Part shown: positions 1 to 64,000 of the stretch, one piece after another
Position numbering within the stretch: position 1 is the stretch's first letter
How the letters are laid out: every line of letters starts with the position of its first letter
Source: Prosopocoilus inquinatus
Taxonomy: Eukaryota; Arthropoda; Insecta; Coleoptera; Lucanidae
Assembly: GCA_036172665.1 (NCBI GenBank)
Contig: CM069873.1
Coordinates: 38,368,001-38,432,000 of the forward strand
Length of the DNA: 64,000 nt
Direction: 5' to 3'
The notes under the pieces: generated by a model
Databases searched by the model: none
The model's input: only the letters and a program-made list of their open reading frames with translations
What the model was told of the DNA's origin: nothing
Position numbers and translations under genes: made by a program

Positions 1-105
1 TCTTTCCTCCTTTTTTCCTTCCTTTCTCTTCTTTTTTTCTTTCCTTCTCTCCTTTTTTTCTTTCTTTTCTCTCCTTTTTTCTTTCCTTCTCTTTTTTCAT
101 TCTTA
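1..105. repeat. Pyrimidine-rich microsatellite
   Basis: Irregular CTTT/CCTT tandem tract on the + strand, almost free of purines. It is simple-sequence DNA with no coding content; the tract probably continues left of the window. Confidence 0.9.
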
Positions 106-420
106 CTTGCAGTTATTTTGAAAAAATTTCAAAAACTAATTATTCTCTCTAACGACTTTAGAATTTGAATAACATTTACGAACTTTAATAATAATCTTAT
201 TATTACCAAGTTGAGTAGTAATCTTATTATTACCAAGTTTATAATCTTTATTCAAATGAATGTAAGGAATATAAGGAAAAAGTGTATCTGTCGAATAATA
301 ATCTTTATATGCAAAAATTTTCCTAAATCAAACTTGCAAGTGTCACACAGTTTAACGATACATATTTCACGAGCATTCATCTCCTAGAAACCATGATTTC
401 ATCGAACCCCAGCCCCTAAT

Positions 421-1350
421 CTTTATTTGTAACAAGAAATTTCAAGCCGAGAAGGTGATATCTGAAGTGGAGAAGGTGGAATTTGAGAGGGGGGGATATG
501 TAGTTCCGGTTGTGATTGTGAAGGTGACAAATTCTGAATATTGGATATAATATTAGCAGATTCACTAACATTAGTCCTCGGTAGATTAATAGTCCTCGGT
601 CGACGAACAGAAGGAGAATTATTAATGATTACTGGATTAATATTAATTGATGAGTTCGTGTTATTATTATTCTCAATTGGTGATAATTGAGATATCTCCA
701 TTGGATATTATTTGCAACAATACGGGGTTGCGACTGACTCAGTTGACCTTGCAACTCCGCACTATGCATCAAGTCATCATTTGAACGCAAAGAAGAAAGA
801 AAAACTCTTTCATTAGCAATTCTTTCCATTCTACGTTCCATTGTGCGTTCCCTTCTGCGTTGCGAATACTCTGCTTTAGGCAACCACACTCTTTCATACT
901 TGTCGCTAATGGTCCTTACAAGAGAATATTTGTTGCCACGTAGAATGCGTACATATCGTGTGGGTTCACGAGTATAGAAACGGATTTAGAAACAACAGAT
1001 CTAGAAATGGAACTCGGAGTTTTCGATTTAGAAATAACAGATCTAGAAATGGCACTCGGAGTTGTAAAAACGGATGTAACAATAGGAACAGTTTCCGATG
1101 TAGCAATAGGAACGGATGTAATAGCAACCTTAGGAATGAATGTAACAGCAACCAAAGTAGTAGAGGCGGATGTGGATGTAACAATAGGAGTATCTATTGA
1201 CTGTTGAGTAATGAGGGGTCGAGTAGGTTTGGTTTGCGTAAGGAATGAAGAAATAAGGGGTTGAGTGGGTTGTTTAAGAAGGGGAACTGATTTGTTTGAT
1301 GGGGAAACTGGTTTATTTGGTGGTCTCGAAGTTTCATTTGGTGGTTTCAT
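421..1350 (-). pseudogene. Ser/Thr/Pro-rich protein of polinton-like element (broken)
   Basis: Three overlapping minus-strand frames appear to be one protein. The first (1350-916) starts MKPPNETSRPPNKP and is rich in Pro, Ser and Thr. The second (readable from about 975 to 629) is a basic segment with WLPKAEYSQRRRER. The third (701-423) is Asn/Pro/Ser-rich with repeated PPSQIPPSP-like motifs. Frame changes near 970 and near 700 break it. Composition suggests a disordered virion or DNA-associated protein, but I recognise no domain. It lies downstream of the capsid-like genes on the same strand, so membership in that element is inferred from orientation and spacing only. Confidence 0.4.
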
Positions 1351-1351
1351 T

Positions 1352-2107
1352 CAAAGAAGAAGTAACGATTAATTGTTGTGGAATAATAAAAGGAGGTTAG
1401 GTAGATTGCTGATTAAGAATAAAAGAACTAAGAACCAGCAATTGGCTAACAATTGGTTGCCTGGAATGGATGTCTCGAGGATCCACACGATCTATTACGT
1501 TACCAACTGCGTTCAGTGCAGAATCACTGATAATTCCTTCTTGCAACAGGAAAGAGGAATTATCAATTTTTGGAAAGTACAGCTGCGGAAGCATAAAGCG
1601 GGACAAGTCTTATAACGAAATTTCCGAATATTTCGATAGTGTGAAGTTTCCTTGGTGACGGTTGTGACCCTTCTAATTAATTTATTACCATCAGTGAGCG
1701 TCAGAATTAACTTGTCAAATTGAGTTCTTAAGAATGTATTGTCTTTCTAAGGGAAATGTAAGTGAAAATTTTCGATCAGTGAATCGAATGGAATTAGTGA
1801 AGCCTTTAGAAGAACTATGTGACATTTTGGATGTGGAATATGTATATTAGAAATCTTAATTCAATCAATCTCCGGACATTTGCATTCAATAATTTAATCG
1901 AAAGGCTGCATGACTGTTATTTTGTTTGATTTTATTTCGCGTGGAAATAATTGTAAGTAAAATAAACACTAACTATTACACTAGTATGATTTATTTGTAT
2001 GAGGTATTAGTTCGTTATAATTTTTAATTATATACGGAATGATTAAGCATTTTACTTAATGTGAAGGTTGATAAATTACCATAGTTACCGAAATTTGGAA
2101 ATAAGGT
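1352..2107. other. Mostly non-coding stretch inside the polinton-like element
   Basis: Contains a 69-codon minus-strand frame (1606-1397; includes the string DIHSRQPIVSQLL) that could be a remnant of a larger protein of the element, but I cannot assign it. The rest, from about 1660, is AT-rich with no motif I recognise. Confidence 0.3.
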
Positions 2108-2329
2108 TTAAACTAACGAAAGTTTACTGTCCCGCTTTCTATTTCCCCAACTGTACTTCAAATCCTTGTTTGGTATACTACTGAACGAAAAATCTTTTTG
2201 GTACTGATCAATAACTTCGCCAACCTTCTCTACAACATGCTTTATAATGTTCTTGTAAAATAGACGGAGAAGAAATCCATTGCGAAGCTGAACTTTTCTT
2301 ATACTAACTATGAACCAAAGTTTCCTCAT
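2108..2329 (-). CDS. Small basic ORF of unknown function, polinton-like element
   Basis: A 73-codon minus-strand ORF starting MRKLWFIVSIRKVQ, with many Lys and Arg and no recognised domain. It sits directly downstream of the conserved ORF at 2351-2780 on the same strand, and may be a true small gene or the tail of a broken one. No function is proposed. Confidence 0.25.
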   Translation of the reverse strand: MRKLWFIVSIRKVQLRNGFLLRLFYKNIIKHVVEKVGEVIDQYQKDFSFSSIPNKDLKYSWGNRKRDSKLSLV

Positions 2330-2350
2330 AATATATCACAAATGTTTATT

Positions 2351-2780
2351 GTAAAAAATCCTTCATATAACTTTGAATAAATTTATGTAAATCAAACATG
2401 TTCGTTAAAGCACACATGCAATTTCTTCTTGAATGAAACGGACACTTGGGTTCGGATTTTTGCAATTATTGTACATCTTCGTAAATTTCACCCAAATCTA
2501 GCACAGGTACACCTTCACCATTGCTCTTCGCTAGAATTTCACATAGAAATCGAGACTTCTCCATTCCTTTAACGTAAACGACTTTAGTTGTACAACATAA
2601 AGAGGTGATGATTGCGTCAAACTCAGATAAGGGGACGAATCCTCTATTCCAATCAATGCAATAGTAATTGGTCATTAACCAGTTTGCAACATTTTGAAAT
2701 TTTCTGCGGACTATTGACAAACTCGTGGGTGGTTGAAATAAAAAATAACTCTCTTTTCTTTCACTATCGTAAGAAGCCAA
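2351..2780 (-). pseudogene. Conserved uncharacterised ORF of polinton-like element, one nonsense stop
   Basis: The first 104 codons read from MASYDSERKESYFLFQPPTS and contain NVANWLMTNYYCIDWNRG and the hydrophobic strand KVVYVKGMEK. After a TAA at about 2466 the same frame continues with a Cys/His segment (CPFHSRRNCMCALTN) to a stop near 2351. This layout (PP-start, WLTRN-like helix, YVKGxEK strand, C-terminal CPxH...CAL motif) resembles, from memory, an uncharacterised protein family that accompanies these capsid genes in many invertebrate genomes. A nuclease-like fold is conceivable but not shown. It is broken by one in-frame stop. Confidence 0.5.
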
Positions 2781-2885
2781 CTATTTTGGTATAAATTTTT
2801 TTCATGGTTCGGTTCATGTTGCTTCTTATAAAATCAAATAAAATCAAATAGTTTTAGCTTCTCTGTTAATACTGCCATTCACGGT

Positions 2886-4001
2886 TTACATCAACTGACG
2901 GAAAATTTTGGTGAGAGGTGAATAAGAGAACGCTTTGTCATGCAGAATTAAACAGTAAGCAATAGTATCAACTTTAATATTTTCTTTAGTTGTAAACTCA
3001 ATTCTTATTTCTACTGCACTTTGATGCGCTACATCTCTCTGAAAAATGCAGTCAATTTCTATTAATGGGCATCTAGTTAATCGTTTTGGATTGAACCAGG
3101 GTTGACTGCTATCGCGATGATAATAATTTTCCTGAAATCTAGAATACATGTCATATATAACGGCGTATTTGTTATTTTCAATATCAATTTCTATGTTGTC
3201 GTACGGATAGCGTTCGCCATTCAGAAATACTGTTAATGATTTTAACTTAACGTCATTAAACAGGCTCATGTTTGCATCGACGACACCCTTTCGCTTAGTT
3301 TGAAAACTCATGATTATCTACCTTAGCGTTTCCAACTACGGAGCCGTTTTTACTGTCCAAAAATGACTTGTCGTAGTTGGGAGCGACGGATACTCGTGCA
3401 ACTCCCAGCTTCTGAAAGGAATTTGTATTTCAACATCTCTGTCTGTCACTCTCGTTAAAGCCAATTGCTCACGTAGTCAAACAGAAATATAAGGTGTACG
3501 CCATACAATTTTGTCAATTATTAATTTAATCTTTTCCGTCTTGTTTGTTTCCACAACTGCATCAACGTCATGATTTGCTCTGATTAATACTAATTCTTGT
3601 CTTAAAGGTACACTTGCTGAGAAATCTCCTCTAACATTGAGTATATCACTCATTTTATCATTCTCCTGGATCCATCCTGCAATTTCCAATTTTATTGTAT
3701 GGTTGCGAATAAAAGGAAAATACCCTTTCATTGTTGAAGTTATACCAACATTTCTTACCGAATCCACCTGTATTCCGTTCAGAAGATATCTAATCTCGCT
3801 AAACATATAAGCTACCGGATTATTTATCAATTGTGCCGTCGCACTGTGTTTAGTACTATCACTAACCAAACGCAGTCTTCCCTCTACGTACAAATAACTT
3901 TCGCAAGGGAGGGTGTAATAGTCGATCTCATGTACGGTGGTACGCACTTCATCGTTGTTACCAAATGATGAACTGAATGGTAAGTGTGAATGGAACTCCA
4001 T
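2886..4001 (-). pseudogene. Major-capsid-like (candidate double jelly-roll) protein, broken
   Basis: Two minus-strand ORFs form one gene. 4001-3477 starts MEFHSHLPFSSSFG and carries strand-rich segments (EIRYLLNGIQVD, TIKLEIAGW). 3311-2886 carries SLTVFLNGERYPYDN, YDMYSRFQENYY and CLILHDKAFSY before ending in IFRQLM. Between them (about 3476-3312) same-family sequence continues in other frames. The 'PFSSSF' start and the 'YPYDN...YSRFQ...YCLILHD' series are, from family knowledge, hallmarks of a capsid-like protein widespread in invertebrate polinton-like/adintovirus-like elements. The double jelly-roll fold is inferred, not visible. A stop/frameshift near 3476 and another before 3311 make it a pseudogene. 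A minor capsid gene lies upstream and the conserved ORF 2351-2780 downstream. Confidence 0.6.
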
Positions 4002-4320
4002 ATTAGGTTATTGAAATGTCCAATTTAATTTTATCAGTCACTCCCAAAATATCCATTTCATTCTGCTTAGATGATGATTGCCTTACGTGTAATGATGGTG
4101 TTCACCCTTACATCAGGGTTACGTCTCTTCTACAGAATAATTCCCCCTATGTTAGCAACTTATAACCTTAACTCTCTAAATATATTCGATTTCTCTGTGT
4201 CAATTTCAGTTTTCTTTTGTCGACAACAGTTCAGTATCTGTTTCCGTGGTTTAAATAATACATTACGTCTAATTCTGCTACACTCTTTCCGTTTCGAATA
4301 ATTGCTATCGTAAATAATCA
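4002..4320. other. Intergenic, no gene recognised
   Basis: A short spacer between the minor-capsid-like and major-capsid-like genes. A 76-codon plus-strand frame here runs opposite to all neighbours and has no recognisable motif, so I treat it as chance. Confidence 0.5.
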
Positions 4321-5051
4321 TTATGTGAATCTTCTCAAATGAAGTCTTAGAGTAATTACTTCGTTTCTAAAATTAACTAATCGAGTCTCTTGATCTAATG
4401 GTGGAATGACTATTCTCGTAATCACGTTCACGGTCACTGGAAGATAAATAGCTTGAAGAGGGGATTCTATTATTTTAAACCCTGGAGGTACATTTGGAAA
4501 GAAATGATACAAAACATGACCGGGTTCTCCGTTGTTATAAGATCCACCGGTTAGATTACATTCTGTTCTTATAGCATTCACTTTATTTATTTCCACCGGA
4601 AAATCACCAATGTTATTATCTTTACTTTCAACGTTCTCGGTTTAAAACCCAACAATTTTCCCAATGAATTTGGTTTACTAAAATCGAGCTTAACCGAACT
4701 GTGTATGGTTGCCTTTAAAGTATTATTATTTCCTTTAATGTTTATATAATCAGGGATATTTTGATATTTTGAAAATAATATTTCAGATATTGGTTGATAT
4801 CGTCTAGTACATATGTACCTGTAGGTATAACGATAGTTTTTCAAACCGTTTCTTGTTTCTTCATAATGAATCAAATTATTACTTTCATCTATGTTAGGTA
4901 TTGCACTAAACGTTACAAAATTTAACAAGCATATTTCATATGTTGCGTCTTCATCAAGGTATAGTGGTGGATTCAATTCACAAAATAAAACTGATTTAGT
5001 TCCCGCAAGAGTGAGCGTATACGCAACGGGTGAAGATTTCATGTTGACCAT
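4321..5051 (-). pseudogene. Minor capsid (penton-like) protein of polinton-like element, frameshifted
   Basis: The ATG at 5051 opens MVNMKSSPVAYTLTLAG. The ORF includes LYLDEDATYEICLLNF and KPNSLGKLLGFKPR, then loses frame near 4590. The adjacent frame (4596-4321) continues with EINKVNAIRTECN, GSYNNGEPGHVLYHFFP, VPPGFKIIESP and LDQETRLVNFRNE. The series 'SLGxLLGF - INxVRxECN - GSYxNGxxGH - FxPxVPPGYKI' is characteristic of a small capsid partner that regularly sits next to the capsid-like gene in invertebrate elements of this type; a single jelly-roll penton role is inferred. One frameshift is seen. Gene order on the minus strand is protease, this gene, major-capsid-like gene. Confidence 0.6.
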
Positions 5052-5073
5052 TTTTCAAGTACTACATTCTCAC

Positions 5074-5535
5074 TTAACTTCTAGAGGACTTTAAAAACTG
5101 TAGACAAAAGTGTCCACAATTTAGTGTATTTTGTTTCTGATACCTTTCATAATTATAATTAATAACTCCCAATCCGTTCGACAAATGATATTTCTCTACT
5201 TCAACTGGAGGTCATAGAACTCCATAGCTGTCAAAATATTTTACGATTCCTCCTCTCTTATAATATGCTACCCAATGCGTTCCTTCACCAGAATCGCTAT
5301 CTAAATTCACTACTCCACTTTCATGCTTCCATATCTTTTTAGGTAAAGTACCTCTCATAAACACACCTCGAATGAAAGGTAATTTCCATATTTTAGCATA
5401 TTTCAGTATGTCAATGTTAGTCAACGGTTGCCGAGACAAATATTTCAGTTTTTTGGATTGGATTGTAAATATAACCCACACCTGGTTTTGTAATTTTTTA
5501 TATAGAATCCGCTTCCTTTTGTTTCCGTAGCGCAA
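5074..5535 (-). pseudogene. Adenovirus-type cysteine protease (C5/adenain-like), one nonsense stop
   Basis: The readable protease begins around LTNIDILKYAKIWKLP and includes FIRGVFMRGTLP. The catalytic signature is in order: His in EGTHWVAYY, Asp in KYFDSYG, then after a TGA near 5212 the same frame goes on to an oxyanion Gln and catalytic Cys in QKQNTLNCGHFCLQFL, ending near 5074. The His-Asp/Glu-Gln-Cys order is that of adenain, the maturation protease of adenoviruses, and of polintons and adintoviruses. It is about 150 residues, close to the usual catalytic length, and all triad residues are still encoded. The TGA between Asp and Cys inactivates this copy. The upstream frame (5535) carries the end of the minor virion protein. 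Confidence 0.75.
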
Positions 5536-5890
5536 TTATGTCGCTCTTCCGTGATTTTTGCATCGTTTACTGCCATAGCAATGGCAGCTGCACCGCCGCC
5601 GAGCGATCCTATTGCGCCCAAAACTGCAAATAATGAAATTAAAGGTAAAAACCTTCCTCTCAGAAATTGGTATCACTCTTTGACGTGGAGGTCTTATTTT
5701 CTTGTAGTCCTTCTTTAAGACAGCCTGCGCCAATTTCACATTTTCTAACAGACTCTTGTTACCATTACGTGAAATTGCATGTTGAGCTTTCCTTACAGCT
5801 ATTCGAAATGATAATTTTAATGTATTAAGTAAACCACGACCTTTTCGTTTTACGGTACTTCTCGCTCTGTTTTGACACGACGTCGCATTT
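5450..5890 (-). pseudogene. Minor virion protein with hydrophobic Gly/Ala segment and GLYL motif, frameshifted
   Basis: Read from about 5890 on the minus strand: a basic start (TVKRKGRGLLNTLK), then KLAQAVLKKDYKKIRPPR and VIPISER in one frame (start codon at 5739 or earlier). A second frame gives a hydrophobic GAIGSLGGGAAAIAMAVNDA stretch and a charged ERHN motif, and a third gives CGLYLQSKK. In invertebrate elements of this type a protein with a basic N-terminus, a Gly/Ala membrane-active helix and a C-terminal GLYL/LYLKPY motif is encoded just before the protease; a role like adenoviral pVI/pX is inference. At least two frameshifts separate the pieces. It overlaps the protease frame at its 3' end. 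Confidence 0.5.
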
Positions 5891-6100
5891 ATGGCTTTTC
5901 TTTCTAACAGTCAACGACGTTACATGTGTACTCCTTCAATACACACTGCTAATCTTTACACAGCGTAAAAGTTTCTCTTAATTTTTTGGTTAAGTATCGT
6001 TAGTTTATTAAATAAAGGATCAAACAGTGTTCTTAGAAAATTTTATTTTTAACTGACTGTGTCATATCTAGAAATATGTACATATTAAATCACATAACAT
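5891..6100. other. Intergenic, nothing recognised
   Basis: AT-rich spacer between the minor virion protein and the upstream conserved ORF of the same element; no motif is seen. Confidence 0.4.
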
Positions 6101-6864
6101 TTACATATTAACAGCTTTATGCATACTTATATCAAAAATTAATTTACTAATTCCAAACATCATTAATTCATTTGCAATTGCTCCTTTCTCAGATATTTCA
6201 TTATTAAGAAATGATTTAACATTTGTCTTCATATCACTTTCCATAACACTCAAGCATGGAATCATGTTGCTATAGAATGATTTATAGTTCAATTGTTTCA
6301 AAACTTCTAAACGATATAATATAATACCACACAATTTCTAGAGTTCCAATAGACCTTTATAAGATATATATATATATATAATGTTTCCACACCTCTTTCT
6401 AATTTCAGTATTTTCGTTCCTTCGATGCGTTCGAAAGACGCTTTTACTGAACTGATTTTCATTACCGGATTTATAGTTTTCTTCTCTTCTAAAAACGATA
6501 TGCTCTACCTTTTGGAGCCCATAATACGTATTATCGGATCAAGAAATGTTTCGGTACACAGTCCGACACAAATCCACTTCGTACGGCTCTTATTTAGAGA
6601 ATATACACTTTGAGCTAAAAGTGGCAACTGATCTACATCAGTCACCTCTCTTGCTTCTGAAATCTCCGAAGGTGCTGTCTCATTAGTATCGCATTGACGA
6701 AAATCTTCATCTGTGAAGAAAGGCTGGGAGAGTATTGCAAATTGAAACTCGTTTCGAACTGAGGGCATATTCAAACCGTGCTCATCCGGCTTTTCTTCTT
6801 TTGGGTTATCAACGTTTTCAGTCAGAAATCTTTTCTTCTGTACGTCATCAGAAGGATCGTTCAC
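6101..6864 (-). pseudogene. Conserved ORF of unknown function, polinton-like element, frameshifted
   Basis: Starts at 6864 with an acidic, charged region (MNDPSDDVQKKRFLTE), passes through a Thr/Glu-rich middle and TETFLDPIIRIMGSK (frame end near 6505), then shifts frame. The C-terminal part is readable at 6334-6101 (LEVLKQLNYKSFYSN, ELMMFGISKLIFD). A (TA)n tract at about 6365-6380 lies within it. The 'FLxPIIRIM' core followed by an LLELINY-like helix resembles an uncharacterised ORF commonly found upstream of the capsid block in these elements. A partial second copy lies at 26296-26660. No function is proposed. Confidence 0.45.
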
Positions 6865-7060
6865 GTGCCTTCTCTTTTGTTTCAGGAAAAAAATCCACTT
6901 GCCTAGATGTCACTGTTAAACAAAATAAATATATACCATTTATAAATTATTACAATAAGATGATTTGAACTTACTTTTATGTATGTAGGTAGGTGATTAT
7001 CAATTAACGACAGGTCATGGCCTTGAAGTTTAAGGTCAAGGTGAGGTCACGTCAGGAACA

Positions 7061-7136
7061 GGCCGATTCTGGAACCTCCTCCGACCTTGACCATGAATTT
7101 TATTGGTCAAGGTCGGAGGAGGTTCCAGAATCGGCC
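7061..7136. repeat. Near-perfect inverted repeat (foldback), family A
   Basis: Arms 7061-7092 and 7104-7136 (GGCCGATTCTGGAACCTCC and its complement, ending in GACCTTGACCA) are separated by about 11 AT-rich bases. The same hairpin recurs at 9589-9664, and half copies occur at about 27020-27060 and 27430-27520. Each copy is flanked by AGGTCA/TGACCT-rich DNA, so hairpin and half-site repeats seem to form one family. Confidence 0.9.
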
Positions 7137-7139
7137 TAT

Positions 7140-7310
7140 TTCTACTACTATAATTTTATATCCGTAGATACGTATTTCGGCAACTAAGCTGCCATCTTCA
7201 GTACGCTACCAACTTAAAAGCACTTATAAAGATCTAAAAGCAACCTAATCATCCTAATAAAATCATAAAAATGTAAAAACTAACAACAATCTAATCAGCC
7301 TAAAAAATAT
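7140..7310 (-). mobile_element. Penelope-like element terminal fragment (copy A)
   Basis: Contains the hammerhead motif plus adjoining terminal sequence (runs such as AAAGCAACCTAATCATCC) found in the other PLE copies in the window. It carries no coding part and stops at a CAGGGTGATTC junction near 7311. Confidence 0.6.
7162..7206 (-). ncRNA. Hammerhead ribozyme motif, PLE family 1 (intact core)
   Basis: On the minus strand: CTGAAGA, a stem II (GGCAGC paired with GUUGCC) around UUA, GAAA, a palindromic stem III TACGTA, cleavage dinucleotide TC, and a CGTA/TACG stem I. This is the minimal hammerhead layout with a very short, self-complementary stem III that is known from Penelope-like retroelements and would favour dimeric folding. 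One extra U lies between the CUGANGA box and stem II. Flanking sequence to about 7310 is the PLE terminal region shared with 8395, 29950, 32830 and 59175. Confidence 0.6.
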
Positions 7311-8237
7311 ACAGGGTGATTCTTAAATAGACCTCCAAATAATAATCCCTACAAGAATGTAAATCACTGATTACGATCAAACTGCTAAAAAAATTTGGCT
7401 GCTTTAGTCTTCGAAAAATAATTATTAATTAATTAATTTTTTTTTAGTTTTATGGCTGCAGCAGCGAGGAATCGGGCGTGAACTTAACCTTAAACGGAAC
7501 TGAATGCTGGAAAAGTTTTAAAATATCATCTGTAACAAATTTATTCAATACCAATTTTTAAAATAAATATAACGATGATTGCAATTTGAACACCTAATTA
7601 GTTTATTCCTGCCAGTATTGCAAACTTTGTCTTAAATGTGCGTCCGAAAACAAAGTTTCTGTGACCCGAATTTTGAGAAAATAAATAAATTTTGCCCACT
7701 AGCCTTAACAGACAATCCATCTGAATCGTGCGTTTGGAAATTGGTGACCTTGGCTTTAATACATTCATCGCACTGCCCTATTGTTGGGGTAATAAATAAA
7801 AGCGTGCTCACCATTTTGTTGCTTTATTTTTAATAAAATCCGAAAACGTTCTAGAATTACTTGTCAAGATAATATTGATAAATGTCTGTAGACCATAACA
7901 CCCCTGACTGTTTCGTTAAAATTATCGTTTTGTGAGCGGCAAAGGTAAATGGTATAAACTGGCTTCACAGTAAACCTAATTTTCGTTAGGTTATTGTTAG
8001 TTATTGAATGCCCTACAAATCTAGTTTATCTACTATAAAAATGTTAATAACCTAAATATCATCAAAGGAGTGATTTTCTCGAAACACTTGATCGCATTAG
8101 ATCGAAAAGATGCAATTCATAGCTTTCTAGATGGAATAATAAAAAAGTTTTTTTTCTTCTTGTTATAGAAACCAAAATTAACAATTGATACGTATTCGGA
8201 CTCATAATGATCCGTAAATTTCAAATATGTAAAAATA
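7311..8237. other. Non-coding, no gene recognised
   Basis: AT-rich. Short frames at 7632-7833 lie opposite each other on both strands without recognisable motifs and look like chance. The start of the segment resembles common insect transposon ends (CAGGGTGATTC), but I cannot assign a family. Confidence 0.4.
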
Positions 8238-9399
8238 TACCGGCTGTTTCAAACTGGGTGTGCACTGAAGGGATCTCCTAAACCGTAAGAGATACAGACA
8301 TGGTTAAATGGAAGAAAAGTTGCACGAATCAATGTCTAACTCGTATTTATTATCATAATGGTTTTTTTTTATTATTTCTTCTTGGGATAATTGAAATTAA
8401 CCTCCGCCCACAATAATTTTTATATCCGTAGATACGTATTTCGGCAGCTAAGCTGCCATCTTAAAAGCACTAAGAAAGATTTAAAACCATCTAATCACAC
8501 TGATAAAATCATAAAAATATTAAAGCTAACAACAATCTAATCATCCTAAAAGATATATATGTCTAAATTTAAGTAAATATAAATTAATATGTAAAAATTT
8601 TAAATAAACTATATATGTTAATGTATAAATCGGAAAAAAAAATTATGTGACCACCCAAAACTAACTGTCAGAAAACCTTACAAACAAGAGCTAACCAAAC
8701 AACACGGAAATGCGGAAATACATTTTCCAAAGACCTGAAGAAACTTCTTATTCTAGCGAATAAATAAGTATATAATTCCCTGTTATTTGATACCTAAAAA
8801 TAAACTATATATGTTATGTATAAATCGAGAAAAAAAATTATGTGAACACCCAAAATTAACTGTCAGAAAACCTTACAAACAAGAGCCAACCAAACAACAC
8901 GGAAATGCGGAAATAAATTGTCCAAGGACCCGAAAAAACTTCTTATTCTAACGAATAATAAGTATATAATTCCCTGTTATTTGATACCTAAAAATAAACT
9001 ATATATGTTATGTATAAATCGAGAAAAAAATATATATATACTATTTTAGTCTTCTTGGGATATTAATAAAAATTTGAAATTAGATATTAAATAAAATTTT
9101 ATGGTCGCGGAAAGACGAAACGTTTGATTTCAATTCTGTTACTCCTATTCTAAGCAGAATCAAAAAGTGCCTGTGGAAGGTTAAATCAGAATCTCATAAT
9201 TATGTATAGTAAAGAGATAAAGAGAGAAAAAGAAAATCGATTTTTTTACATTTTTATTAATATCTCAAGAAGAAATAAGAAAAAAATCATTCTCTCAATG
9301 GATACGAATTCGTGCAACTTTTCTTCTATTTAACAGAATTTGCATCTCTTGCAGTTTAGGAGATACTTCAGTGCACACACAATTTGAAACAGCCGATAC
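8238..9399. mobile_element. Non-autonomous element with about 130-bp terminal inverted repeats, hosting a nested PLE
   Basis: The left end (from ACCGGCTGTTTCAAA) and right end (TTTGAAACAGCCGATA) are inverted copies that match over more than 100 bp, including AGTTGCACGAAT/ATTCGTGCAACT and GTGTGCACTGAAG/CTTCAGTGCACAC. The interior holds a PLE terminal copy (8395-9040). A related left end recurs at 58984-59130, also next to a PLE copy. No transposase is present. A target duplication is not obvious. Confidence 0.7.
8395..9040 (-). mobile_element. Penelope-like element terminal region with internal tandem duplication (copy B)
   Basis: Opens with the PLE edge CCTCCGCCCACAATAA, then a damaged hammerhead motif (8425-8463; the CTGAAGA box is lost by a small deletion while stem II, GAAA and TACGTATC remain). 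Beyond it a unit of about 195 bp (about 8606-8800, beginning AATAAACTATATATG) is repeated almost unchanged from about 8800 and starts a third time before breaking off near 9030. Tandem terminal repeats are a known habit of Penelope-like elements. Confidence 0.65.
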
Positions 9400-9588
9400 A
9401 GGGTGTTCCATTTAAAATAAGAAAGTTGATATCACTTCCGACGAAACCGGAAGTCTTATGACAACTAGGAGTATGTCAAAAATTCCATTTTTTGTTTAAT
9501 TTATTGCCTCCAAAATTCAGTTTAATCGATTAATAAATAAAGATTCTAGAAGGGTGACACATGGCGCGGGACACCAGTAGTAGGAATA

Positions 9589-9664
9589 GGCCGATTCTGG
9601 AACCTCCTCCAACCTTGACCAATCAAATTCAAGGTCAAGGTCGGAGGAGGTTCCAGAATCGGCC
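9589..9664. repeat. Inverted repeat (foldback), family A, second copy
   Basis: Same hairpin as 7061-7136 with a slightly different loop (AATCAAATTCAAG). It is followed immediately by the TGACCTTGA array. Confidence 0.9.
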
Positions 9665-9665
9665 T

Positions 9666-9870
9666 ACTCCTGACGTGACCCCACCATTAGCTTCAAGGTC
9701 AAGGCAATGACCTTGAGTTGACCATGAAATGACCTTGAAATGACCTTGAGGTGACCTTGAAATGACCTTGCGGTGACCTTGAGAAGACCTTGAGGTGACC
9801 TTGAAATGACCTTGAGGCGACCTTGAAATGACTGAGGTGACCTCGTAACGGACCTTGAAGCGCGGTGACT
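9666..9870 (-). repeat. TGACCTTGA tandem array (TCAAGGTCA on minus strand)
   Basis: About a dozen copies of TGACCTTGA spaced about 8-12 bp (GGTGACCTTGAAATGACCTTG and variants). On the minus strand each reads TCAAGGTCA, the monomer site of FTZ-F1/SF-1 and ERR receptors. The 69-codon frame seen here (VISRSPQGHLKV-like repeats) is a by-product of the repeat, not a gene. Confidence 0.85.
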
Positions 9871-10367
9871 CAAATGTAATTGTTTTGAAATAACCCTGAC
9901 GCAGCCTGTTATTGAATATGTACCTATTTAAGGAGGTGTTTAATTTGATACCCGCAGACGACAGTTGACCCTCAGATTGAGTTTACCAACTTATTGAACG
10001 TAGTGAACGTGATAGTGCTTATTAGAATTATAAAACATGTTTGATTGCAATCAGTGGGGCAAACAATTTACGCGAATCGATAATATGAATCGTCATTTGC
10101 GATTAAACGTATTGAGACTTCTGATGTTCTCGAGTTGCTCCTCTATACTGAGACGGAGCCGGCGTTTGTTTTTTTGGCTGAAAGGATGATGCATTCTAAA
10201 TGGAGGTTCGGCAACGACTGCATTCCTGAGAGTAATGTTTATTCTTGATAAATTAATTAAATTCATATGATTATCCTAATATTTGAGACCCATTTTATTT
10301 TATATAATAGAGTTATTTTCAGTAGATAGACAAATTAGTTTTTATTAACTTTCCAGTAAACAAATTA

Positions 10368-10620
10368 AAATCTGTCTGATGCATGCAGAGTCGATAATAA
10401 CCACTATTTAACTACTATTTCTTATAATGGTTTTTTGGAACGTTAGTAGAATCTTCAAAGTTATTATTATTTTCTATAAATACTGCAATGTTGCCTTTAC
10501 TCGTATAAAGCAATAGCAACTTTGAAGACTCTACCATTATTCTACTAACGTTGCAAAAAAGCGTCAAAATAAATCGCAGTTAGCGGCTATTATCGACTAT
10601 GCATACAGCAGTTTTTATTT
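10368..10620. mobile_element. MITE-like inverted-repeat element
   Basis: Outer inverted ends (ATGCATGCAGAGTCGATAATA and GCTATTATCGACTATGCATAC) and inner arms (ACGTTAGTAGAATCTTCAAAG versus CTTTGAAGACTCTACC...CTACTAACGT) make a roughly 240-bp foldback with no coding capacity. Confidence 0.7.
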
Positions 10621-13600
10621 ACATGTATTTACCGCACGTATGACATCGCATGTAAATACGTGTTTACCAAATTAAATCAATTCAGAAGAAAACAAAGTTA
10701 TTTTCCTAAATAATCTTTATTATGACACTAGTTCGGCAAGCCCCCTCCTTCTCCGCAAAGGTGCGGAGGGGCTAAAACTAGTTTTAAATTATATTGTATA
10801 CTGATATGTGTTGTTGCTGTTTAGCTATTCGTTGTTGTTAATGTTCAAAACTAGGCTTTTTTTGGTATGTATTTATTTAATATTTCGCATAATATGTTTG
10901 TGTCAAATACTGAATCTACTTTTGATTGTCGAAACTTTTCTGAAATTTATTTCAAAAAAAACAAATATAATATAATTGTTAGAATTAAACAGAAATTGTA
11001 TAAACAAAAAACTAGAAATTGCATCATTATTTTTACCGGTTATTTCTAGACGGAATATACGTATTGTATACAGATTTTGAAACTCTCTCCTATTAAATAA
11101 AAAATAGAAAGTGAAGAATATCCTGTTCTGGATTCTAATGCTCTAAATGCATACCAAATTAATTCATGACAAAATGTTATTTGTTATACACGGTAAAATT
11201 ATTTTTTATCGATGAGTGAAAACGTTTAAGGAGCAAGTGCATTAATTTTTAGGAATCGATAATTGAATTTTATCATCGTTTGTAAAGACAAAATTTAAAT
11301 AATTTCGCAGAAAAATAAAGAGAGCAATCACGTCTCAATCGCATTTAGTGTAGATTGTTGCTATGATTAATGCGAAAATTGTTAGTTTATCTGCCCCTGC
11401 TGTTAAAATTCCGATTTATTGACTGTTTTAATGCCAGATTTCTTCACCTTCTGATAAATTTATCCGCCAGGTAATATCCTTGGAAACTAATAGCGGCACA
11501 ATGGTTTCCAATTTATCAGGAGGTGAAGAAATCGGGCATCAGTCAGACAAAGTAACCTTCGCTTTAGAAAAAACTTGTTTTTTTTTGTGCCCGACGACCT
11601 TCATTTACAATGTGACATTGGACATTGGTTCTTAATTTTCATCACACATTCACAAAGCATATAAATTATTAATTGTTTAACCTGTCTTCTGCCAAATACT
11701 GAATCTATTTTTGTTTTTTAAGATTTCCCGAACTTCTTGAAATTTCTTTTAAGAAGAAATAGTAGAACTTAAATATATCATGTGAGTGTTTAAATTATTA
11801 TCATTATTATTATCACTTTCAAAATATCAAAGTGTTTTAATTATCCAAAATAATTTGTTTTAAAATGTAATTGATTTTGTTACAAGCATCTTTATCATAC
11901 CGTACTCAGTTTATTAGTACTAAAATTTGCAATTTCCAATAATGAAAAAAATATCCAAAACAAGGTTACTAGTTCATTCATTGACCACTCACTATAATTC
12001 TAAAAAGAAAACCCTATCATATAAGATGATTGGTCACAATCGTCAAAATAATAATTCATTTTTATGTGAGCAAGAAAATATTTTTAAATAATTACACAAC
12101 ACAGTAATTTTCAATAGCGAGTGATTCAACGTACGGTACTGTTCAATTTAGGAAAGAAAACATGTACGTTATATTGCACTACATTAATATTATTAATTTC
12201 GTATTTGAATTTGATTTAATGATGCATTTTCCGAAACATAAAAATTCGCATAGTGGTGGTAAAGACGAACGCAACTACGGCGATTTCCGTAAATGACGTG
12301 CATGTATTCTTTCCTGAATTGCACTACTGTATTGACAAGTATCCCCCTTTCCGCGCACCCAGAAATATTAAATTTTTCATAATAGTTACATCGAAAAGCT
12401 CAAATAGTATTTTAATATGGACAAAAATGTACCTACTTATTTTCAAATCAATATTGAACGATACACTAGTTAAAATCATAATCATAAATCAATTAGAAAA
12501 AAGATCATCACTCACTATTTTGAGAGATAATTTAGAAACTTGTTAATTTAGTTTTTATAGATCATTTGGGTTATTTGAGGAATAAAATAGCTTGTTCAGA
12601 TAAATTAATGCAAACTTAACTTTTATTAATATTACTTATAATATAACAATTGGTTTCGCAGGTGAAAGGAGTTATGATAAAATAAGTTAATTCGTTCCCA
12701 ATAGAAATTTTATAAACAATAGATTTTTACGATGCGACATCACTCGTAAGTTAATTAGTTTTTAAAGACGCCCAAAACTGCAGCAATGGTACGTATTATT
12801 GTTTATAAATTATCAATCGTAGTTATAACCATAAATTATGTTGTATATACAGCATGTATCATAAGTGAATTACACACCGAATCTATAACTGTTCAATTGG
12901 ATAAATGAGTTGACATGTAGGAGTATTTTATTTCTATAATAATTATTATTTTTGATATGCATTTGCACAGAAACAATTGCAACTTAGAAGTTTAGTTTTC
13001 TGAAAAAATTATGAAACATCCTGTATACTTTAACATTTTTACGTATTTAAGTGCATTACATTCTATTTCTAAGGGTCGTTACTTCAGTCATGGATTAATT
13101 TTAAACCATCCTGAATCTTATCAATTTTTAATTATAAAATGATAATATTTTAACAAAATTCTATATCTTCCGTTCTTACCTCTTCGAGTGACAGTTACTC
13201 CTTTAAAATTTTTAAATGAAATGAGGAGTCACTTGATACTTCATTTAAATGACCTTTCAATTCTCTTTTCAGTAGCATGAGAATTATTTTGTGATACCTA
13301 TTTTTTGAATAAAGTAATACATATGAACTATGTGAAAGAGGATAGCTGCTTGCTTGTTGTCAGTATTTCTTGAATTAACATTTAATAACATTAGAAGAGT
13401 AGAGTATATTTGCATGTGAAAGATGATAGCTGCTGCGTTGCTTGTTGTCTGTATTTCTTGAATTAATATTTAGTGGTATTAATATAGCCGGTGATTTCAT
13501 AGTACCAGATGTGTAACCTAGGTAAAAGCTATGAGTGATGTCATAGTGTTAGATAAAGCTACTATAAGTTGCCTTAACGAAAGCGACAGATGAAAAATCG

Positions 13601-13640
13601 AGTGCTTGGGTAAAAGCTATCAATAACCGCCGAAATCATT
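10621..13640. other. Gene-free AT-rich interval with one foldback
   Basis: No recognisable gene. A foldback at 11432-11540 has arms GCCAGATTTCTTCACC and GGTGAAGAAATCGGGC. At 13330-13480 a unit of about 90 bp (TGTATTTCTTGAATTAA core, preceded by GATAGCTGC) occurs twice, and a third copy lies at about 14870-14930, so the AGGTCA array at 13.65-14.7 kb is bracketed by them. The ORFs at 10867 and 12253 show no motif. Confidence 0.5.
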
Positions 13641-13649
13641 GATGATGAA

Positions 13650-14710
13650 ATGATCATTTCAAGATCATCTCAAGGTAACCTGAAGGTTGTTCCAAGGTCA
13701 CATTAAGGTCACATTATTAGAATTATTATTCGCATTAATTTATCTGGTGATGTCATAGTGCCAGACGAGTATTCAAGGTCATATCAAGGTCTCTTCAAGG
13801 TCATTTCAGGGTCACCTCGAGGTTATTTCAAGGTCACCTCGAGGTTATTTCAAGGTCACCTCAAGGTCATACAGCGCAAGATCATTTCAAGCCGACTTTG
13901 ATCTTGAATTTTATCGGTCAATGTCAGAGCATTATTATTAACATTAATTTATCTGGTGATGTCAGAGTGCCAGATGAATACACAAGGTCATGTCAAGGTC
14001 TCTTCAAAGTCATTTCAAGGTCACCTCGAGGTTATTTCAAGGTCACCTCAAGGTCACATTAAGGTCAGCGCAAGATCATTTCAAGCCGACTTTGATCTTG
14101 AATTTTATTGGTCAATGTCAGAGCATTATTATTAATATTAATTTATCTGGTGTTGTCAGAGTGCCAGATGAATACACAAGGTCATGTCAAGGTCTCTTCA
14201 AGGTCATTTCAGGGTCACCTCGAGGTTATTTCAAGGTCACCTCAAGGTCACATTAAGGTCAGCGCAAGATCATTTCAAGCCGACTTTGATCTTGAATTTT
14301 ATTGGTCAATGTCAAAGCATTATTATTAACATTAATTTATCTGGTGATGTCAGAGTGCCAAATGAATACACAAGGTCATGTCAAGGTGTCTTCAAAGTCA
14401 TTTCAAGGTGACCTCGAGGTTATTTCAAGGTCACCTCGGGTCACCTCAAGGTCACAATAAGGTTAACGCAAGATCATTTCAAGCCGACTTTGATCTTGAA
14501 TTTTATTGGTTAAGGTCGGAGGATTATTATTAGCATTAATTTATCTGGTGATGTCATAGTGCTAGATGAGTAGTCAAGGTTATTCCAAGGTCACCTCGAG
14601 GTTATTTCAAGGTCACATCAAGGTCACCGCAAGATAATTTTAAGCCGACCTTGATCTTGAATTTTATCGGTAAAAGTCGGAGAATGTATTTAGTAGCATT
14701 CATTTATCTA
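13650..14710 (+). repeat. Satellite-like array of about 200-bp units packed with TCAAGGTCA half-sites
   Basis: Units start at ATCTGGTG near 13742, 13951, 14145, 14339 and 14543, with a diverged one at 14705 (spacing 162-209 bp). Each unit has an ATCTGGTGATGTCAGAGTGCC head followed by 4-6 spaced copies of TCAAGGTCA, TCGAGGTTA or close variants, then a fixed TTTGATCTTGAATTTTAT tail. More than 20 AGGTCA-type sites lie on the + strand in one orientation. Apparent ORFs here (FQGHLKVTSRS repeats) are repeat artefacts. Confidence 0.85.
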
Positions 14711-16493
14711 GTCATGTCATAGAGCCAGATAAGTAATCTGAGTAAAAGCTATGAATAAAGTCTTAGTGCCAGATAAAGCTAATATGAGTTCCTGATGAAA
14801 TTTCAGATAAACAAATGAATAACCTGGGTAATAGCTATGAAATGACACCGAGAGAAAAGTAATGTAGAGTATTTGCATGGGAAAGAGGATAAGTGTGTTG
14901 CTTGCTGCCTGTGTTTCTTGAATTAACATTTAATAGAGATTAGAATACAATAGTGTAGAATATGTTTACATGTTACTCGCTGGGCTGAATATTTGTTATA
15001 TAAGGTTTTAAATAACTTACTCATTTAATAAGTCTCAAAACTTAATAAGGTACAGAAAAGGTAGTTCTATATAAGTAATTCAATATGTTTTTTATTAATT
15101 AAAGTTAAAAAATTTCAGATTTTTCACAAAAATAGTACGGAGGAGCCTTTACATAGCTTTCGAAGCTCTGTTTTACAGCGCAACGGAGCAATTTCACCTC
15201 AGAAATTTCAAGATCAAATCAAGATAGAAAGAAGTTCTCCGCAGGCTAAAATCTCTGTCAGCTCAATATTGTTTAGAAGTTACTAACATTTCTCTGAAGA
15301 ATGGGCCCCTTGTTTAACATATACGCTCTCTAAAGAAAGCTTAAAGAGGGTGGTGAAATAAAATGTCTAAATTATTTGCTTTTTTTTTGGTAAGTCTGCT
15401 TAAATGAAGTATTAAAATCTAATAAATTCCCAAATTGCATTTCCTTGTTATTCGTTCCATGTGGTTTTGTTTATTTTCTGTAAATATTGTTCAAATTAAT
15501 TAAGGCGTGGTATTATGAACGTAAGATAAATTTTCTCTATCATTCTCTATCATGTAATTAATATTCTTTCATGATTTTCTCAATTTAATATCAAGGTCGA
15601 TTATGCTTAGTTAGAATAAAACGTCTCTATAATTTGCTTTTAATTTGGATTAACTTTAAGCTTTGGTTTCCTATAGAAACAATTATTTTAATTGTAGACA
15701 AGGGAACACGTAAGTTTACACAGGTTGTTCCATTAAAAACTAGTTGTGTAATTGAACAGTTCTTGGATAAAACTCAATCTTTGCCAATGGTCATTCAATA
15801 TTTAAAATTAGTAAATTTTTTGAAAATACAGACGTTTCTAAATACTTCTTCCAAATTTCAGCATGTTGCCTTTTAAAATAACCGTTATAGTATGTAATAC
15901 GTAATAGTTTGAATTTAGATCGCGTCTCGAATAGAAAACGAAATAAGTCGAAAAATACGGAAAATAAGTCATTGGTTGTTTTCATTTTTACCAACTTTTT
16001 TTGGTAAAGTATTTTTTAAATACCATTTCTTGACCCAAATCGTTACTAACTAGTTGCTATCTTATAATAAAATAAAAAAAACCAACACAAATAACTGACT
16101 AATAGGAGAGCCACTGTCTTTTACAACTTCGCATTTATCGTCTATCACAATAAACGCCAAATCTATAGTCTATCATAATTTTATTATGAAATAAATGCTT
16201 AGACTAACGTATTAGACATTTTTGTCAAAGTTTAATTTTTTTGAAACTAAGAAAAACTAGAAACGATCGTTTTAATTTATAACAATTTTTGAATGAAAAC
16301 TTTTTTTATTTTTAGGTTTAACAAAGCTAAACAATTACGATAATAACAAGTGTTTAGAATTTTAAGTGGGCTATATAATAAATATGATGGATTCAGAAAA
16401 GGATTTTTTCTGTCTAATTTGTTACAATAACTGATTTTATAGTATAGTATATAATATACACTTATTTTTTAGCCCAAAAATTATTGTGAAATA
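14711..16493. other. Gene-free interval
   Basis: The first 230 bp repeat motifs that also flank the array on its left (GTAAAAGCTATGA; TTTCTTGAATTAACATTTAAT). The rest, including weak frames at 15634-15994 on both strands, shows no recognisable coding motif. Confidence 0.45.
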
Positions 16494-16937
16494 TACAGTG
16501 TGCTCATGGATAGGTGAAACAAGAGGAAAAGCTTTTTTTATAGCTGAGATCTCAGAAAATTTTATTCTTTATAATAATTTTGACATGTTTGTAATTTCCA
16601 TTTCATGCTTAACTTATTCTCGTTTTATATTATCAGTAATAAAAATAAGTTAACGCTTCCTCAAAACGTGTACCTAGCTCAGTGTTATGGTGTGGGGGAT
16701 ATTTCCTTGCGATATGCTGAAAAGATTCGAAAGTTTAACATGAAGTAGAAATTTTCAAAGTTCAAAAATGTGTAAATGTGTGAATGTAAGCGTTAAATGA
16801 CTACATGCAGGAAAAGTAAGACGAGAATTAAGATTTTCAAATACAATTCAATTATAAATTATTATAAAGAATAATTTTTTTTGAGAAATCAGAAATAAAG
16901 TTTTTCCTCTTGCATCACCTACCCATGCCTGTTACAT
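16494..16937. mobile_element. MITE with about 90-bp terminal inverted repeats
   Basis: The left end reads TACAGTGTGCTCATGGATAG and the right end, complemented, TGTAACAGGCATGGGTAGG. Both continue into CAAGAGGAAAA and an AATTTTATTCTTTATAATAA arm. It is about 440 bp without ORFs; TA-flanked ends suggest a mariner/Tc1-mobilised MITE. Confidence 0.65.
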
Positions 16938-17229
16938 ATAATGGTATGAATTTGATTTAAAGATTCTAACATGGTTTCACGTTGAAAAGCTTCAATAAAC
17001 ATAACATTAAAGTACACTTTTTAATAGTAGCTTCTTGTGTGAATATTTTAGAAGGAAAAAGACATATTTTTGAAATAACACGTCCTAAAGACCCATTCGT
17101 CCTAAATAGCCGTTCACCGATTTGAATGTTAACAAATTTATAAACATTTTTCAGGGTGTATGGAAGTAATTTATCTTAACTTGAGAGGAAGACTTGTTTC
17201 ATCAGTGACCGGCATTAAGTATTAAGTCA

Positions 17230-20140
17230 CCGTATTTAATCTTGGCGCTTGAAATTTTCCATTTCTTTCCATTCTGAAGTTGAGATATGTAATCCCTCTG
17301 CCAGCTCTTCCAGAACTCTAATAGAGTTGTAGTTGATCTACCCGAAAATAAATGCGATGGGGTGAATGCTTCTGTTTTCGATAGATCACAGGATACAAAA
17401 AAAGTGTCGAGAATTTAGGATCGCTTCAATCTGTGTATGTATTATTTGAAATAGCGGATCAGAGTTCATTGAGAGGAGAAAGTTTTCTAGCTCGGTAAGT
17501 TCAGAATTTTCATCAATGAAATTCGTCACGTTATTGGAAAATACTATTTCTAGATAAACAGCCTTTGTTGCAAAATCTGCAAACTTACTTATGGTATAAC
17601 ATTTACTAGTTTTCAGGCACGACCCTTTTTATTGGAACCTATAAGGATCCAGCATAATCTACTCCCGTGATAAAAAATGGGTGTTAGGGCCTGATTCAAG
17701 AAGATGGAAGAGAGACGATGAAGTTATTAATTAATTTTGGTTTAGAACGAAAACATTTTATGCATTTATGATAGATTTCTTTGGCTAGATTTTTCTCCAA
17801 AATGGACCAATATTTTCCTCCACTGAACAAGAGCAGTAGTTGAGGACTAGCGTGCATTAAAGTTATATATCCGTATTGAAATATTAATTTAGTATGAATA
17901 TGTATGTTGTGATATGAGATGATTATTGGACACTTTTTTGAATAAGCGAATAGTATATTCTGTAGCAAGGTTAGAATGAAAATTCGATAACAGTGGAAGA
18001 TACCACAGCGAGTAGATCGAATTTTCATTCTAAACTGAATAACAGACTGTATTTTCTCCACGACCAGAAAGTTTGACTCAGAACCAGTTAAATCTGAACA
18101 AAACTAGTTATTTATTGAAAGAATTATATTAAATATTTACAATAATTTAACTCAAAACAACTAGGACCAGGACTAGGTTATAGAATGAAAATACAAGCAA
18201 AATACATAAGACGGGAGCGTTTTAGAATAAATATTCTATCTCAAAAGTTAGAATTTTTACATTCCATTAAAAACGATTTTGGAATTATGACATTCACTAT
18301 CGGTCGTGGAGAAATTAAAATTATTAACTTTCCTACAACTCTAAGGATCCCTTCAAGGTCAAGAAATGGGATTGAGGTTTAAGATTTTACACCAATTGGC
18401 TAATTTATTTTAATTTTACGGATAATATCAAAAAATGATTTATTTTCAGAGAAATGAATTAATATTTTAAGTGCATTATTGACTCGCTTGCTTTTCTGCA
18501 AGCCTGTAAAATTTTACTGGTCTTTTATACAAGCCCGTAAAATTTTACAGGTCTGTTCCAATAATTTGCCATTTACTTGGTTAACATAAACAACAAAATT
18601 GACCCGTAAAATGTCATTTACTAAGAAGGTAGAAATAAAATACTGTATGTGGTCAAGAGCAGCTGATGCATACGAATTTGGGTGGGTAATCGATGTGCGC
18701 TATACCACGAGTTTCTTTTTATTTCTAAAAATAGCAACTGGGTATACTTTTATAAATATGTCAATGCATTGTTTTAATGCAATCTGTAGACATTAACTGC
18801 ACGTACGCAATGCGTTAACATTTTCTTTATTAGAAAAGTTTACACAGTTGCTATGTATACAAATGAAAACTCATAGTATATTGTTTGTTCTCTGTTCATG
18901 TGTTACACAAAGCTAGCACTCAGCGAGCATGGTTACTGCCCGTGTCCACTGCCTGTAGGTTTGCGAACTCTTGTATTTGATTAACACGATTGGATTAATT
19001 CAAATAGTTTAACTTGTTTAAAATAATGGAGAATATTTCCATAGAAAGAAATACTGCAAGAAATAATATTAAACGTGGCGGTAGTATGTTTAAGTTTTGA
19101 AACCTATCTTCTAGATTTTATAGTACCTACATTTGCGTCTCTCATAACTTCATACATACATGCAGTTGTGTTCCATTACTAACATTTTTTCACATTTACA
19201 AACGTGTTCACTTTTTTACAGTTATACTGTACAAATAGGCTAGCAGAATTTTAACAATTTTCGTCAATCTTCTCCATGTTCCCACTCTGTTGATTGAGGG
19301 AGCAAAAGAAACTCAAGCTTAATTCTTCGTCGTTTATCCCATCTGTCTCAAGTATATGAATGTACAAGGAAGCAGTGGTGTTACTCGAGGATACTTGACG
19401 AACACAGCCCAGATGTTTTGAGTTGTGATACCATGGATTTTGCTATTAGCGATGAAATTTAGATGTCTCCTAATAAATCTATGCTACGAACGTAGAAACA
19501 GGCATTCATTGAAGAATCTGAGAAACCGCGTAATTGAAGTTTGATATAATTACTTCAGAAGACACGGTATTTCAGTTTGTCAGATAAAGGGGGCCAATAA
19601 ACTCCAAGAGTTCTGGTACTTTCATGATCTGGAAAATACACATGATTAAAAGAATGGTCTGGAATTAGACCCTTTAGTACCTTAGGTTTGTCAGAAGACT
19701 ATTTCCGCAGATTAAAACAAACCGATTGTAGAAGTGAGGATACAAGCATAATCTCTTTTATCCACTTTCTCAATGGAGTCGCCTCCAGAAAGGAAATCAT
19801 CAACACAGAAGTCATTAGCTTGACTAACGTCTGGAAAGACGTGCTTACGAAAACAAAGAAAGATGGAAATGAGATCATTTTGAATGTCAGATCCCACGAT
19901 CTGGGGAATAAGAAATTTTTAAAGATTCAGTTAATTTGAACTTGGACATGTATCCTTGTACTTATGCATAAAATCAAGGTGCATCGATCGCAATTTTGGA
20001 TATGCGTGAAATTTTATTTTCAGAGAATAGAATCGTTTAAGATCTAACTTTTTGGACTCACCTAGAACCAGAGTTGTTAGAGACGTTTTATCTAAGAGTA
20101 TAATACGAGGGATAACACTGTATAATAAACTGACGTATAA
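17230..20140 (-). pseudogene. BEL/Pao LTR retrotransposon pol remnant
   Basis: Read on the minus strand from right to left: possible RT start near 20140; the RT active-site region VDDFLSGGDSIEK (about 19830-19770), a match to the FYVDDFLSGADS of BEL/Pao; TLGVYWPP (about 19600); RNase H-like LRGFSDSSMNACFYVRS and AKSMVSQLK (about 19500-19400); integrase zinc region ASPQLLLL...YWSI...CIKCFRSKPK (18061-17696); integrase core FATKAVYLEIV (about 17590); QIEAILNSR (about 17420); and the terminal domain FWKSWQRDYISQLQ (about 17310). The order is that of BEL/Pao Pol. Many stops and frameshifts are present, and no LTRs or Gag are seen. Confidence 0.75.
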
Positions 20141-21590
20141 AATACTGTATTGTACTCAAATATTTTACGTTTTTCAATAACAGTTTAAATACTTATTGTT
20201 GATTATTTTTCATGAAGTTTTTGTAACTGGACAGTTTATTTATTTTTTTTAACTGGAAAAACTAAACAGTTTTATTATATTATTAAGTTCAAAACAATAT
20301 AAATGTATAATATTTTATTAATGTACTGTGTAAAAGTGTATTAATTAGGAAATACTGTATCCGCACTAGAAACTAAAAACAAAACTATATTAACGCATTT
20401 TAGGTAAAAAAAGAGAGAGCTGCATAATTTCAAAGTTTACTGCTTTATACCGTATTATGTAGTATATTACTGCAATCTATCAGTAGGTATGTAACGCATA
20501 AAAACTAAGAATTTCGTTTTACATGTCCCTACCCTACCAAAAAAGCATACGAAGAATCAGTTCTGAACGGTAAATTCACAACAAATCTACGCTCCGGAGT
20601 ACGAGTAGTTGTTTCTACAAAGTACGGTGGGACTTTTGAGCTATGAAACGGTTCTTCGATGTCCCAAAATCTTACACGCAGTTTTGTATGTATGACAGAG
20701 AACCGAATATAATCCAGCCCAGCACAAGATATTGTAATGTGGGAAGATTAGGAACCAATAGAATATTTCTGTGACAGAACAGCATACAGACAATTTCGTC
20801 AACTACTAGCATGGGCAATTTCTAATGTGTTAAAAAGTAAAGATCTGTTAATTTAATTCTTGAAAGTAGATTGAAATTTATAATATCTAGGTAAGTACTA
20901 GGAATCCTGCATAAAACTAAATATGATAAAGAATATTAGGTATGTTCCTTTCGACAGAATTTCAAGTTCTGAACCGTTCGAATCCATACTGAGCAAGCGC
21001 AATGCACGAATTTAGATATAATTTTCATCACTGCATACGAATTAGACGGCTTAAAACTTCTGTAAAATTCTGGTAAAAGAAACAGGCCTAATTACATACC
21101 TAATACCCTCATACAGTAAAATATTACCTGAAGCAGTCGCTAGTTATACACTGTTTCCCGAACATAATAGATAAATTCTATAAAATGGTTAAGAAAACGG
21201 TTTCATAAAAATACTCAGGTGGATTTTTATTTTTAAATCTACATTTTAAGAGCCAGCAAATCCAATTTTGAACTTAATGAAAATGAAACATTTTCAAAAT
21301 CGTATTGAAATTAAAGAGCGTATTTTCGAGCAGGCATTGTTACGGTTCTAGTAATAAGCGATAAAAACAATTGCAAGTTGTTAAATATCAAATGGAATTT
21401 ATTGACATTACATAGTACAGTGATTGTTACTTATTTTAACGATTAGATAGCAAAAATGAGACATACTAAAGCCTTTAATTATTTACTTTTATTTATCAAC
21501 TGATTTTAATAAAGTTTTATTTATTATAGTATTCAGCATAAAAAGTGCTGTTAAATAGGGGGGGGGGGGTACTTTGCTATTTGAATTTCT
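20141..21590. other. Gene-free interval with a dispersed repeat edge
   Basis: No gene is recognised. The stretch at about 21150-21240 (AAATTCTATAAAATGGTTAAG) is an inverted copy of 49280-49345, and 21570-21650 matches 49195-49265 in direct orientation, so a dispersed repeat family is present in both places. Confidence 0.45.
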
Positions 21591-21596
21591 AAAGTT

Positions 21597-21620
21597 GGGG
21601 TTGGGTTGGGGGGGGGGGGG
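21597..21620 (+). other. G-run tract able to form a G-quadruplex
   Basis: GGGG, GGG and a run of about 13 G are separated by TT, with another run of G just upstream (21558-21569). In the paralogous copy at 49.2 kb the runs are short, so they expanded here. Confidence 0.6.
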
Positions 21621-21731
21621 TTGAAAGTTACATCTTCAAACGATTATTTAAAGATAAAAATCAGTTTTTGCAAAACGATTGATATGCAAATACATGTTTC
21701 ATGATTATTTCTTAAGCAATTTATATATAAT

Positions 21732-22061
21732 TTAAGAGCCTTTTGTCTTTTCAAATCTAGTATTTGGAGTTAATTTTAGGAGATCACCGCAATTAGTTAT
21801 CCCGTGTTCAACTTTTAATAGATTACAAATGATTCGGTAAGTACAAACAAATGGGTAAGTACAAACAAATAATCTACCATTAGTATTTGATTTAGAAGAA
21901 ACAGATAAAGACTTATGTTGAATGCAAATTTGTTTAAAACCACTGATACGATACTGCTCCCTTGCTTCTAAAGCATCAACTCTAAATTTTCTAAAGTCAA
22001 CGTATCGGTACCTCTTCCTCAATTTTGTATGATTCCCATTCATCTTCGATTTTTTATGCAA
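21732..22061 (-). other. Unrecognised 109-codon frame
   Basis: The frame starts MHKKSKMNGNHTKLRKRYRY. It is basic at the N-terminus and contains a short duplication (FVCTYPFVCTY) that comes from a tandem GTACAAACAAATGGGTAA repeat in the DNA. No domain is recognised; it lies next to a dispersed repeat and is most likely transposon debris. Confidence 0.2.
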
Positions 22062-22300
22062 TTTTAAATTTAATTAAAAATTAAAAAGGATCTCATATCG
22101 TCAAAAACGTCATCTGATCATTGTTTTAGTGATGTTGAGGACTCATATTTATCACTGACTTGTTATTAATCAACTTACATAGAACATCCCATACCACCCT
22201 ATAGTTTTGATCAGTCATATCAATGTTCATAATAAGCGAGCAGGCATTGTTACCTATAAAAATAATGACATCAGGAAGTTTAATATTTGTACTAATTTAC

Positions 22301-23250
22301 CAGCTTTGTTAAGTATCTAGATGCAAGTATCTAGATACAGTATCTAAATACTTTTTGAGTATCTAGATACATATCTCAGATACTACTGAAAAAATGTAAC
22401 TGTATCTGCATCTAGATACATTTACAGTGTATCTATTCATTTGAGATACTAAGATACATTTTGAACTTCCATAAAAACAGCAGATCTTGGCGGAAATGCA
22501 ACCTCTGATTTTTCAGTCTCTTTCTTTTGATTTTCCCCTCTTGTCAATTATGTTTTCCAGTTTGTCAAATGACTGTTCTATTTAAAATGCGATTTGATAG
22601 TTCAGAAACTTGAAAATTATTATAAAAATTGGGAAATATAATTGACAAAAGGAGAAAATCAAAAGGAAAAGACTGTACTGTTGATTTTATCAACTTTTCT
22701 TGATTATGGGAACACTCTCTTAGCTATAACAAGGTTGCAACTAAGGATCCTAGATTCACTTGACATTTAACTTGTCTGATACGGAAGTAGAGTCATTTCT
22801 GTTGATAACTTTATATTTTACGTTGACTTGACTTGGTTTCATACAAAACCAGGTAATTACTTATCAGCTTATTGATCAACTTAATTACAAAAATAAATTG
22901 TCTATTTAAAAAGACAGATAAATTGTCTCTTTAAAAAGACATACTGCTGAAAAAAATTGTGAAAATTATCACAAATTTTAGTGTGTACATTATTCACATA
23001 TTAATACGAAAACTTCGTCAATTTTCACAAAAAAGTCGATTTGGATCGCAAATAATACCGTACCTCCACTACTGCATAGGTTATTGAATTTTACGCTTGC
23101 AAGTATCTTGATATACTGCAGATACTTTTTTTGTATCTGTATCTAGATATTTTCCGGAAAAAGTATCTGTATCTGCACCTAGATACATATTTGTGACAGT
23201 ATCTGCATCTGTATCTAGATAGTATTAGAAATGTATCTTTAACAACACTG
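22301..23250. mobile_element. Non-autonomous hAT element with 8-bp target duplication
   Basis: The ends are CAGCTTTGTTAA (left) and, complemented, CAGTGTTGTTAA (right), matching the hAT terminal consensus. Both flanks carry the identical 8-mer TAATTTAC (22293-22300 and 23251-23258), the target-site length expected for hAT. Subterminal DNA is full of GTATCTAGATAC/TATCTGTATCTAG repeats, typical of transposase-binding subterminal repeats. It is 950 bp with no transposase. Confidence 0.9.
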
Positions 23251-23952
23251 TAATTTACCTTACCGAACCTACCGAGCAATTTTGAGTCTCATTCAGGGAC
23301 CTTACAGACTGAGAGATAGTGGACTTTTTTGACAAAGTATTTTATACCGGCTGATATTTTTTATGAACAACTAACATATGATTCATAGCTATAAATGAAA
23401 TCGATGATCTGGCGGAGAAACTCCGGTCGTTAAGTATATTTCTTTTCTAAAATTTCAAAAAATGTATAGCCTGGTTAAAGTGAAGTATACCTTTTGAAAC
23501 TTTAACATATTTCAATTTGATTTTCTGAGTGATCAAAAACAGACAGACCTCTTGGTTGAGTTAAACTTGCTGTCAGATGACTGCAAAGTTGAACTTTTTC
23601 GATTAAATTCAAGATGTTTTATGCCGCCTATCATTTACACAGGATATTCATAATGCCATAAAAGTGAAGTATTCGAGAAGATTTCACGTGAGTGTGACGG
23701 AGAAGAGATTATGCAGACAAGCTTATGCAAGACAGAGAGATTTTAAAATAATTTTGAGAACACATGGGGAGGGAACAAACTCGCAAACAAGAGAACGTGA
23801 CGTCGAAATGACTTAAGCTCTCATACAAAATATATACAGTTTTTTCGCTGGATCTTTGCAGATACGTTATAGTGTCCTGATCCAAGTAAAGAATCAACAC
23901 CTTCATTTATCACTGTCTGACACATCATATGATAAAACAATAAAAGAATCTA
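23251..23952. other. Gene-free interval
   Basis: Flank of the hAT element; short frames only, nothing recognised. Confidence 0.4.
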
Positions 23953-24203
23953 AAATTCCTGGCTTCCGGTTGGAACCGCGTCTCTCCTCGGATTTCTTCT
24001 ACTGCCGACGTTTCGTTCTCCATTGCAGAAGAACTTCCTCAGGACTACTGCTGGTGGTAGTGCTGCTGCTGCTGGTGGTCTTGCTGCTGCTTCTCGTAAG
24101 TCGTTGAGACTGTTCTGAGAAGTTCTTCTGTAATGGAAAACGAAATGTCGGCATTAGAATAAATCCGAGGAGAGACGCGGTTCCAACCGGAAGTCAGGAA
24201 TTC
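23953..24203. repeat. Foldback with hammerhead-like motifs on the arms and a CTG-rich loop
   Basis: Arms of about 95 bp (beginning CTTCCGGTTGGAACCGCGTC and its complement) flank a CTG/GTG-rich loop (24048-24098). On the minus strand the left arm reads CTGAGGA, a stem GTTCT...AGAAC, GAAA, then CGTC: the hammerhead core order with a minimal CG stem III. The right arm (+ strand) carries a damaged version lacking one base of the first box. Confidence 0.6.
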
Positions 24204-26295
24204 AACGATGGACGACGGCCGCGGAAGCCTTCAAGTTAAACTAATAAAAAAATCTATAAGTTTATCATTTTGAGTTATTATATACTTATGTTTACTCTGC
24301 TGCGTATAAAATGGAAACAAATAAAAAAATAATTTTTACGTCGCGTATAAATATTCTGCCGCGCATAAAATATCCGTTTTTTAACTGACAGTCACACTGA
24401 CAGTTGTGGTTAGGTTGCGATTTCTTACGAAGTATCGATTTGATTCACTTGCGAAAATTTTATGACATAACTGCAAAGATACAGCGAAAAAAAGGTATCT
24501 AAATCGTACGATAAAAACGTCATTTTGATGACACGTTCTCTTATGAGTTTGTTTCCTCAATTCGAAAATAAGGCTCCAAGTCTATTACGATGGACACTGG
24601 AAGATTTTTAACATTGGATCTTGGCTATTGCGAAATTTCAAACACTAATCAATTGTCCAATTACGGTGCTCTTCGCCTTGTGTGAAGTTTACCGTTCTTT
24701 CTCATCTTTAAGCGCCCTAATTTATAAGATAGAGTTTCAATCCAGTTTTACTGCTACTCATTACTTTTTGAGTTTTAAAATAACAATGTGATTCATGTTA
24801 TTCGGACATCTTAAAATGAAGACATTTTACTGTTTTGTCTGTTATTTATTTACCAATAACAGCCCTACAATTTTTTTTTGTCTGGTGCTTAAAATATTAG
24901 ACCTAAACTTGATTATATTTGGTGTGCTAATTCCAAAAATGGAATCAGTTTTCTCTATCCAGTATACTTTTTGAGATACAGTGCCACCAACTTAAAAACG
25001 GTTTTATCATTCAACCCATTGTTATAAACCATGTCAGCAACGATAAAAAGACATTTAAAAATGGCTTTAATAAGTTTAAGTATACGCTTAAAAATTACAT
25101 GGTAATTTCAACTCTAATTTATTTTGTTGTATTGTTTATGCTATCGTAACTTACTCTACCTTACCTAGTCAGAAAATTTGACCGTTTTAGAAATTCTATC
25201 GTGCTTGTGACAAATAAGACAAATTAGTTGTAGATGGTTTAGTTGCATAGAATAAAAAGTTAGTTATTTCTACCTTTTTATAAGCTGTCATTCCTTTTTT
25301 CATTGTTAAGAAATTTCAAAATTAGTATTTGCAACTTTTATTTTGTTGCTAAAAACAAAAATCATCACGAATATTACACTGTTTCCACAACTGACACACC
25401 ATCAGCTGGGACTAGTTTCACAAAAAAATTTATTGTGACATCAAAAATTTAGTTGGATTTTTAAGCGTGTATGAACACCATGCGTACCAAAAATCTTTTT
25501 CTTAGAGTTAAAAATAAGTATAATAAGAATAAATAAAGCGATAGGTAGCTGCAAACGACATATTTGAGATAAAACCTTAATTAAATCTCTAGAAAAGTTA
25601 GATTTAGGTACAAATTACTAAGTACACAAAATATGTAGAATTTTACAGATAATCCAAATTGCAAACTTACATCCAATACTACTGTTTTGACATATTGAGT
25701 ATAGATGAAAATAATTTTATGTTGTAGACCTCTAAAATTCAAAACAAAAATATCTTAAAACTTTTTTGGTATCTTCAGTAGTTAGTGAGATGCTGCCCTA
25801 GATTGCACTCTTGGGATATCCTGTATTTAATCACATCTTTTTAATTTTTCATGTCATATTATCTGAACCATACGCATGCTTCATCAAAAATGCGGTGACG
25901 TAAATCAGGTTATTGTCATATTTGTCATAATATTCAAGAAAATAAAACGTTTATACGAAAACAGTTATTTATTCAGAGACTAAGGTGAATACGTCGTGTC
26001 TCGGAAACTAGACCCGACAAACCAAATCTGGTGATGTTTCTTCAGTTCTGCTTCCCAAAATTACGTAAGAATGCTTAAAAAATCACAAGCACCAAAATGT
26101 GTATTTTTTATTTATTATAAACAGGCATACAAGTTTCACCATAATAAGAATAAGAATACTACGAACACTCGTTATTTCATAAACTAAATTTTCAAATGAT
26201 TGCTGTTGAATAAGTGTTCATTAGACTCAAAATGTTGACAAATTAACCCTATTTGGTCATCAATATTTTCAAAAATTAACTTTATAATATAAACG
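24204..26295. other. Gene-free AT-rich interval
   Basis: No coding motif is seen. The segment around 25190-25280 is an inverted relative of 36425-36500 (both contain GACAAATAAGACAAATTAGTTG or its complement in part), indicating another dispersed repeat. Confidence 0.4.
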
Positions 26296-26660
26296 CGTTT
26301 TAATTTCACACTTATGCATACTTATATCGAACATTATCTTATTAATTGCATACATAACTAATTCGTTCGTAATTGCATCATTGTCTGATTACATTATTCA
26401 ACAAAAATTAATATTATTAATTCCATACATAACTAATTCGTTCGTAATTGCATCATTGTCTGACTACATTATTAAAAAGAATTAATATTTTTATAGCTAT
26501 TTCAAATGTGATTACGCGGGGAATCATATCGACACAAAAAGACATAATGTATTTGTTTTAAAACCTCGGGAATACTGTTTCCACACCTCGTTCTAATTTA
26601 TTTTTTTCTTTGGACTCATTGGAAAGACAGCTTTATTAAATCGATTTTTATTATGGGATA
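26296..26660 (-). pseudogene. Second fragment of the polinton-like conserved ORF (compare 6101-6460)
   Basis: Matches the 3' half of the ORF at 6101-6864 in order and orientation: TTATGCATACTTATATC near 26312, the segment equivalent to the ELMMFGISKL region, GTTTCCACACCTC near 26578 and GAAAGACGCTTT-like text near 26630. An internal tandem duplication of about 70 bp (ATACATAACTAATTCGTTCG occurs twice) is new here. Reading frames are destroyed. It shows that the genome carries more than one copy of this element. Confidence 0.6.
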
Positions 26661-26891
26661 TACCATATGATTTCTTAAATTTTAGATAAAGATTAGCCAT
26701 GAATATTTAAATTTAGCCATTGAGGATAATAGTATGAGCAGGAAAAGAGGAAAGAGCAAACCTACGATCAAAACTAAAGAAGTTTTGGGAAATTCTACAG
26801 TAAATTTTTATTTATTGAGGTATTTATCATAATATGTTTTGCTTTCCACTGCCTCCCTTTATCTAAAATTTAAGAAATCATACGGTATAAC
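26657..26891. mobile_element. Small inverted-repeat (MITE-like) insertion
   Basis: Arms ATGATTTCTTAAATTTTAG and CTAAAATTTAAGAAATCAT bound about 235 bp inserted at the end of the polinton fragment. No ORF. Confidence 0.65.
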
Positions 26892-26999
26892 TAACGAATT
26901 ATTGTTTCAATTACAAGTATTTCCCTCAACTCAGCAACGAATTGCTTCTTTAGTTGTAAGCTTCACGCTTGTAACTTAATTTATTCTCACCGTTTCTGC

Positions 27000-27530
27000 A
27001 ACATTCCGGAGGTCATGTCGGGAATAGATCGATTCTGGGATCTCCTCAGACCTGGACCTTGAATGAAACCATTTTCAAAGATATGTTAATTTCGCAACGT
27101 TTGCTCATTGCCCAATCAATGACATTGAAAAGAAAAGTGATTTTCTAACCTCCTCAATGAGAGGGAAATGTTTGGTCGGAGGACCTTCCAGATTTAATTT
27201 CAGTCGCAACAAAATCATACTGAAAATAAATTTAACTGCATAGATAGGTATATAAGGCCTACAAACGCTTGGGAGGCGGGAGGGAAGGTGTAACCTTGTA
27301 GAAGGGCAGTCATGCAGAAGGTCACTTCAAGGTCACCTGGAGGTCCCTCTAATCTTGACATAACCTTATCATTGAAGTCACTTCAAGGTCATGATCTTGA
27401 CCATGAAGATTATGATAAGGTAATGCCAGGAATGGATTCTGGAACCTCCACCTCAAGGTCATGGCCTTGAACTTGAAGGTCATGGTGAGGTCACGTCAGG
27501 AATAGGCCGATTCTATTTAAATTAAATTCA
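27000..27530. repeat. Diverged family A / AGGTCA repeat block
   Basis: Contains GATTCTGGGATCTCCTC (27030), AAGGTCACTTCAAGGTCA-like runs (27320-27400), TGATCTTGACCATGAAG (27395) and GTCACGTCAGGAATAGGCCG (27490). These are the hairpin and half-site modules of the 7.0, 9.6 and 13.7 kb repeats, here disordered. The right edge abuts a Penelope RT fragment. Confidence 0.7.
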
Positions 27531-27531
27531 A

Positions 27532-27912
27532 AATTTGAAAGTACTAAATTTACATACGAAAAGGAAGAAAACGGTGCCATTCCCTTTTTAGATACGCGTA
27601 TAATTAGAAACAGCAAAAATGAATTAGAAATCGACATTTATCGTAAAGATACAAATACAAGCCGGTTTATAATTAATGAATCTCAACATTCCGTACAACA
27701 CAAACTCGTGGCTCTAAATTTTTTAGTAAATAGATTACTCTCTTTTCCACATACTAAACTCCGATATGATAAAGAACTTAATTATATTAAAAATGTTGCG
27801 GTTATACCCCCCAAATAGTAAGATAATGTGATTAGGAAGATTAGCTATAGGAAACAGGTCCAAAATTGTAGCACTTTAACGGCAACTTCATCTCTAGGAA
27901 AATTTGTTAAAA
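27532..27912 (+). pseudogene. Penelope-like reverse transcriptase C-terminal fragment
   Basis: Translates as FTYEKEENGAIPFLDTRI, then LEIDIYRKDTNTSRFI, SQHSVQHKL and LLSFPHTKLRYDKELNYI. The series 'IPFLDxxI - YRKxTxT - S.H...K' is the C-terminal RT/thumb signature of Penelope-like elements. A stop follows at about 27818, and the next 90 bp (RKISYRKQVQ, TATSSLGKFVK) also belong to the PLE, as shown by the matching copy at 30740-30850. At about 27912 it passes directly into piggyBac sequence. Confidence 0.75.
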
Positions 27913-28930
27913 TGCATTTCCAACAGTATGGAATTTTTACCTCTTATTTGTCTATTGACGAAATGATTGTCAAGTATTATGGGCATCATGGATTGAAACA
28001 ATTTATAAGAGGTAAGCCTATTCGTTTTGGATATAAACTGTGAGCTTTATGCGCTGTTATAAGTTTATACTTTATACCGGCAAAGAAACAAATGCACAAC
28101 CAGGTCTAACTCTAGGATCAAGAGTTGTAACCGAATTGCTAACCTGTGTACGAAATTCGCGTGAACATGTAATATATTTTGATATTTTTTTTACAAATCT
28201 GGACCTGTTAGTACACTTGAAAAATATTGGATTTCGCGCTACTGGAACTGTACGCGACAATAGAACGAACAAATGCCCTATGAAGTCCGCAAAGGAGTTG
28301 GCTAAAGAACCTCGCGGCTCGTATGATTACAGATTTGACACTGCTTCCGATGTTTTGATGGTGCGATGGGATGACAACAAATGCGTCATAGTTGCTTCGA
28401 ATCATGACAATATTGAACCTATAGCTAAAGCAGCCCGTTGGAAACGTGAAGCAAAGCAACGAGTTGAGGTCCCGCAACCAAAACTAGTGCAAAATTACAA
28501 TAAGTACATGGGCGGTGTCGACCATCACGATTGGCTTATTTGCAAATACGGCATTCAAATACGAGGAAAAAAATGGTACTGGCCTTTGCTCATCCGTATT
28601 TTAGACATGGCAGCAACAAATGCTTGGCTTTTATACCGGTCCTTACATAGTCGAGAAGCGCTAAGCTGCCTAGAATTTCGTAGAGCGATTACTGTTCCTT
28701 ATATGAAACTCACATCTTGTGCTAAAAGAACAACGAAAGTCTCTACTACTCCCCAAGATGTTCGCTTCGATGGCCTGAATCATTTCATGCAATATCGTGA
28801 TGGTCAACGAAGATGTCAACGAAAAGGCTGCAAAAGTAGGCCCAAAAGTTATTGCATAAAATGCGATGTTACACTTTGTGGGAATTGTTTTTTGCCTTAC
28901 CATTCAAAACAGTTAAGTAATTTTTTATAA
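27913..28930 (+). pseudogene. piggyBac-type transposase, 5'-truncated and broken
   Basis: It starts at HFQQYGIFTSYLSIDEMIVK (first catalytic Asp in SIDEM), then RGKPIRFGYKL, followed by a TGA where Trp is expected and a frameshift near 28050. The 296-codon frame to 28930 has YFDIFFTNLDLL (second Asp), YNKYMGGVDHHD (third Asp) and IRGKKWYWPL, and ends in a Cys-rich domain (CQRKGCKSRPKSYCIKCD...CGNC). These are the DDD residues and C-terminal Cys finger of piggyBac transposases, which cut and paste at TTAA. The N-terminal half is missing: the frame begins in PLE sequence at 27828. Confidence 0.85.
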
Positions 28931-29417
28931 AACTTTTTTTATAGGATAGGAATAGTACTTTTAGTGTTCTTTCATATTTTTCCAATATTTTTTTTTAGTT
29001 TCTTTGCGTTAAGTTGCCTTGCAGTTGAATTTCTTTTACGTTTGTTAGTATACATTAAAATTAAAAAAAATATATTGTATCTGCCCAATGATCTATCAAA
29101 AGAACACCACTTTCTGAAAAAACGGCTTAATGAATTTTTTTCTAAATAATTTTTACGCTTACTTGGGAGCATAATGAACATTGCTACAAAAAATTTTGAA
29201 AAAAATTTTAGAAAAATTGTCATGGGCGTTAATGAGTTAACCTTTGGTGTGTGGATGTGATTTGCTCTCATCTGTAGGTTGTTTTTTGACGATTTATGCA
29301 TAATATATATATATTATATTTTATTTTATTATATATATATATATATATATATATTTCGGTACCAAGTAACAGGGAATTATATATTTTTGATTTATACATT
29401 AACATAAACATATATAG
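28931..29417. other. AT-rich spacer with (TA)n tract
   Basis: A long (TA)n/TTATT tract lies at about 29300-29355. It is followed by the PLE-type string GGTACCAAGTAACAGGGAAT, the outer edge of the PLE copy that continues at 29936. Confidence 0.5.
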
Positions 29418-29935
29418 TTTAACAGATAAAATAGCGACATCTTACGATTGCTTTTTGACCTGACATTGCAGTAGGATAGACAAATTGAAGCGGGATTTGC
29501 TCCTAATAAGTCCCCCATGCAAGGCGGCCATGCTTGCTGTCAAAGCATAATGAAAGAATTTAGAAAAAATTTGTGCAAATCGTTTTTGATTGCAGTGAAA
29601 ACCTCGAGCAGCCTCTGTACAGCTGTTTCAGCCCTGCTTGGGGCTTCTTCAGCAGAGACGTAGCTCGACATTCCCACTGCAAACAAAAACGACTTGTCCA
29701 ATTTATTCGCAATTGCGATGTAAGAGTGATGAACAGATAAAATAGCGACGTCTTACGATCGCTTTTTGACCTGACATTGCAATAGGATAGACAAATTGAA
29801 ACGGGATTTGGTCCTAATAAGTCCCCCATGCACAAAATTTTTCTAAAAACTTTCATTATGCTTGACAGCAAGCATGGCCGTCTTGCATGGAGGTTTTTAC
29901 TGCAATCAAAAACGATTTGCACAAAATTTTTCTAT
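29418..29935 (-). mobile_element. PLE family 2 terminal sequence inserted in another PLE copy
   Basis: A block repeated at 35040-35665 and in part at 42776-42940 (strings CTAATAAGTCCCCCATGCA, GACAGCAAGCATGGCCG, CAATTTATTCGCAATTGCGA). It carries a hammerhead motif and internal inverted repeats (TTTTGTGCAAATCGTTTTTGA versus its complement). Left and right flanks (TATAGTTTAACAG / TATATAGTTTACTT) look like one PLE sequence split by this insertion. Confidence 0.6.
29613..29657 (-). ncRNA. Hammerhead ribozyme motif, family 2 (intact core)
   Basis: Minus strand: stem I CTCTG/CAGAG, CTGAAGA, stem II AGCCC/GGGCT with loop CAAGCA, GAAA, palindromic stem III CAGCTG, cleavage site TA. All conserved core bases are present and stem II closes directly on both boxes. 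The three-base-pair self-complementary stem III is the form known from Penelope-like elements. Confidence 0.75.
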
Positions 29936-30175
29936 ATATAGTTTACTTAAAATTTTTACATATTAATTTATATTTACTTACATTTAGACATATATATCTT
30001 TTAGGATGATTAGGTTGTTGTTAGCTTTAACATTTTTATGATTTTATCAGTGTGATTAAGTGGTTTTAAATCTTTGATAGTGCTTTTAAGTTGGTAGCGT
30101 ACTGGAGATGGCAGCTTAGCTGCCGAAATACGTATCTACGGATATAAAACTTATTGTGGGCGGAGGTTAATTTCA
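29936..30175 (+). mobile_element. Penelope-like element terminal region (copy C)
   Basis: Shares TTTACATTTAGACATATATA-type sequence, the hammerhead region and the outer edge ATTGTGGGCGGAGGTTAATT with copies at 8395 (inverted), 32830 and 59175 (inverted). Confidence 0.65.
30097..30141 (+). ncRNA. Hammerhead motif, PLE family 1 (one core change)
   Basis: Same layout as 7162-7206 with a perfect six-pair stem II (GGCAGC/GCTGCC), GAAA and TACGTATC, but the first box is CTGGAGA instead of CTGAAGA. That change hits a conserved core adenine, so this copy is probably inactive. Confidence 0.6.
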
Positions 30176-30368
30176 TTTATCTCTTAAACCACAGTCTCCT
30201 TTACTATTTTAGATAATAATCATATATATCTAAAAGTGAACCGTCAAATAACAACCTACAAATTAGAGTAAATCAGATATTACGGAACTAGGTATTGGTC
30301 CATTGTCTGAATTTATTAAATTGTTTTTATTTTTCCGGATAAAAATACTTTCGTAAGCATTTAATTCC

Positions 30369-30617
30369 CTATGATTTCAATACTTCCTTAATGAGTTTTA
30401 AATTATCCTTAATAATACTGTGTCCCGTATTATAAATATGTTGTGCAAAACTCGATTTCTCAAATCTGTTGTACCTGTAGTGACTTAAATGTTCTTTAAA
30501 ACGTGTTAATATATTTCTTTTTGTTTGTCCAATAGATTTACTTGTACATTCGTTACACTTAATTTCATTAATTCCAGATTTCTGTTCAACATCAACTTCA
30601 TCTTTTGGGTTTCCCAA
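30369..30617 (-). pseudogene. GIY-YIG endonuclease domain of a Penelope-like element (fragment)
   Basis: The 82-codon frame reads GINEIKCNECTSKSIGQTKR, then ILTRFKEHLSHYR and SFAQHIYNTGHSI. This is the C-terminal GIY-YIG endonuclease of Penelope elements (G-I-Y-E-I-K-C...YIGQT), with the first Tyr (GIY) changed to Asn and the second (YIG) to Ile (KSIGQT). It is in inverse orientation to the RT fragment that starts 30 bp away at 30640, so the locus is rearranged. Confidence 0.75.
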
Positions 30618-30639
30618 TAAATTCTTTATGATATTGTTG

Positions 30640-30882
30640 CCGATGAAAATTTAGTAAATGAGATTATTCTCTTTTCCACTTCCTAAATCCCGATATGATA
30701 AACAATTTATATATATTAAAAATATTGCTGTTCATAAAGGTTATACTCTCCAAATAGTAGATAATGTAATTAGGAAGATTAGCTATAGGAAACAGGTCCA
30801 AAATTCTAGCACTTTAACGGCAACTTCATCTCTAGGAAAATTTGTTAAAATACCTTTCGATTCGTTTTGCACCAAAGGTTAA
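30640..30882 (+). pseudogene. Penelope-like RT/linker fragment (second copy)
   Basis: LFSFPLPKSRYDKQFIYIKN, then VDNVIRKISYRKQVQNSS and TATSSLGKFVKIPFD. It is nearly the same as 27745-27912 but continues into authentic PLE sequence after GKFVK, which fixes the piggyBac junction in the first copy. It ends at a stop near 30882. Confidence 0.7.
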
Positions 30883-32680
30883 AAATATATTTTTAAAACT
30901 CAAAACTTACGATTAGGTTTTTCAACTAACAATACCATAAAGAATTTATTGGGAAACTCGAAAGATAAGTCAATTGTCAATTAAGTGTAACAAATGTACT
31001 AGTAAATACACAGGGTGTTCTTTTACTGTGTGAAAATATTTAAACCTGCAATATATCACCATGAATTGCAACGATTGAACTCATATATTCATATATTCTT
31101 AACATAAATGTAATAGTTTTCGAGAAAAATGCAGTGGCAGATTTTCACTAAACCGTTTGAGAACTGCTGGCACAGCTAAAAGTGGCCGCCTCTTACTACC
31201 CGAAGCCGAAATTGGTCAGGGTCAGTGCCTTATCGGAACTCGAGGAGGAACAAGGTAACTCTCGCCGCTGCTATTAGCTGGTCCGTTTACAATTTAAATG
31301 AACTTCACTGCAAGTAATTACAAGTTTAAGTATTATATTAAAATCTAGTGAAATTCAAAAGGCTGCAGTTCGTAATTGCCGAATAAATTAAAAGCGAGGT
31401 ACAAACAAATTGTAATTTCTCATTCCATATTATTTTTAAAAGACTTATAAAAACTTTATATTTACTTTGTTTTCAAGGGCCGTAAGTAGTAATGTTTCCA
31501 TTGTTAAGAGCGAGATTGCAGCAAAAGTTTATTTACGTATATGGGCGAAGGAAGAACATTTTTAACGCGCTGCGACTTGTCGCATACAGATCCTGATAAA
31601 TCTTTACCACAAGTTTTCGACAAGTACATACTAGCACAGGACATCATTTACACTGTGTGACTTGTTCGCTACATATCTAGTATTTAATAATAAAACAAAG
31701 GCTCATGGATGATGACGATCGATTTTTGTTTTTGGCCGCAGCCGCATATTATTACTATTCTTCTTTTTGGATCACTCCATCGTCACAAACTATCAGCTCG
31801 CTTAATAATTTAAAACAGCTAACTATTCTGTACATGCGTAAGTATCTCTATATGGTCTGCGATCGCAGTGTTTTCCATTAATTTGGAATACAAATCTGTC
31901 CTGTAAAACATGTCGAATACATGTCAAATACATGAAAAATGTAATACTTGTATGAGACAAATTTCAGATTCGTTCCAGACTTATAAAACAGCATGTAGGA
32001 TACATGTATAATACAAATATGTATCCAATGTAAATGCCCCTTTATTACCAATGTTAACAAGGGCGCGGTTAGCTTGCAACAGTCTCAATAAGGATGATTG
32101 GGATATTTTTTTAGTTTTCAAAATTTTCCATTATAAGATAAAGTAAGTAATAACACTGATCCTATTGACAGGAACGTATGATAATAAGCGTGCTTCTTGT
32201 TTAGAAACATAATTTCACAGGTAATTTGATAAACAAAAAACTTTGTGATCATGGCACTAGCGATTTCTGTTCGTAAAAAGGATAAGTTCGGTTTTTCAAA
32301 ATTTTGAAGAAGTTTCCATGTCATGTGAAACATCATTGCATTCAGAAAAAAAATCTCTCTTAAAAGTGACAAAAAAAAATTATGGGATACCAATTTAAAA
32401 CTTTAAGGTTAGATTATTGAAAATTTGCAAAAATGAAATTAGTTTTATTAAATGCCCATAAAAGTACTTAAATTGTCATGCAAAGTAGTTAAATCCATAT
32501 CTCAATATCATAAATAACAAAAAAGTTACAGCAAATAAAAGAATTTAGGAGATTTTGGTTTTTGTAAAATTTTAACCGAGTTGGCCATGACAAGTAATTC
32601 TTGGAAACGGGTTCTTAATGAGTTCTCGAACCTGCACCTTTTTGCTAATTTAATCATCTCTCTATCTCTTCAAACACAGA
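30883..32680. other. Gene-free interval
   Basis: A transposon-end-like CAGGGTGTTCTTTTAC occurs at 31011, followed to about 31290 by a GC-richer segment without an open frame. The remainder is AT-rich, and short frames at 31878-32393 carry no recognisable motif. Confidence 0.4.
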
Positions 32681-32689
32681 AGTTACCCA

Positions 32690-33065
32690 TGCTGTCCCCA
32701 CGAAATCCGGGCACACTGTATACTTATTTATTCGTCAGAATAAGAACTTTTTTCGGGTCTTTGGACTTATTATTTCCGTATTTCCGTGTTGTTTGGTTAG
32801 TTCTTATTTGTAAGGTTTTTCTGACGGTTAATTTTAGATATATACATATTAATTTATATTTACTTACATTTAGACATATATATTTTTTAGGATGATTACA
32901 TGTTGTTAGTTTTTACATTTTTATGATTTTATTAAGATGACTAGGTTGTTTTTAGATCTCTTTTTAAGTGCTTTTAAGTTGGTAGCGTACTGAAGATGGC
33001 AGCCTAGCTGCCGAATTATACGTGTCTACGGATATAAAATTATTGTGGGCGGAGATTAATTTCAA
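32690..33065 (+). mobile_element. Penelope-like element terminal region (copy D)
   Basis: Strings AAGAACTTTTTTCGGGTCTT and TTCCGTGTTGTTTGGTTAG are the complement of copy B (8680-8760), followed by the common core and the outer edge ATTGTGGGCGGAGATTAATT. The 104-codon frame here is incidental. Confidence 0.65.
32985..33031 (+). ncRNA. Hammerhead motif, PLE family 1 (degenerate GAAA box)
   Basis: CTGAAGA and a GGCAGC/GCTGCC stem are kept, but the GAAA box has become GAATTA and stem III is interrupted. Likely inactive. Confidence 0.55.
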
Positions 33066-33134
33066 TTGTTTTCAAGTTATTAGTGTTAATTTTTGTTATT
33101 CATACAGCAACCGTATTAGGTTTTTGGTTAGATA

Positions 33135-33310
33135 GGTAAGTAAAAAGTTTTTTTTTAATCTTAAACCGCACATTTGTAATGCACTCAACGTTTCGCGATA
33201 GATTTATAGCACTCCTGACGAAGCTATAAATCTCTAGCGAAACGTTAAGTGCATTTCTAAACATAATTCTGTCCAGTTTAAGATTAAAACAACTTTTTAC
33301 TTACATTTCT
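33135..33310. repeat. Inverted repeat with hammerhead-like core, family 3
   Basis: Arms TGCACTCAACGTTTCGC / GCGAAACGTTAAGTGCA and TAGATTTATAGC / GCTATAAATCT enclose a short loop (ACTCCTGACGAA). On the + strand it reads CTGACGA, stem GCTA/TAGC, GAAA, CGTT, then a GCACT/AGTGC stem I. Flanks AGTTTTTTTTTAATCTTAAACC and GTTTAAGATTAAAAC are themselves inverted, and related strings occur at 33550-33600 and 42480-42545. Confidence 0.6.
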
Positions 33311-33980
33311 CAGCGGACAAGAAACAACTTAAGTAATTTCTGTTAGTTATGTAGTTAGATAATAATTAGTAACTATTAACATTACAGTTGTGCCACGCAC
33401 AGAAAAGTGCGTCATGTAGATTAACCATTTACTAGGTTGTGAACGCAGCTTAAGAATTAAAATACTAAAACCAAATTTCATAAGCATCTTTAATTCTTTC
33501 ATTGAAGTCGACTCTTGTCCGATGAAAATTGCTATCGGTTGATAGTGAAACGTTGAGTTTATATAATTTTCAGTGCCCGTTTAAAGATTAAAACTAATTT
33601 TTGTACGTATCTTTAATATTAGTCGACATATTTAGATGTTTCCATACTCTTACTCATCACTGTCAAACTCTTCACCAATTTCTGCTTAAACATATCATCT
33701 ATTTTCTAATTTAACATACAAACAAGATCAAAGAGATTTATTATGGCAGTGAAAGATAAATAATGAGAAGTAAGTAGCCTATTGACTCAGGGCAATTGAA
33801 GGTTATTATAAGCACGCTTAATTACTAAATTTTTCTATTGTTTTCTTTCATAAATACGGTTTTCTACTGTTCCAGCTGTTATTTTCAGTTGCATGTCCCA
33901 CCAACAGACACGCAAGTCGAACAATTTAAAACACGTGCTTGTTATGTACACTCCAAGAAAAATCAATGTCATAGGGAAAA
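33311..33980. other. Non-coding, one more hammerhead-like relic
   Basis: Around 33517-33560 the order CCGATGA, stem CTATC/GATAG, GAAA, CGTT recalls family 3 with a changed first box. No gene is seen. Confidence 0.35.
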
Positions 33981-34045
33981 TACACTGCTCCAAGAAATTA
34001 ACGCACCACTAAGTAAAATAAGATTTTTCGTTTTCTTTATTTAAA

Positions 34046-34982
34046 ATTTGAAACTGTTGTTTCGGGTATTTTCACCTCTATTAGGAATAACATATTGTTA
34101 TCGACAATCCACACATAAAATCAGAGAAGTTATGTCATTTTGTTCCAATTCCTTCTATATTTCTACAAGCCAAAACCCCACCTCTTCCAAGTTATTAACT
34201 TGGTTCGGATAATCTCTGAGTGTTTTCAGACGCCTACCAAGTGTGCCTCAGATATGCTCAATGGGACTGAGGTCTGAACTTATTTCTGGATAAACCATGG
34301 CATCGATGTCAATCTCCTCTAAGCAATTTTGTACTTTTCGAACACGTTGGGGTCGAACATTATCTTGCTTTAATAAAAAAAGCGTCCCATATAGGGCACA
34401 AATGGCACGACATGATCAAATGATTTGGTATTCAAATGTTGCAATGAGTACTCCGCTCATTTGGTCGTTGGTATACACGAACACGTCTACCAGACTTGTA
34501 AAAACAAAATCTAGATTCGTCTCTAAAGACAACTCGACTCCAATCGTCCCGTAACCAGATCAAATGAAACCTTACAAATTCCAAGTGATCTGTGCGATGT
34601 TCTGTAGACAAAGTTAGACCTTGGACAGATATATGACACGTCAAAAGAGCCTCCCCAAGACGTTAAAAAACGGTTTCGATGCTAATTGGAACCCTATGCA
34701 CTTCCATTAGTTTAAATTGGAAAATTTTGCTTGTAACGAACCTCTGTTCTAAAGCAAAAAGTCTAAAAAAGTGGTCTGAACACGGGTTATCTCACTATGA
34801 CTGCCTTTCCTAAGTCTCCGATAATAGTTACTAATCTCTCTGTACCTTTGCACCATTAGGCACACCAGGATTTGGGACTCACGGAATCTTTCTCCTACTC
34901 GACAATAGCTTCAGTCTTATTTTATCAATACCACTGCTTCAGAGCATTCTTCTTTGGTCAAATTTCGAAAATCGTTTGGCAT
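34046..34982 (-). pseudogene. Tc1-like transposase, decayed
   Basis: Minus strand from ATG at 34982 (MPNDFRNLTKEECSEAVVLI). Downstream is the catalytic region WLRDDWSRVVFRDESRFCF (DDE Asp and the 'DESRF' box; 34644-34432) and, further on, SSDLSPIEHI followed by GTLGRRLKTLR, the Tc1 'SPDLNPIEHVW' third acidic motif, where the Trp codon is a stop. The element ends shortly after. Several stops and frameshifts; about 310 residues originally, the normal Tc1 length. Confidence 0.85.
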
Positions 34983-35115
34983 AATGACGAAGAAACACAA
35001 AAACAGAAAACAATAAAGTCACTTTAAGAATAGAACCGAAATTTAAATATTAAAATTGAATTTTTTAAAAATTTTGTGCAAATCGTTCTTGATTGCAGTG
35101 AAAACCTCGAGCAGC

Positions 35116-35160
35116 CTCTGGACAGCTGTTTCAGCCCTGCTTGGGGCTTCTTCAGCAGAG
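35116..35160 (-). ncRNA. Hammerhead ribozyme motif, family 2 (intact core)
   Basis: Same core as 29613-29657 (CTGAAGA, AGCCC/GGGCT, GAAA, CAGCTG, CTCTG/CAGAG) with cleavage dinucleotide TC instead of TA. Confidence 0.75.
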
Positions 35161-35426
35161 ACGTAGCTCGACATTTCCACTGCAAACAAAAACGACTTGT
35201 CCAATTTATTCGCAATTGCGATGTAAGAGTGATGAACAGATAAAATAGCGACATCTTACTATCGCTTTTTCACCTGACATAGCAGTACGATAGACAAATT
35301 GAAGCGGGATTTGCTCCTAATAAGTCCCCCATGCAAGGCGGCCATGCTTGCTGTCAAAGAATAATGAAAGTTTTTAGAAAAATTTTGTGCAAATCGTTCT
35401 TGATTGCAGTGAAATCCTCGAGCAGC

Positions 35427-35471
35427 CTCTGGACAGCTGTTTCAGCCCTGCTTGGGGCTTCTTCAGCAGAG
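35427..35471 (-). ncRNA. Hammerhead ribozyme motif, family 2 (third copy)
   Basis: Core identical to 35116-35160, about 311 bp away in the same orientation, so a transcript across both would hold a tandem pair able to release a unit-length RNA. Confidence 0.75.
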
Positions 35472-35875
35472 ACGCAGCTGTCCAGAGGCAATCAAGAACG
35501 ATTTGCACAAAATTTTTCTAAAAACTTTCATTATGCTTTGACAGCAAGCATGGCCGCCTTGCATGGAGGACTTATTAGGAGCAAATCCCGCTTCAATTTG
35601 TCTATCCTACTGCAATGTCAGGTCAAAAAGCGATAGTAAGATGTCGCTATTTTATCTGTTCATTAAAAGTGAAATTGGTTTTTTGGTTATTGAACTTGCA
35701 TGTGATTTAATTTTATGGAATCATCCTTAAGTGATAATCAAATGTAAATAAATGTTGGAAAATGAACCTCGGTATGGTTAGCTATTTCATAGGAATGCCA
35801 GTTACTATAAATTTAGAATAAATAATAGAAAATTTCTTATTTTACTTCATGGTGCGTTAATTTATTAGAGCAGTG

Positions 35876-38800
35876 TAGAATATCAAGAAAGGAATGCCAC
35901 CCAAGTTGATGAATTAACGAATAAATTCGATGTTCTAAGAGAATCGATTTTTCAAAAAACGTTCGTACCGTTAATTCTGTTTTATTTTTTACCTATTCCA
36001 GGAAAATTTTTTATAAAAATGACTATTCACATAAGGTTAAAACGAGAAGCAGATACACTGAATGCACAAAGTGCATCCCAATCGAAACGCTTTGACAATA
36101 TCGAAAATCTTTCTTTTTTCGAAATATTAGACCGAGGAAAATTTTGTCTGACAACCAAGAGACACATTTTGTAAATACTTATTGAATCCTGTTAAATGTT
36201 TTTCTAATATGTCCAATAGTTTCAAATTACAACAGTTTTTTAATTTTCGTATCTTATGCGCAAACTACTGGCGCAGTTTAAAAAAAATCAATAAGAAAAA
36301 TTTTTTCCATATGGTGCGAACTGTATAACGAACCATTTCTTACACAGATATTGTTACAAATTTAAAAACTGAATTAAGAAACTCAAAACTAGTAATGTCA
36401 ATGGAAAAAGTAATGACAGCTTATAAAAAGGCAGAAGTAACTAAATTTTTATTTTATGCAACTAAACCCCCTACAACTAATTTGTCTTATTTGTCACAAT
36501 ACAACAAGAGAAGTAATTGGGGTCGCGACAAGCGGCTAAAAGTTATAACTAAGGCCTCGAATCTGAGGGTCCAAACTCAGAGGCGTTTATTCCGCGCACG
36601 GCGGGGCTCGATTTCTCGCTGCATTTCCGATAGGCACGGAAATTCTACGATCGAATTCTGCGTCTCATTAATTTTGATTTTGACGATTCGACATTTATTT
36701 GATTGCTCAGTCTCTCCGTAAATATTGAAGAGTTCAAAATTTACTTACAGAAAGCGGCAACCTGTTATATTGAGAGATCATTTTCTCGCTTTAAAAGACA
36801 AGACATTCTCACGTTAAATCGAAACGAACAAACGAACGAAAATTTGGAACGTTATTTAATAATTAATTTTAATAACAATTAACAGCTGAGAAATTTTAGT
36901 ATTTTCTTCCTTATTCGAATTTCGAATACCTGAGAATACTCAACAACGCACGTCTCTGTTAAACCGGGCAATCGAACGATTCATATCTGCGCTACACCGG
37001 GGGTGTTACGATGCGTAATCGGCATCTGGGAGACTGGACGGGCTATTTTCCTCGATGCTGTAGTTATAACAGTGCTCTACATAAGCTGTTGGAAATGTTA
37101 TTATTCTCAGATTTATTATAATTAAATTAATTAATCACTATTTTGCATTATTATGTTATATAACTGAATGCTATAAATAAAATAAAATATTATTAAAATG
37201 CGCTAAAGATGTTAATCTCTAATTATCTTATCAGTTAAATTTTCATTTTTTTGTTTATTTCAAATACTTCCACATGACACTTCAATAAATTAATTTTAAG
37301 ATTTAAATGTGTCTAACATCTGCGCAAGAACCCCTATCCCAATATTAAATCAGTTTAGGGCGCGTTACTACCCTAAGGGGTAACATCATTATAATATAAA
37401 ATTATTTTGACACATATGGGGTGTTTCGTAAATTTCTTGACAGCATACAGTAGATTTTTTAAAGTGAAACACCTGCGAATTTGCTTATAGAAAGACGAAA
37501 CATTTAATTCCCGACCTAATGGCATGCAAAATACTTACATTTGTTTAACCAATTGAGAATAAATTAATATTTTGTTGAAAACAGTTTAATTTTTTACTTT
37601 TTTGATACGTGTTTTTGGTGGTCCAACAGCAAAAATCTGTAGGGTTAATAAGTTAAGATACAAGGAATAACCAATTTTTTTTTAATGCAGTACCCTCTAC
37701 CTCTTTTCACAAACGGATGATTTCTCCTTCTATTATAGGTTGACAGTATGCAGTCTTCACAGTTTTCAATTATTATTAACTTTTTTACCTTTTGACTCTC
37801 AAATGGATAATAAAAAATTATACAGAGTGGAAAGTTTAACTGGAATAAATTCTGTAACTTACAAAATTACGATTTCTAATAAAAATCTTGGAATAGGTCA
37901 ATTTTTATTTTTAATTGCGTATATTACAATAGGATATCTTTAACTTTTTAATTATTTGGGGGGTTAACTATTTTTGTTTTAAATGGAAGAGTCTTTGGAG
38001 TATTTGTTTTTGTTAAAACTTGTTTAGTTTGGAATACCACTACGTTTTTATTTTTTAATTTTTTTAAACAGAAAAACGAAAAAAATTAAAATATAGTTTT
38101 TTGCTAAAACCGTTTTAAGAACTCTTTTTTTGTTACTTGATGAGAAGAAACAGCATTTCATACGTCGAATTGTTTGCTTTAAAGAAAAGAATTACTTTAC
38201 ATACCCTTCTACTAAAAAGAAATAGGTGGGGTATGTTTCACCCCCCTCCCCCCAAATAGTTAAAAAGTTAAAGAACCCCCTTTGTAATATACGCCATTAA
38301 AATAAAAACTGACCTGTTCCAAGATTTTTTTAGAAATCGTAATTTTCAAAGTTACTGTTAACAAAGTTAAAGCTCTATTTAAAATAAATAATAAATAAAT
38401 TAAAAAATATTTTCCACGGGTACTTCGAAAATTGGGTTGAAGTTTCGCTGTGAGTTTGACAGCACTTTCAGGATAAATAATAAACAAGTTTTCGAGGGAA
38501 ACTAGATAAAAGAAATTTGTTGTTAAAGAAAACTAAACAGAAGAAGTTGAGAAATGAATTTAAAAATTAATTAATTAATTAATTTCTTAAAATAATTTTG
38601 CGCTTCCAAATATCTACTATATCAAAACTTTCTAGACTTACTCCGCACTTTTTATTTGCTCCTGTCACCAGCTGAAACATATTTCAAAATTTCCATTGCA
38701 AATAAAAAAACGACTTGACATGTAGGAAGGTGTTTTTCAAGATTTAAAGAACTTTTAACAGCAAAAAGGAATCCATTTTCAGAAGCGAATGTTGTAACAG

Positions 38801-38900
38801 ACGCGGGTTATTTTTCTACTCAATTTAGTCTAAATACTCACCCAAACCTCTTTTACTCTAAACAACAACGAAAAACCACCCGGTTTTATAGAAAATCCAA
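35876..38900. other. Gene-free interval
   Basis: Includes an inverted relative of 25190-25280 at about 36425-36500, a GC-richer island at 36530-37060 (CGCGCACGGCGGGGCTCG) without a convincing frame, and AT-rich DNA beyond. The 108-codon frame at 36395-36721 crosses two unrelated repeat segments and is not believed. A degraded PLE family 2 trace (AAAAACGACTTGACATGTAG) lies at about 38705. Confidence 0.4.
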
Positions 38901-41900
38901 CCTAATCTTTTGACCAACGAGCCACCTCTGGAAAGCGATTTTTTGTTCAGTAGGTAGTTTGAAGTCATAAGCCAAAAATACTCTCGCAGCGGTGTTTCCC
39001 TCAAGAAGCCGAACAAGGCCGTTATTCACCTGAAGATTGTCAAATTTTCCACTCTCGTATCTGAATCTATCTATTGAACTGCCACGTACCTGTTACTTGC
39101 GCTTCTAGCCTAGAGAATCGCAAGACAGGTTTCCACTTAGTCATCAGAAAATAAACCTACAGATTTTGCTCAACATCGAATTACAAGCAATGCGTGTCAC
39201 TTAAGAAAAATACATTATCTTCCCGTGAAAGAATTGTCGTTGAATTTCTCACCCTGTAATGAAATTAAATACTCTTTCATTACACTTATTGAAAATTACA
39301 ATTTAAAATTTGAATATTGTAGAAGAATCTGTGTCTAAATTCTCCATAAATTCACTCCGTAATGTAACGCGCCGACTCGCCACTGATTTTGTTGTTAAAC
39401 GGAACAACCAATTATAACAACAAACTGTCTCAACACAATGGAAAAAGGAAATTATTCTAATTGACATGGAATTTAGAAGCCAAAATTTAACTTCTGACTT
39501 GTAAATAGGCTATATGTTTTATTTACTTCAATAAAAGTCGTGATCGTCTAATTAAATTTGTAGGACCTTACCTGTGATGTAACTCGAGACTCGTTGTTGG
39601 TGCGGTCGCGCAATAAATTTGAGAGATTTAAGGAACTAAGTACGTTAAAATAAAAATGCGAGATATTAAATTTAATTTGCTTCGTTTATTGAGAAAAAAC
39701 GAGGGGAAAAACTCCGTTACCAGCCCCCCTAGGAATCTGGTAAATGAGTGTAACAACCCCCGTGAATTGATACGTCCCTACAGCGAATACCAGATATAGC
39801 AGTTGCGAGCAATACAGTAAGACTCAGCTAACAGATTTCACTCTCGAATATATTTGCGATATAACGGTCTTAACCAACATTTCTGGTGGAATCGAGTTCG
39901 CTCAGCACAATGATTTTCACGGGACTTTGTCCTCGATTTGATTGCCAATCAAAATAATTTCTCTATTGAGCTCTGTTTAGATACAGTGATTGCCACTTAT
40001 GATCGTACTCTAAAACAACACTCTGACCAAATCAACCAATGTACAGCGTGAGCACGTGAGTCTACAGTGTACCTTTAATTAGGTGAATTAATTTCCTAAT
40101 TAGTTAGATGTTTTGGGAAAGTGGGTGATACGAGATGCGGTTCTTAGTGATCAATTTGCATGTGTATACACAGTGATCGCTTTTAGTTTTTCACGAATGT
40201 CCCCTTGGGACTCCCCCTAAAGCTGGATTAATTAATTCTTCTGGCCAGGAATTTTGTCTACTCGAAACGAGGTATATATAAAGCTGTTACCCACTTGGTG
40301 AACCCGATTGACCGCTCATAATGACCGTACACTATGGGTGCTTAAGTCCAGTGGTCCAAAGTCAATCCTCTATATTCCCCCGCAATATATCGCAGCTAAT
40401 AAACTCCCACCTGGTAAAACCCACGGGTTTGGAGAAGTGCTCGTTTCGTGAGTTGAGCGCTTAATTTCGTTTCAGTATCTTTGGCCTCGGAATTTGTAAG
40501 GAATTCGTACTGGAAATTAACTTGGCCTTGATTTCTGGTGATAAATTAGTGCTGGTCACACTTAATTATTCGGCAGATATGACTTGCCTTTCGACCAGGG
40601 ATTCAAACTGGGACAACTCTCGTAATCACTCAGATCCCAGTTGTGAGCGAGGTCACTAAATGATACGAGGGTTCCCAAAGGTGACAGAAACACTTCTACA
40701 ATTAGAACACTAGACTGGAGATTTCAGTAGATTAGTGGTAAAGTTAACTACTTCGGTTGATGAAGTCGCAGAACGCGTACTCCGACGAACCTAGTGACAT
40801 ACACTGATTTAAACTTAAATATGACAATTCAACAATTAAAATACTAGTAATTTATAAGGCAAAGTTGGGAACGTCAACCAACTGTGTTTAATTATGTAAA
40901 TCAAACTGACTCGAATGCGAACTCGATTATTGAATTTCAAAGCTCTCTGTCTACAATTATGACTCGATTAAAAGGGTTTGGAATCAATTAAAACCACCAA
41001 AAATGCGGCGAAGCAATAATAATTAAATGACCTTTACCTAACTGTCCAAGTCCGAGTAATTTGCGCACCCCTCACTCTGTTTTAAAATCACTCGCGTCGA
41101 GCCCGCGTGCGAAAGCAAAAATTTATTAAAATACCTTTCAAACACTTGAAGCTACACCCGCAATGGTGACTGAAAAACACGATTATGGAACACAACTTAC
41201 TTAAGACAAACTACTAAATTCAAAATTGCAACTCGGCGTTGGTATTCAACCGATCTTTTCAGATGACAAAATCTGACTTCCTTCATTAAAATAACTTTTC
41301 CCTTTTCCACCCTCGTTAGTGAGCCCCACCCGATTTTCGCAAAGAGCTTGACAACACCCCCGACCAATCGATACCGTTTTCGAAAAGTTCCTGTCCACTC
41401 CTCCTTTTAGAAAACACCCCAGTAATAAATTTACACGCATAACTCACCGTAAATGTCCCATCTCGAAGTCTGTTTCTTTCCTTTTAAAATTTTGAACATG
41501 CACTCTCTTTACAAGTGACTGATTTATTGTTTCCTTTGCGAAAGTTAAAATTCGTTCTAAAGTTATCGCCTTCCAAAAGCAACCCAACCCCACACAATGA
41601 TTTTGAAAATCATCTCATCTTACTTAACCGGCCCTTTTCCTATTAAAGCATGACTGACACTCCTTCACAAAAATGAAACAAAGCGAATACATTTTAAAAC
41701 TGGGCAATACCCTACTGTTACTAAAGTGTTTTGTACTTTAATTTATTGCCTCTTGTAAACCTGCAACGACCCGTCTCAACCGTTTCCGGCGTTACTAGAA
41801 CTTCTACGAAAAACAATATTTGTCTGTTATTTGTAATTTGTTCCATAATCGAAAATCAATCACGATTTGTTTATAAGCAAATCCGCGGCCGTTTCAGTAA

Positions 41901-42060
41901 TATACATACAGTGAATCTCGTTTTTGTTTGCTTAGTCAGTTTTACGCATAGAATGTCTCAAAAGTAACCATGTGTTTTTGGAAATCGGTTTAAGAAATTG
42001 AAATAAATGGAAACGAAGAAATAATAAAAATTCGGATATATCTTCTTCGATTTATTCGAG
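38901..42060. other. GC-richer non-coding block, possible retroelement UTR/LTR
   Basis: No frame with a recognisable motif. The text at 39570-39610 (CTTACCTGTGATGTAACTCG) resembles 39355-39375 (CACTCCGTAATGTAACGCG), suggesting a duplicated edge. GGTATATATAAAGCTG at about 40271-40286 followed by GCTAATAAACTCCC at about 40395 has the spacing of a TATA box and polyadenylation signal inside an LTR. TGTAACAACCCCC at 39753 is LTR-start-like. I cannot pair two LTRs, so this stays tentative. Confidence 0.3.
40273..40282 (+). promoter_or_regulatory. Possible TATA box
   Basis: TATATATAAA in an otherwise less AT-rich context, about 120 bp before an AATAAA-containing string. It could belong to an LTR or an unrecognised promoter; no downstream ORF supports it. 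Confidence 0.25.
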
Positions 42061-42086
42061 AAAAAATAAAACCACTAAATTAATTT

Positions 42087-43546
42087 TTGTTAAAAACAAA
42101 ATTAATTGTAATAGTAGATAATAATCTTTCCATCAGTCACGGTATTTTCCCGAAAGTTCTAAAGCTTGCGGTAGTACTTCCACTTCACAAAAAAGGTGAA
42201 GGTGGTGAACTGACCAATTACAGAGCGATTTCAATTCTCAATGAAATTTCCAAGATATTCGAGAAAATTGGTCATACCAGAATATGCAACTATCTAAAAA
42301 CCTTCCAATTACTATCCGCCATTCGACATGGTTTTAGACACGGAAAGTCAACCGCCTGTTTCGAATGTGTTGAATACGTTTACGAGTCCTTGGACAAAAC
42401 CATGTATGTTTTGATCTCAATAAAACGTTCGATACAGTAAAATCTGAAATCGGTCTTGGAGTGCCACAAGTTCTTAGTTTTAAGTACAAAGTTTTTTTTT
42501 AATCTTGAACCGGACAGAAATATAATGCGAACACAGTCGACGTTTTCTTTCTTCTTAGTTTTCTTAAATGATATGTCTATAAACATTAATTGTACCGGAA
42601 AACTCATCACTTTTGCGGACGATGTCTCTATTGTTGTGTTTGATATGAACGCTGCTAATCTTGAGGAAATACTTAATAATATGGCTTTTGAATTCAATGG
42701 TGTTCCAAAAATAATCTGATATTAAATAGTGCAAAGTCAGTAAGCTTAATTTCTATAATCGCAAAATGTCTCATCACTCTTACATCGCAATTGCGAATAA
42801 ATTGGACAAGTCGTTTTTGTTTGCAGTGGGAATGTCGAGCTACGTCTCTGCTGACGAAGCCCCAAGCAGAGCTAAACAGCTGTACAGAGGCTACTCGAGG
42901 TTTTCATTGCAATCAAAAACGATTTGCAACAAAATTTTGTTAATGACATAGTTCATGTGGACTCGGTTCGTCTCCTTGGTGTTAACATGCCTTCCAGATT
43001 CAAGTGGACAACTCACATAGACAAAGTTTATAAACAAATGAAAAGTGCTTACTTCGCAATTTTAAAACTAAAACCTTGTTTGGACATCAATTGTCTCATG
43101 TAAGCTTATTGCGAATTTGTGCACTCTATACTTGAGTATTTTTGCGAATTGCGGTGTAACTCAAGCCATGCTGAAAGGGTGTTTATCGCACATATATATA
43201 AGCGTATTACAAGATTAATTTTTAATATTGGTCCTAGAGAAACTTCTAAAAATGTGTTTATTCATCATGAAATTTCGACTCTTGCCTCTATTTATATCCA
43301 TCGTTATTTACTTTACGCCTTTACCGATAAAAGTTGCTTCATTACAAACTATGATGTGTATGGGCTTCACATAGGTAATGCGAAACTTTTCAGAGCCGCA
43401 AGGCACCTCAGTACCCTTTTCGAAAAATCGCTTGAATGTAATGGAAAGAAATTTTTAATAAATTTGCCGTCTCACACTCGCGAAATTAGTAGCTATAAAC
43501 TTTTTAAAAAAGAAACGAAGCAATTCTTACTGGATAAAGCTTTCTA
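42087..43546 (+). pseudogene. Jockey-like non-LTR retrotransposon RT (LINE), broken
   Basis: RT motifs in order: KLAVVLPLHKKGEGGELTNY with the NYRAISILNEISKIFEK box (42160-42260), FRHGKSTACF, then after frame changes NDMSININCTGKLITFADD with the catalytic FADD (42560-42630), NSAKS, VDSVRLLGV (about 42955), HIDKVYKQMKSAYFAILKLK, and an intact C-terminal frame 43119-43546 (YCEFVHSILEYF; THTREISSY-like end). Order and spacing fit the Jockey/CR1 group. Insertions of PLE-type DNA interrupt it at about 42478-42545 and 42774-42940. The 5' half (endonuclease) is missing, as in a 5'-truncated LINE. Confidence 0.8.
42774..42940 (+). mobile_element. PLE family 2 fragment inserted in the LINE
   Basis: CAATTGCGAATAAATTGGAC, then GTCGAGCTACGTCTCTG, a damaged hammerhead core (CTGACGA, AGCCC, CAAGCA, GAGCT, with the G of GAAA lost; 42846-42889), and AATCAAAAACGATTTGCA. 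It matches 29570-29725 in inverse orientation. Confidence 0.7.
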
Positions 43547-43780
43547 AACTGTCAAAGAATTTTTATAATGTTAATGATTTAGCCTACGTCTTGTTGCGGT
43601 ATTGTAGTCTTCTGCTTAACTTCACCAACTTTTTTTATGAGTGTTTATTTATTTGCGATCATTTTTGTTTTATACATGTACATGTTTGTATTTTTACTTT
43701 TTCAGCTTTTGATGTTTTACACTTCAATGTAAACTTAATTTGACGTGTCCCATCTAATTTTTTGTCAGCTATGTGAATAA

Positions 43781-43812
43781 ATGATTTTTGATTTGATTTT
43801 GATTTGATTTGA
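43781..43812 (+). repeat. LINE 3' tail of short tandem repeats
   Basis: ATGATTTTTGATTTGATTTTG and following GATTTGATTTGA repeats sit after AATAAATG about 230 bp past the RT stop. This is a simple-repeat 3' tail as found in several LINE clades instead of poly(A). Confidence 0.65.
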
Positions 43813-45229
43813 ATACCGATATTTGCTTTTTTCGAGTGATGTTCAAATACTACATTCCAGTGTTACCAGCGGAGCCACTTTGCGATGCCGGAAATTATTC
43901 TAAATTTTTTTTATCTGTGGTGTCTCTTTTTTCAATTCTTTGAACTCGCACGAAGTTGTTTTTGGCTGCCTGGTATATGTATTCGTACGGTAGCGTAGTA
44001 TTATTGCAAGTGATGCAGCACTTCATAAAGAATTGTTTATAGCCAACCTATTAAGTTAATTGAACTATATTGATATTGTCAAGTGTTCTCAATTTAGATA
44101 GGGGACGTTGTTCGTTGATAACTTATTGCACGGTGCACGATAGTTATTTTCGGAGTTAATATGTTCAAAATTCCATTAATAGATTAGTGGTCTTAACAGT
44201 TCATTCTTTAATTACATAACAGCTTATTAATTAAATAAATAACTTGAAATCTGTTGGCAATTAAATTAAATTCAGAAGTCGTTTATTAAATTAGCAAGAT
44301 TAATTGTTGTTACTGAAATAGAACAATTTTTTTTGTATTTCGCAATAATATTGTAAAGTGATAATGTGATGAATCACCCAGAAAACATCTCAACATTTGT
44401 CTTATGAAATAAAACTTGATATAATGTTCAGGCGCTCAGGTAGTATCCTCAGGAAACTTTTGAACTACTTTGATGGTATATACAGAGCCACAGGTTTAAG
44501 GATACTGAAAAAATCAAATAAGTAAATAAAATAATAAAGTAAGCAATAAAAAACGAAGCATGTTTATGGCCTAAATGCGGCATTCGACAAATCTCTTTTT
44601 GTAAATTTATTAAAATTACAAGAAATATGAAATAACAGGACCAATATTTTATTTCCAGCAAATGGTGGTAAACATTTTGCTTAGCATTACATTTACAAAC
44701 TTTTATCGAATATAGAGGCAATAATTGTACCACATAGAAAGGACATCAAAATATTACCATAAAACCTAATTTATCTACCTACAAAAGTTTAATGTTTCTG
44801 AAATAATACCTCCTAAAGGGACAATACGTACATATATTTTCTGAAATATCTCTGATAAAATATTGAAATTTAATAAACAAAACAGTTGAAATACAAGGAT
44901 CGATATGTCATAGGTAAAACATCGTTCTTCAGCAGTGACCTAGATCCAGGTAGCTCTTTATCATTTTAGTAAATAACTTTTTTGTCAGTTTTTTTTTTAA
45001 CTGAAACCAAAATTTTAAAGATAGCATTAACCGTTTTCAAGATATTTAAGTCGAAAGATTACACCGTTTCAGAGACCGAAACTTGGTAAAAAAATCTAAC
45101 ATATCTCCAAAACATTAGTTCTTAATAATTTCCTATCATGCGTACCCCAAATTGATAAACTTTTTTTTACTATAGAGTCCCTCTGAGAAAGAAGTACGTT
45201 TTCAAAGAACACTAATAACCCAATATAAA
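43813..45229. other. Gene-free interval
   Basis: No recognisable coding sequence; the 94-codon minus frame at 44449-44733 is hydrophobic low-complexity and has no motif. Confidence 0.4.
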
Positions 45230-45400
45230 GGTCTGCATAAAGCCTTGCTGGTTTGTTTCCACTTGACTCTTTGGTGAAGCTCAGAGACGTATTCTTTAGC
45301 CTTTAGCCAATCATTAGACGTTGACCAGTTAAGAAGTGAATATCCAAATCGATGGAGTATTCTGAAGAATTCAAAACTGCTTCAATCTGTGTAAATATCG
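45230..45400 (-). pseudogene. BEL/Pao pol C-terminal scrap
   Basis: Minus strand gives QIEAVLNS (integrase end), FLTGQRLMIG and, in another frame, WLKAKEYVSELHQRVKWK, the same terminal signatures as in the 17.2-17.5 kb copy. Frameshifted and only about 170 bp. Confidence 0.5.
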
Positions 45401-45890
45401 TATAAAACTGCTTATTTGTTTATTTTACATTAGAAATTACTTGTTTTATATGATATTTTGATAGATTAATGTCCGCTTCCTATAACCACCAAAGTGAGCA
45501 CTATTTACTAAGAGAAATATTAAGGGTCGTTTTTCTTTCAAAACCGGCTCAGCGTACAAAACTGACTTTTCTCAGCATACTCCTGCAAAATTAAGAGTTT
45601 AGTATGGTTTTTCTTGTGTATCACTGAGAAATATCATTTTCATACTGTTAACACTACAGGGGTGGCGTTCGATTTTGAGACATCAGAGCTTGTGTCGGAG
45701 TGTGAGTCCGCGCTGATGAAAATGCCTTATGTAAAAAGGTATTTTGTGAAAAAGTATTATTTAAAAATGTGTATTAAAACTGATTATATGATGTTAGGTT
45801 TTAGAAAATATAAACTGAAAAATCAAACTTACAAAATAGAACATAACAACTGGAAACATTATTAAACATTAAAGCAAACTAACTGGATAT
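45401..45890. other. Non-coding spacer
   Basis: A plus-strand frame at 45614-45865 (83 codons) has no recognised motif. The segment separates the BEL/Pao scrap from the piggyBac remnant. Confidence 0.35.
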
Positions 45891-47602
45891 TTAGTGTTGC
45901 CATTCTGCATTTTCCAGGCAATTTTCACATATATATTTACTGTGTTCAAAGCGCAAGTAAGCCTTACATTTACAGCAAAAATATCTTGTTGGCCGATTTT
46001 TTTTTCTATCACAAAAACTGCATCGTACTCGTTTATTTGCTGGTTCCTCATGTTGTGGAGTATGTTCAATTCCGGAAAATTCTTTTATTCTACACTTTAG
46101 TGATCGAGAAATATGAGGTAAAGTAGCACGGTACTGAATATGTTCACTTATTAATTCAAAACAGAGTTTTCGCAAAAAAATTCTCCTTAAGATAGACGTG
46201 TCTGGATTGTTTAAGTTGAATATTACAAATTGAATTTATTCCACCTACGTTTAGTATGGCATAAAAGACTACCGTCGTCCATCGTCTCGTATTTCGAGCG
46301 CAGTTATAATCAGAACAAAGTTTATCAACGGCGTCGACACCTCCCTTTGTACCGTTATATATTATAATCATTTTGGGTTTCCCTGTATCTCCATCAATTT
46401 GGTCGTCAGGGTCCATACTGGAAATTACCAAAACATTTTTTTTTAGGGATATATAATACTAAAGTGTAATCCTCTTGAAAAGCAAACATTGACGATCTAT
46501 CGGGGCGCTTGGGTGGATTTGTGAACTCCAGAGGCAATTTTCTTGCGGATTGTTCCCAATACCGTTAATCTAAAATGTTCTTTTAAATTCCGCACTAAAT
46601 CTACACTCGTGAACCAATTATCTACAATTACATTTCTTCAAGTACTTTGGATAGGTTCACAAAGTCTCTGGACAACAGCACCAGGAGAATTGTTAACTTG
46701 AAATGGACCGTCAGGCTGTCTGCCAACATATACCTCTAGATTATTAGTGTAGAATAGCTTGGCATATATTGGCAAAAGCCGCATCTTCCGCGAAACGCGT
46801 CTAGTTTCTCGTCAACAATCACGTATTGGAATGGGGTATACGCACTTTTGCAGTTCTCTACAAAAATACCGAAAACATCTCTCATTGCAGTTAGTTTATC
46901 CAGAACCTTTCTTTCCTCGCGAGTTGTAATATCATCAAATCTCAGATGACGCAAAAAGGAAACGAAATCTATTTCGCGACATACAAAGCCTGAAAACTTC
47001 CACTTCCGAACCATCAGTTGCCCAAAGATCTTCAATATACAGTCGAGAGCTTTTCAAGACGCCAGCAAAGTAAAGTAGTCCAATAACTGCATGAATTTCT
47101 TATTTATTTGTCAAATTCGCATCTCTGATTCGGGCATAGTTTTCTTGGGCATTAATAATTTTTTATTGGTGTTTTCGACGATAATTTCCATAATGTGATC
47201 ATTAAAAAGTACTTCCAAATATCTAAAGGGGTTTTTAAGTCTCTTATGCTCCTTTTGCACCTGGTAATCGAGTTACTATATTTACAGATCTAGTTCTGAC
47301 GTTTTTAGGAGATACATGTTTTCTCCTTTTGTTATTTTGTCTTTACCAACAAAATGAGGAATTACATTTTTAGATATTTCCACCTCTAATTCAGAATCCG
47401 AGACATCCTATTCACTGTCTGAATTTTCACTATGCACACTTAGATGATCTTCCTCATTGTCTTCCTCTTCATCGTCAAATTCAGGTACTGCTGGATCTGG
47501 GTCCATTGAATCCAGCACTTCTGCATTAATTTTGCTCAACGCTCCTGTTCTTTTTCCAAGCCATTCTGCGACAAAATCAGTGAATAACGAATATAAATCC
47601 AT
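45891..47602 (-). pseudogene. Second piggyBac-type transposase, multiply frameshifted
   Basis: N-terminal start at 47602 with an acidic tract (PEFDDEEEDNEEDHLSVHSE), as in many piggyBac proteins. Then LYFAGVLKSSRLYIEDLW-type text (about 47080-47030), the frame 47035-46736 with YVIVDEKLDAFRGRCGF (first Asp), VIVDNWFTS (second Asp, about 46620), the frame 46431-46156 with YNGTKGGVDAVDKLC (third Asp) and RRWTTVVFYAILNVG, and a C-terminal Cys-rich finger (CSFCDRKKNRPTRYFCCKC) ending at 45891. It differs from the 28-kb piggyBac in every motif, so it is a separate family. At least four frame breaks. Confidence 0.8.
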
Positions 47603-47914
47603 ATGAATATTGTCTTACTGTTAAGAAATAATCCAACAATTAAAAGCAAAATTTATTTATTTTGAACTCTTTTCTTTTTCGGAACCGTGATGTCTCTGTT
47701 TTTCAGGGAAGGACAGTCTCTTCGGCCTGTGTACGGACGGATATCAGTCTATTCTCTAATTAAATTCTGTGACGCTGCCGCTACATTACACTATTTGAGT
47801 CAAATAGTATTCAAATTGCAATCTTGTTATCCTTATTTTATCTAATTTGTACTAAATAGTTTACTACAGCTGATTACAAGCGTTTATCAATAATATCATA
47901 AATGTTTTCTACCG

Positions 47915-48610
47915 ATGAGAAGTTAGCAATAAAATTATAAAATTTCAAAACGCTGCCACCGCTAAAATAACGATCACAGATCAATAACATTTAATCTATT
48001 ACAACGAGTATAATGCGTAGATACCCTTCATATGAAGAAACTGAAAAAATATTTCATATTAAGTTAACTATGACTATTTAAACCAGCATAAGTCATTAAT
48101 CATATATTGCACCAAAACAATTGCTTTCACTGAAAATTTTCACACAGCCATAAAGTAAACATACATATCTATTTAATAATGCCTTTAGAAAGTTTTAGCC
48201 GGTTGATTTAAAGTAATTAGAAAATTAATTAAATATGGCATTCACAGCAATCAAATAATACTAATTGTGAACGTCCATATCTTTTCATGCAGAATTCGCA
48301 TAAACATTCTGTTTGCAGAATATTAAAGCACGGATCGAAATCTATCGTTTAAACCACCCTCTGAGTTTTAGCCGGTTGATTGAAGTAATTAGAAATTAAT
48401 TAAAAGTGACTCTCAGATCAATGAAACAGTACCAATTTCAAATGTTCATAACTTTTCTCAGAGCATTTGCATAAAAATTCTGCTTGCAGAATATTAAAGC
48501 ACGGATCGAAATCTATCGTTTAAACCACCCTCTGAGTTTTAGCCGGTTGATTTGAAGTAATTAGAAATTAATTAAAAGTGACGCTCGGACCAATGAAACA
48601 GTACCAATTA
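47915..48610. repeat. Left arm of a long interrupted inverted repeat
   Basis: 47915-48000 is inverted relative to 58510-58632 (CGCTGCCACCGCTAAAATAA and complement), and 48060-48600 to 56885-57375. Inside, a unit of about 180 bp (TTTTAGCCGGTTGAT..., AAGCACGGATCGAAATCTAT) occurs three times in tandem. Long inverted arms built of tandem subrepeats are typical of foldback-type elements. Confidence 0.8.
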
Positions 48611-49785
48611 TTACAAAGTAATAAGTTGTGACATTGACAAGAGTAAAACAATATTAACTTTACATTGTCCCTTCTGAATTATTTTGTACTTAAAAAATCG
48701 AGATTTGTACAAACAAAAGGAATTTTCATAAGATGAATATTCTGGGCCAGAAAATGCATCTTATAAAAATTCTTGTTATTAAAAGATTTTTACAAAACTC
48801 AGACAAAAACACCTTTTATAATAAACAAATAAACCAAAATTAATGTTTTCAAATACATACACGGTTTTCAAATGTTTTGTTCTTGAAACACAGCCATCTT
48901 AATGAATTTGTAAAAAATCAAAATATCTTCTTTATTTATTAATTTCCGATAAAATGATAAAGAATCGCGAATGATTAAAGCTTCAATAAAAATACTATGA
49001 TGCAAGTGATATGTGGGAAGAAGAAAAATTTGCAAATAGAAAAGATGATTGGAGTTAGATGTCTAAAAATATCGATTCACGATTCGAATAATGCCCTTCT
49101 GAATTAAGACAAAATCCAATATAAACCGCAAGTTTTAACAAATTTTCAGCATTAAAAGTGTAATTTAACGAGGTATCACAAGAGGTACTTTGCTACTTGA
49201 ATTTTTAAAGTTGGGGTTGTTATATCTTAGAGATGGGGGATTGAAAATTACATCCTCAAATGATGATTTAAAAATAAAAATCGACCTGAGAATTCTTCCT
49301 TTTCTTAACCATTTTATAGAATTTATCCGTTACTTTTAGGAAACACTGTATACATACAATAACTTCATAATTATTAAGGTACGAAATCGTTCAAATCATC
49401 AGTAACAATGAACCCACAATTAAGCGGCGATACCAAAAAAACAATAATATCTTCACATGTAAACTTTTCTTTAATGAAATATTCCGTATTTTTTGTTGTG
49501 AAAATAAAGAATAATAAATTCTAAATATAAAGTACTCTTTACTACTTATCCTCAGAACAAATAATAAAGGAGTTATTGCGACATTTGTACTCATCATTAA
49601 AAAAAATCATTAAAAATCTGCTACAATTCAGCTAAATTGCAACAGGGTTCTCGATAGCGATTTCGGCCCTAATTGAGGCCTCATCAGAAGAAGAACATAT
49701 CGAGAATTCCACCGTAATCTGACTGATCCGGTCAGCTTACGCATGGACAATGCTTAATTACTAATCTTGAGTAAAAGCAGTATAT
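48611..49785. other. Non-coding flank of the LTR element, with a hammerhead-like motif
   Basis: Dispersed repeat shared with 21.2-21.6 kb at 49195-49345. At 49647-49702 (minus strand) a canonical CTGATGA, stem GGCC/GGCC, GAAA and a GTTCT/AGAAC stem appear, but stem III is not convincing. No gene. Confidence 0.4.
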
Positions 49786-50088
49786 TGCCATGAACGTGCC
49801 CCAGAGGCCACCTGTCGGTGGGTATCTGGAATAATGAAGGAGGGGTACCAGGTAAGCGGGATGTGAGAGACACAGTGACTAGTGGAAGGTGCTGCCTGGT
49901 ACACCTCCTCTTTTGGGGGACAATAAACTGCTTATATAACCGGAGACTGGAGTAATTATTGGATCCCCCATAGAGAACTGCCGGTAAGTACCTTTTTCAT
50001 TGTCACAGGTACCTCGAGCTAGCGCGACGACCCCCAAGGAGAGGGATACGACCCCCCAAATTTCGAACCCTCGGTGGGGTACGTAACA
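49786..50088 (+). mobile_element. 5' LTR of errantivirus-like element
   Basis: 303 bp with TG...CA ends. It differs from the 3' LTR (56228-56530) at only three positions that I can find, all transitions. Flanked by the 4-bp duplication ATAT (49782-49785 and 56531-56534), the target length of Gypsy-type integrases. It contains AATAAA (49922) and TATATAA (49933). The near identity implies a recent insertion. Confidence 0.95.
49933..49939 (+). promoter_or_regulatory. LTR TATA box
   Basis: TATATAA about 150 bp from the LTR end, just after an AATAAA. Probable core promoter of the element; identical in the 3' LTR. Confidence 0.5.
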
Positions 50089-50089
50089 A

Positions 50090-50107
50090 TGGTGGAGGCG
50101 CTTAAAA
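50090..50107 (+). other. Primer-binding site
   Basis: TGGTGGAGGCGC starts one base after the LTR. TGG complements the CCA tail of tRNAs, so a tRNA ending GCGCCUCCACCA would be the primer; I cannot name it without a tRNA search. About 500 bp of leader follow. Confidence 0.55.
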
Positions 50108-50609
50108 AGCTCGATGTACCAAATTATTGTTCTGTAATTAGGTACATTTAAATTCTGTATTATTTTGGATATTTTCACTGAACAATCTCAATATCTCAGT
50201 GGAAACAAAAATACAGAATAGATAATACAATAATTTAAATAATTACTTTTTGTCAGTTTTGAGCGTATATTTAAATAAAAAATAAATATTTTAATATTTT
50301 CTGTAAACTGGAAAAGTACAGGCGCGTATCGCAGTCAGCAATTTTGTCAGGTCGCTAACCGTAAAAAGAACCGAAGTAAGTGCGTAATATTTTGCCGCCG
50401 CCGCCGGTCGACCGTAATCTGCGGAATAAGTGTTTTCCGAGTAAAAACTTCCGTTGGTAGCTAGCATTGATTAATAAGCAAAATTCTTAACGCGTACTTT
50501 GTGGGACAAAACTGAATTAAAATTAAACGCATTAGATAAAATTTCAGCGTATCAAATAAACATTTCTCAATAAATAATTATAAAAAAAAAAAAATTAATC
50601 TTGCGTAAA

Positions 50610-53081
50610 ATGGCTTCCGGAACAAGAAGCAAAACAAAAAGTCAAGATGAAACGCCAAAAACGGGAGACAAATTTGATTTTGACATCGCACTGGATCGGG
50701 AGGCATTCTTCCCTGCTACCAGAAGTATTTTAACACCGTGTTCACCTGTTGAGAAAGAAGCGCCGGTAGATAGTCAGAATTTAAGGCTGGAAGCCTCCAA
50801 AATATCCACCACAAAAAATGTGCGAATGATAACACTGAGAAAAGAACCAATCAGCGGTCACTTAGGACTCACAAGAACGTTAGATAAAATTAAGAAAAGA
50901 TTCTTTTGGCATGAAATGAATAAAGATATCACCAAATACTTTAAGTCTTGCGCAGAATGTCAGATAAGAAAAGGGCCCACAAACCAGAAACCAGCCGGGC
51001 TATTAAACCCCATTACAGTAGGAGCTCCATTCGAAATGATAGGAATAGATCTACTGGGACCTTTTCCAAGAAGCACGATGGGAGCTAAATACATTATTGT
51101 AGCAACAGATTATGCAACGAGATGGGCTGAAGCCAAGGCATTACCATCAGGAAAAGCAGAACCAGTTGCAAAGTTTATAGTAGAAGAAATAATTTGTAGG
51201 CACGGTTCGCCGAAGAAAATTTTAAGTGATGGTGGGACAGTATTTATGTCAAAAATGATTACAGAAATCGTGAGATTGCTGGGATCAAACAATACTTACA
51301 CTACAGCCTACAAACCCTCTACGAATGGGTTAACAGAGATGTTAAATAAGACTATTGTGGACATGATCAGCAAATATACCTCTACGTCACAAAAAGACTG
51401 GGACACATATCTACCACACTGTATTTTTGCCTATAATTCAACTATACAGGCGGCAGTAAAAACAAGTCCTTTTGTAATGGTTTACGTTAGAGAACCAGTG
51501 TTGCCAAGTGACGCAGAACTTGGGCAGCCGATGTTCACTGATTACGGCATTAAAAATCAAAAAATTATACAAGAAATAAGAGAACTAGCGGCTAAAAATC
51601 TAGAAATTAAACAAACGGAAGATAAAATTAGGTATGATGAAAAACATAGAGAAGTCAAATACAACGTAGGTGATTTAGTTAAAGTCAAAAATTTTATTAG
51701 ACAAGTAGGAAAAAGTGATAAACTTCAACCAAATTATTCAGGACCTTTCAAAATAATAGAAAAACGCAACGACTTAAATTATGTAATTCAATTTGGGACA
51801 GGAAAGAGAAAAAAACAAGATATAATTCATGTCTCACGCTTAGCGCCATACTATATGGAATGGAACAAAGAAAATGAGGTGAGGAGCAAAAAAGGAAAGA
51901 TAAGAAACATTGAAGCTCAAAATTCATTGATTAACGAGAAAAAGCAAGATAAAATAAAAAACACTACACGCGAATATTATACTTCTAAACTAAAACAACA
52001 ACGAAATATTAAGAATATAAAAAATAATATTAAAAAGACAATAAATACCGATAAATCACCTTTGGAAAACAATGAAGTAAAACGTCAAAATGAACCACTT
52101 AAAAAGAGTCCTAATAAAATTCAAAAAAATAGCGAAATTTTCAGAAAACAATATTCGGATAAAATAACCGAAAACGTATCACTAAACAATCATAAAGATT
52201 CTTCAATCTCAAACAGAACTAAAGGGTTAGTTAACCTCGGAAATACATGTTATTTCAATGCAATCATTCAATGTCTGGCTAATACCGAACCCCTTAAAAA
52301 ATTCTTTTTAAATTATAAATTCAACTCTCTCCACTGTTTAAGGAAAGGCAGTGTTATGGATATTTTTGCTGAAATTATTATGGACTTGTGGAAGTCAACT
52401 TGGCCATGGGTAGTTAATATAAAGCAACTGAAAAATAAACTTTCAGAGAAAATTGAAATATTTGTGGGAAATAACCAACAGGATGCGCTTGAAGCATTAT
52501 ATTACATACTACAGGAAATAGTAAATGAAAATATCATTTCTGAAATGATTACTGAATTAGCGGAAACCAAAATTCAATGCTCAAAATGTGGACAGGAATC
52601 AAGTATGACTAATCAATTCCAAAATTTATCATTCCAAATAACAAACTTGGAAAATGAAAGTACGTTTCAAAAACATCTAGAGAATTTTATGGTCGGTACA
52701 AAAGAAGTTATTGAGCTTAACTGTGACTCATGTGGTACAAAGACAAAATGTAATAAATTTTGGAAAATCCTAAAATTGCCGCAGATATTAATAATTCATC
52801 TAGAGAGATACGCTTGGAATGGCAAAGCAGTGGAAAAAATAAACAAAATTGTAAAACCTCCTATAAATAAAATGTGTATAAATGAAAGTTCAGTAAATTA
52901 TCAGTTATACGCAACTGTAAATCATGTAGGTGATTCTCGAAATGGGCATTATTTTGCTCAAATTAGAGACAGGAAACATAAGGCCTGGTTAATGTATAAT
53001 GATAGTCAGGTAACGGATATGCAATCAGAAGAAATAGATACAGAAAATTGTTATCTATTATTTTATGAAAAAATAAAGTAA
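50610..53081 (+). CDS. Gag-start / Gypsy integrase / ubiquitin-specific protease fusion protein
   Basis: Unbroken 823-codon frame; I take ATG 50610 as the start because the frame's upstream TTG is no better. Residues 1 to about 60 look like a Gag N-terminus. Integrase follows: zinc-binding region with H84 and C114/C117 (the first His of HHCC is replaced, RKEP in place of HxxP), core with D147, D207 and E243 (exactly 35 residues between the last two), and a GPF-type C-terminal module at about 378. A Lys/Asn-rich linker spans about 425-535. From about 537 comes a USP (C19) domain: Cys box GLVNLGNTCYFN (C547), QQDA box near 624, Zn ribbon C657/C660 and C705/C708, LPQILIIHLERY, and His box NGHYFAQIRD (H780) with YND (D798). 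All catalytic residues of a deubiquitinase are present. Protease, RT and RNase H, expected between Gag and integrase, are absent. An env gene follows on the same strand. Confidence 0.93.
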   Translation: MASGTRSKTKSQDETPKTGDKFDFDIALDREAFFPATRSILTPCSPVEKEAPVDSQNLRLEASKISTTKNVRMITLRKEPISGHLGLTRTLDKIKKRFFWHEMNKDITKYFKSCAECQIRKGPTNQKPAGLLNPITVGAPFEMIGIDLLGPFPRSTMGAKYIIVATDYATRWAEAKALPSGKAEPVAKFIVEEIICRHGSPKKILSDGGTVFMSKMITEIVRLLGSNNTYTTAYKPSTNGLTEMLNKTIVDMISKYTSTSQKDWDTYLPHCIFAYNSTIQAAVKTSPFVMVYVREPVLPSDAELGQPMFTDYGIKNQKIIQEIRELAAKNLEIKQTEDKIRYDEKHREVKYNVGDLVKVKNFIRQVGKSDKLQPNYSGPFKIIEKRNDLNYVIQFGTGKRKKQDIIHVSRLAPYYMEWNKENEVRSKKGKIRNIEAQNSLINEKKQDKIKNTTREYYTSKLKQQRNIKNIKNNIKKTINTDKSPLENNEVKRQNEPLKKSPNKIQKNSEIFRKQYSDKITENVSLNNHKDSSISNRTKGLVNLGNTCYFNAIIQCLANTEPLKKFFLNYKFNSLHCLRKGSVMDIFAEIIMDLWKSTWPWVVNIKQLKNKLSEKIEIFVGNNQQDALEALYYILQEIVNENIISEMITELAETKIQCSKCGQESSMTNQFQNLSFQITNLENESTFQKHLENFMVGTKEVIELNCDSCGTKTKCNKFWKILKLPQILIIHLERYAWNGKAVEKINKIVKPPINKMCINESSVNYQLYATVNHVGDSRNGHYFAQIRDRKHKAWLMYNDSQVTDMQSEEIDTENCYLLFYEKIK

Positions 53082-53347
53082 TAAACTCTGTAAGTAAGAT
53101 ATAAATTATAGATAGTTATAATTAGAATAAGTAATAAGATAAGAAAACATTAGAAGGGAACAGGTGTACGTATAGGGTGTAAAATGACATAATCCATATT
53201 AATCTTATGCAAACACTAATATATTTTTTGTGCAGGTACTTACGGAAATAAACCATATCTAGCGGAAGACAGACGTAGGAAAAAGAGAGCCAACTCACAT
53301 CAAAATAAAAGTTATAATTTGCAGGAAATTGTAGAAATTCCTAAGCC
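53082..53347 (+). promoter_or_regulatory. pol-env spacer with a possible splice acceptor
   Basis: A pyrimidine-rich TATTTTTTGTGCAG near 53235 and a second TTTGCAG near 53323 precede the envelope start. Insect errantiviruses express env from a spliced mRNA, so one of these may be the acceptor; this is inference. Confidence 0.35.
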
Positions 53348-55260
53348 ATGGCGGATATCCGGAAAATATTACAATGGATACTAGTAATAGGCGTAATCAA
53401 AGGAATATCAGTCAGAGCAACACTGGAAGAAACAGAAGAATTCTATTCGATTCAACAATTTCAGAATACATCGGGGAAGAAGAAGGTAATCTATTTTTAA
53501 CCAATACTTTTTGGAAATTACTAACATTCATAGACTTGAAAATATACGAACAAAAATTTAGTCAGATAAAAAACATATATGAAGAAACAAGTCAATTATG
53601 TGGAAAAAAAGATCTTGCTGAAGGTAATATTTGTGGAAACTATATTCACATTGCAAATCAGACCATTGCTAGACTAATTTGGGAAAAAAATTTAATTCCA
53701 AATTTGTTAGTTCATCACAGATCTAAAAGAGGATATTTTGATGCTGTAGAAAAATTATCAAAAGTATTATTTGGAACACTTACAGAGGAAGACGCTCAAA
53801 ATTTTAAAGACGGAATAGAAATGATCAAAAACAAACAAACAAAAATAATCAATATCGTAGAACAACAAACATCAATAATAAAATCAACCGTAGATTCTCT
53901 AAATAATACATTAGGTCATGTTGAACACAATGAAAAAATTATTGCTCACAATTTTAATATTATTAAAAGTATTGTAAATGAAACCTCTCACCAGGTAGAC
54001 TATCTTTACCATATAGATCGGCATTTAAAAGACCACATGGAATTATTTACGTTAATCATGAACCAATTTCAGTTAGAAATTTCTAATTTAATTAATATTA
54101 TAATGTTTGCTAAACGAGGTCATGTACATCCCTTACTAATTACCCCGACAGAAATAATAAAAGAAATGCAAAAAATTTCAACGATCATACCTGATGGATT
54201 AAAATTCCCTATAAATTATCAAAATTATGATGAAAGCGAAATTTTATTTCAAATTATTACAGTTACTTCATTCATACAAGATTCAACAATGGGAATGAAT
54301 ATAAGAATTCCTTTAGTTCAAGTAAAGCCTTACTTACTATTCAGAATTACACCAATTCCGTTGCGAATACACCAAAATAAATTTTTATCCATAAAAATAC
54401 AATATCCTTACATAGCAACTAATGATTTACATACTGAGTATTTTCGTATAACTTCTGAGGAGAGAAGTAAATATATCCTTCTAAAAAATAATAATTATAT
54501 TTTAAGGGAAGCTAAATTTATAATTCATTCGAATGATAAACCATGTGAAACGGAACTTTTAAAACCAATAAAGAGCATACCAAGAAATTGTGAAAAAGAG
54601 ATAATTCATCTCGCAAAATTGAAATTAAAAGAAACAAATACTGTAAATTCTTGGATATTTATTTCATTATATTCAGAAACTTTACATTTAATGTGCACAA
54701 AAAATCAATCACAAATAACTCTCCATGCTGAACTGTGCGACTCAGGAATGTTGAAACTATCACCTGATTGCAAAGCATTTAGTTTTGCAAAACAGTAGAG
54801 TTTTCTCAAAATTAGAATATAAATAAGCCATACAAAATTAATTTATTAAATAATAGCGTGTATAATGAAAGTTTCATTGACAGTTTAAAAAATATGGACA
54901 TGGGAAAACTAAATGAAATTATGGATGCTGAAAATTATAATGAAAATACTAAAAAGTTACATGAAATTAAAGCAACACTGAGAAAGTTAAAAGATGATTC
55001 AAGTTTTAAAAGTAAAGCTCAGATTCATTCCAGTCTTTTGTATAGCACTGTAATAGTGATATTAATTATCATAATATATTTTGTAATTAGATGGGTAAAA
55101 CACAAATGTGTTAAAAAAAAATGGAAATGATCATGCTCAAAATGCATCTATTGAATTAAAAACCTATGAGGAAGGGTTATTTGTTCTGCCTGATGGTAGA
55201 AAATGCAGAGTAAATTTAAAAGCTGCAACATCGCGTGATGAACTGAATCACCTAGTCTGA
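53348..55260 (+). pseudogene. Envelope (baculovirus-F-like / errantivirus Env) gene, frameshifted
   Basis: The ATG at 53348 opens a hydrophobic signal-peptide-like segment (ILQWILVIGV). Frame is lost near 53440, and the main frame (to 54798, 474 codons by its own in-frame ATG) carries a Trp-Lys-Leu-Leu-Thr motif, two Cys-containing stretches, a furin-type RSKR site (residues 116-119 of that frame) followed by a Gly-Tyr-Phe fusion-peptide-like region with LFGTL, and long heptad-like helices. A stop at 54796 and a shift lead to a third frame with a transmembrane helix (about 55030-55085). A run of eight or nine A near 55110 shifts the frame again before a cytoplasmic tail ending at 55258. A TAG near 54813 also interrupts. 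The layout is that of insect retroviral Env related to baculovirus F. With at least three breaks it cannot be translated as one protein here. Confidence 0.8.
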
Positions 55261-56212
55261 TCAATAGGTGAAAACAAATCATTTCGTGATGTAACAGATC
55301 ATTAATTATAACACGTAAGAATATAAGTACACATTATAGTACATATTCAACTTTGTAGTAGTTTCTAGGTTAATTGTTCGGTTCAGGCAAGTGTTTTTAG
55401 GCATACAAAAAACTGTGAGGATGAGTGGCCAATCATTCTCACAGTACACAAAAAAAAGAACTTGCATGAACTAATAAAATTTGTAAAACTAATGATAAGT
55501 AACAGATTTTTGTAAATGAACCCCCAGTAGTCATAATATCTATATATATAAAAAAAGAAAATTCATATCTTGATACTGCGATTATTTGTTGCATATCTTC
55601 CACCGGGGATTGGTACAAGTCAAAATGCTGCAGGAAGAAACAGCTTCGGGCAGTCTCGCATCTCCAGTCTTTGGGTCACGATGGAGTACACAGCCATTCG
55701 CTGTGACCGGAGGCCGTAACTGCTAATTTATGGCATGAAGAAGTCGGAACCTGGTTAAATTATGGTGTGGACAATTCCGCAATGTGCGATTATTTCTGTC
55801 CAACCAATATAACCCCGCTATGGACAGGATATTCCGCAAAGACGACGATTGGTGCTGAAGTAACTGCTGAATAGAAAATTGTTTTCCTTCCTGGGTGGAA
55901 TTACTACTGGAACACACCAGGGGAGCCGTGGGATTACCCCAATGCCTAGCCCTCTCTGCAACACATGGTGATCGTAAGAGTGAACAACACCGAAAACACC
56001 GCCGCCAAAAGAAAAAAAAAATTACGCTCAAAATGGCTACCACGTGGATGAAAATTAACCACAAAGTTTCTAATAAAACAAATTCCATGTTCAGAAAAAA
56101 TGTCAAATGATGTAATATGTAACTTGTAAATTGTAATGGGGAACGTTCAAGGCAGAAACCTTAAAACCTCAAAATTGATGAATTCAAATGAAAATGCCAG
56201 GAGGCATATTTT
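55261..56212 (+). other. 3' untranslated part of the LTR element
   Basis: No convincing ORF. A 127-codon minus frame (55723-56106) is a chance frame. A plus-strand stretch near 55735-55860 reads open for about 40 codons but matches nothing I know. It could hold sequence picked up by the element, as errantivirus 3' regions are short. Confidence 0.4.
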
Positions 56213-56225
56213 GGAGGGAGGGGGA
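56213..56225 (+). other. Polypurine tract
   Basis: GGAGGGAGGGGGA immediately before the 3' LTR; plus-strand priming site of reverse transcription. Confidence 0.8.
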
Positions 56226-56227
56226 AT

Positions 56228-56530
56228 TGCCGTGAACGTGCCCCAGAGGCCACCTGTTGGTGGGTATCTGGAATAATGAAGGAGGGGTACCAGGTAAGCG
56301 GGATGTGAGAGACACAGTGACTAGTGGAAGGTGCTGCCTGGTATACCTCCTCTTTTGGGGGACAATAAACTGCTTATATAACCGGAGACTGGAGTAATTA
56401 TTGGATCCCCCATAGAGAACTGCCGGTAAGTACCTTTTTCATTGTCACAGGTACCTCGAGCTAGCGCGACGACCCCCAAGGAGAGGGATACGACCCCCCA
56501 AATTTCGAACCCTCGGTGGGGTACGTAACA
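56228..56530 (+). mobile_element. 3' LTR of errantivirus-like element
   Basis: 303 bp, TG...CA. Differences from the 5' LTR: CCGTGAACG for CCATGAACG, TGTTGG for TGTCGG and GGTATACC for GGTACACC. Followed by the target duplicate ATAT. Confidence 0.95.
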
Positions 56531-56594
56531 ATATTTTTGCCAATTTGTACGACTTCGTACCTTCCATAATAACGAAGTTGTTGTGTGCATAGGC

Positions 56595-56925
56595 ACACAA
56601 CAACTCCACCCTCTGAGTTTTAGCCAGTTGGTTTGAAGTAATTAGAAATTAATAAATTATGACGTTTGCAACAATAAAAGAAAACTTTACTTTGCGCTTT
56701 GTGAATTATGGCCAAGGTCTGAAGTTTGCATTGAGTACACAGGATGTTCAAAGTTTTTGTTATATAACAAAAACACCCTGTGTACTCAATGCAAACTTCA
56801 GACCTTGGCCATAATTCACAAAGCGCAAAGTAAAGTTTTTTTTTATTGTTGCAAACGTCACAATTTATTAATTTCTAATTACTTCAAACCAACTGGCTAA
56901 AACTCAGAGGGTGGTTTAAACGATA
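56595..56925. repeat. Near-perfect palindrome, about 150-bp arms
   Basis: From CCACCCTCTGAGTTTTAGCC to its complement GGCTAAAACTCAGAGGGTGG, with a short loop near 56755-56765 (AGTTTTTGTTATATAACAAAAAC). The arm contains GTTTGCATTGAGTACACAGG. Its outer part is the same subrepeat as in the long inverted repeat arms. Confidence 0.9.
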
Positions 56926-57375
56926 GATTTCGATCCGTGCTTTAATATTCTGCAAACAGAATTTTTATGCAAATGCTCTGAGAAAAGATATGCACATTTG
57001 AAATTGGTAGTGTTTCATTGGTCTGAGAGTCACTTTTAATTAATTTCTAATTACTTCAAATCAACCGGCTAAAACTCAGAGGGTGGTTTAAACGATAGAT
57101 TTCGATCCGTGCTTTAATATTCTGCAAACAGAATGTTTTTGCGAATTCTGCATGAAAAGATATGGACGTTCACAATTAGTATTATTTGATTGCTGTGAAT
57201 GCCATATTTAATTAATTTTCTAACTAATTTAAATCAACCGGCTAAAACTTCATAAAGGCATTATTAAATAGATATGTATGTTTACTTTATGACTGTGTGA
57301 AAATTTTCAGTGAAAGCAATTGTTTTGGTGCAATATATAATGACATGCTGGTTTAAATAGCCATAGTTAACTTAA
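56885..57375. repeat. Right arm (inner part) of the long inverted repeat
   Basis: Inverted match to 48060-48600, including AAACGATAGATTTCGATCCG twice, GATATGGACGTTCACAATTAG and CAATTGTTTTGGTGCAATATA. The outer part of the arm lies at 58510-58632, so about 1.1 kb separates the two pieces on this side. Confidence 0.85.
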
Positions 57376-58509
57376 GAGCCCGTTTTAGTCCCCATCATTA
57401 TGCCACTTTCCTAGTTCAAGAATTACGCTAAAACTACTGATCTGATCATCGAATAGTTTTAACATTTTCGTTTTGTTTTTTAATAAGGAATTTCGGAAAG
57501 TCATTTTTAATATTTTCTAATAATTTTTATTACTTAAGAAGTCGATTTTCAACTTAAAATTAACTTTCCGAGATAAAGCAACTAATTTTATGAAGATCTG
57601 CAGCAACAGAAACTTAATCAAGGCCATAATATTTAAATAAAACATGAATTACGAAATTTTATAATTAGTAGTTGCAAACTGCTGCCCTCTATCGAAAGCA
57701 ATCGGAGATGCCACAATAGGCGGGGCTTATTTTTATTTTACATTTTACGGCTGAGGAATTTCCGGTATGCCTAAAATTCTCTGACCTGAGGGCTCGTTCA
57801 GAAACTGAAAAAAACGCACTTTGGGTAAAGTTCTTTCTCGCAATGTGTAAGTGATTTTTTTTTTCCTTCTAAACGCCCAAAGTGCTCTTTCGTTACAGTT
57901 TTTGAACGCAACAGTATTGTATAAGTAAACTGAGTGGTACTTATATTTGAAAGACAACCTTTGCATGTGATCTCGGAAACCCGAAAGGCGCGAGCAGTCA
58001 TATTTACCACGATGTTTACATTTTTACTCTTTTGAAGTCATGTTAACTTCCAATAAATTAAGGAAACAAACAAATATTCAGTAGCGTTGTTTTCTCTATT
58101 TTAATTGTATACAATGAACGGCAAAAAGTTACACCATTTGGGAAAATTTTTCATTTATAATTTGAAAAAATAAGAAAGATTAGGTATTGCTTCATTATTT
58201 ACCGAAAAGTATTATTTTTGCATATTTTTTCCGTTTCTGATGCAAGGTGCCTTTTATAATTATTATAAATAATTAATATATATTTAAATATCTCTCTATT
58301 CCCGTTAATGAATTAATTTCGCAATGACTTTGTAAATACTACTTTTTTTTCAATAGCAAACGTTAAAGTTTGCTTTGTCCAACCCAAAACAGTCGATAAA
58401 ACAGAATGTTAACCGCAAAAGTAATTTAACAACAATCCACACTAATTACTGGGATCATGATCACACAATTGTACCGTCTTGTTTAACAAATAACTACCTA
58501 CTTATTGTT
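57376..58509. other. Sequence within the right arm, no gene
   Basis: Absent from the left arm, so either inserted here or deleted there. Overlapping minus frames at 57745-58010 have no recognisable motif. Confidence 0.4.
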
Positions 58510-58632
58510 TTTTTTGGAGGGTAATCAGTAGATTAAATATTATTGATCTGTGATCGTTATTTTAGCGGTGGCAGCGTTTTGAAATTTCATAATTTTATTG
58601 CTGGAATTTTATTGCTAACTTCTCATCGGTAT
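58510..58632. repeat. Right arm (outer part) of the long inverted repeat
   Basis: ATTGATCTGTGATCGTTATT and GCTAACTTCTCATCGGTA are the complements of 47980-48000 and 47915-47935. A short duplication (AATTTTATTGCT twice) is specific to this side. Confidence 0.8.
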
Positions 58633-58983
58633 GTTTTCTGTATCTCTTTCTGCTCGTTAGATTGGATTCCTTTCAAGGTCAAGTTCGAGTCGAATTCTTC
58701 GGTGTTGCAGCAGTAAAACAATAAAAGGATTTATGAATGTATTTATATCATCATCTGGCGGCTGGTTCTTACACAGTGCAATATTGTGGATTTGGGTAAA
58801 ATTTTTGATTTTTTTCGGAAACTAAAGGGCGCCAAATTTTTTTACAAGCTTCATTTTTTATAATGCTTCGATGGCGAAAGAAAATTTTTTAAAAAATTGC
58901 ATGGAAATTTCTATAATACGCAGTTAAAGTGGACACCAATATACAATATTTCTGTTGTAGACAGAACCTTCGTTAATTTTGCT
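58633..58983. other. Non-coding, nothing recognised
   Basis: AT-rich spacer between the inverted repeat arm and the next transposon end. Confidence 0.4.
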
Positions 58984-59130
58984 ATACCGGCTGTTTCAAA
59001 TTGAGTGTGCACTGAAGGGTTCTCCTTAACCGTAAGAGATACAAATTTGGTTAAATGGAAGAAAAGTTGCACGAATCAATGCCTTATTCGTATTCATTGA
59101 TAAAATGATTTGTTTCTTATTTCTTCTTCA
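58984..59130. mobile_element. Left end of the 8.2-kb-type TIR element (copy 2)
   Basis: ATACCGGCTGTTTCAAATTG and the following 110 bp match 8236-8350 in direct orientation. No right end is found before the PLE sequence begins. Confidence 0.65.
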
Positions 59131-59174
59131 GATACACTAAAATAGTAAAGGACACTGTGGTTTAGAAGATAATT

Positions 59175-59640
59175 GAAATTAACCTCTGCCCACAATAATT
59201 TTTATATTCGTAGATACGTATTTCGGCAACCAAACTGCCATCTTCAGTACGCTACCATCTTAAAAGCACTAAAAAATGTCTAAAAACAACCTAATCACAC
59301 TGACAAAATCATAAAAATGTTAAACCTAACAACAATGTAATCATCCTAAAAGATATATATGTCTAAATGTAAGTAATTATAAATTAATATGTGAAAATCT
59401 AAAATAAACTATATATGTTATGTATAAATCAGAAAAAAAAAAATTATGTGAACACCTAAAATGAACTGTCAGATACCTTACAAATAAGAGCTAACCAAAC
59501 AACACGGAAACGCGAAAATAAATAGTCCAAAGACCCCGAAAAAACTTCTTATTCTAACAAATAAATAAGTATATAATTTCCTGTTATTTGATACATAAAA
59601 GTCCTGAAAATAAACTATGTGTGTTATGTATAAATCGGGG
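59175..59640 (-). mobile_element. Penelope-like element terminal region (copy E)
   Basis: Begins with the edge TTAACCTCTGCCCACAATAA, then the hammerhead, then the AATAAACTATATATG / ACAACACGG-type terminal sequence of copy B, ending near a poly(A)-rich AAATCGGGGAAAAAAAA. Confidence 0.65.
59208..59252 (-). ncRNA. Hammerhead ribozyme motif, PLE family 1 (intact core)
   Basis: Minus strand: CTGAAGA, stem GGCAG/TTGCC, GAAA, TACGTA, cleavage TC, CGTA/TACG stem I. With 7162-7206 it is one of two family 1 copies with both conserved boxes unchanged. Confidence 0.6.
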
Positions 59641-59679
59641 AAAAAAAATACGATTTATGAATCCTTCGGAATAACACTT

Positions 59680-59978
59680 TGTAGCGTGGGTTTCTTATTT
59701 TATTTCCAAAAAAATTTAGATTCGAAGTTTATAAGAAAAGTTGGATGTATTTCACTATTTTAATTATAATATTAATTGAATTTGAAAACGATATTAATTA
59801 ATGAGAAAAAAAAACAATATACATGAAACTGAACTTCATGAAGGGTGCGTCCGTTTATTTCAACCACACCGGCAACTCTGTCTCTTTTTGCGAAACAAAT
59901 ATCCTTCCACCACGCACACCCCCGATCCCAGTTCTCTTTCCCTCCGTAAGAAGGCGACACTTCCCGGGGGGCTATACA
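59680..59978 (-). mobile_element. Probable 3' LTR of second Gypsy element
   Basis: On the minus strand the element's polypurine tract (AGAGGGGGAG, 59988-59979) is followed by TGTATAG. A matching end TACA lies at 59680-59683 (TGTAGCG on +), giving a 299-bp LTR with TGTA...TACA ends and an AATAAA near 59857. The other LTR is outside the window, so the inner boundary is supported only by the polypurine tract and the end motif. Confidence 0.55.
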
Positions 59979-62900
59979 CTCCCCCTCTGGCTTCGAAGGC
60001 GTCTCGGCGAGGAAGCCAGTCGGTCCGTCTTCGGACGTCGTCCACGTTTTCTGCGCGGTAGCACGGCTTCCACCGGGGCTGCTTCTTCCCTGGAGTGGAA
60101 AGGTCGCAGGTCACTGACGTGGAATTTTCCCAAAAGTTCACCGTCCGCATTCACAATTTCGTACGTGGTTGGACTGCATCGTCGGTGAATCCGATAGGGA
60201 CCGTCGCGTCTCGGTGCAAACTTAGCAGAAAACCCCTTCTTAGCGTTACTCAGCGGGTGACAAGTTACCAAAACCTGGTCACCAGTCCGGAGTGGAGCAC
60301 CAATGCTACGTTTTTCATCCGCTTGATCTTTCCGGAGATCTTGGCGTCTTTCCCAAGTTTCTTTAGCCTCCCGTAGCACTCGCGAAAAGTCACGTAGATA
60401 GGGGGTGATTTCGGGGACGAAATTGTCCCGGTCTATTATCGCCCTCAGGTCTCGTGTCACATCATCTGGGGTGCGAAGTTGACGGCCAAACGTTAAGTAA
60501 GCTGGAGTGTGACCCGTCGACTCACACAGGGCCGTATTGATGGAAAACCGCACCGCGGCGATATGCTCGTCCCACGTGTTATGACGCTGCTGTACGAGAA
60601 TGGCTAATTTCACCTTAAGATCCCTGTTCTTTCTTTCAACCGGGTTACTCTCTGGGTGGTAGAGGGGTATTAAGGTGTGCTGGATGTTAAGACAGAAGGC
60701 CACTTGTTGCATTACTGAACTAACGAATTGCGTACCGTTATCCGAAATTATACGACGCGGGGTACCGTAACGCATGCAAATGTCTTCAATAATGACTTTA
60801 GCACACTGTTCACTCGTTGCCTGCTTCAGGGGAAAGAATTCCACCCACTTGGAGGTGGTGTCTTCAACACATAATACCCAACGGTTTCCCTCTGGAGTCT
60901 CAGGTAAGGGTCCAAAAAGATCTACAGCAATTACTTCAAACCTTTTCGCAGCAACGGGGGTTTGTAGTAGTCCGGCTGGCTTCATGTTGTCAGCCTTGTA
61001 TTTCTGACATTCCACGCAGTCTCGGATATAATCGGCGACGTATTTTCTCATGCCCGTGAAATAAAACCTAGAGGCTATCCGTTGCACCGTTCTGTCGATT
61101 CCATAGTGACCGGCCCGTGGCGAATCATGGTATTCCTGCAAAATCGAGGCACGCTCTTGTGCCGGCACTACTCGTCGAGCTTCGTCGCATCCGTCATCTT
61201 GATCATAGCGGTACAAGACTCCCTGTGCCATGATATATCCCCGCTCCGCCCACCGGGTTCCGGACATATCGTCACCTTCAAAAGCATCAATGATATTTTT
61301 TACCTCTGCGTCCTGAAGTTGAGCCTCACGAACTTCCTGGGCTGTCCGAACTGGTAGATCCACAAGGACAGGTTGAATTTCCACAACGGCGTCTGAATTT
61401 TTCATAGGTAGCCTGGATAAGGCATCGGCCAGCATATTTGCTTTTCCCGGTGTGTACGATAGATTTAAATGGTACCCTTGTAATTGGAGAGCCCACCGTG
61501 CTAAGCGTCCGGTCGGTGATTTTATGGAGAACAACCATTTCAGAGGCTGGTGGTCCGTCATAACAAGGATTTCGCTTCCCTCCACGTAACTTCGAAATGT
61601 CTCCATAGCCCAGACGACGGCAAGAGCTTCTCGCTCGGTGGTAGAATATTTGTTTTCCGCGGGCTAGCAAATTCTATCGGGCGTTCCTCAGCACCCTCCC
61701 CCTGCAATAAAATAGCTCCCAGCGCATACGCACTCGCGTCGGTCCGTAGGAGGTAAGGCTTAGAGGGATCTGCTTGTTGCAAGATAGGGGCTTGGGTTAA
61801 TAGCGTCTTTAGATTGTCAAAAGCGTTCTGTTCCTCTTCTTCCCAACGCCACACGGCTTTCTTTTTAGTAAGCGCGGAAAGTGGTCTTACCACAGCGGCA
61901 AAATTCGGGATATAACGCCTATACCACGAACACATTTGGTAAAAGCTTAGGACACCTTTAACGTTCTTTGGCGGCGCGATATTTATGATAGCGTCTACCT
62001 TGCTTTTATCGACGTGAACACCATCTGACGAAATTACATGTCCTAAATACTTAACTGTGCTACCGGCGAAAACGCACTTCTCGCGACGAGCGCACAATTT
62101 AAAAGTGTCCAATCTGTCAAATACCGCACGTAAGTCTTCTAAGTGTTCATCGAAGGTGCACGAAATCACTATCAAGTCATCTAAATAGGCGGATACCGCA
62201 CGATCCTTTAATCCCGCACGAAACCTATCCATTAATCGTTGAAATGTCATTGGTGCATTAGTTAGGCCAAACGGCATTCGCGTGAAACGGTAAGTTCCTA
62301 GAGGACAGATGAAACAGGTTTTGTCACGATCTTCTTCGCGGACTCGCACCTGCCAGTAACCTGACTGTAGATCCATGGTGGTGATGAAATTGGTAGCCTA
62401 TTTGCATGCAGAAGATCATCCAGCCGAGGTATGGGATAACTGTCTCTCGTAGTGATAGTATTCATACGTCTGAAATCCACACAAATACGAACGGTCCCAT
62501 TTTTCTTAGGAACCATCACGAGCGGCGCCGACCAAGGGGATTCACACTCTTCAATTATTCCATCAGAGAGCATCGAATCTAACTCCTTCCGCAATAGCTC
62601 TTTTTTTGCGGGGCTCATGCGGTATGGTGGCACGGCAATTGGTGCGTGATCTCCGGTATCAATTTTATGTTCTGCGTATGGGGTAGGTTCTTGGTTCTTT
62701 TGGAAGATGTGCGAGTAGGCTTCCAACAACTCGTTTAGCTGCTGGCGTTGCTCTGTCGTGAGATTTTGCCCTTCATCCGCACGAAGGTCCACTTCGACCG
62801 TCTTGGTCTCTTGTAGAGCCACCGTCACGTCAGCCGTTACAGGTGTATCATCCACGAATTGATACTTTATCTCCGGTCGATCCGCAAAACTCCAGGTATT

Positions 62901-64000
62901 GTCGCTGTAATTCGCAACTATACCAGCTCGACGGAGAACGTCCATACCAAAGAGGGTCCTATTATTTTGAAGGTGCGGTAACATTATTAGAGTAACCGAT
63001 ATGTACCTATCTTGAATGACAACTATGACATCTGCCGTTAGGACGTTCTGTTTTTGGGGCACTCCGTCCGCATACGCAATCGTCATCGTTGTAGCTTCGA
63101 ATGGGTGATTTCTCATTTTTAAGAATTCGTACACGCGTCGGCCACCAATACTTGCCTGCGCCCCTGAATCAGCGAATGCAATTCCGTTGCATCCGAATAG
63201 GCGAAATGGTAGCAATGATTTCGTACCGGGCGTGTCTGAATATGTTTTGAGGATGTCCGCATAGTTTAATAGAATCTGGGAGTCATCGCTTGTATGGCGC
63301 TGAGTCAGGGTCGGGTTACAAGTCAGACATTTCGCTCGAATTCTACCAGGGGTTCCGCAACCGTAACATTTTAGTTGTGAACCAGCTGATGCGGAGGGTG
63401 CATCAGAATTAATTTGTTTCGCCGTTTTTCGCAGTTTAGTTTGGCACTCCTCCGTGGTGTGACCAAAATTACGGCAAAATGTGCACCGCGGTCGAACTTT
63501 ATTTTGTGTTTCCAACGGTTTTTGTTTGGCTACTTTTTGCTTTGAACCATGCACTTCGTTTAACTGCTGTTCCGTTTCGCGAGCAAGTTGCAATAAGTCG
63601 TCAAACGTTTTTGCTTCTTCTCGTTTTACCCACTTTCGAATTTTCCTATTCAGCAGGCCGTAAATCATATCCAACTGAATATCGGTAGAGGGTGGATTTT
63701 TTAAACGCGCTAATAACGCTCTCGCTTTACTAACGAAAATGTCTGTCGTCGTATTTTCGTCTTGTTCTGCCGCGAAAAGTTCCCGATAGATTTGTTGCGC
63801 GGGTTTTTCCGGACCAAACGAGTTTTTCAGCGCACTAGTTGCGGCTTGCCAGTCCGAAACGCTAGATTTAACACCTAACCACCAGGTGGCGGCATTCCCC
63901 GTCAACAACATCGACAGTCCCCGGATAGCGTTCTCGTCCGTAATACCGACACAATCCTTATAAGTGTTAATCACATCGATGAATGTTTCTACGTTTTCAT
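59972..64000 (-). pseudogene. Gypsy (Ty3-like) Gag-Pol polyprotein, partial at window edge, two frameshifts
   Basis: Open at the window edge (64000), so the Gag start is outside. Order: Gag C-half (GNAATWWLG), zinc knuckles CTFCRNFGHTTEEC and a second, odd one with Arg for His (CYGCGTPGRIRAKC), protease FADSGAQAS, RT from KKNGTVRICVDFRR to the catalytic YLDDLIVIS, RNase H (RTDASAYALGA, TTEREALAVV, MTDHQPLKW, LADALSR), integrase with HDSPRAGHYG/CVECQ zinc site and D-D-E (AVDLFGP, ISDNGTQF, NPVERKN), and a GPY module (RRDGPYRIHRR). Frame is lost near 62400 and again near 61660 (small out-of-frame deletion). The last codons overlap the polypurine tract, and the stop TAG lies in the first bases of the LTR. 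No env and no USP domain. Codon use is much GC-richer than its surroundings. Confidence 0.9.

What the first reader, a model, noticed from the sequence alone, without database searches (positions are those of the whole stretch)
50610..53081. Integrase fused to a ubiquitin-specific protease in an LTR retroelement
Seen: one unbroken frame holds a Gypsy integrase with a DD35E triad and, after a Lys/Asn-rich linker, a complete-looking USP domain (Cys box, QQDA, two CxxC zinc pairs, His box, Asp). Known: retroelements have captured OTU and Ulp1-type proteases, but I know of no described Gypsy/errantivirus family with a USP on its integrase. Inference: the USP may strip ubiquitin from the integrase, from capsid or from chromatin at the insertion site (for example H2A/H2B), protecting the pre-integration complex from the proteasome or steering integration. 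The unbroken frame in an element whose env is already damaged hints at retained or recent function.
Basis: partly seen in the sequence, partly recalled or inferred. Interest (0 to 1): 0.95.

Follow-up and report, generated by a model that had tools for sequence, protein, structure and literature searches.

The report
Insect retroelements carrying a deubiquitinase
A group of virus-like jumping elements in what is probably a beetle genome has joined a ubiquitin-removing enzyme to the end of the protein that inserts their DNA into chromosomes, and has kept the enzyme's key residues while splitting into at least four families, which suggests that removing ubiquitin helps these elements to spread.

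Summary
One 823-residue frame (50610-53081) holds a Gypsy-type integrase (D147, D207, E243), a Lys/Asn-rich linker and a USP domain with C547, H780, D798 and four zinc cysteines. It lies in an LTR element at 49786-56530 with target repeat ATAT. This copy is a deletion derivative: a Gag start is joined to an integrase without the first zinc-finger His, PR/RT/RNase H are missing and env is broken.

The fusion is not local. The same genome holds at least four families (A-D) with USP directly after integrase; family B shows the whole order Gag, PR-RT-RH-IN-USP, F-type Env. Of 93 integrase matches examined (of 114), 48 have a USP match downstream. Seventeen USP matches lie in open 1764-aa frames. 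Independent IN and USP trees each put the USP-bearing families in one clade, so one capture is likely. C547 and H780 equivalents are kept in 38 of 38 copies checked, although USP identity between families is 32-50%.

Most likely it is an active deubiquitinase delivered with Pol, protecting integrase or its complex from ubiquitin-dependent loss. Activity and substrate are untested. My searches found no published IN-USP retroelement.

The parts
49782..49785 (.). 5' target site repeat ATAT
   Evidence: sequence; same four bases at 56531-56534
49786..50088 (+). 5' LTR, TG...CA
   Evidence: 304 of 307 aligned positions identical to the 3' copy, including a few flanking bases
50090..50101 (+). putative primer binding site TGGTGGAGGCGC
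   Evidence: position after the LTR; the same 12 bases follow the 5' LTR of a family-B copy; tRNA not identified
50610..50834 (+). Gag N-terminal remnant, fused in frame to integrase by an internal deletion
   Evidence: 36% identity to family-B Gag start, E 1.3e-6; similarity to fuller copies jumps at 50834/50841
50841..51851 (+). Gypsy-type integrase without the first His of the zinc finger: H2C2 part, core with D147, D207, E243, C-terminal domain
   Evidence: Pfam, alignment with relatives
51852..52223 (+). Lys/Asn-rich linker
   Evidence: translation; no Pfam match at E <= 0.001 in this stretch
52224..53066 (+). USP (peptidase C19) domain, residues 539-819; catalytic C547, H780, D798, Cys-box N542, zinc C657, C660, C705, C708
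   Evidence: Pfam UCH 4.4e-43, conservation, model and fold match
53335..55130 (+). damaged F-type env: main part open 53335-54798, signal-peptide-like start and transmembrane part in other frames
   Evidence: Baculo_F 8.9e-25, three-frame translation
56213..56226 (+). polypurine tract
   Evidence: sequence directly before the 3' LTR; by eye
56228..56530 (+). 3' LTR
56531..56534 (.). 3' target site repeat ATAT

Best explanation
The window element is a deletion-damaged member of an env-bearing, errantivirus-like LTR element lineage whose Pol polyprotein gained a C-terminal USP deubiquitinase once, in frame, directly after the integrase C-terminal domain (shown by anatomy and two concordant trees). 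The USP is made as the last part of Pol, so it should enter particles together with integrase (inferred). It is a working deubiquitinase, at least in the young family B (inferred from residues, fold and selection). Its most likely job is to strip ubiquitin from integrase, or from other proteins of the incoming complex to which it is tethered, so that the complex escapes proteasomal loss in the cell it enters (inferred, the least certain step).
For: Pol order PR-RT-RH-IN-USP with Gag before and Env after in family B; IN+USP recurs: 48 of 93 IN matches have a USP downstream. USP clade of 6 element rows 98/80 in 77 USPs, IN clade of 8 rows 98/97, with the same branching order of families. C547, H780 and N542 equivalents kept in 38 of 38 copies, D798 in 37, all four zinc Cys in 36; conserved columns kept in 29-33 of 37 against 15-21% of variable ones in four families. 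pN far below pS between families and pooled within A, B, C pN/pS 0.49, p 0.0014. 17 open 1764-aa frames; LTRs of one family-B copy differ by one gap in 385 columns. Precedent: HIV-1 integrase is degraded through TRIM33 and ubiquitin, and Ku70 counteracts it (PMC10144533, passages).
Against: No activity, expression or particle data. Family D (2 copies) has within-family pN/pS 1.22, and family B alone is not significant. USP, Gag and PR all change fast, so the pace does not single out a USP function. Sister families E and F in the same genome lack a USP, so it is not needed for such elements as such. Nothing shows that integrase is the substrate. No IN-USP protein was found outside this genome.
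Confidence: 0.5

Rival explanations
1. Chromatin model: tethered by integrase, the USP removes ubiquitin from H2A/H2B at the target site and so opens or selects the site of insertion.
For: Fusion to the integrase end, where chromodomains sit in some Gypsy elements (recalled). The USPs Ubp8 (SAGA) and Ubp5 are among host factors that promote Tf1 integration in fission yeast (PMC5741268, passages).
Against: No histone- or SAGA-binding part recognised: the linker has no Pfam match at E <= 0.001. Best structure matches are USP2-type, not Ubp8 (Ubp8 chains rank about 43-50).
Confidence: 0.2
2. Counter-defence model: the USP frees Gag or Env, or a host factor, from ubiquitin placed by host restriction ligases; its surface changes quickly because the target does.
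For: USP diverges at about the pace of Gag (USP 32% and 43%, Gag 32% and 45% for A-B and B-C). Catalytic residues are fixed while variable columns are free.
Against: Synonymous sites are saturated between families, so positive selection was not shown; within families pN/pS is below 1 in A, B and C. PR changes as fast.
Confidence: 0.2
3. Passenger model: the USP is a neutral or structural extension of Pol without enzymatic role.
For: No activity data; related families live without it.
Against: Catalytic and zinc residues kept in nearly all of 38 copies and in four families at 32-50% identity; pN well below pS.
Confidence: 0.07
4. Local rearrangement or assembly artefact joining an integrase to a host USP.
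For: The window copy does have a deletion junction, and it has a segmentally duplicated twin.
Against: The junction is Gag-IN, not IN-USP. Many loci in four families have IN followed by USP, and the USP is not close to any non-element USP seen.
Confidence: 0.01

Closest known systems
Insect errantiviruses / insect endogenous retroviruses (Metaviridae, Gypsy type, F-like Env)
   Same: LTRs, 4-bp target repeats, Gag-Pol-Env order and Baculo_F Env
   Different: Pol ends in a USP domain; in sister families of the same genome (L048, L049) Pol ends right after integrase
Ginger1 DNA transposons (PMC2836005, passages)
   Same: Gypsy-type integrase with a C-terminal ubiquitin/SUMO-pathway cysteine protease on the same protein
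   Different: Ginger1 has terminal inverted repeats, no RT and no Env, and carries OTU or Ulp1; here it is an LTR element with USP
Helitrons with VTD or OTU deubiquitinases (PMC9741609, passages)
   Same: mobile element with a deubiquitinase on its main protein
   Different: rolling-circle element with RepHel; different protease families
Transposase plus peptidase C19 protein of Trichomonas vaginalis (named in PMC2836005, passages)
   Same: USP-class domain on a DDE transposase
   Different: Transposase_11 (IS4-type), not a retroelement
USP2 / USP21 / USP8 type cellular deubiquitinases
   Same: fold (USP2 first, TM-score 0.84) and catalytic motifs
   Different: about 33% identity at most over nearly the whole domain (P0157); separate branch, donor not resolved

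Membership tests
LTR retroelement | paired LTRs with TG...CA ends and target site repeat | tested here: met
   window: (ATAT); one family-B copy: (AAAG)
LTR retroelement | reverse transcriptase and RNase H | tested here: met
   met in family B (Pfam) and by similarity in A, C, D; not met in the window copy itself, which has lost them
Insect errantivirus / insect ERV | F-type (baculovirus F-like) Env after Pol | tested here: met
   Baculo_F: window 8.9e-25, family B 1.2e-31
Insect errantivirus / insect ERV | RT groups with known errantiviruses | not tested
   no RT tree with named errantiviruses was built
Insect errantivirus / insect ERV | tRNA primer match at the primer site | tested here: inconclusive
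   the same 12 bases follow the LTR in A and B; no tRNA was matched to them
USP (peptidase C19) | Cys box, His box with catalytic Cys, His and Asp | tested here: met
   C547 and H780 in 38 of 38 copies, D798 in 37 of 38
USP (peptidase C19) | fingers-palm-thumb fold with two CxxC zinc pairs | tested here: met
   model pLDDT 90.6, USP2 best match; all four Cys in 36 of 38 copies
USP (peptidase C19) | cleaves ubiquitin | not testable with these tools
   needs a bench assay
Ginger1 DNA transposon | terminal inverted repeats, transposase without RT or Env, OTU or Ulp1 domain | tested here: not met
   LTRs at the ends; fuller copies have RT, Gag and Env; the protease is USP. The inverted repeats of the window (48059-57375) lie outside the LTRs

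The most novel reading that the evidence does not exclude
A lineage of env-bearing retroelements carries its own deubiquitinase in the particle, covalently attached to integrase. It arrives in the newly entered cell with the pre-integration complex and there decides the fate of that complex, or the chromatin site of insertion, by removing ubiquitin. That would be a particle-borne deubiquitinase that is part of a retroviral-type Pol.
Probability: 0.35. Interest if true: 0.9.

Novelty: new variant of a known kind. Interest (0 to 1): 0.74.

Why it matters
Retroviral integrases are known to be lost through ubiquitin, and several unrelated mobile elements (Ginger1, Helitrons) have taken up ubiquitin or SUMO proteases; why they do so is open. 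Here the gain can be placed on a tree inside one genome, next to sister families that lack it and with a young family whose frames are open. That makes the role of deubiquitination in integration directly comparable and testable.

Tried and rejected
Rejected: a Ginger-type DNA transposon (LTRs, RT and Env present). A local or assembly join (recurs in four families). A recent capture from a host USP (best identity over nearly the whole domain to a non-element USP is 33%). Separate captures per family (one USP clade and one IN clade). The twin copy L009 as an independent insertion (flanks shared, so a segmental duplication).

Led nowhere: scans of viral contigs and genome contigs found no relative. 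One search, with an alignment of four element USPs, found two distant USPs in IMG/VR contigs (25% and 32%), not followed. The donor gene: three own-genome host USPs, picked from 108 UCH matches, did not resolve it, and long branches met in that tree. Within-family selection in B alone (8 syn, 18 nonsyn) was not significant. The protein searches are limited by candidate length and shared words, so absence outside this genome is weak evidence.

Full report
WHAT IS THERE. The frame at 50574-53081 is open; its first ATG is at 50610 and it encodes 823 residues. Pfam finds an integrase zinc finger, integrase C-terminal domains and a full UCH/USP domain at E 4.4e-43 in this one protein; the core (rve) match alone is below its cut-off, 29.8 against 32.6 bits. 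D147, D207 and E243 have DD35E spacing. In an alignment with 64 other USPs, N542, C547, H780, D798 and the four zinc cysteines stand in conserved columns; 33 of 38 columns conserved at 90% or more are kept, against 32 of 167 variable ones. One of the five misses is the start column of the cut-out piece. AlphaFold gives mean pLDDT 90.6, and Foldseek ranks USP2 first (E 2.1e-29, TM-score 0.84, 27% identity).

THE ELEMENT. Direct repeats 49786-50088 and 56228-56530 (304 of 307 aligned positions identical) begin TG, end CA and are flanked by ATAT: an LTR element of 6745 bp. A putative primer site TGGTGGAGGCGC follows the 5' LTR and a purine tract precedes the 3' LTR. The copy is defective. Its start resembles the Gag start of family B (36%, E 1.3e-6), and a deletion of about 4.66 kb relative to L012 joins it to integrase. 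The first His of the zinc finger is lost. PR, RT and RNase H are absent. Env (Baculo_F 8.9e-25) lies in three frames. The element sits between long inverted repeats (48059-48598 and 56841-57375).

THE UNBROKEN FRAME. With substitutions alone at half the LTR divergence, 56% of 5000 simulated frames gained no stop. The open frame of this copy is therefore weak evidence of function. Its best twin (L009, 99.7% in USP) shares the flank too (46378-53602 at 99.65%): a segmental duplication, not a second insertion.

OTHER COPIES. The window's genome is held unnamed (649.6 Mb, 173 contigs). A six-frame search with the USP gave 72 matches; 17 lie in open frames of exactly 1764 aa without stops. I read 20 stretches of 9.9 kb. 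By similarity they fall into four families: A (window, L009-L014), B (L016-L020, L027, L028), C (L021-L024) and D (L025, L026); L015 is a decayed fragment (USP pieces 58-63% identical to the window's). In family B, Pfam on separate pieces finds Gag; aspartic protease; RT; RNase H; integrase; UCH (1.1e-57); and, in L017, a 656-aa Baculo_F Env. UCH in one frame with integrase parts was also found in one scanned locus each of A, C and D; in D (L026) the frame holds only the later part of integrase. The two LTRs of one family-B copy align over 385 columns with no mismatch and one gap, flanked by AAAG.

HOW WIDESPREAD. An integrase search with family B gave 114 matches. I compared 93 of them with the 72 USP matches, leaving out 20 at 36-37% identity and one short piece. 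Of 72 USP matches, 53 have IN within 1 kb upstream on the same strand and 57 within 5 kb; the other 15 (listed) look like fragments and host genes. Of 93 IN matches, 48 have USP downstream; two of these are pieces of one locus. By IN identity to family B: 26 of 26 at 98-100%, 11 of 12 at 79-84%, 2 of 3 at 73-78%, 8 of 35 at 67-72%, 1 of 5 at 60-66%, 0 of 12 at 45-59%. I read the DNA after IN at four of the loci without USP (L048-L051). In L048 and L049 (families E and F) Pol stops right after integrase and an open env frame begins within about 150 bases; in L050 and L051 no USP was found either. For the other loci the lack of USP rests on the search alone.

ONE CAPTURE. In a tree of 77 USPs the six element rows form one clade (98/80, 99% of 200 bootstrap trees). 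In a smaller set with three own-genome host USPs (39 rows) support is 100/99, but long branches meet elsewhere in that tree. The IN tree of 31 rows puts the eight rows from USP-bearing elements in one clade (98/97), next to E and F and then two Popillia japonica proteins that end 7 residues after IN. Both trees give A,(C,(B,D)); the B-D node is weaker (95/72 and 84/54 in USP, 93/89 in IN). The donor is unresolved. The best-matching solved structures are USP2, then USP15, USP21 and USP8, and the best identity of any non-element USP over nearly the whole domain is 33% (P0157).

RATES AND SELECTION. Identity to family B for A, C, D: RT about 81, 85, 87%; IN about 71, 82, 83%; USP 32-33, 42-44, 47-50%. 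Gag parts are 32% (A-B) and 45% (B-C); Env 41% and 56%. So USP changes about as fast as Gag and somewhat faster than Env. Synonymous sites are saturated between families. pN in USP is 0.29-0.43 with pS 0.68-0.82; pN is 0.06-0.11 in RT (pieces of 239-241 codons), 0.09-0.19 in IN and 0.24-0.41 in PR. In one row per family the catalytic triad, the Cys-box Asn and the zinc cysteines are kept; 33, 33, 29 and 29 of 37 conserved columns are kept in A, B, C and D, against 31 of 161, 35 of 178, 37 of 177 and 27 of 175 variable ones. Over 38 copies (6 A, 26 B, 4 C, 2 D) N542, C547 and H780 equivalents are kept in 38, D798 in 37 and all four zinc Cys in 36; three copies have a stop in the domain. Within families: A 14 syn/26 nonsyn (5 rows, p 0.012), C 9/19 (4 rows, p 0.087); B 8/18 (25 of 26 rows, L027 dropped, p 0.13). 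Pooled pN/pS is 0.49, p 0.0014. D (2 rows) gave 1.22 and was not pooled. Variants were counted by column, not on a tree. This is purifying selection on a fast-changing domain; an arms race is not shown.

MECHANISM. Shown: a USP domain with all catalytic residues at the end of Pol, gained once by the trees and kept through at least four families. Inferred: it is active, it enters particles with Pol, and it acts near integrase. Integrase or its complex is the best-supported target because the fusion puts the enzyme there and because retroviral integrases are lost through ubiquitin (PMC10144533, passages). Chromatin is the main alternative: Ubp8 and Ubp5 are among factors that promote Tf1 integration (PMC5741268, passages). 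Counter-defence is the third.

WHAT IS KNOWN. Ginger1 transposases join a Gypsy-type integrase to OTU or Ulp1, and a T. vaginalis transposase carries C19 (PMC2836005, passages). Helitrons carry VTD and OTU domains (PMC9741609, passages). A domesticated plant Gag carries non-protease parts of USP7 (PMC9784723, passages). The main text of a 2025 paper on insect ERVs has no occurrence of 'ubiquitin' (PMC12992720, term search). Ten library searches showed no paper that by title or abstract describes an IN-USP retroelement; the library lacks most subscription papers, and for most hits only the listing was seen. Three protein searches listed no protein with both an integrase and a USP domain among the rows shown (120 of 239, 29 of 29, 73 of 73). 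'Errantivirus-like', chromodomains at integrase ends and the primer/purine-tract readings rest partly on recalled knowledge.

LIMITS. One genome only. No expression or activity data. Placement by RT among named errantiviruses was not tested.

Noticed in passing
P0086 (1293 aa): A protein with an RT domain (RVT_1) followed by a USP; its USP falls among arthropod USP8 sequences, so it looks like a separate, unrelated RT-USP join. Gene model or element not checked.
   Followed up: partly
48059-48609 and 56841-57375; also 47925-47998 and 58529-58602: Long inverted repeats with 171-172 bp tandem units flank the LTR element; probably a DNA transposon or satellite structure into which the LTR element inserted.
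   Followed up: no
46378-53602; twin in L009 (G000:C5 near 46.78 Mb): Segmental duplication about 8.4 Mb away at 99.65% identity; the twin has lost most of env and has another Gypsy element close downstream.
   Followed up: partly
59972-63998 (-): A second Gypsy-type element with GC near 0.5 against about 0.32 elsewhere; only its RNase H-integrase frame was scanned.
   Followed up: no
45891-47053 (-); 28037-28930 (+): Transposase fragments: DDE_Tnp_1_7 in two frames at 46156-47053; the frame at 28037-28930 looks alike by eye only.
   Followed up: no
2886-5054 (-): Several neighbouring open frames of 143-176 aa without any scan; they look like one set of related genes.
   Followed up: no
G000:C5:47390377, 47401859, 47413341 (+): Three family-B USPs spaced exactly 11482 bases apart, close to the full length of one copy with both LTRs (about 11.49 kb) rather than one LTR plus interior; a tandem array of unusual kind or a duplication.
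   Followed up: no
G000, for example C8:44392905 and C5:33122271: Other families with integrase 36-37% identical to family B in open frames of 1916-1953 aa, many copies; what fills the extra length was not looked at.
   Followed up: no
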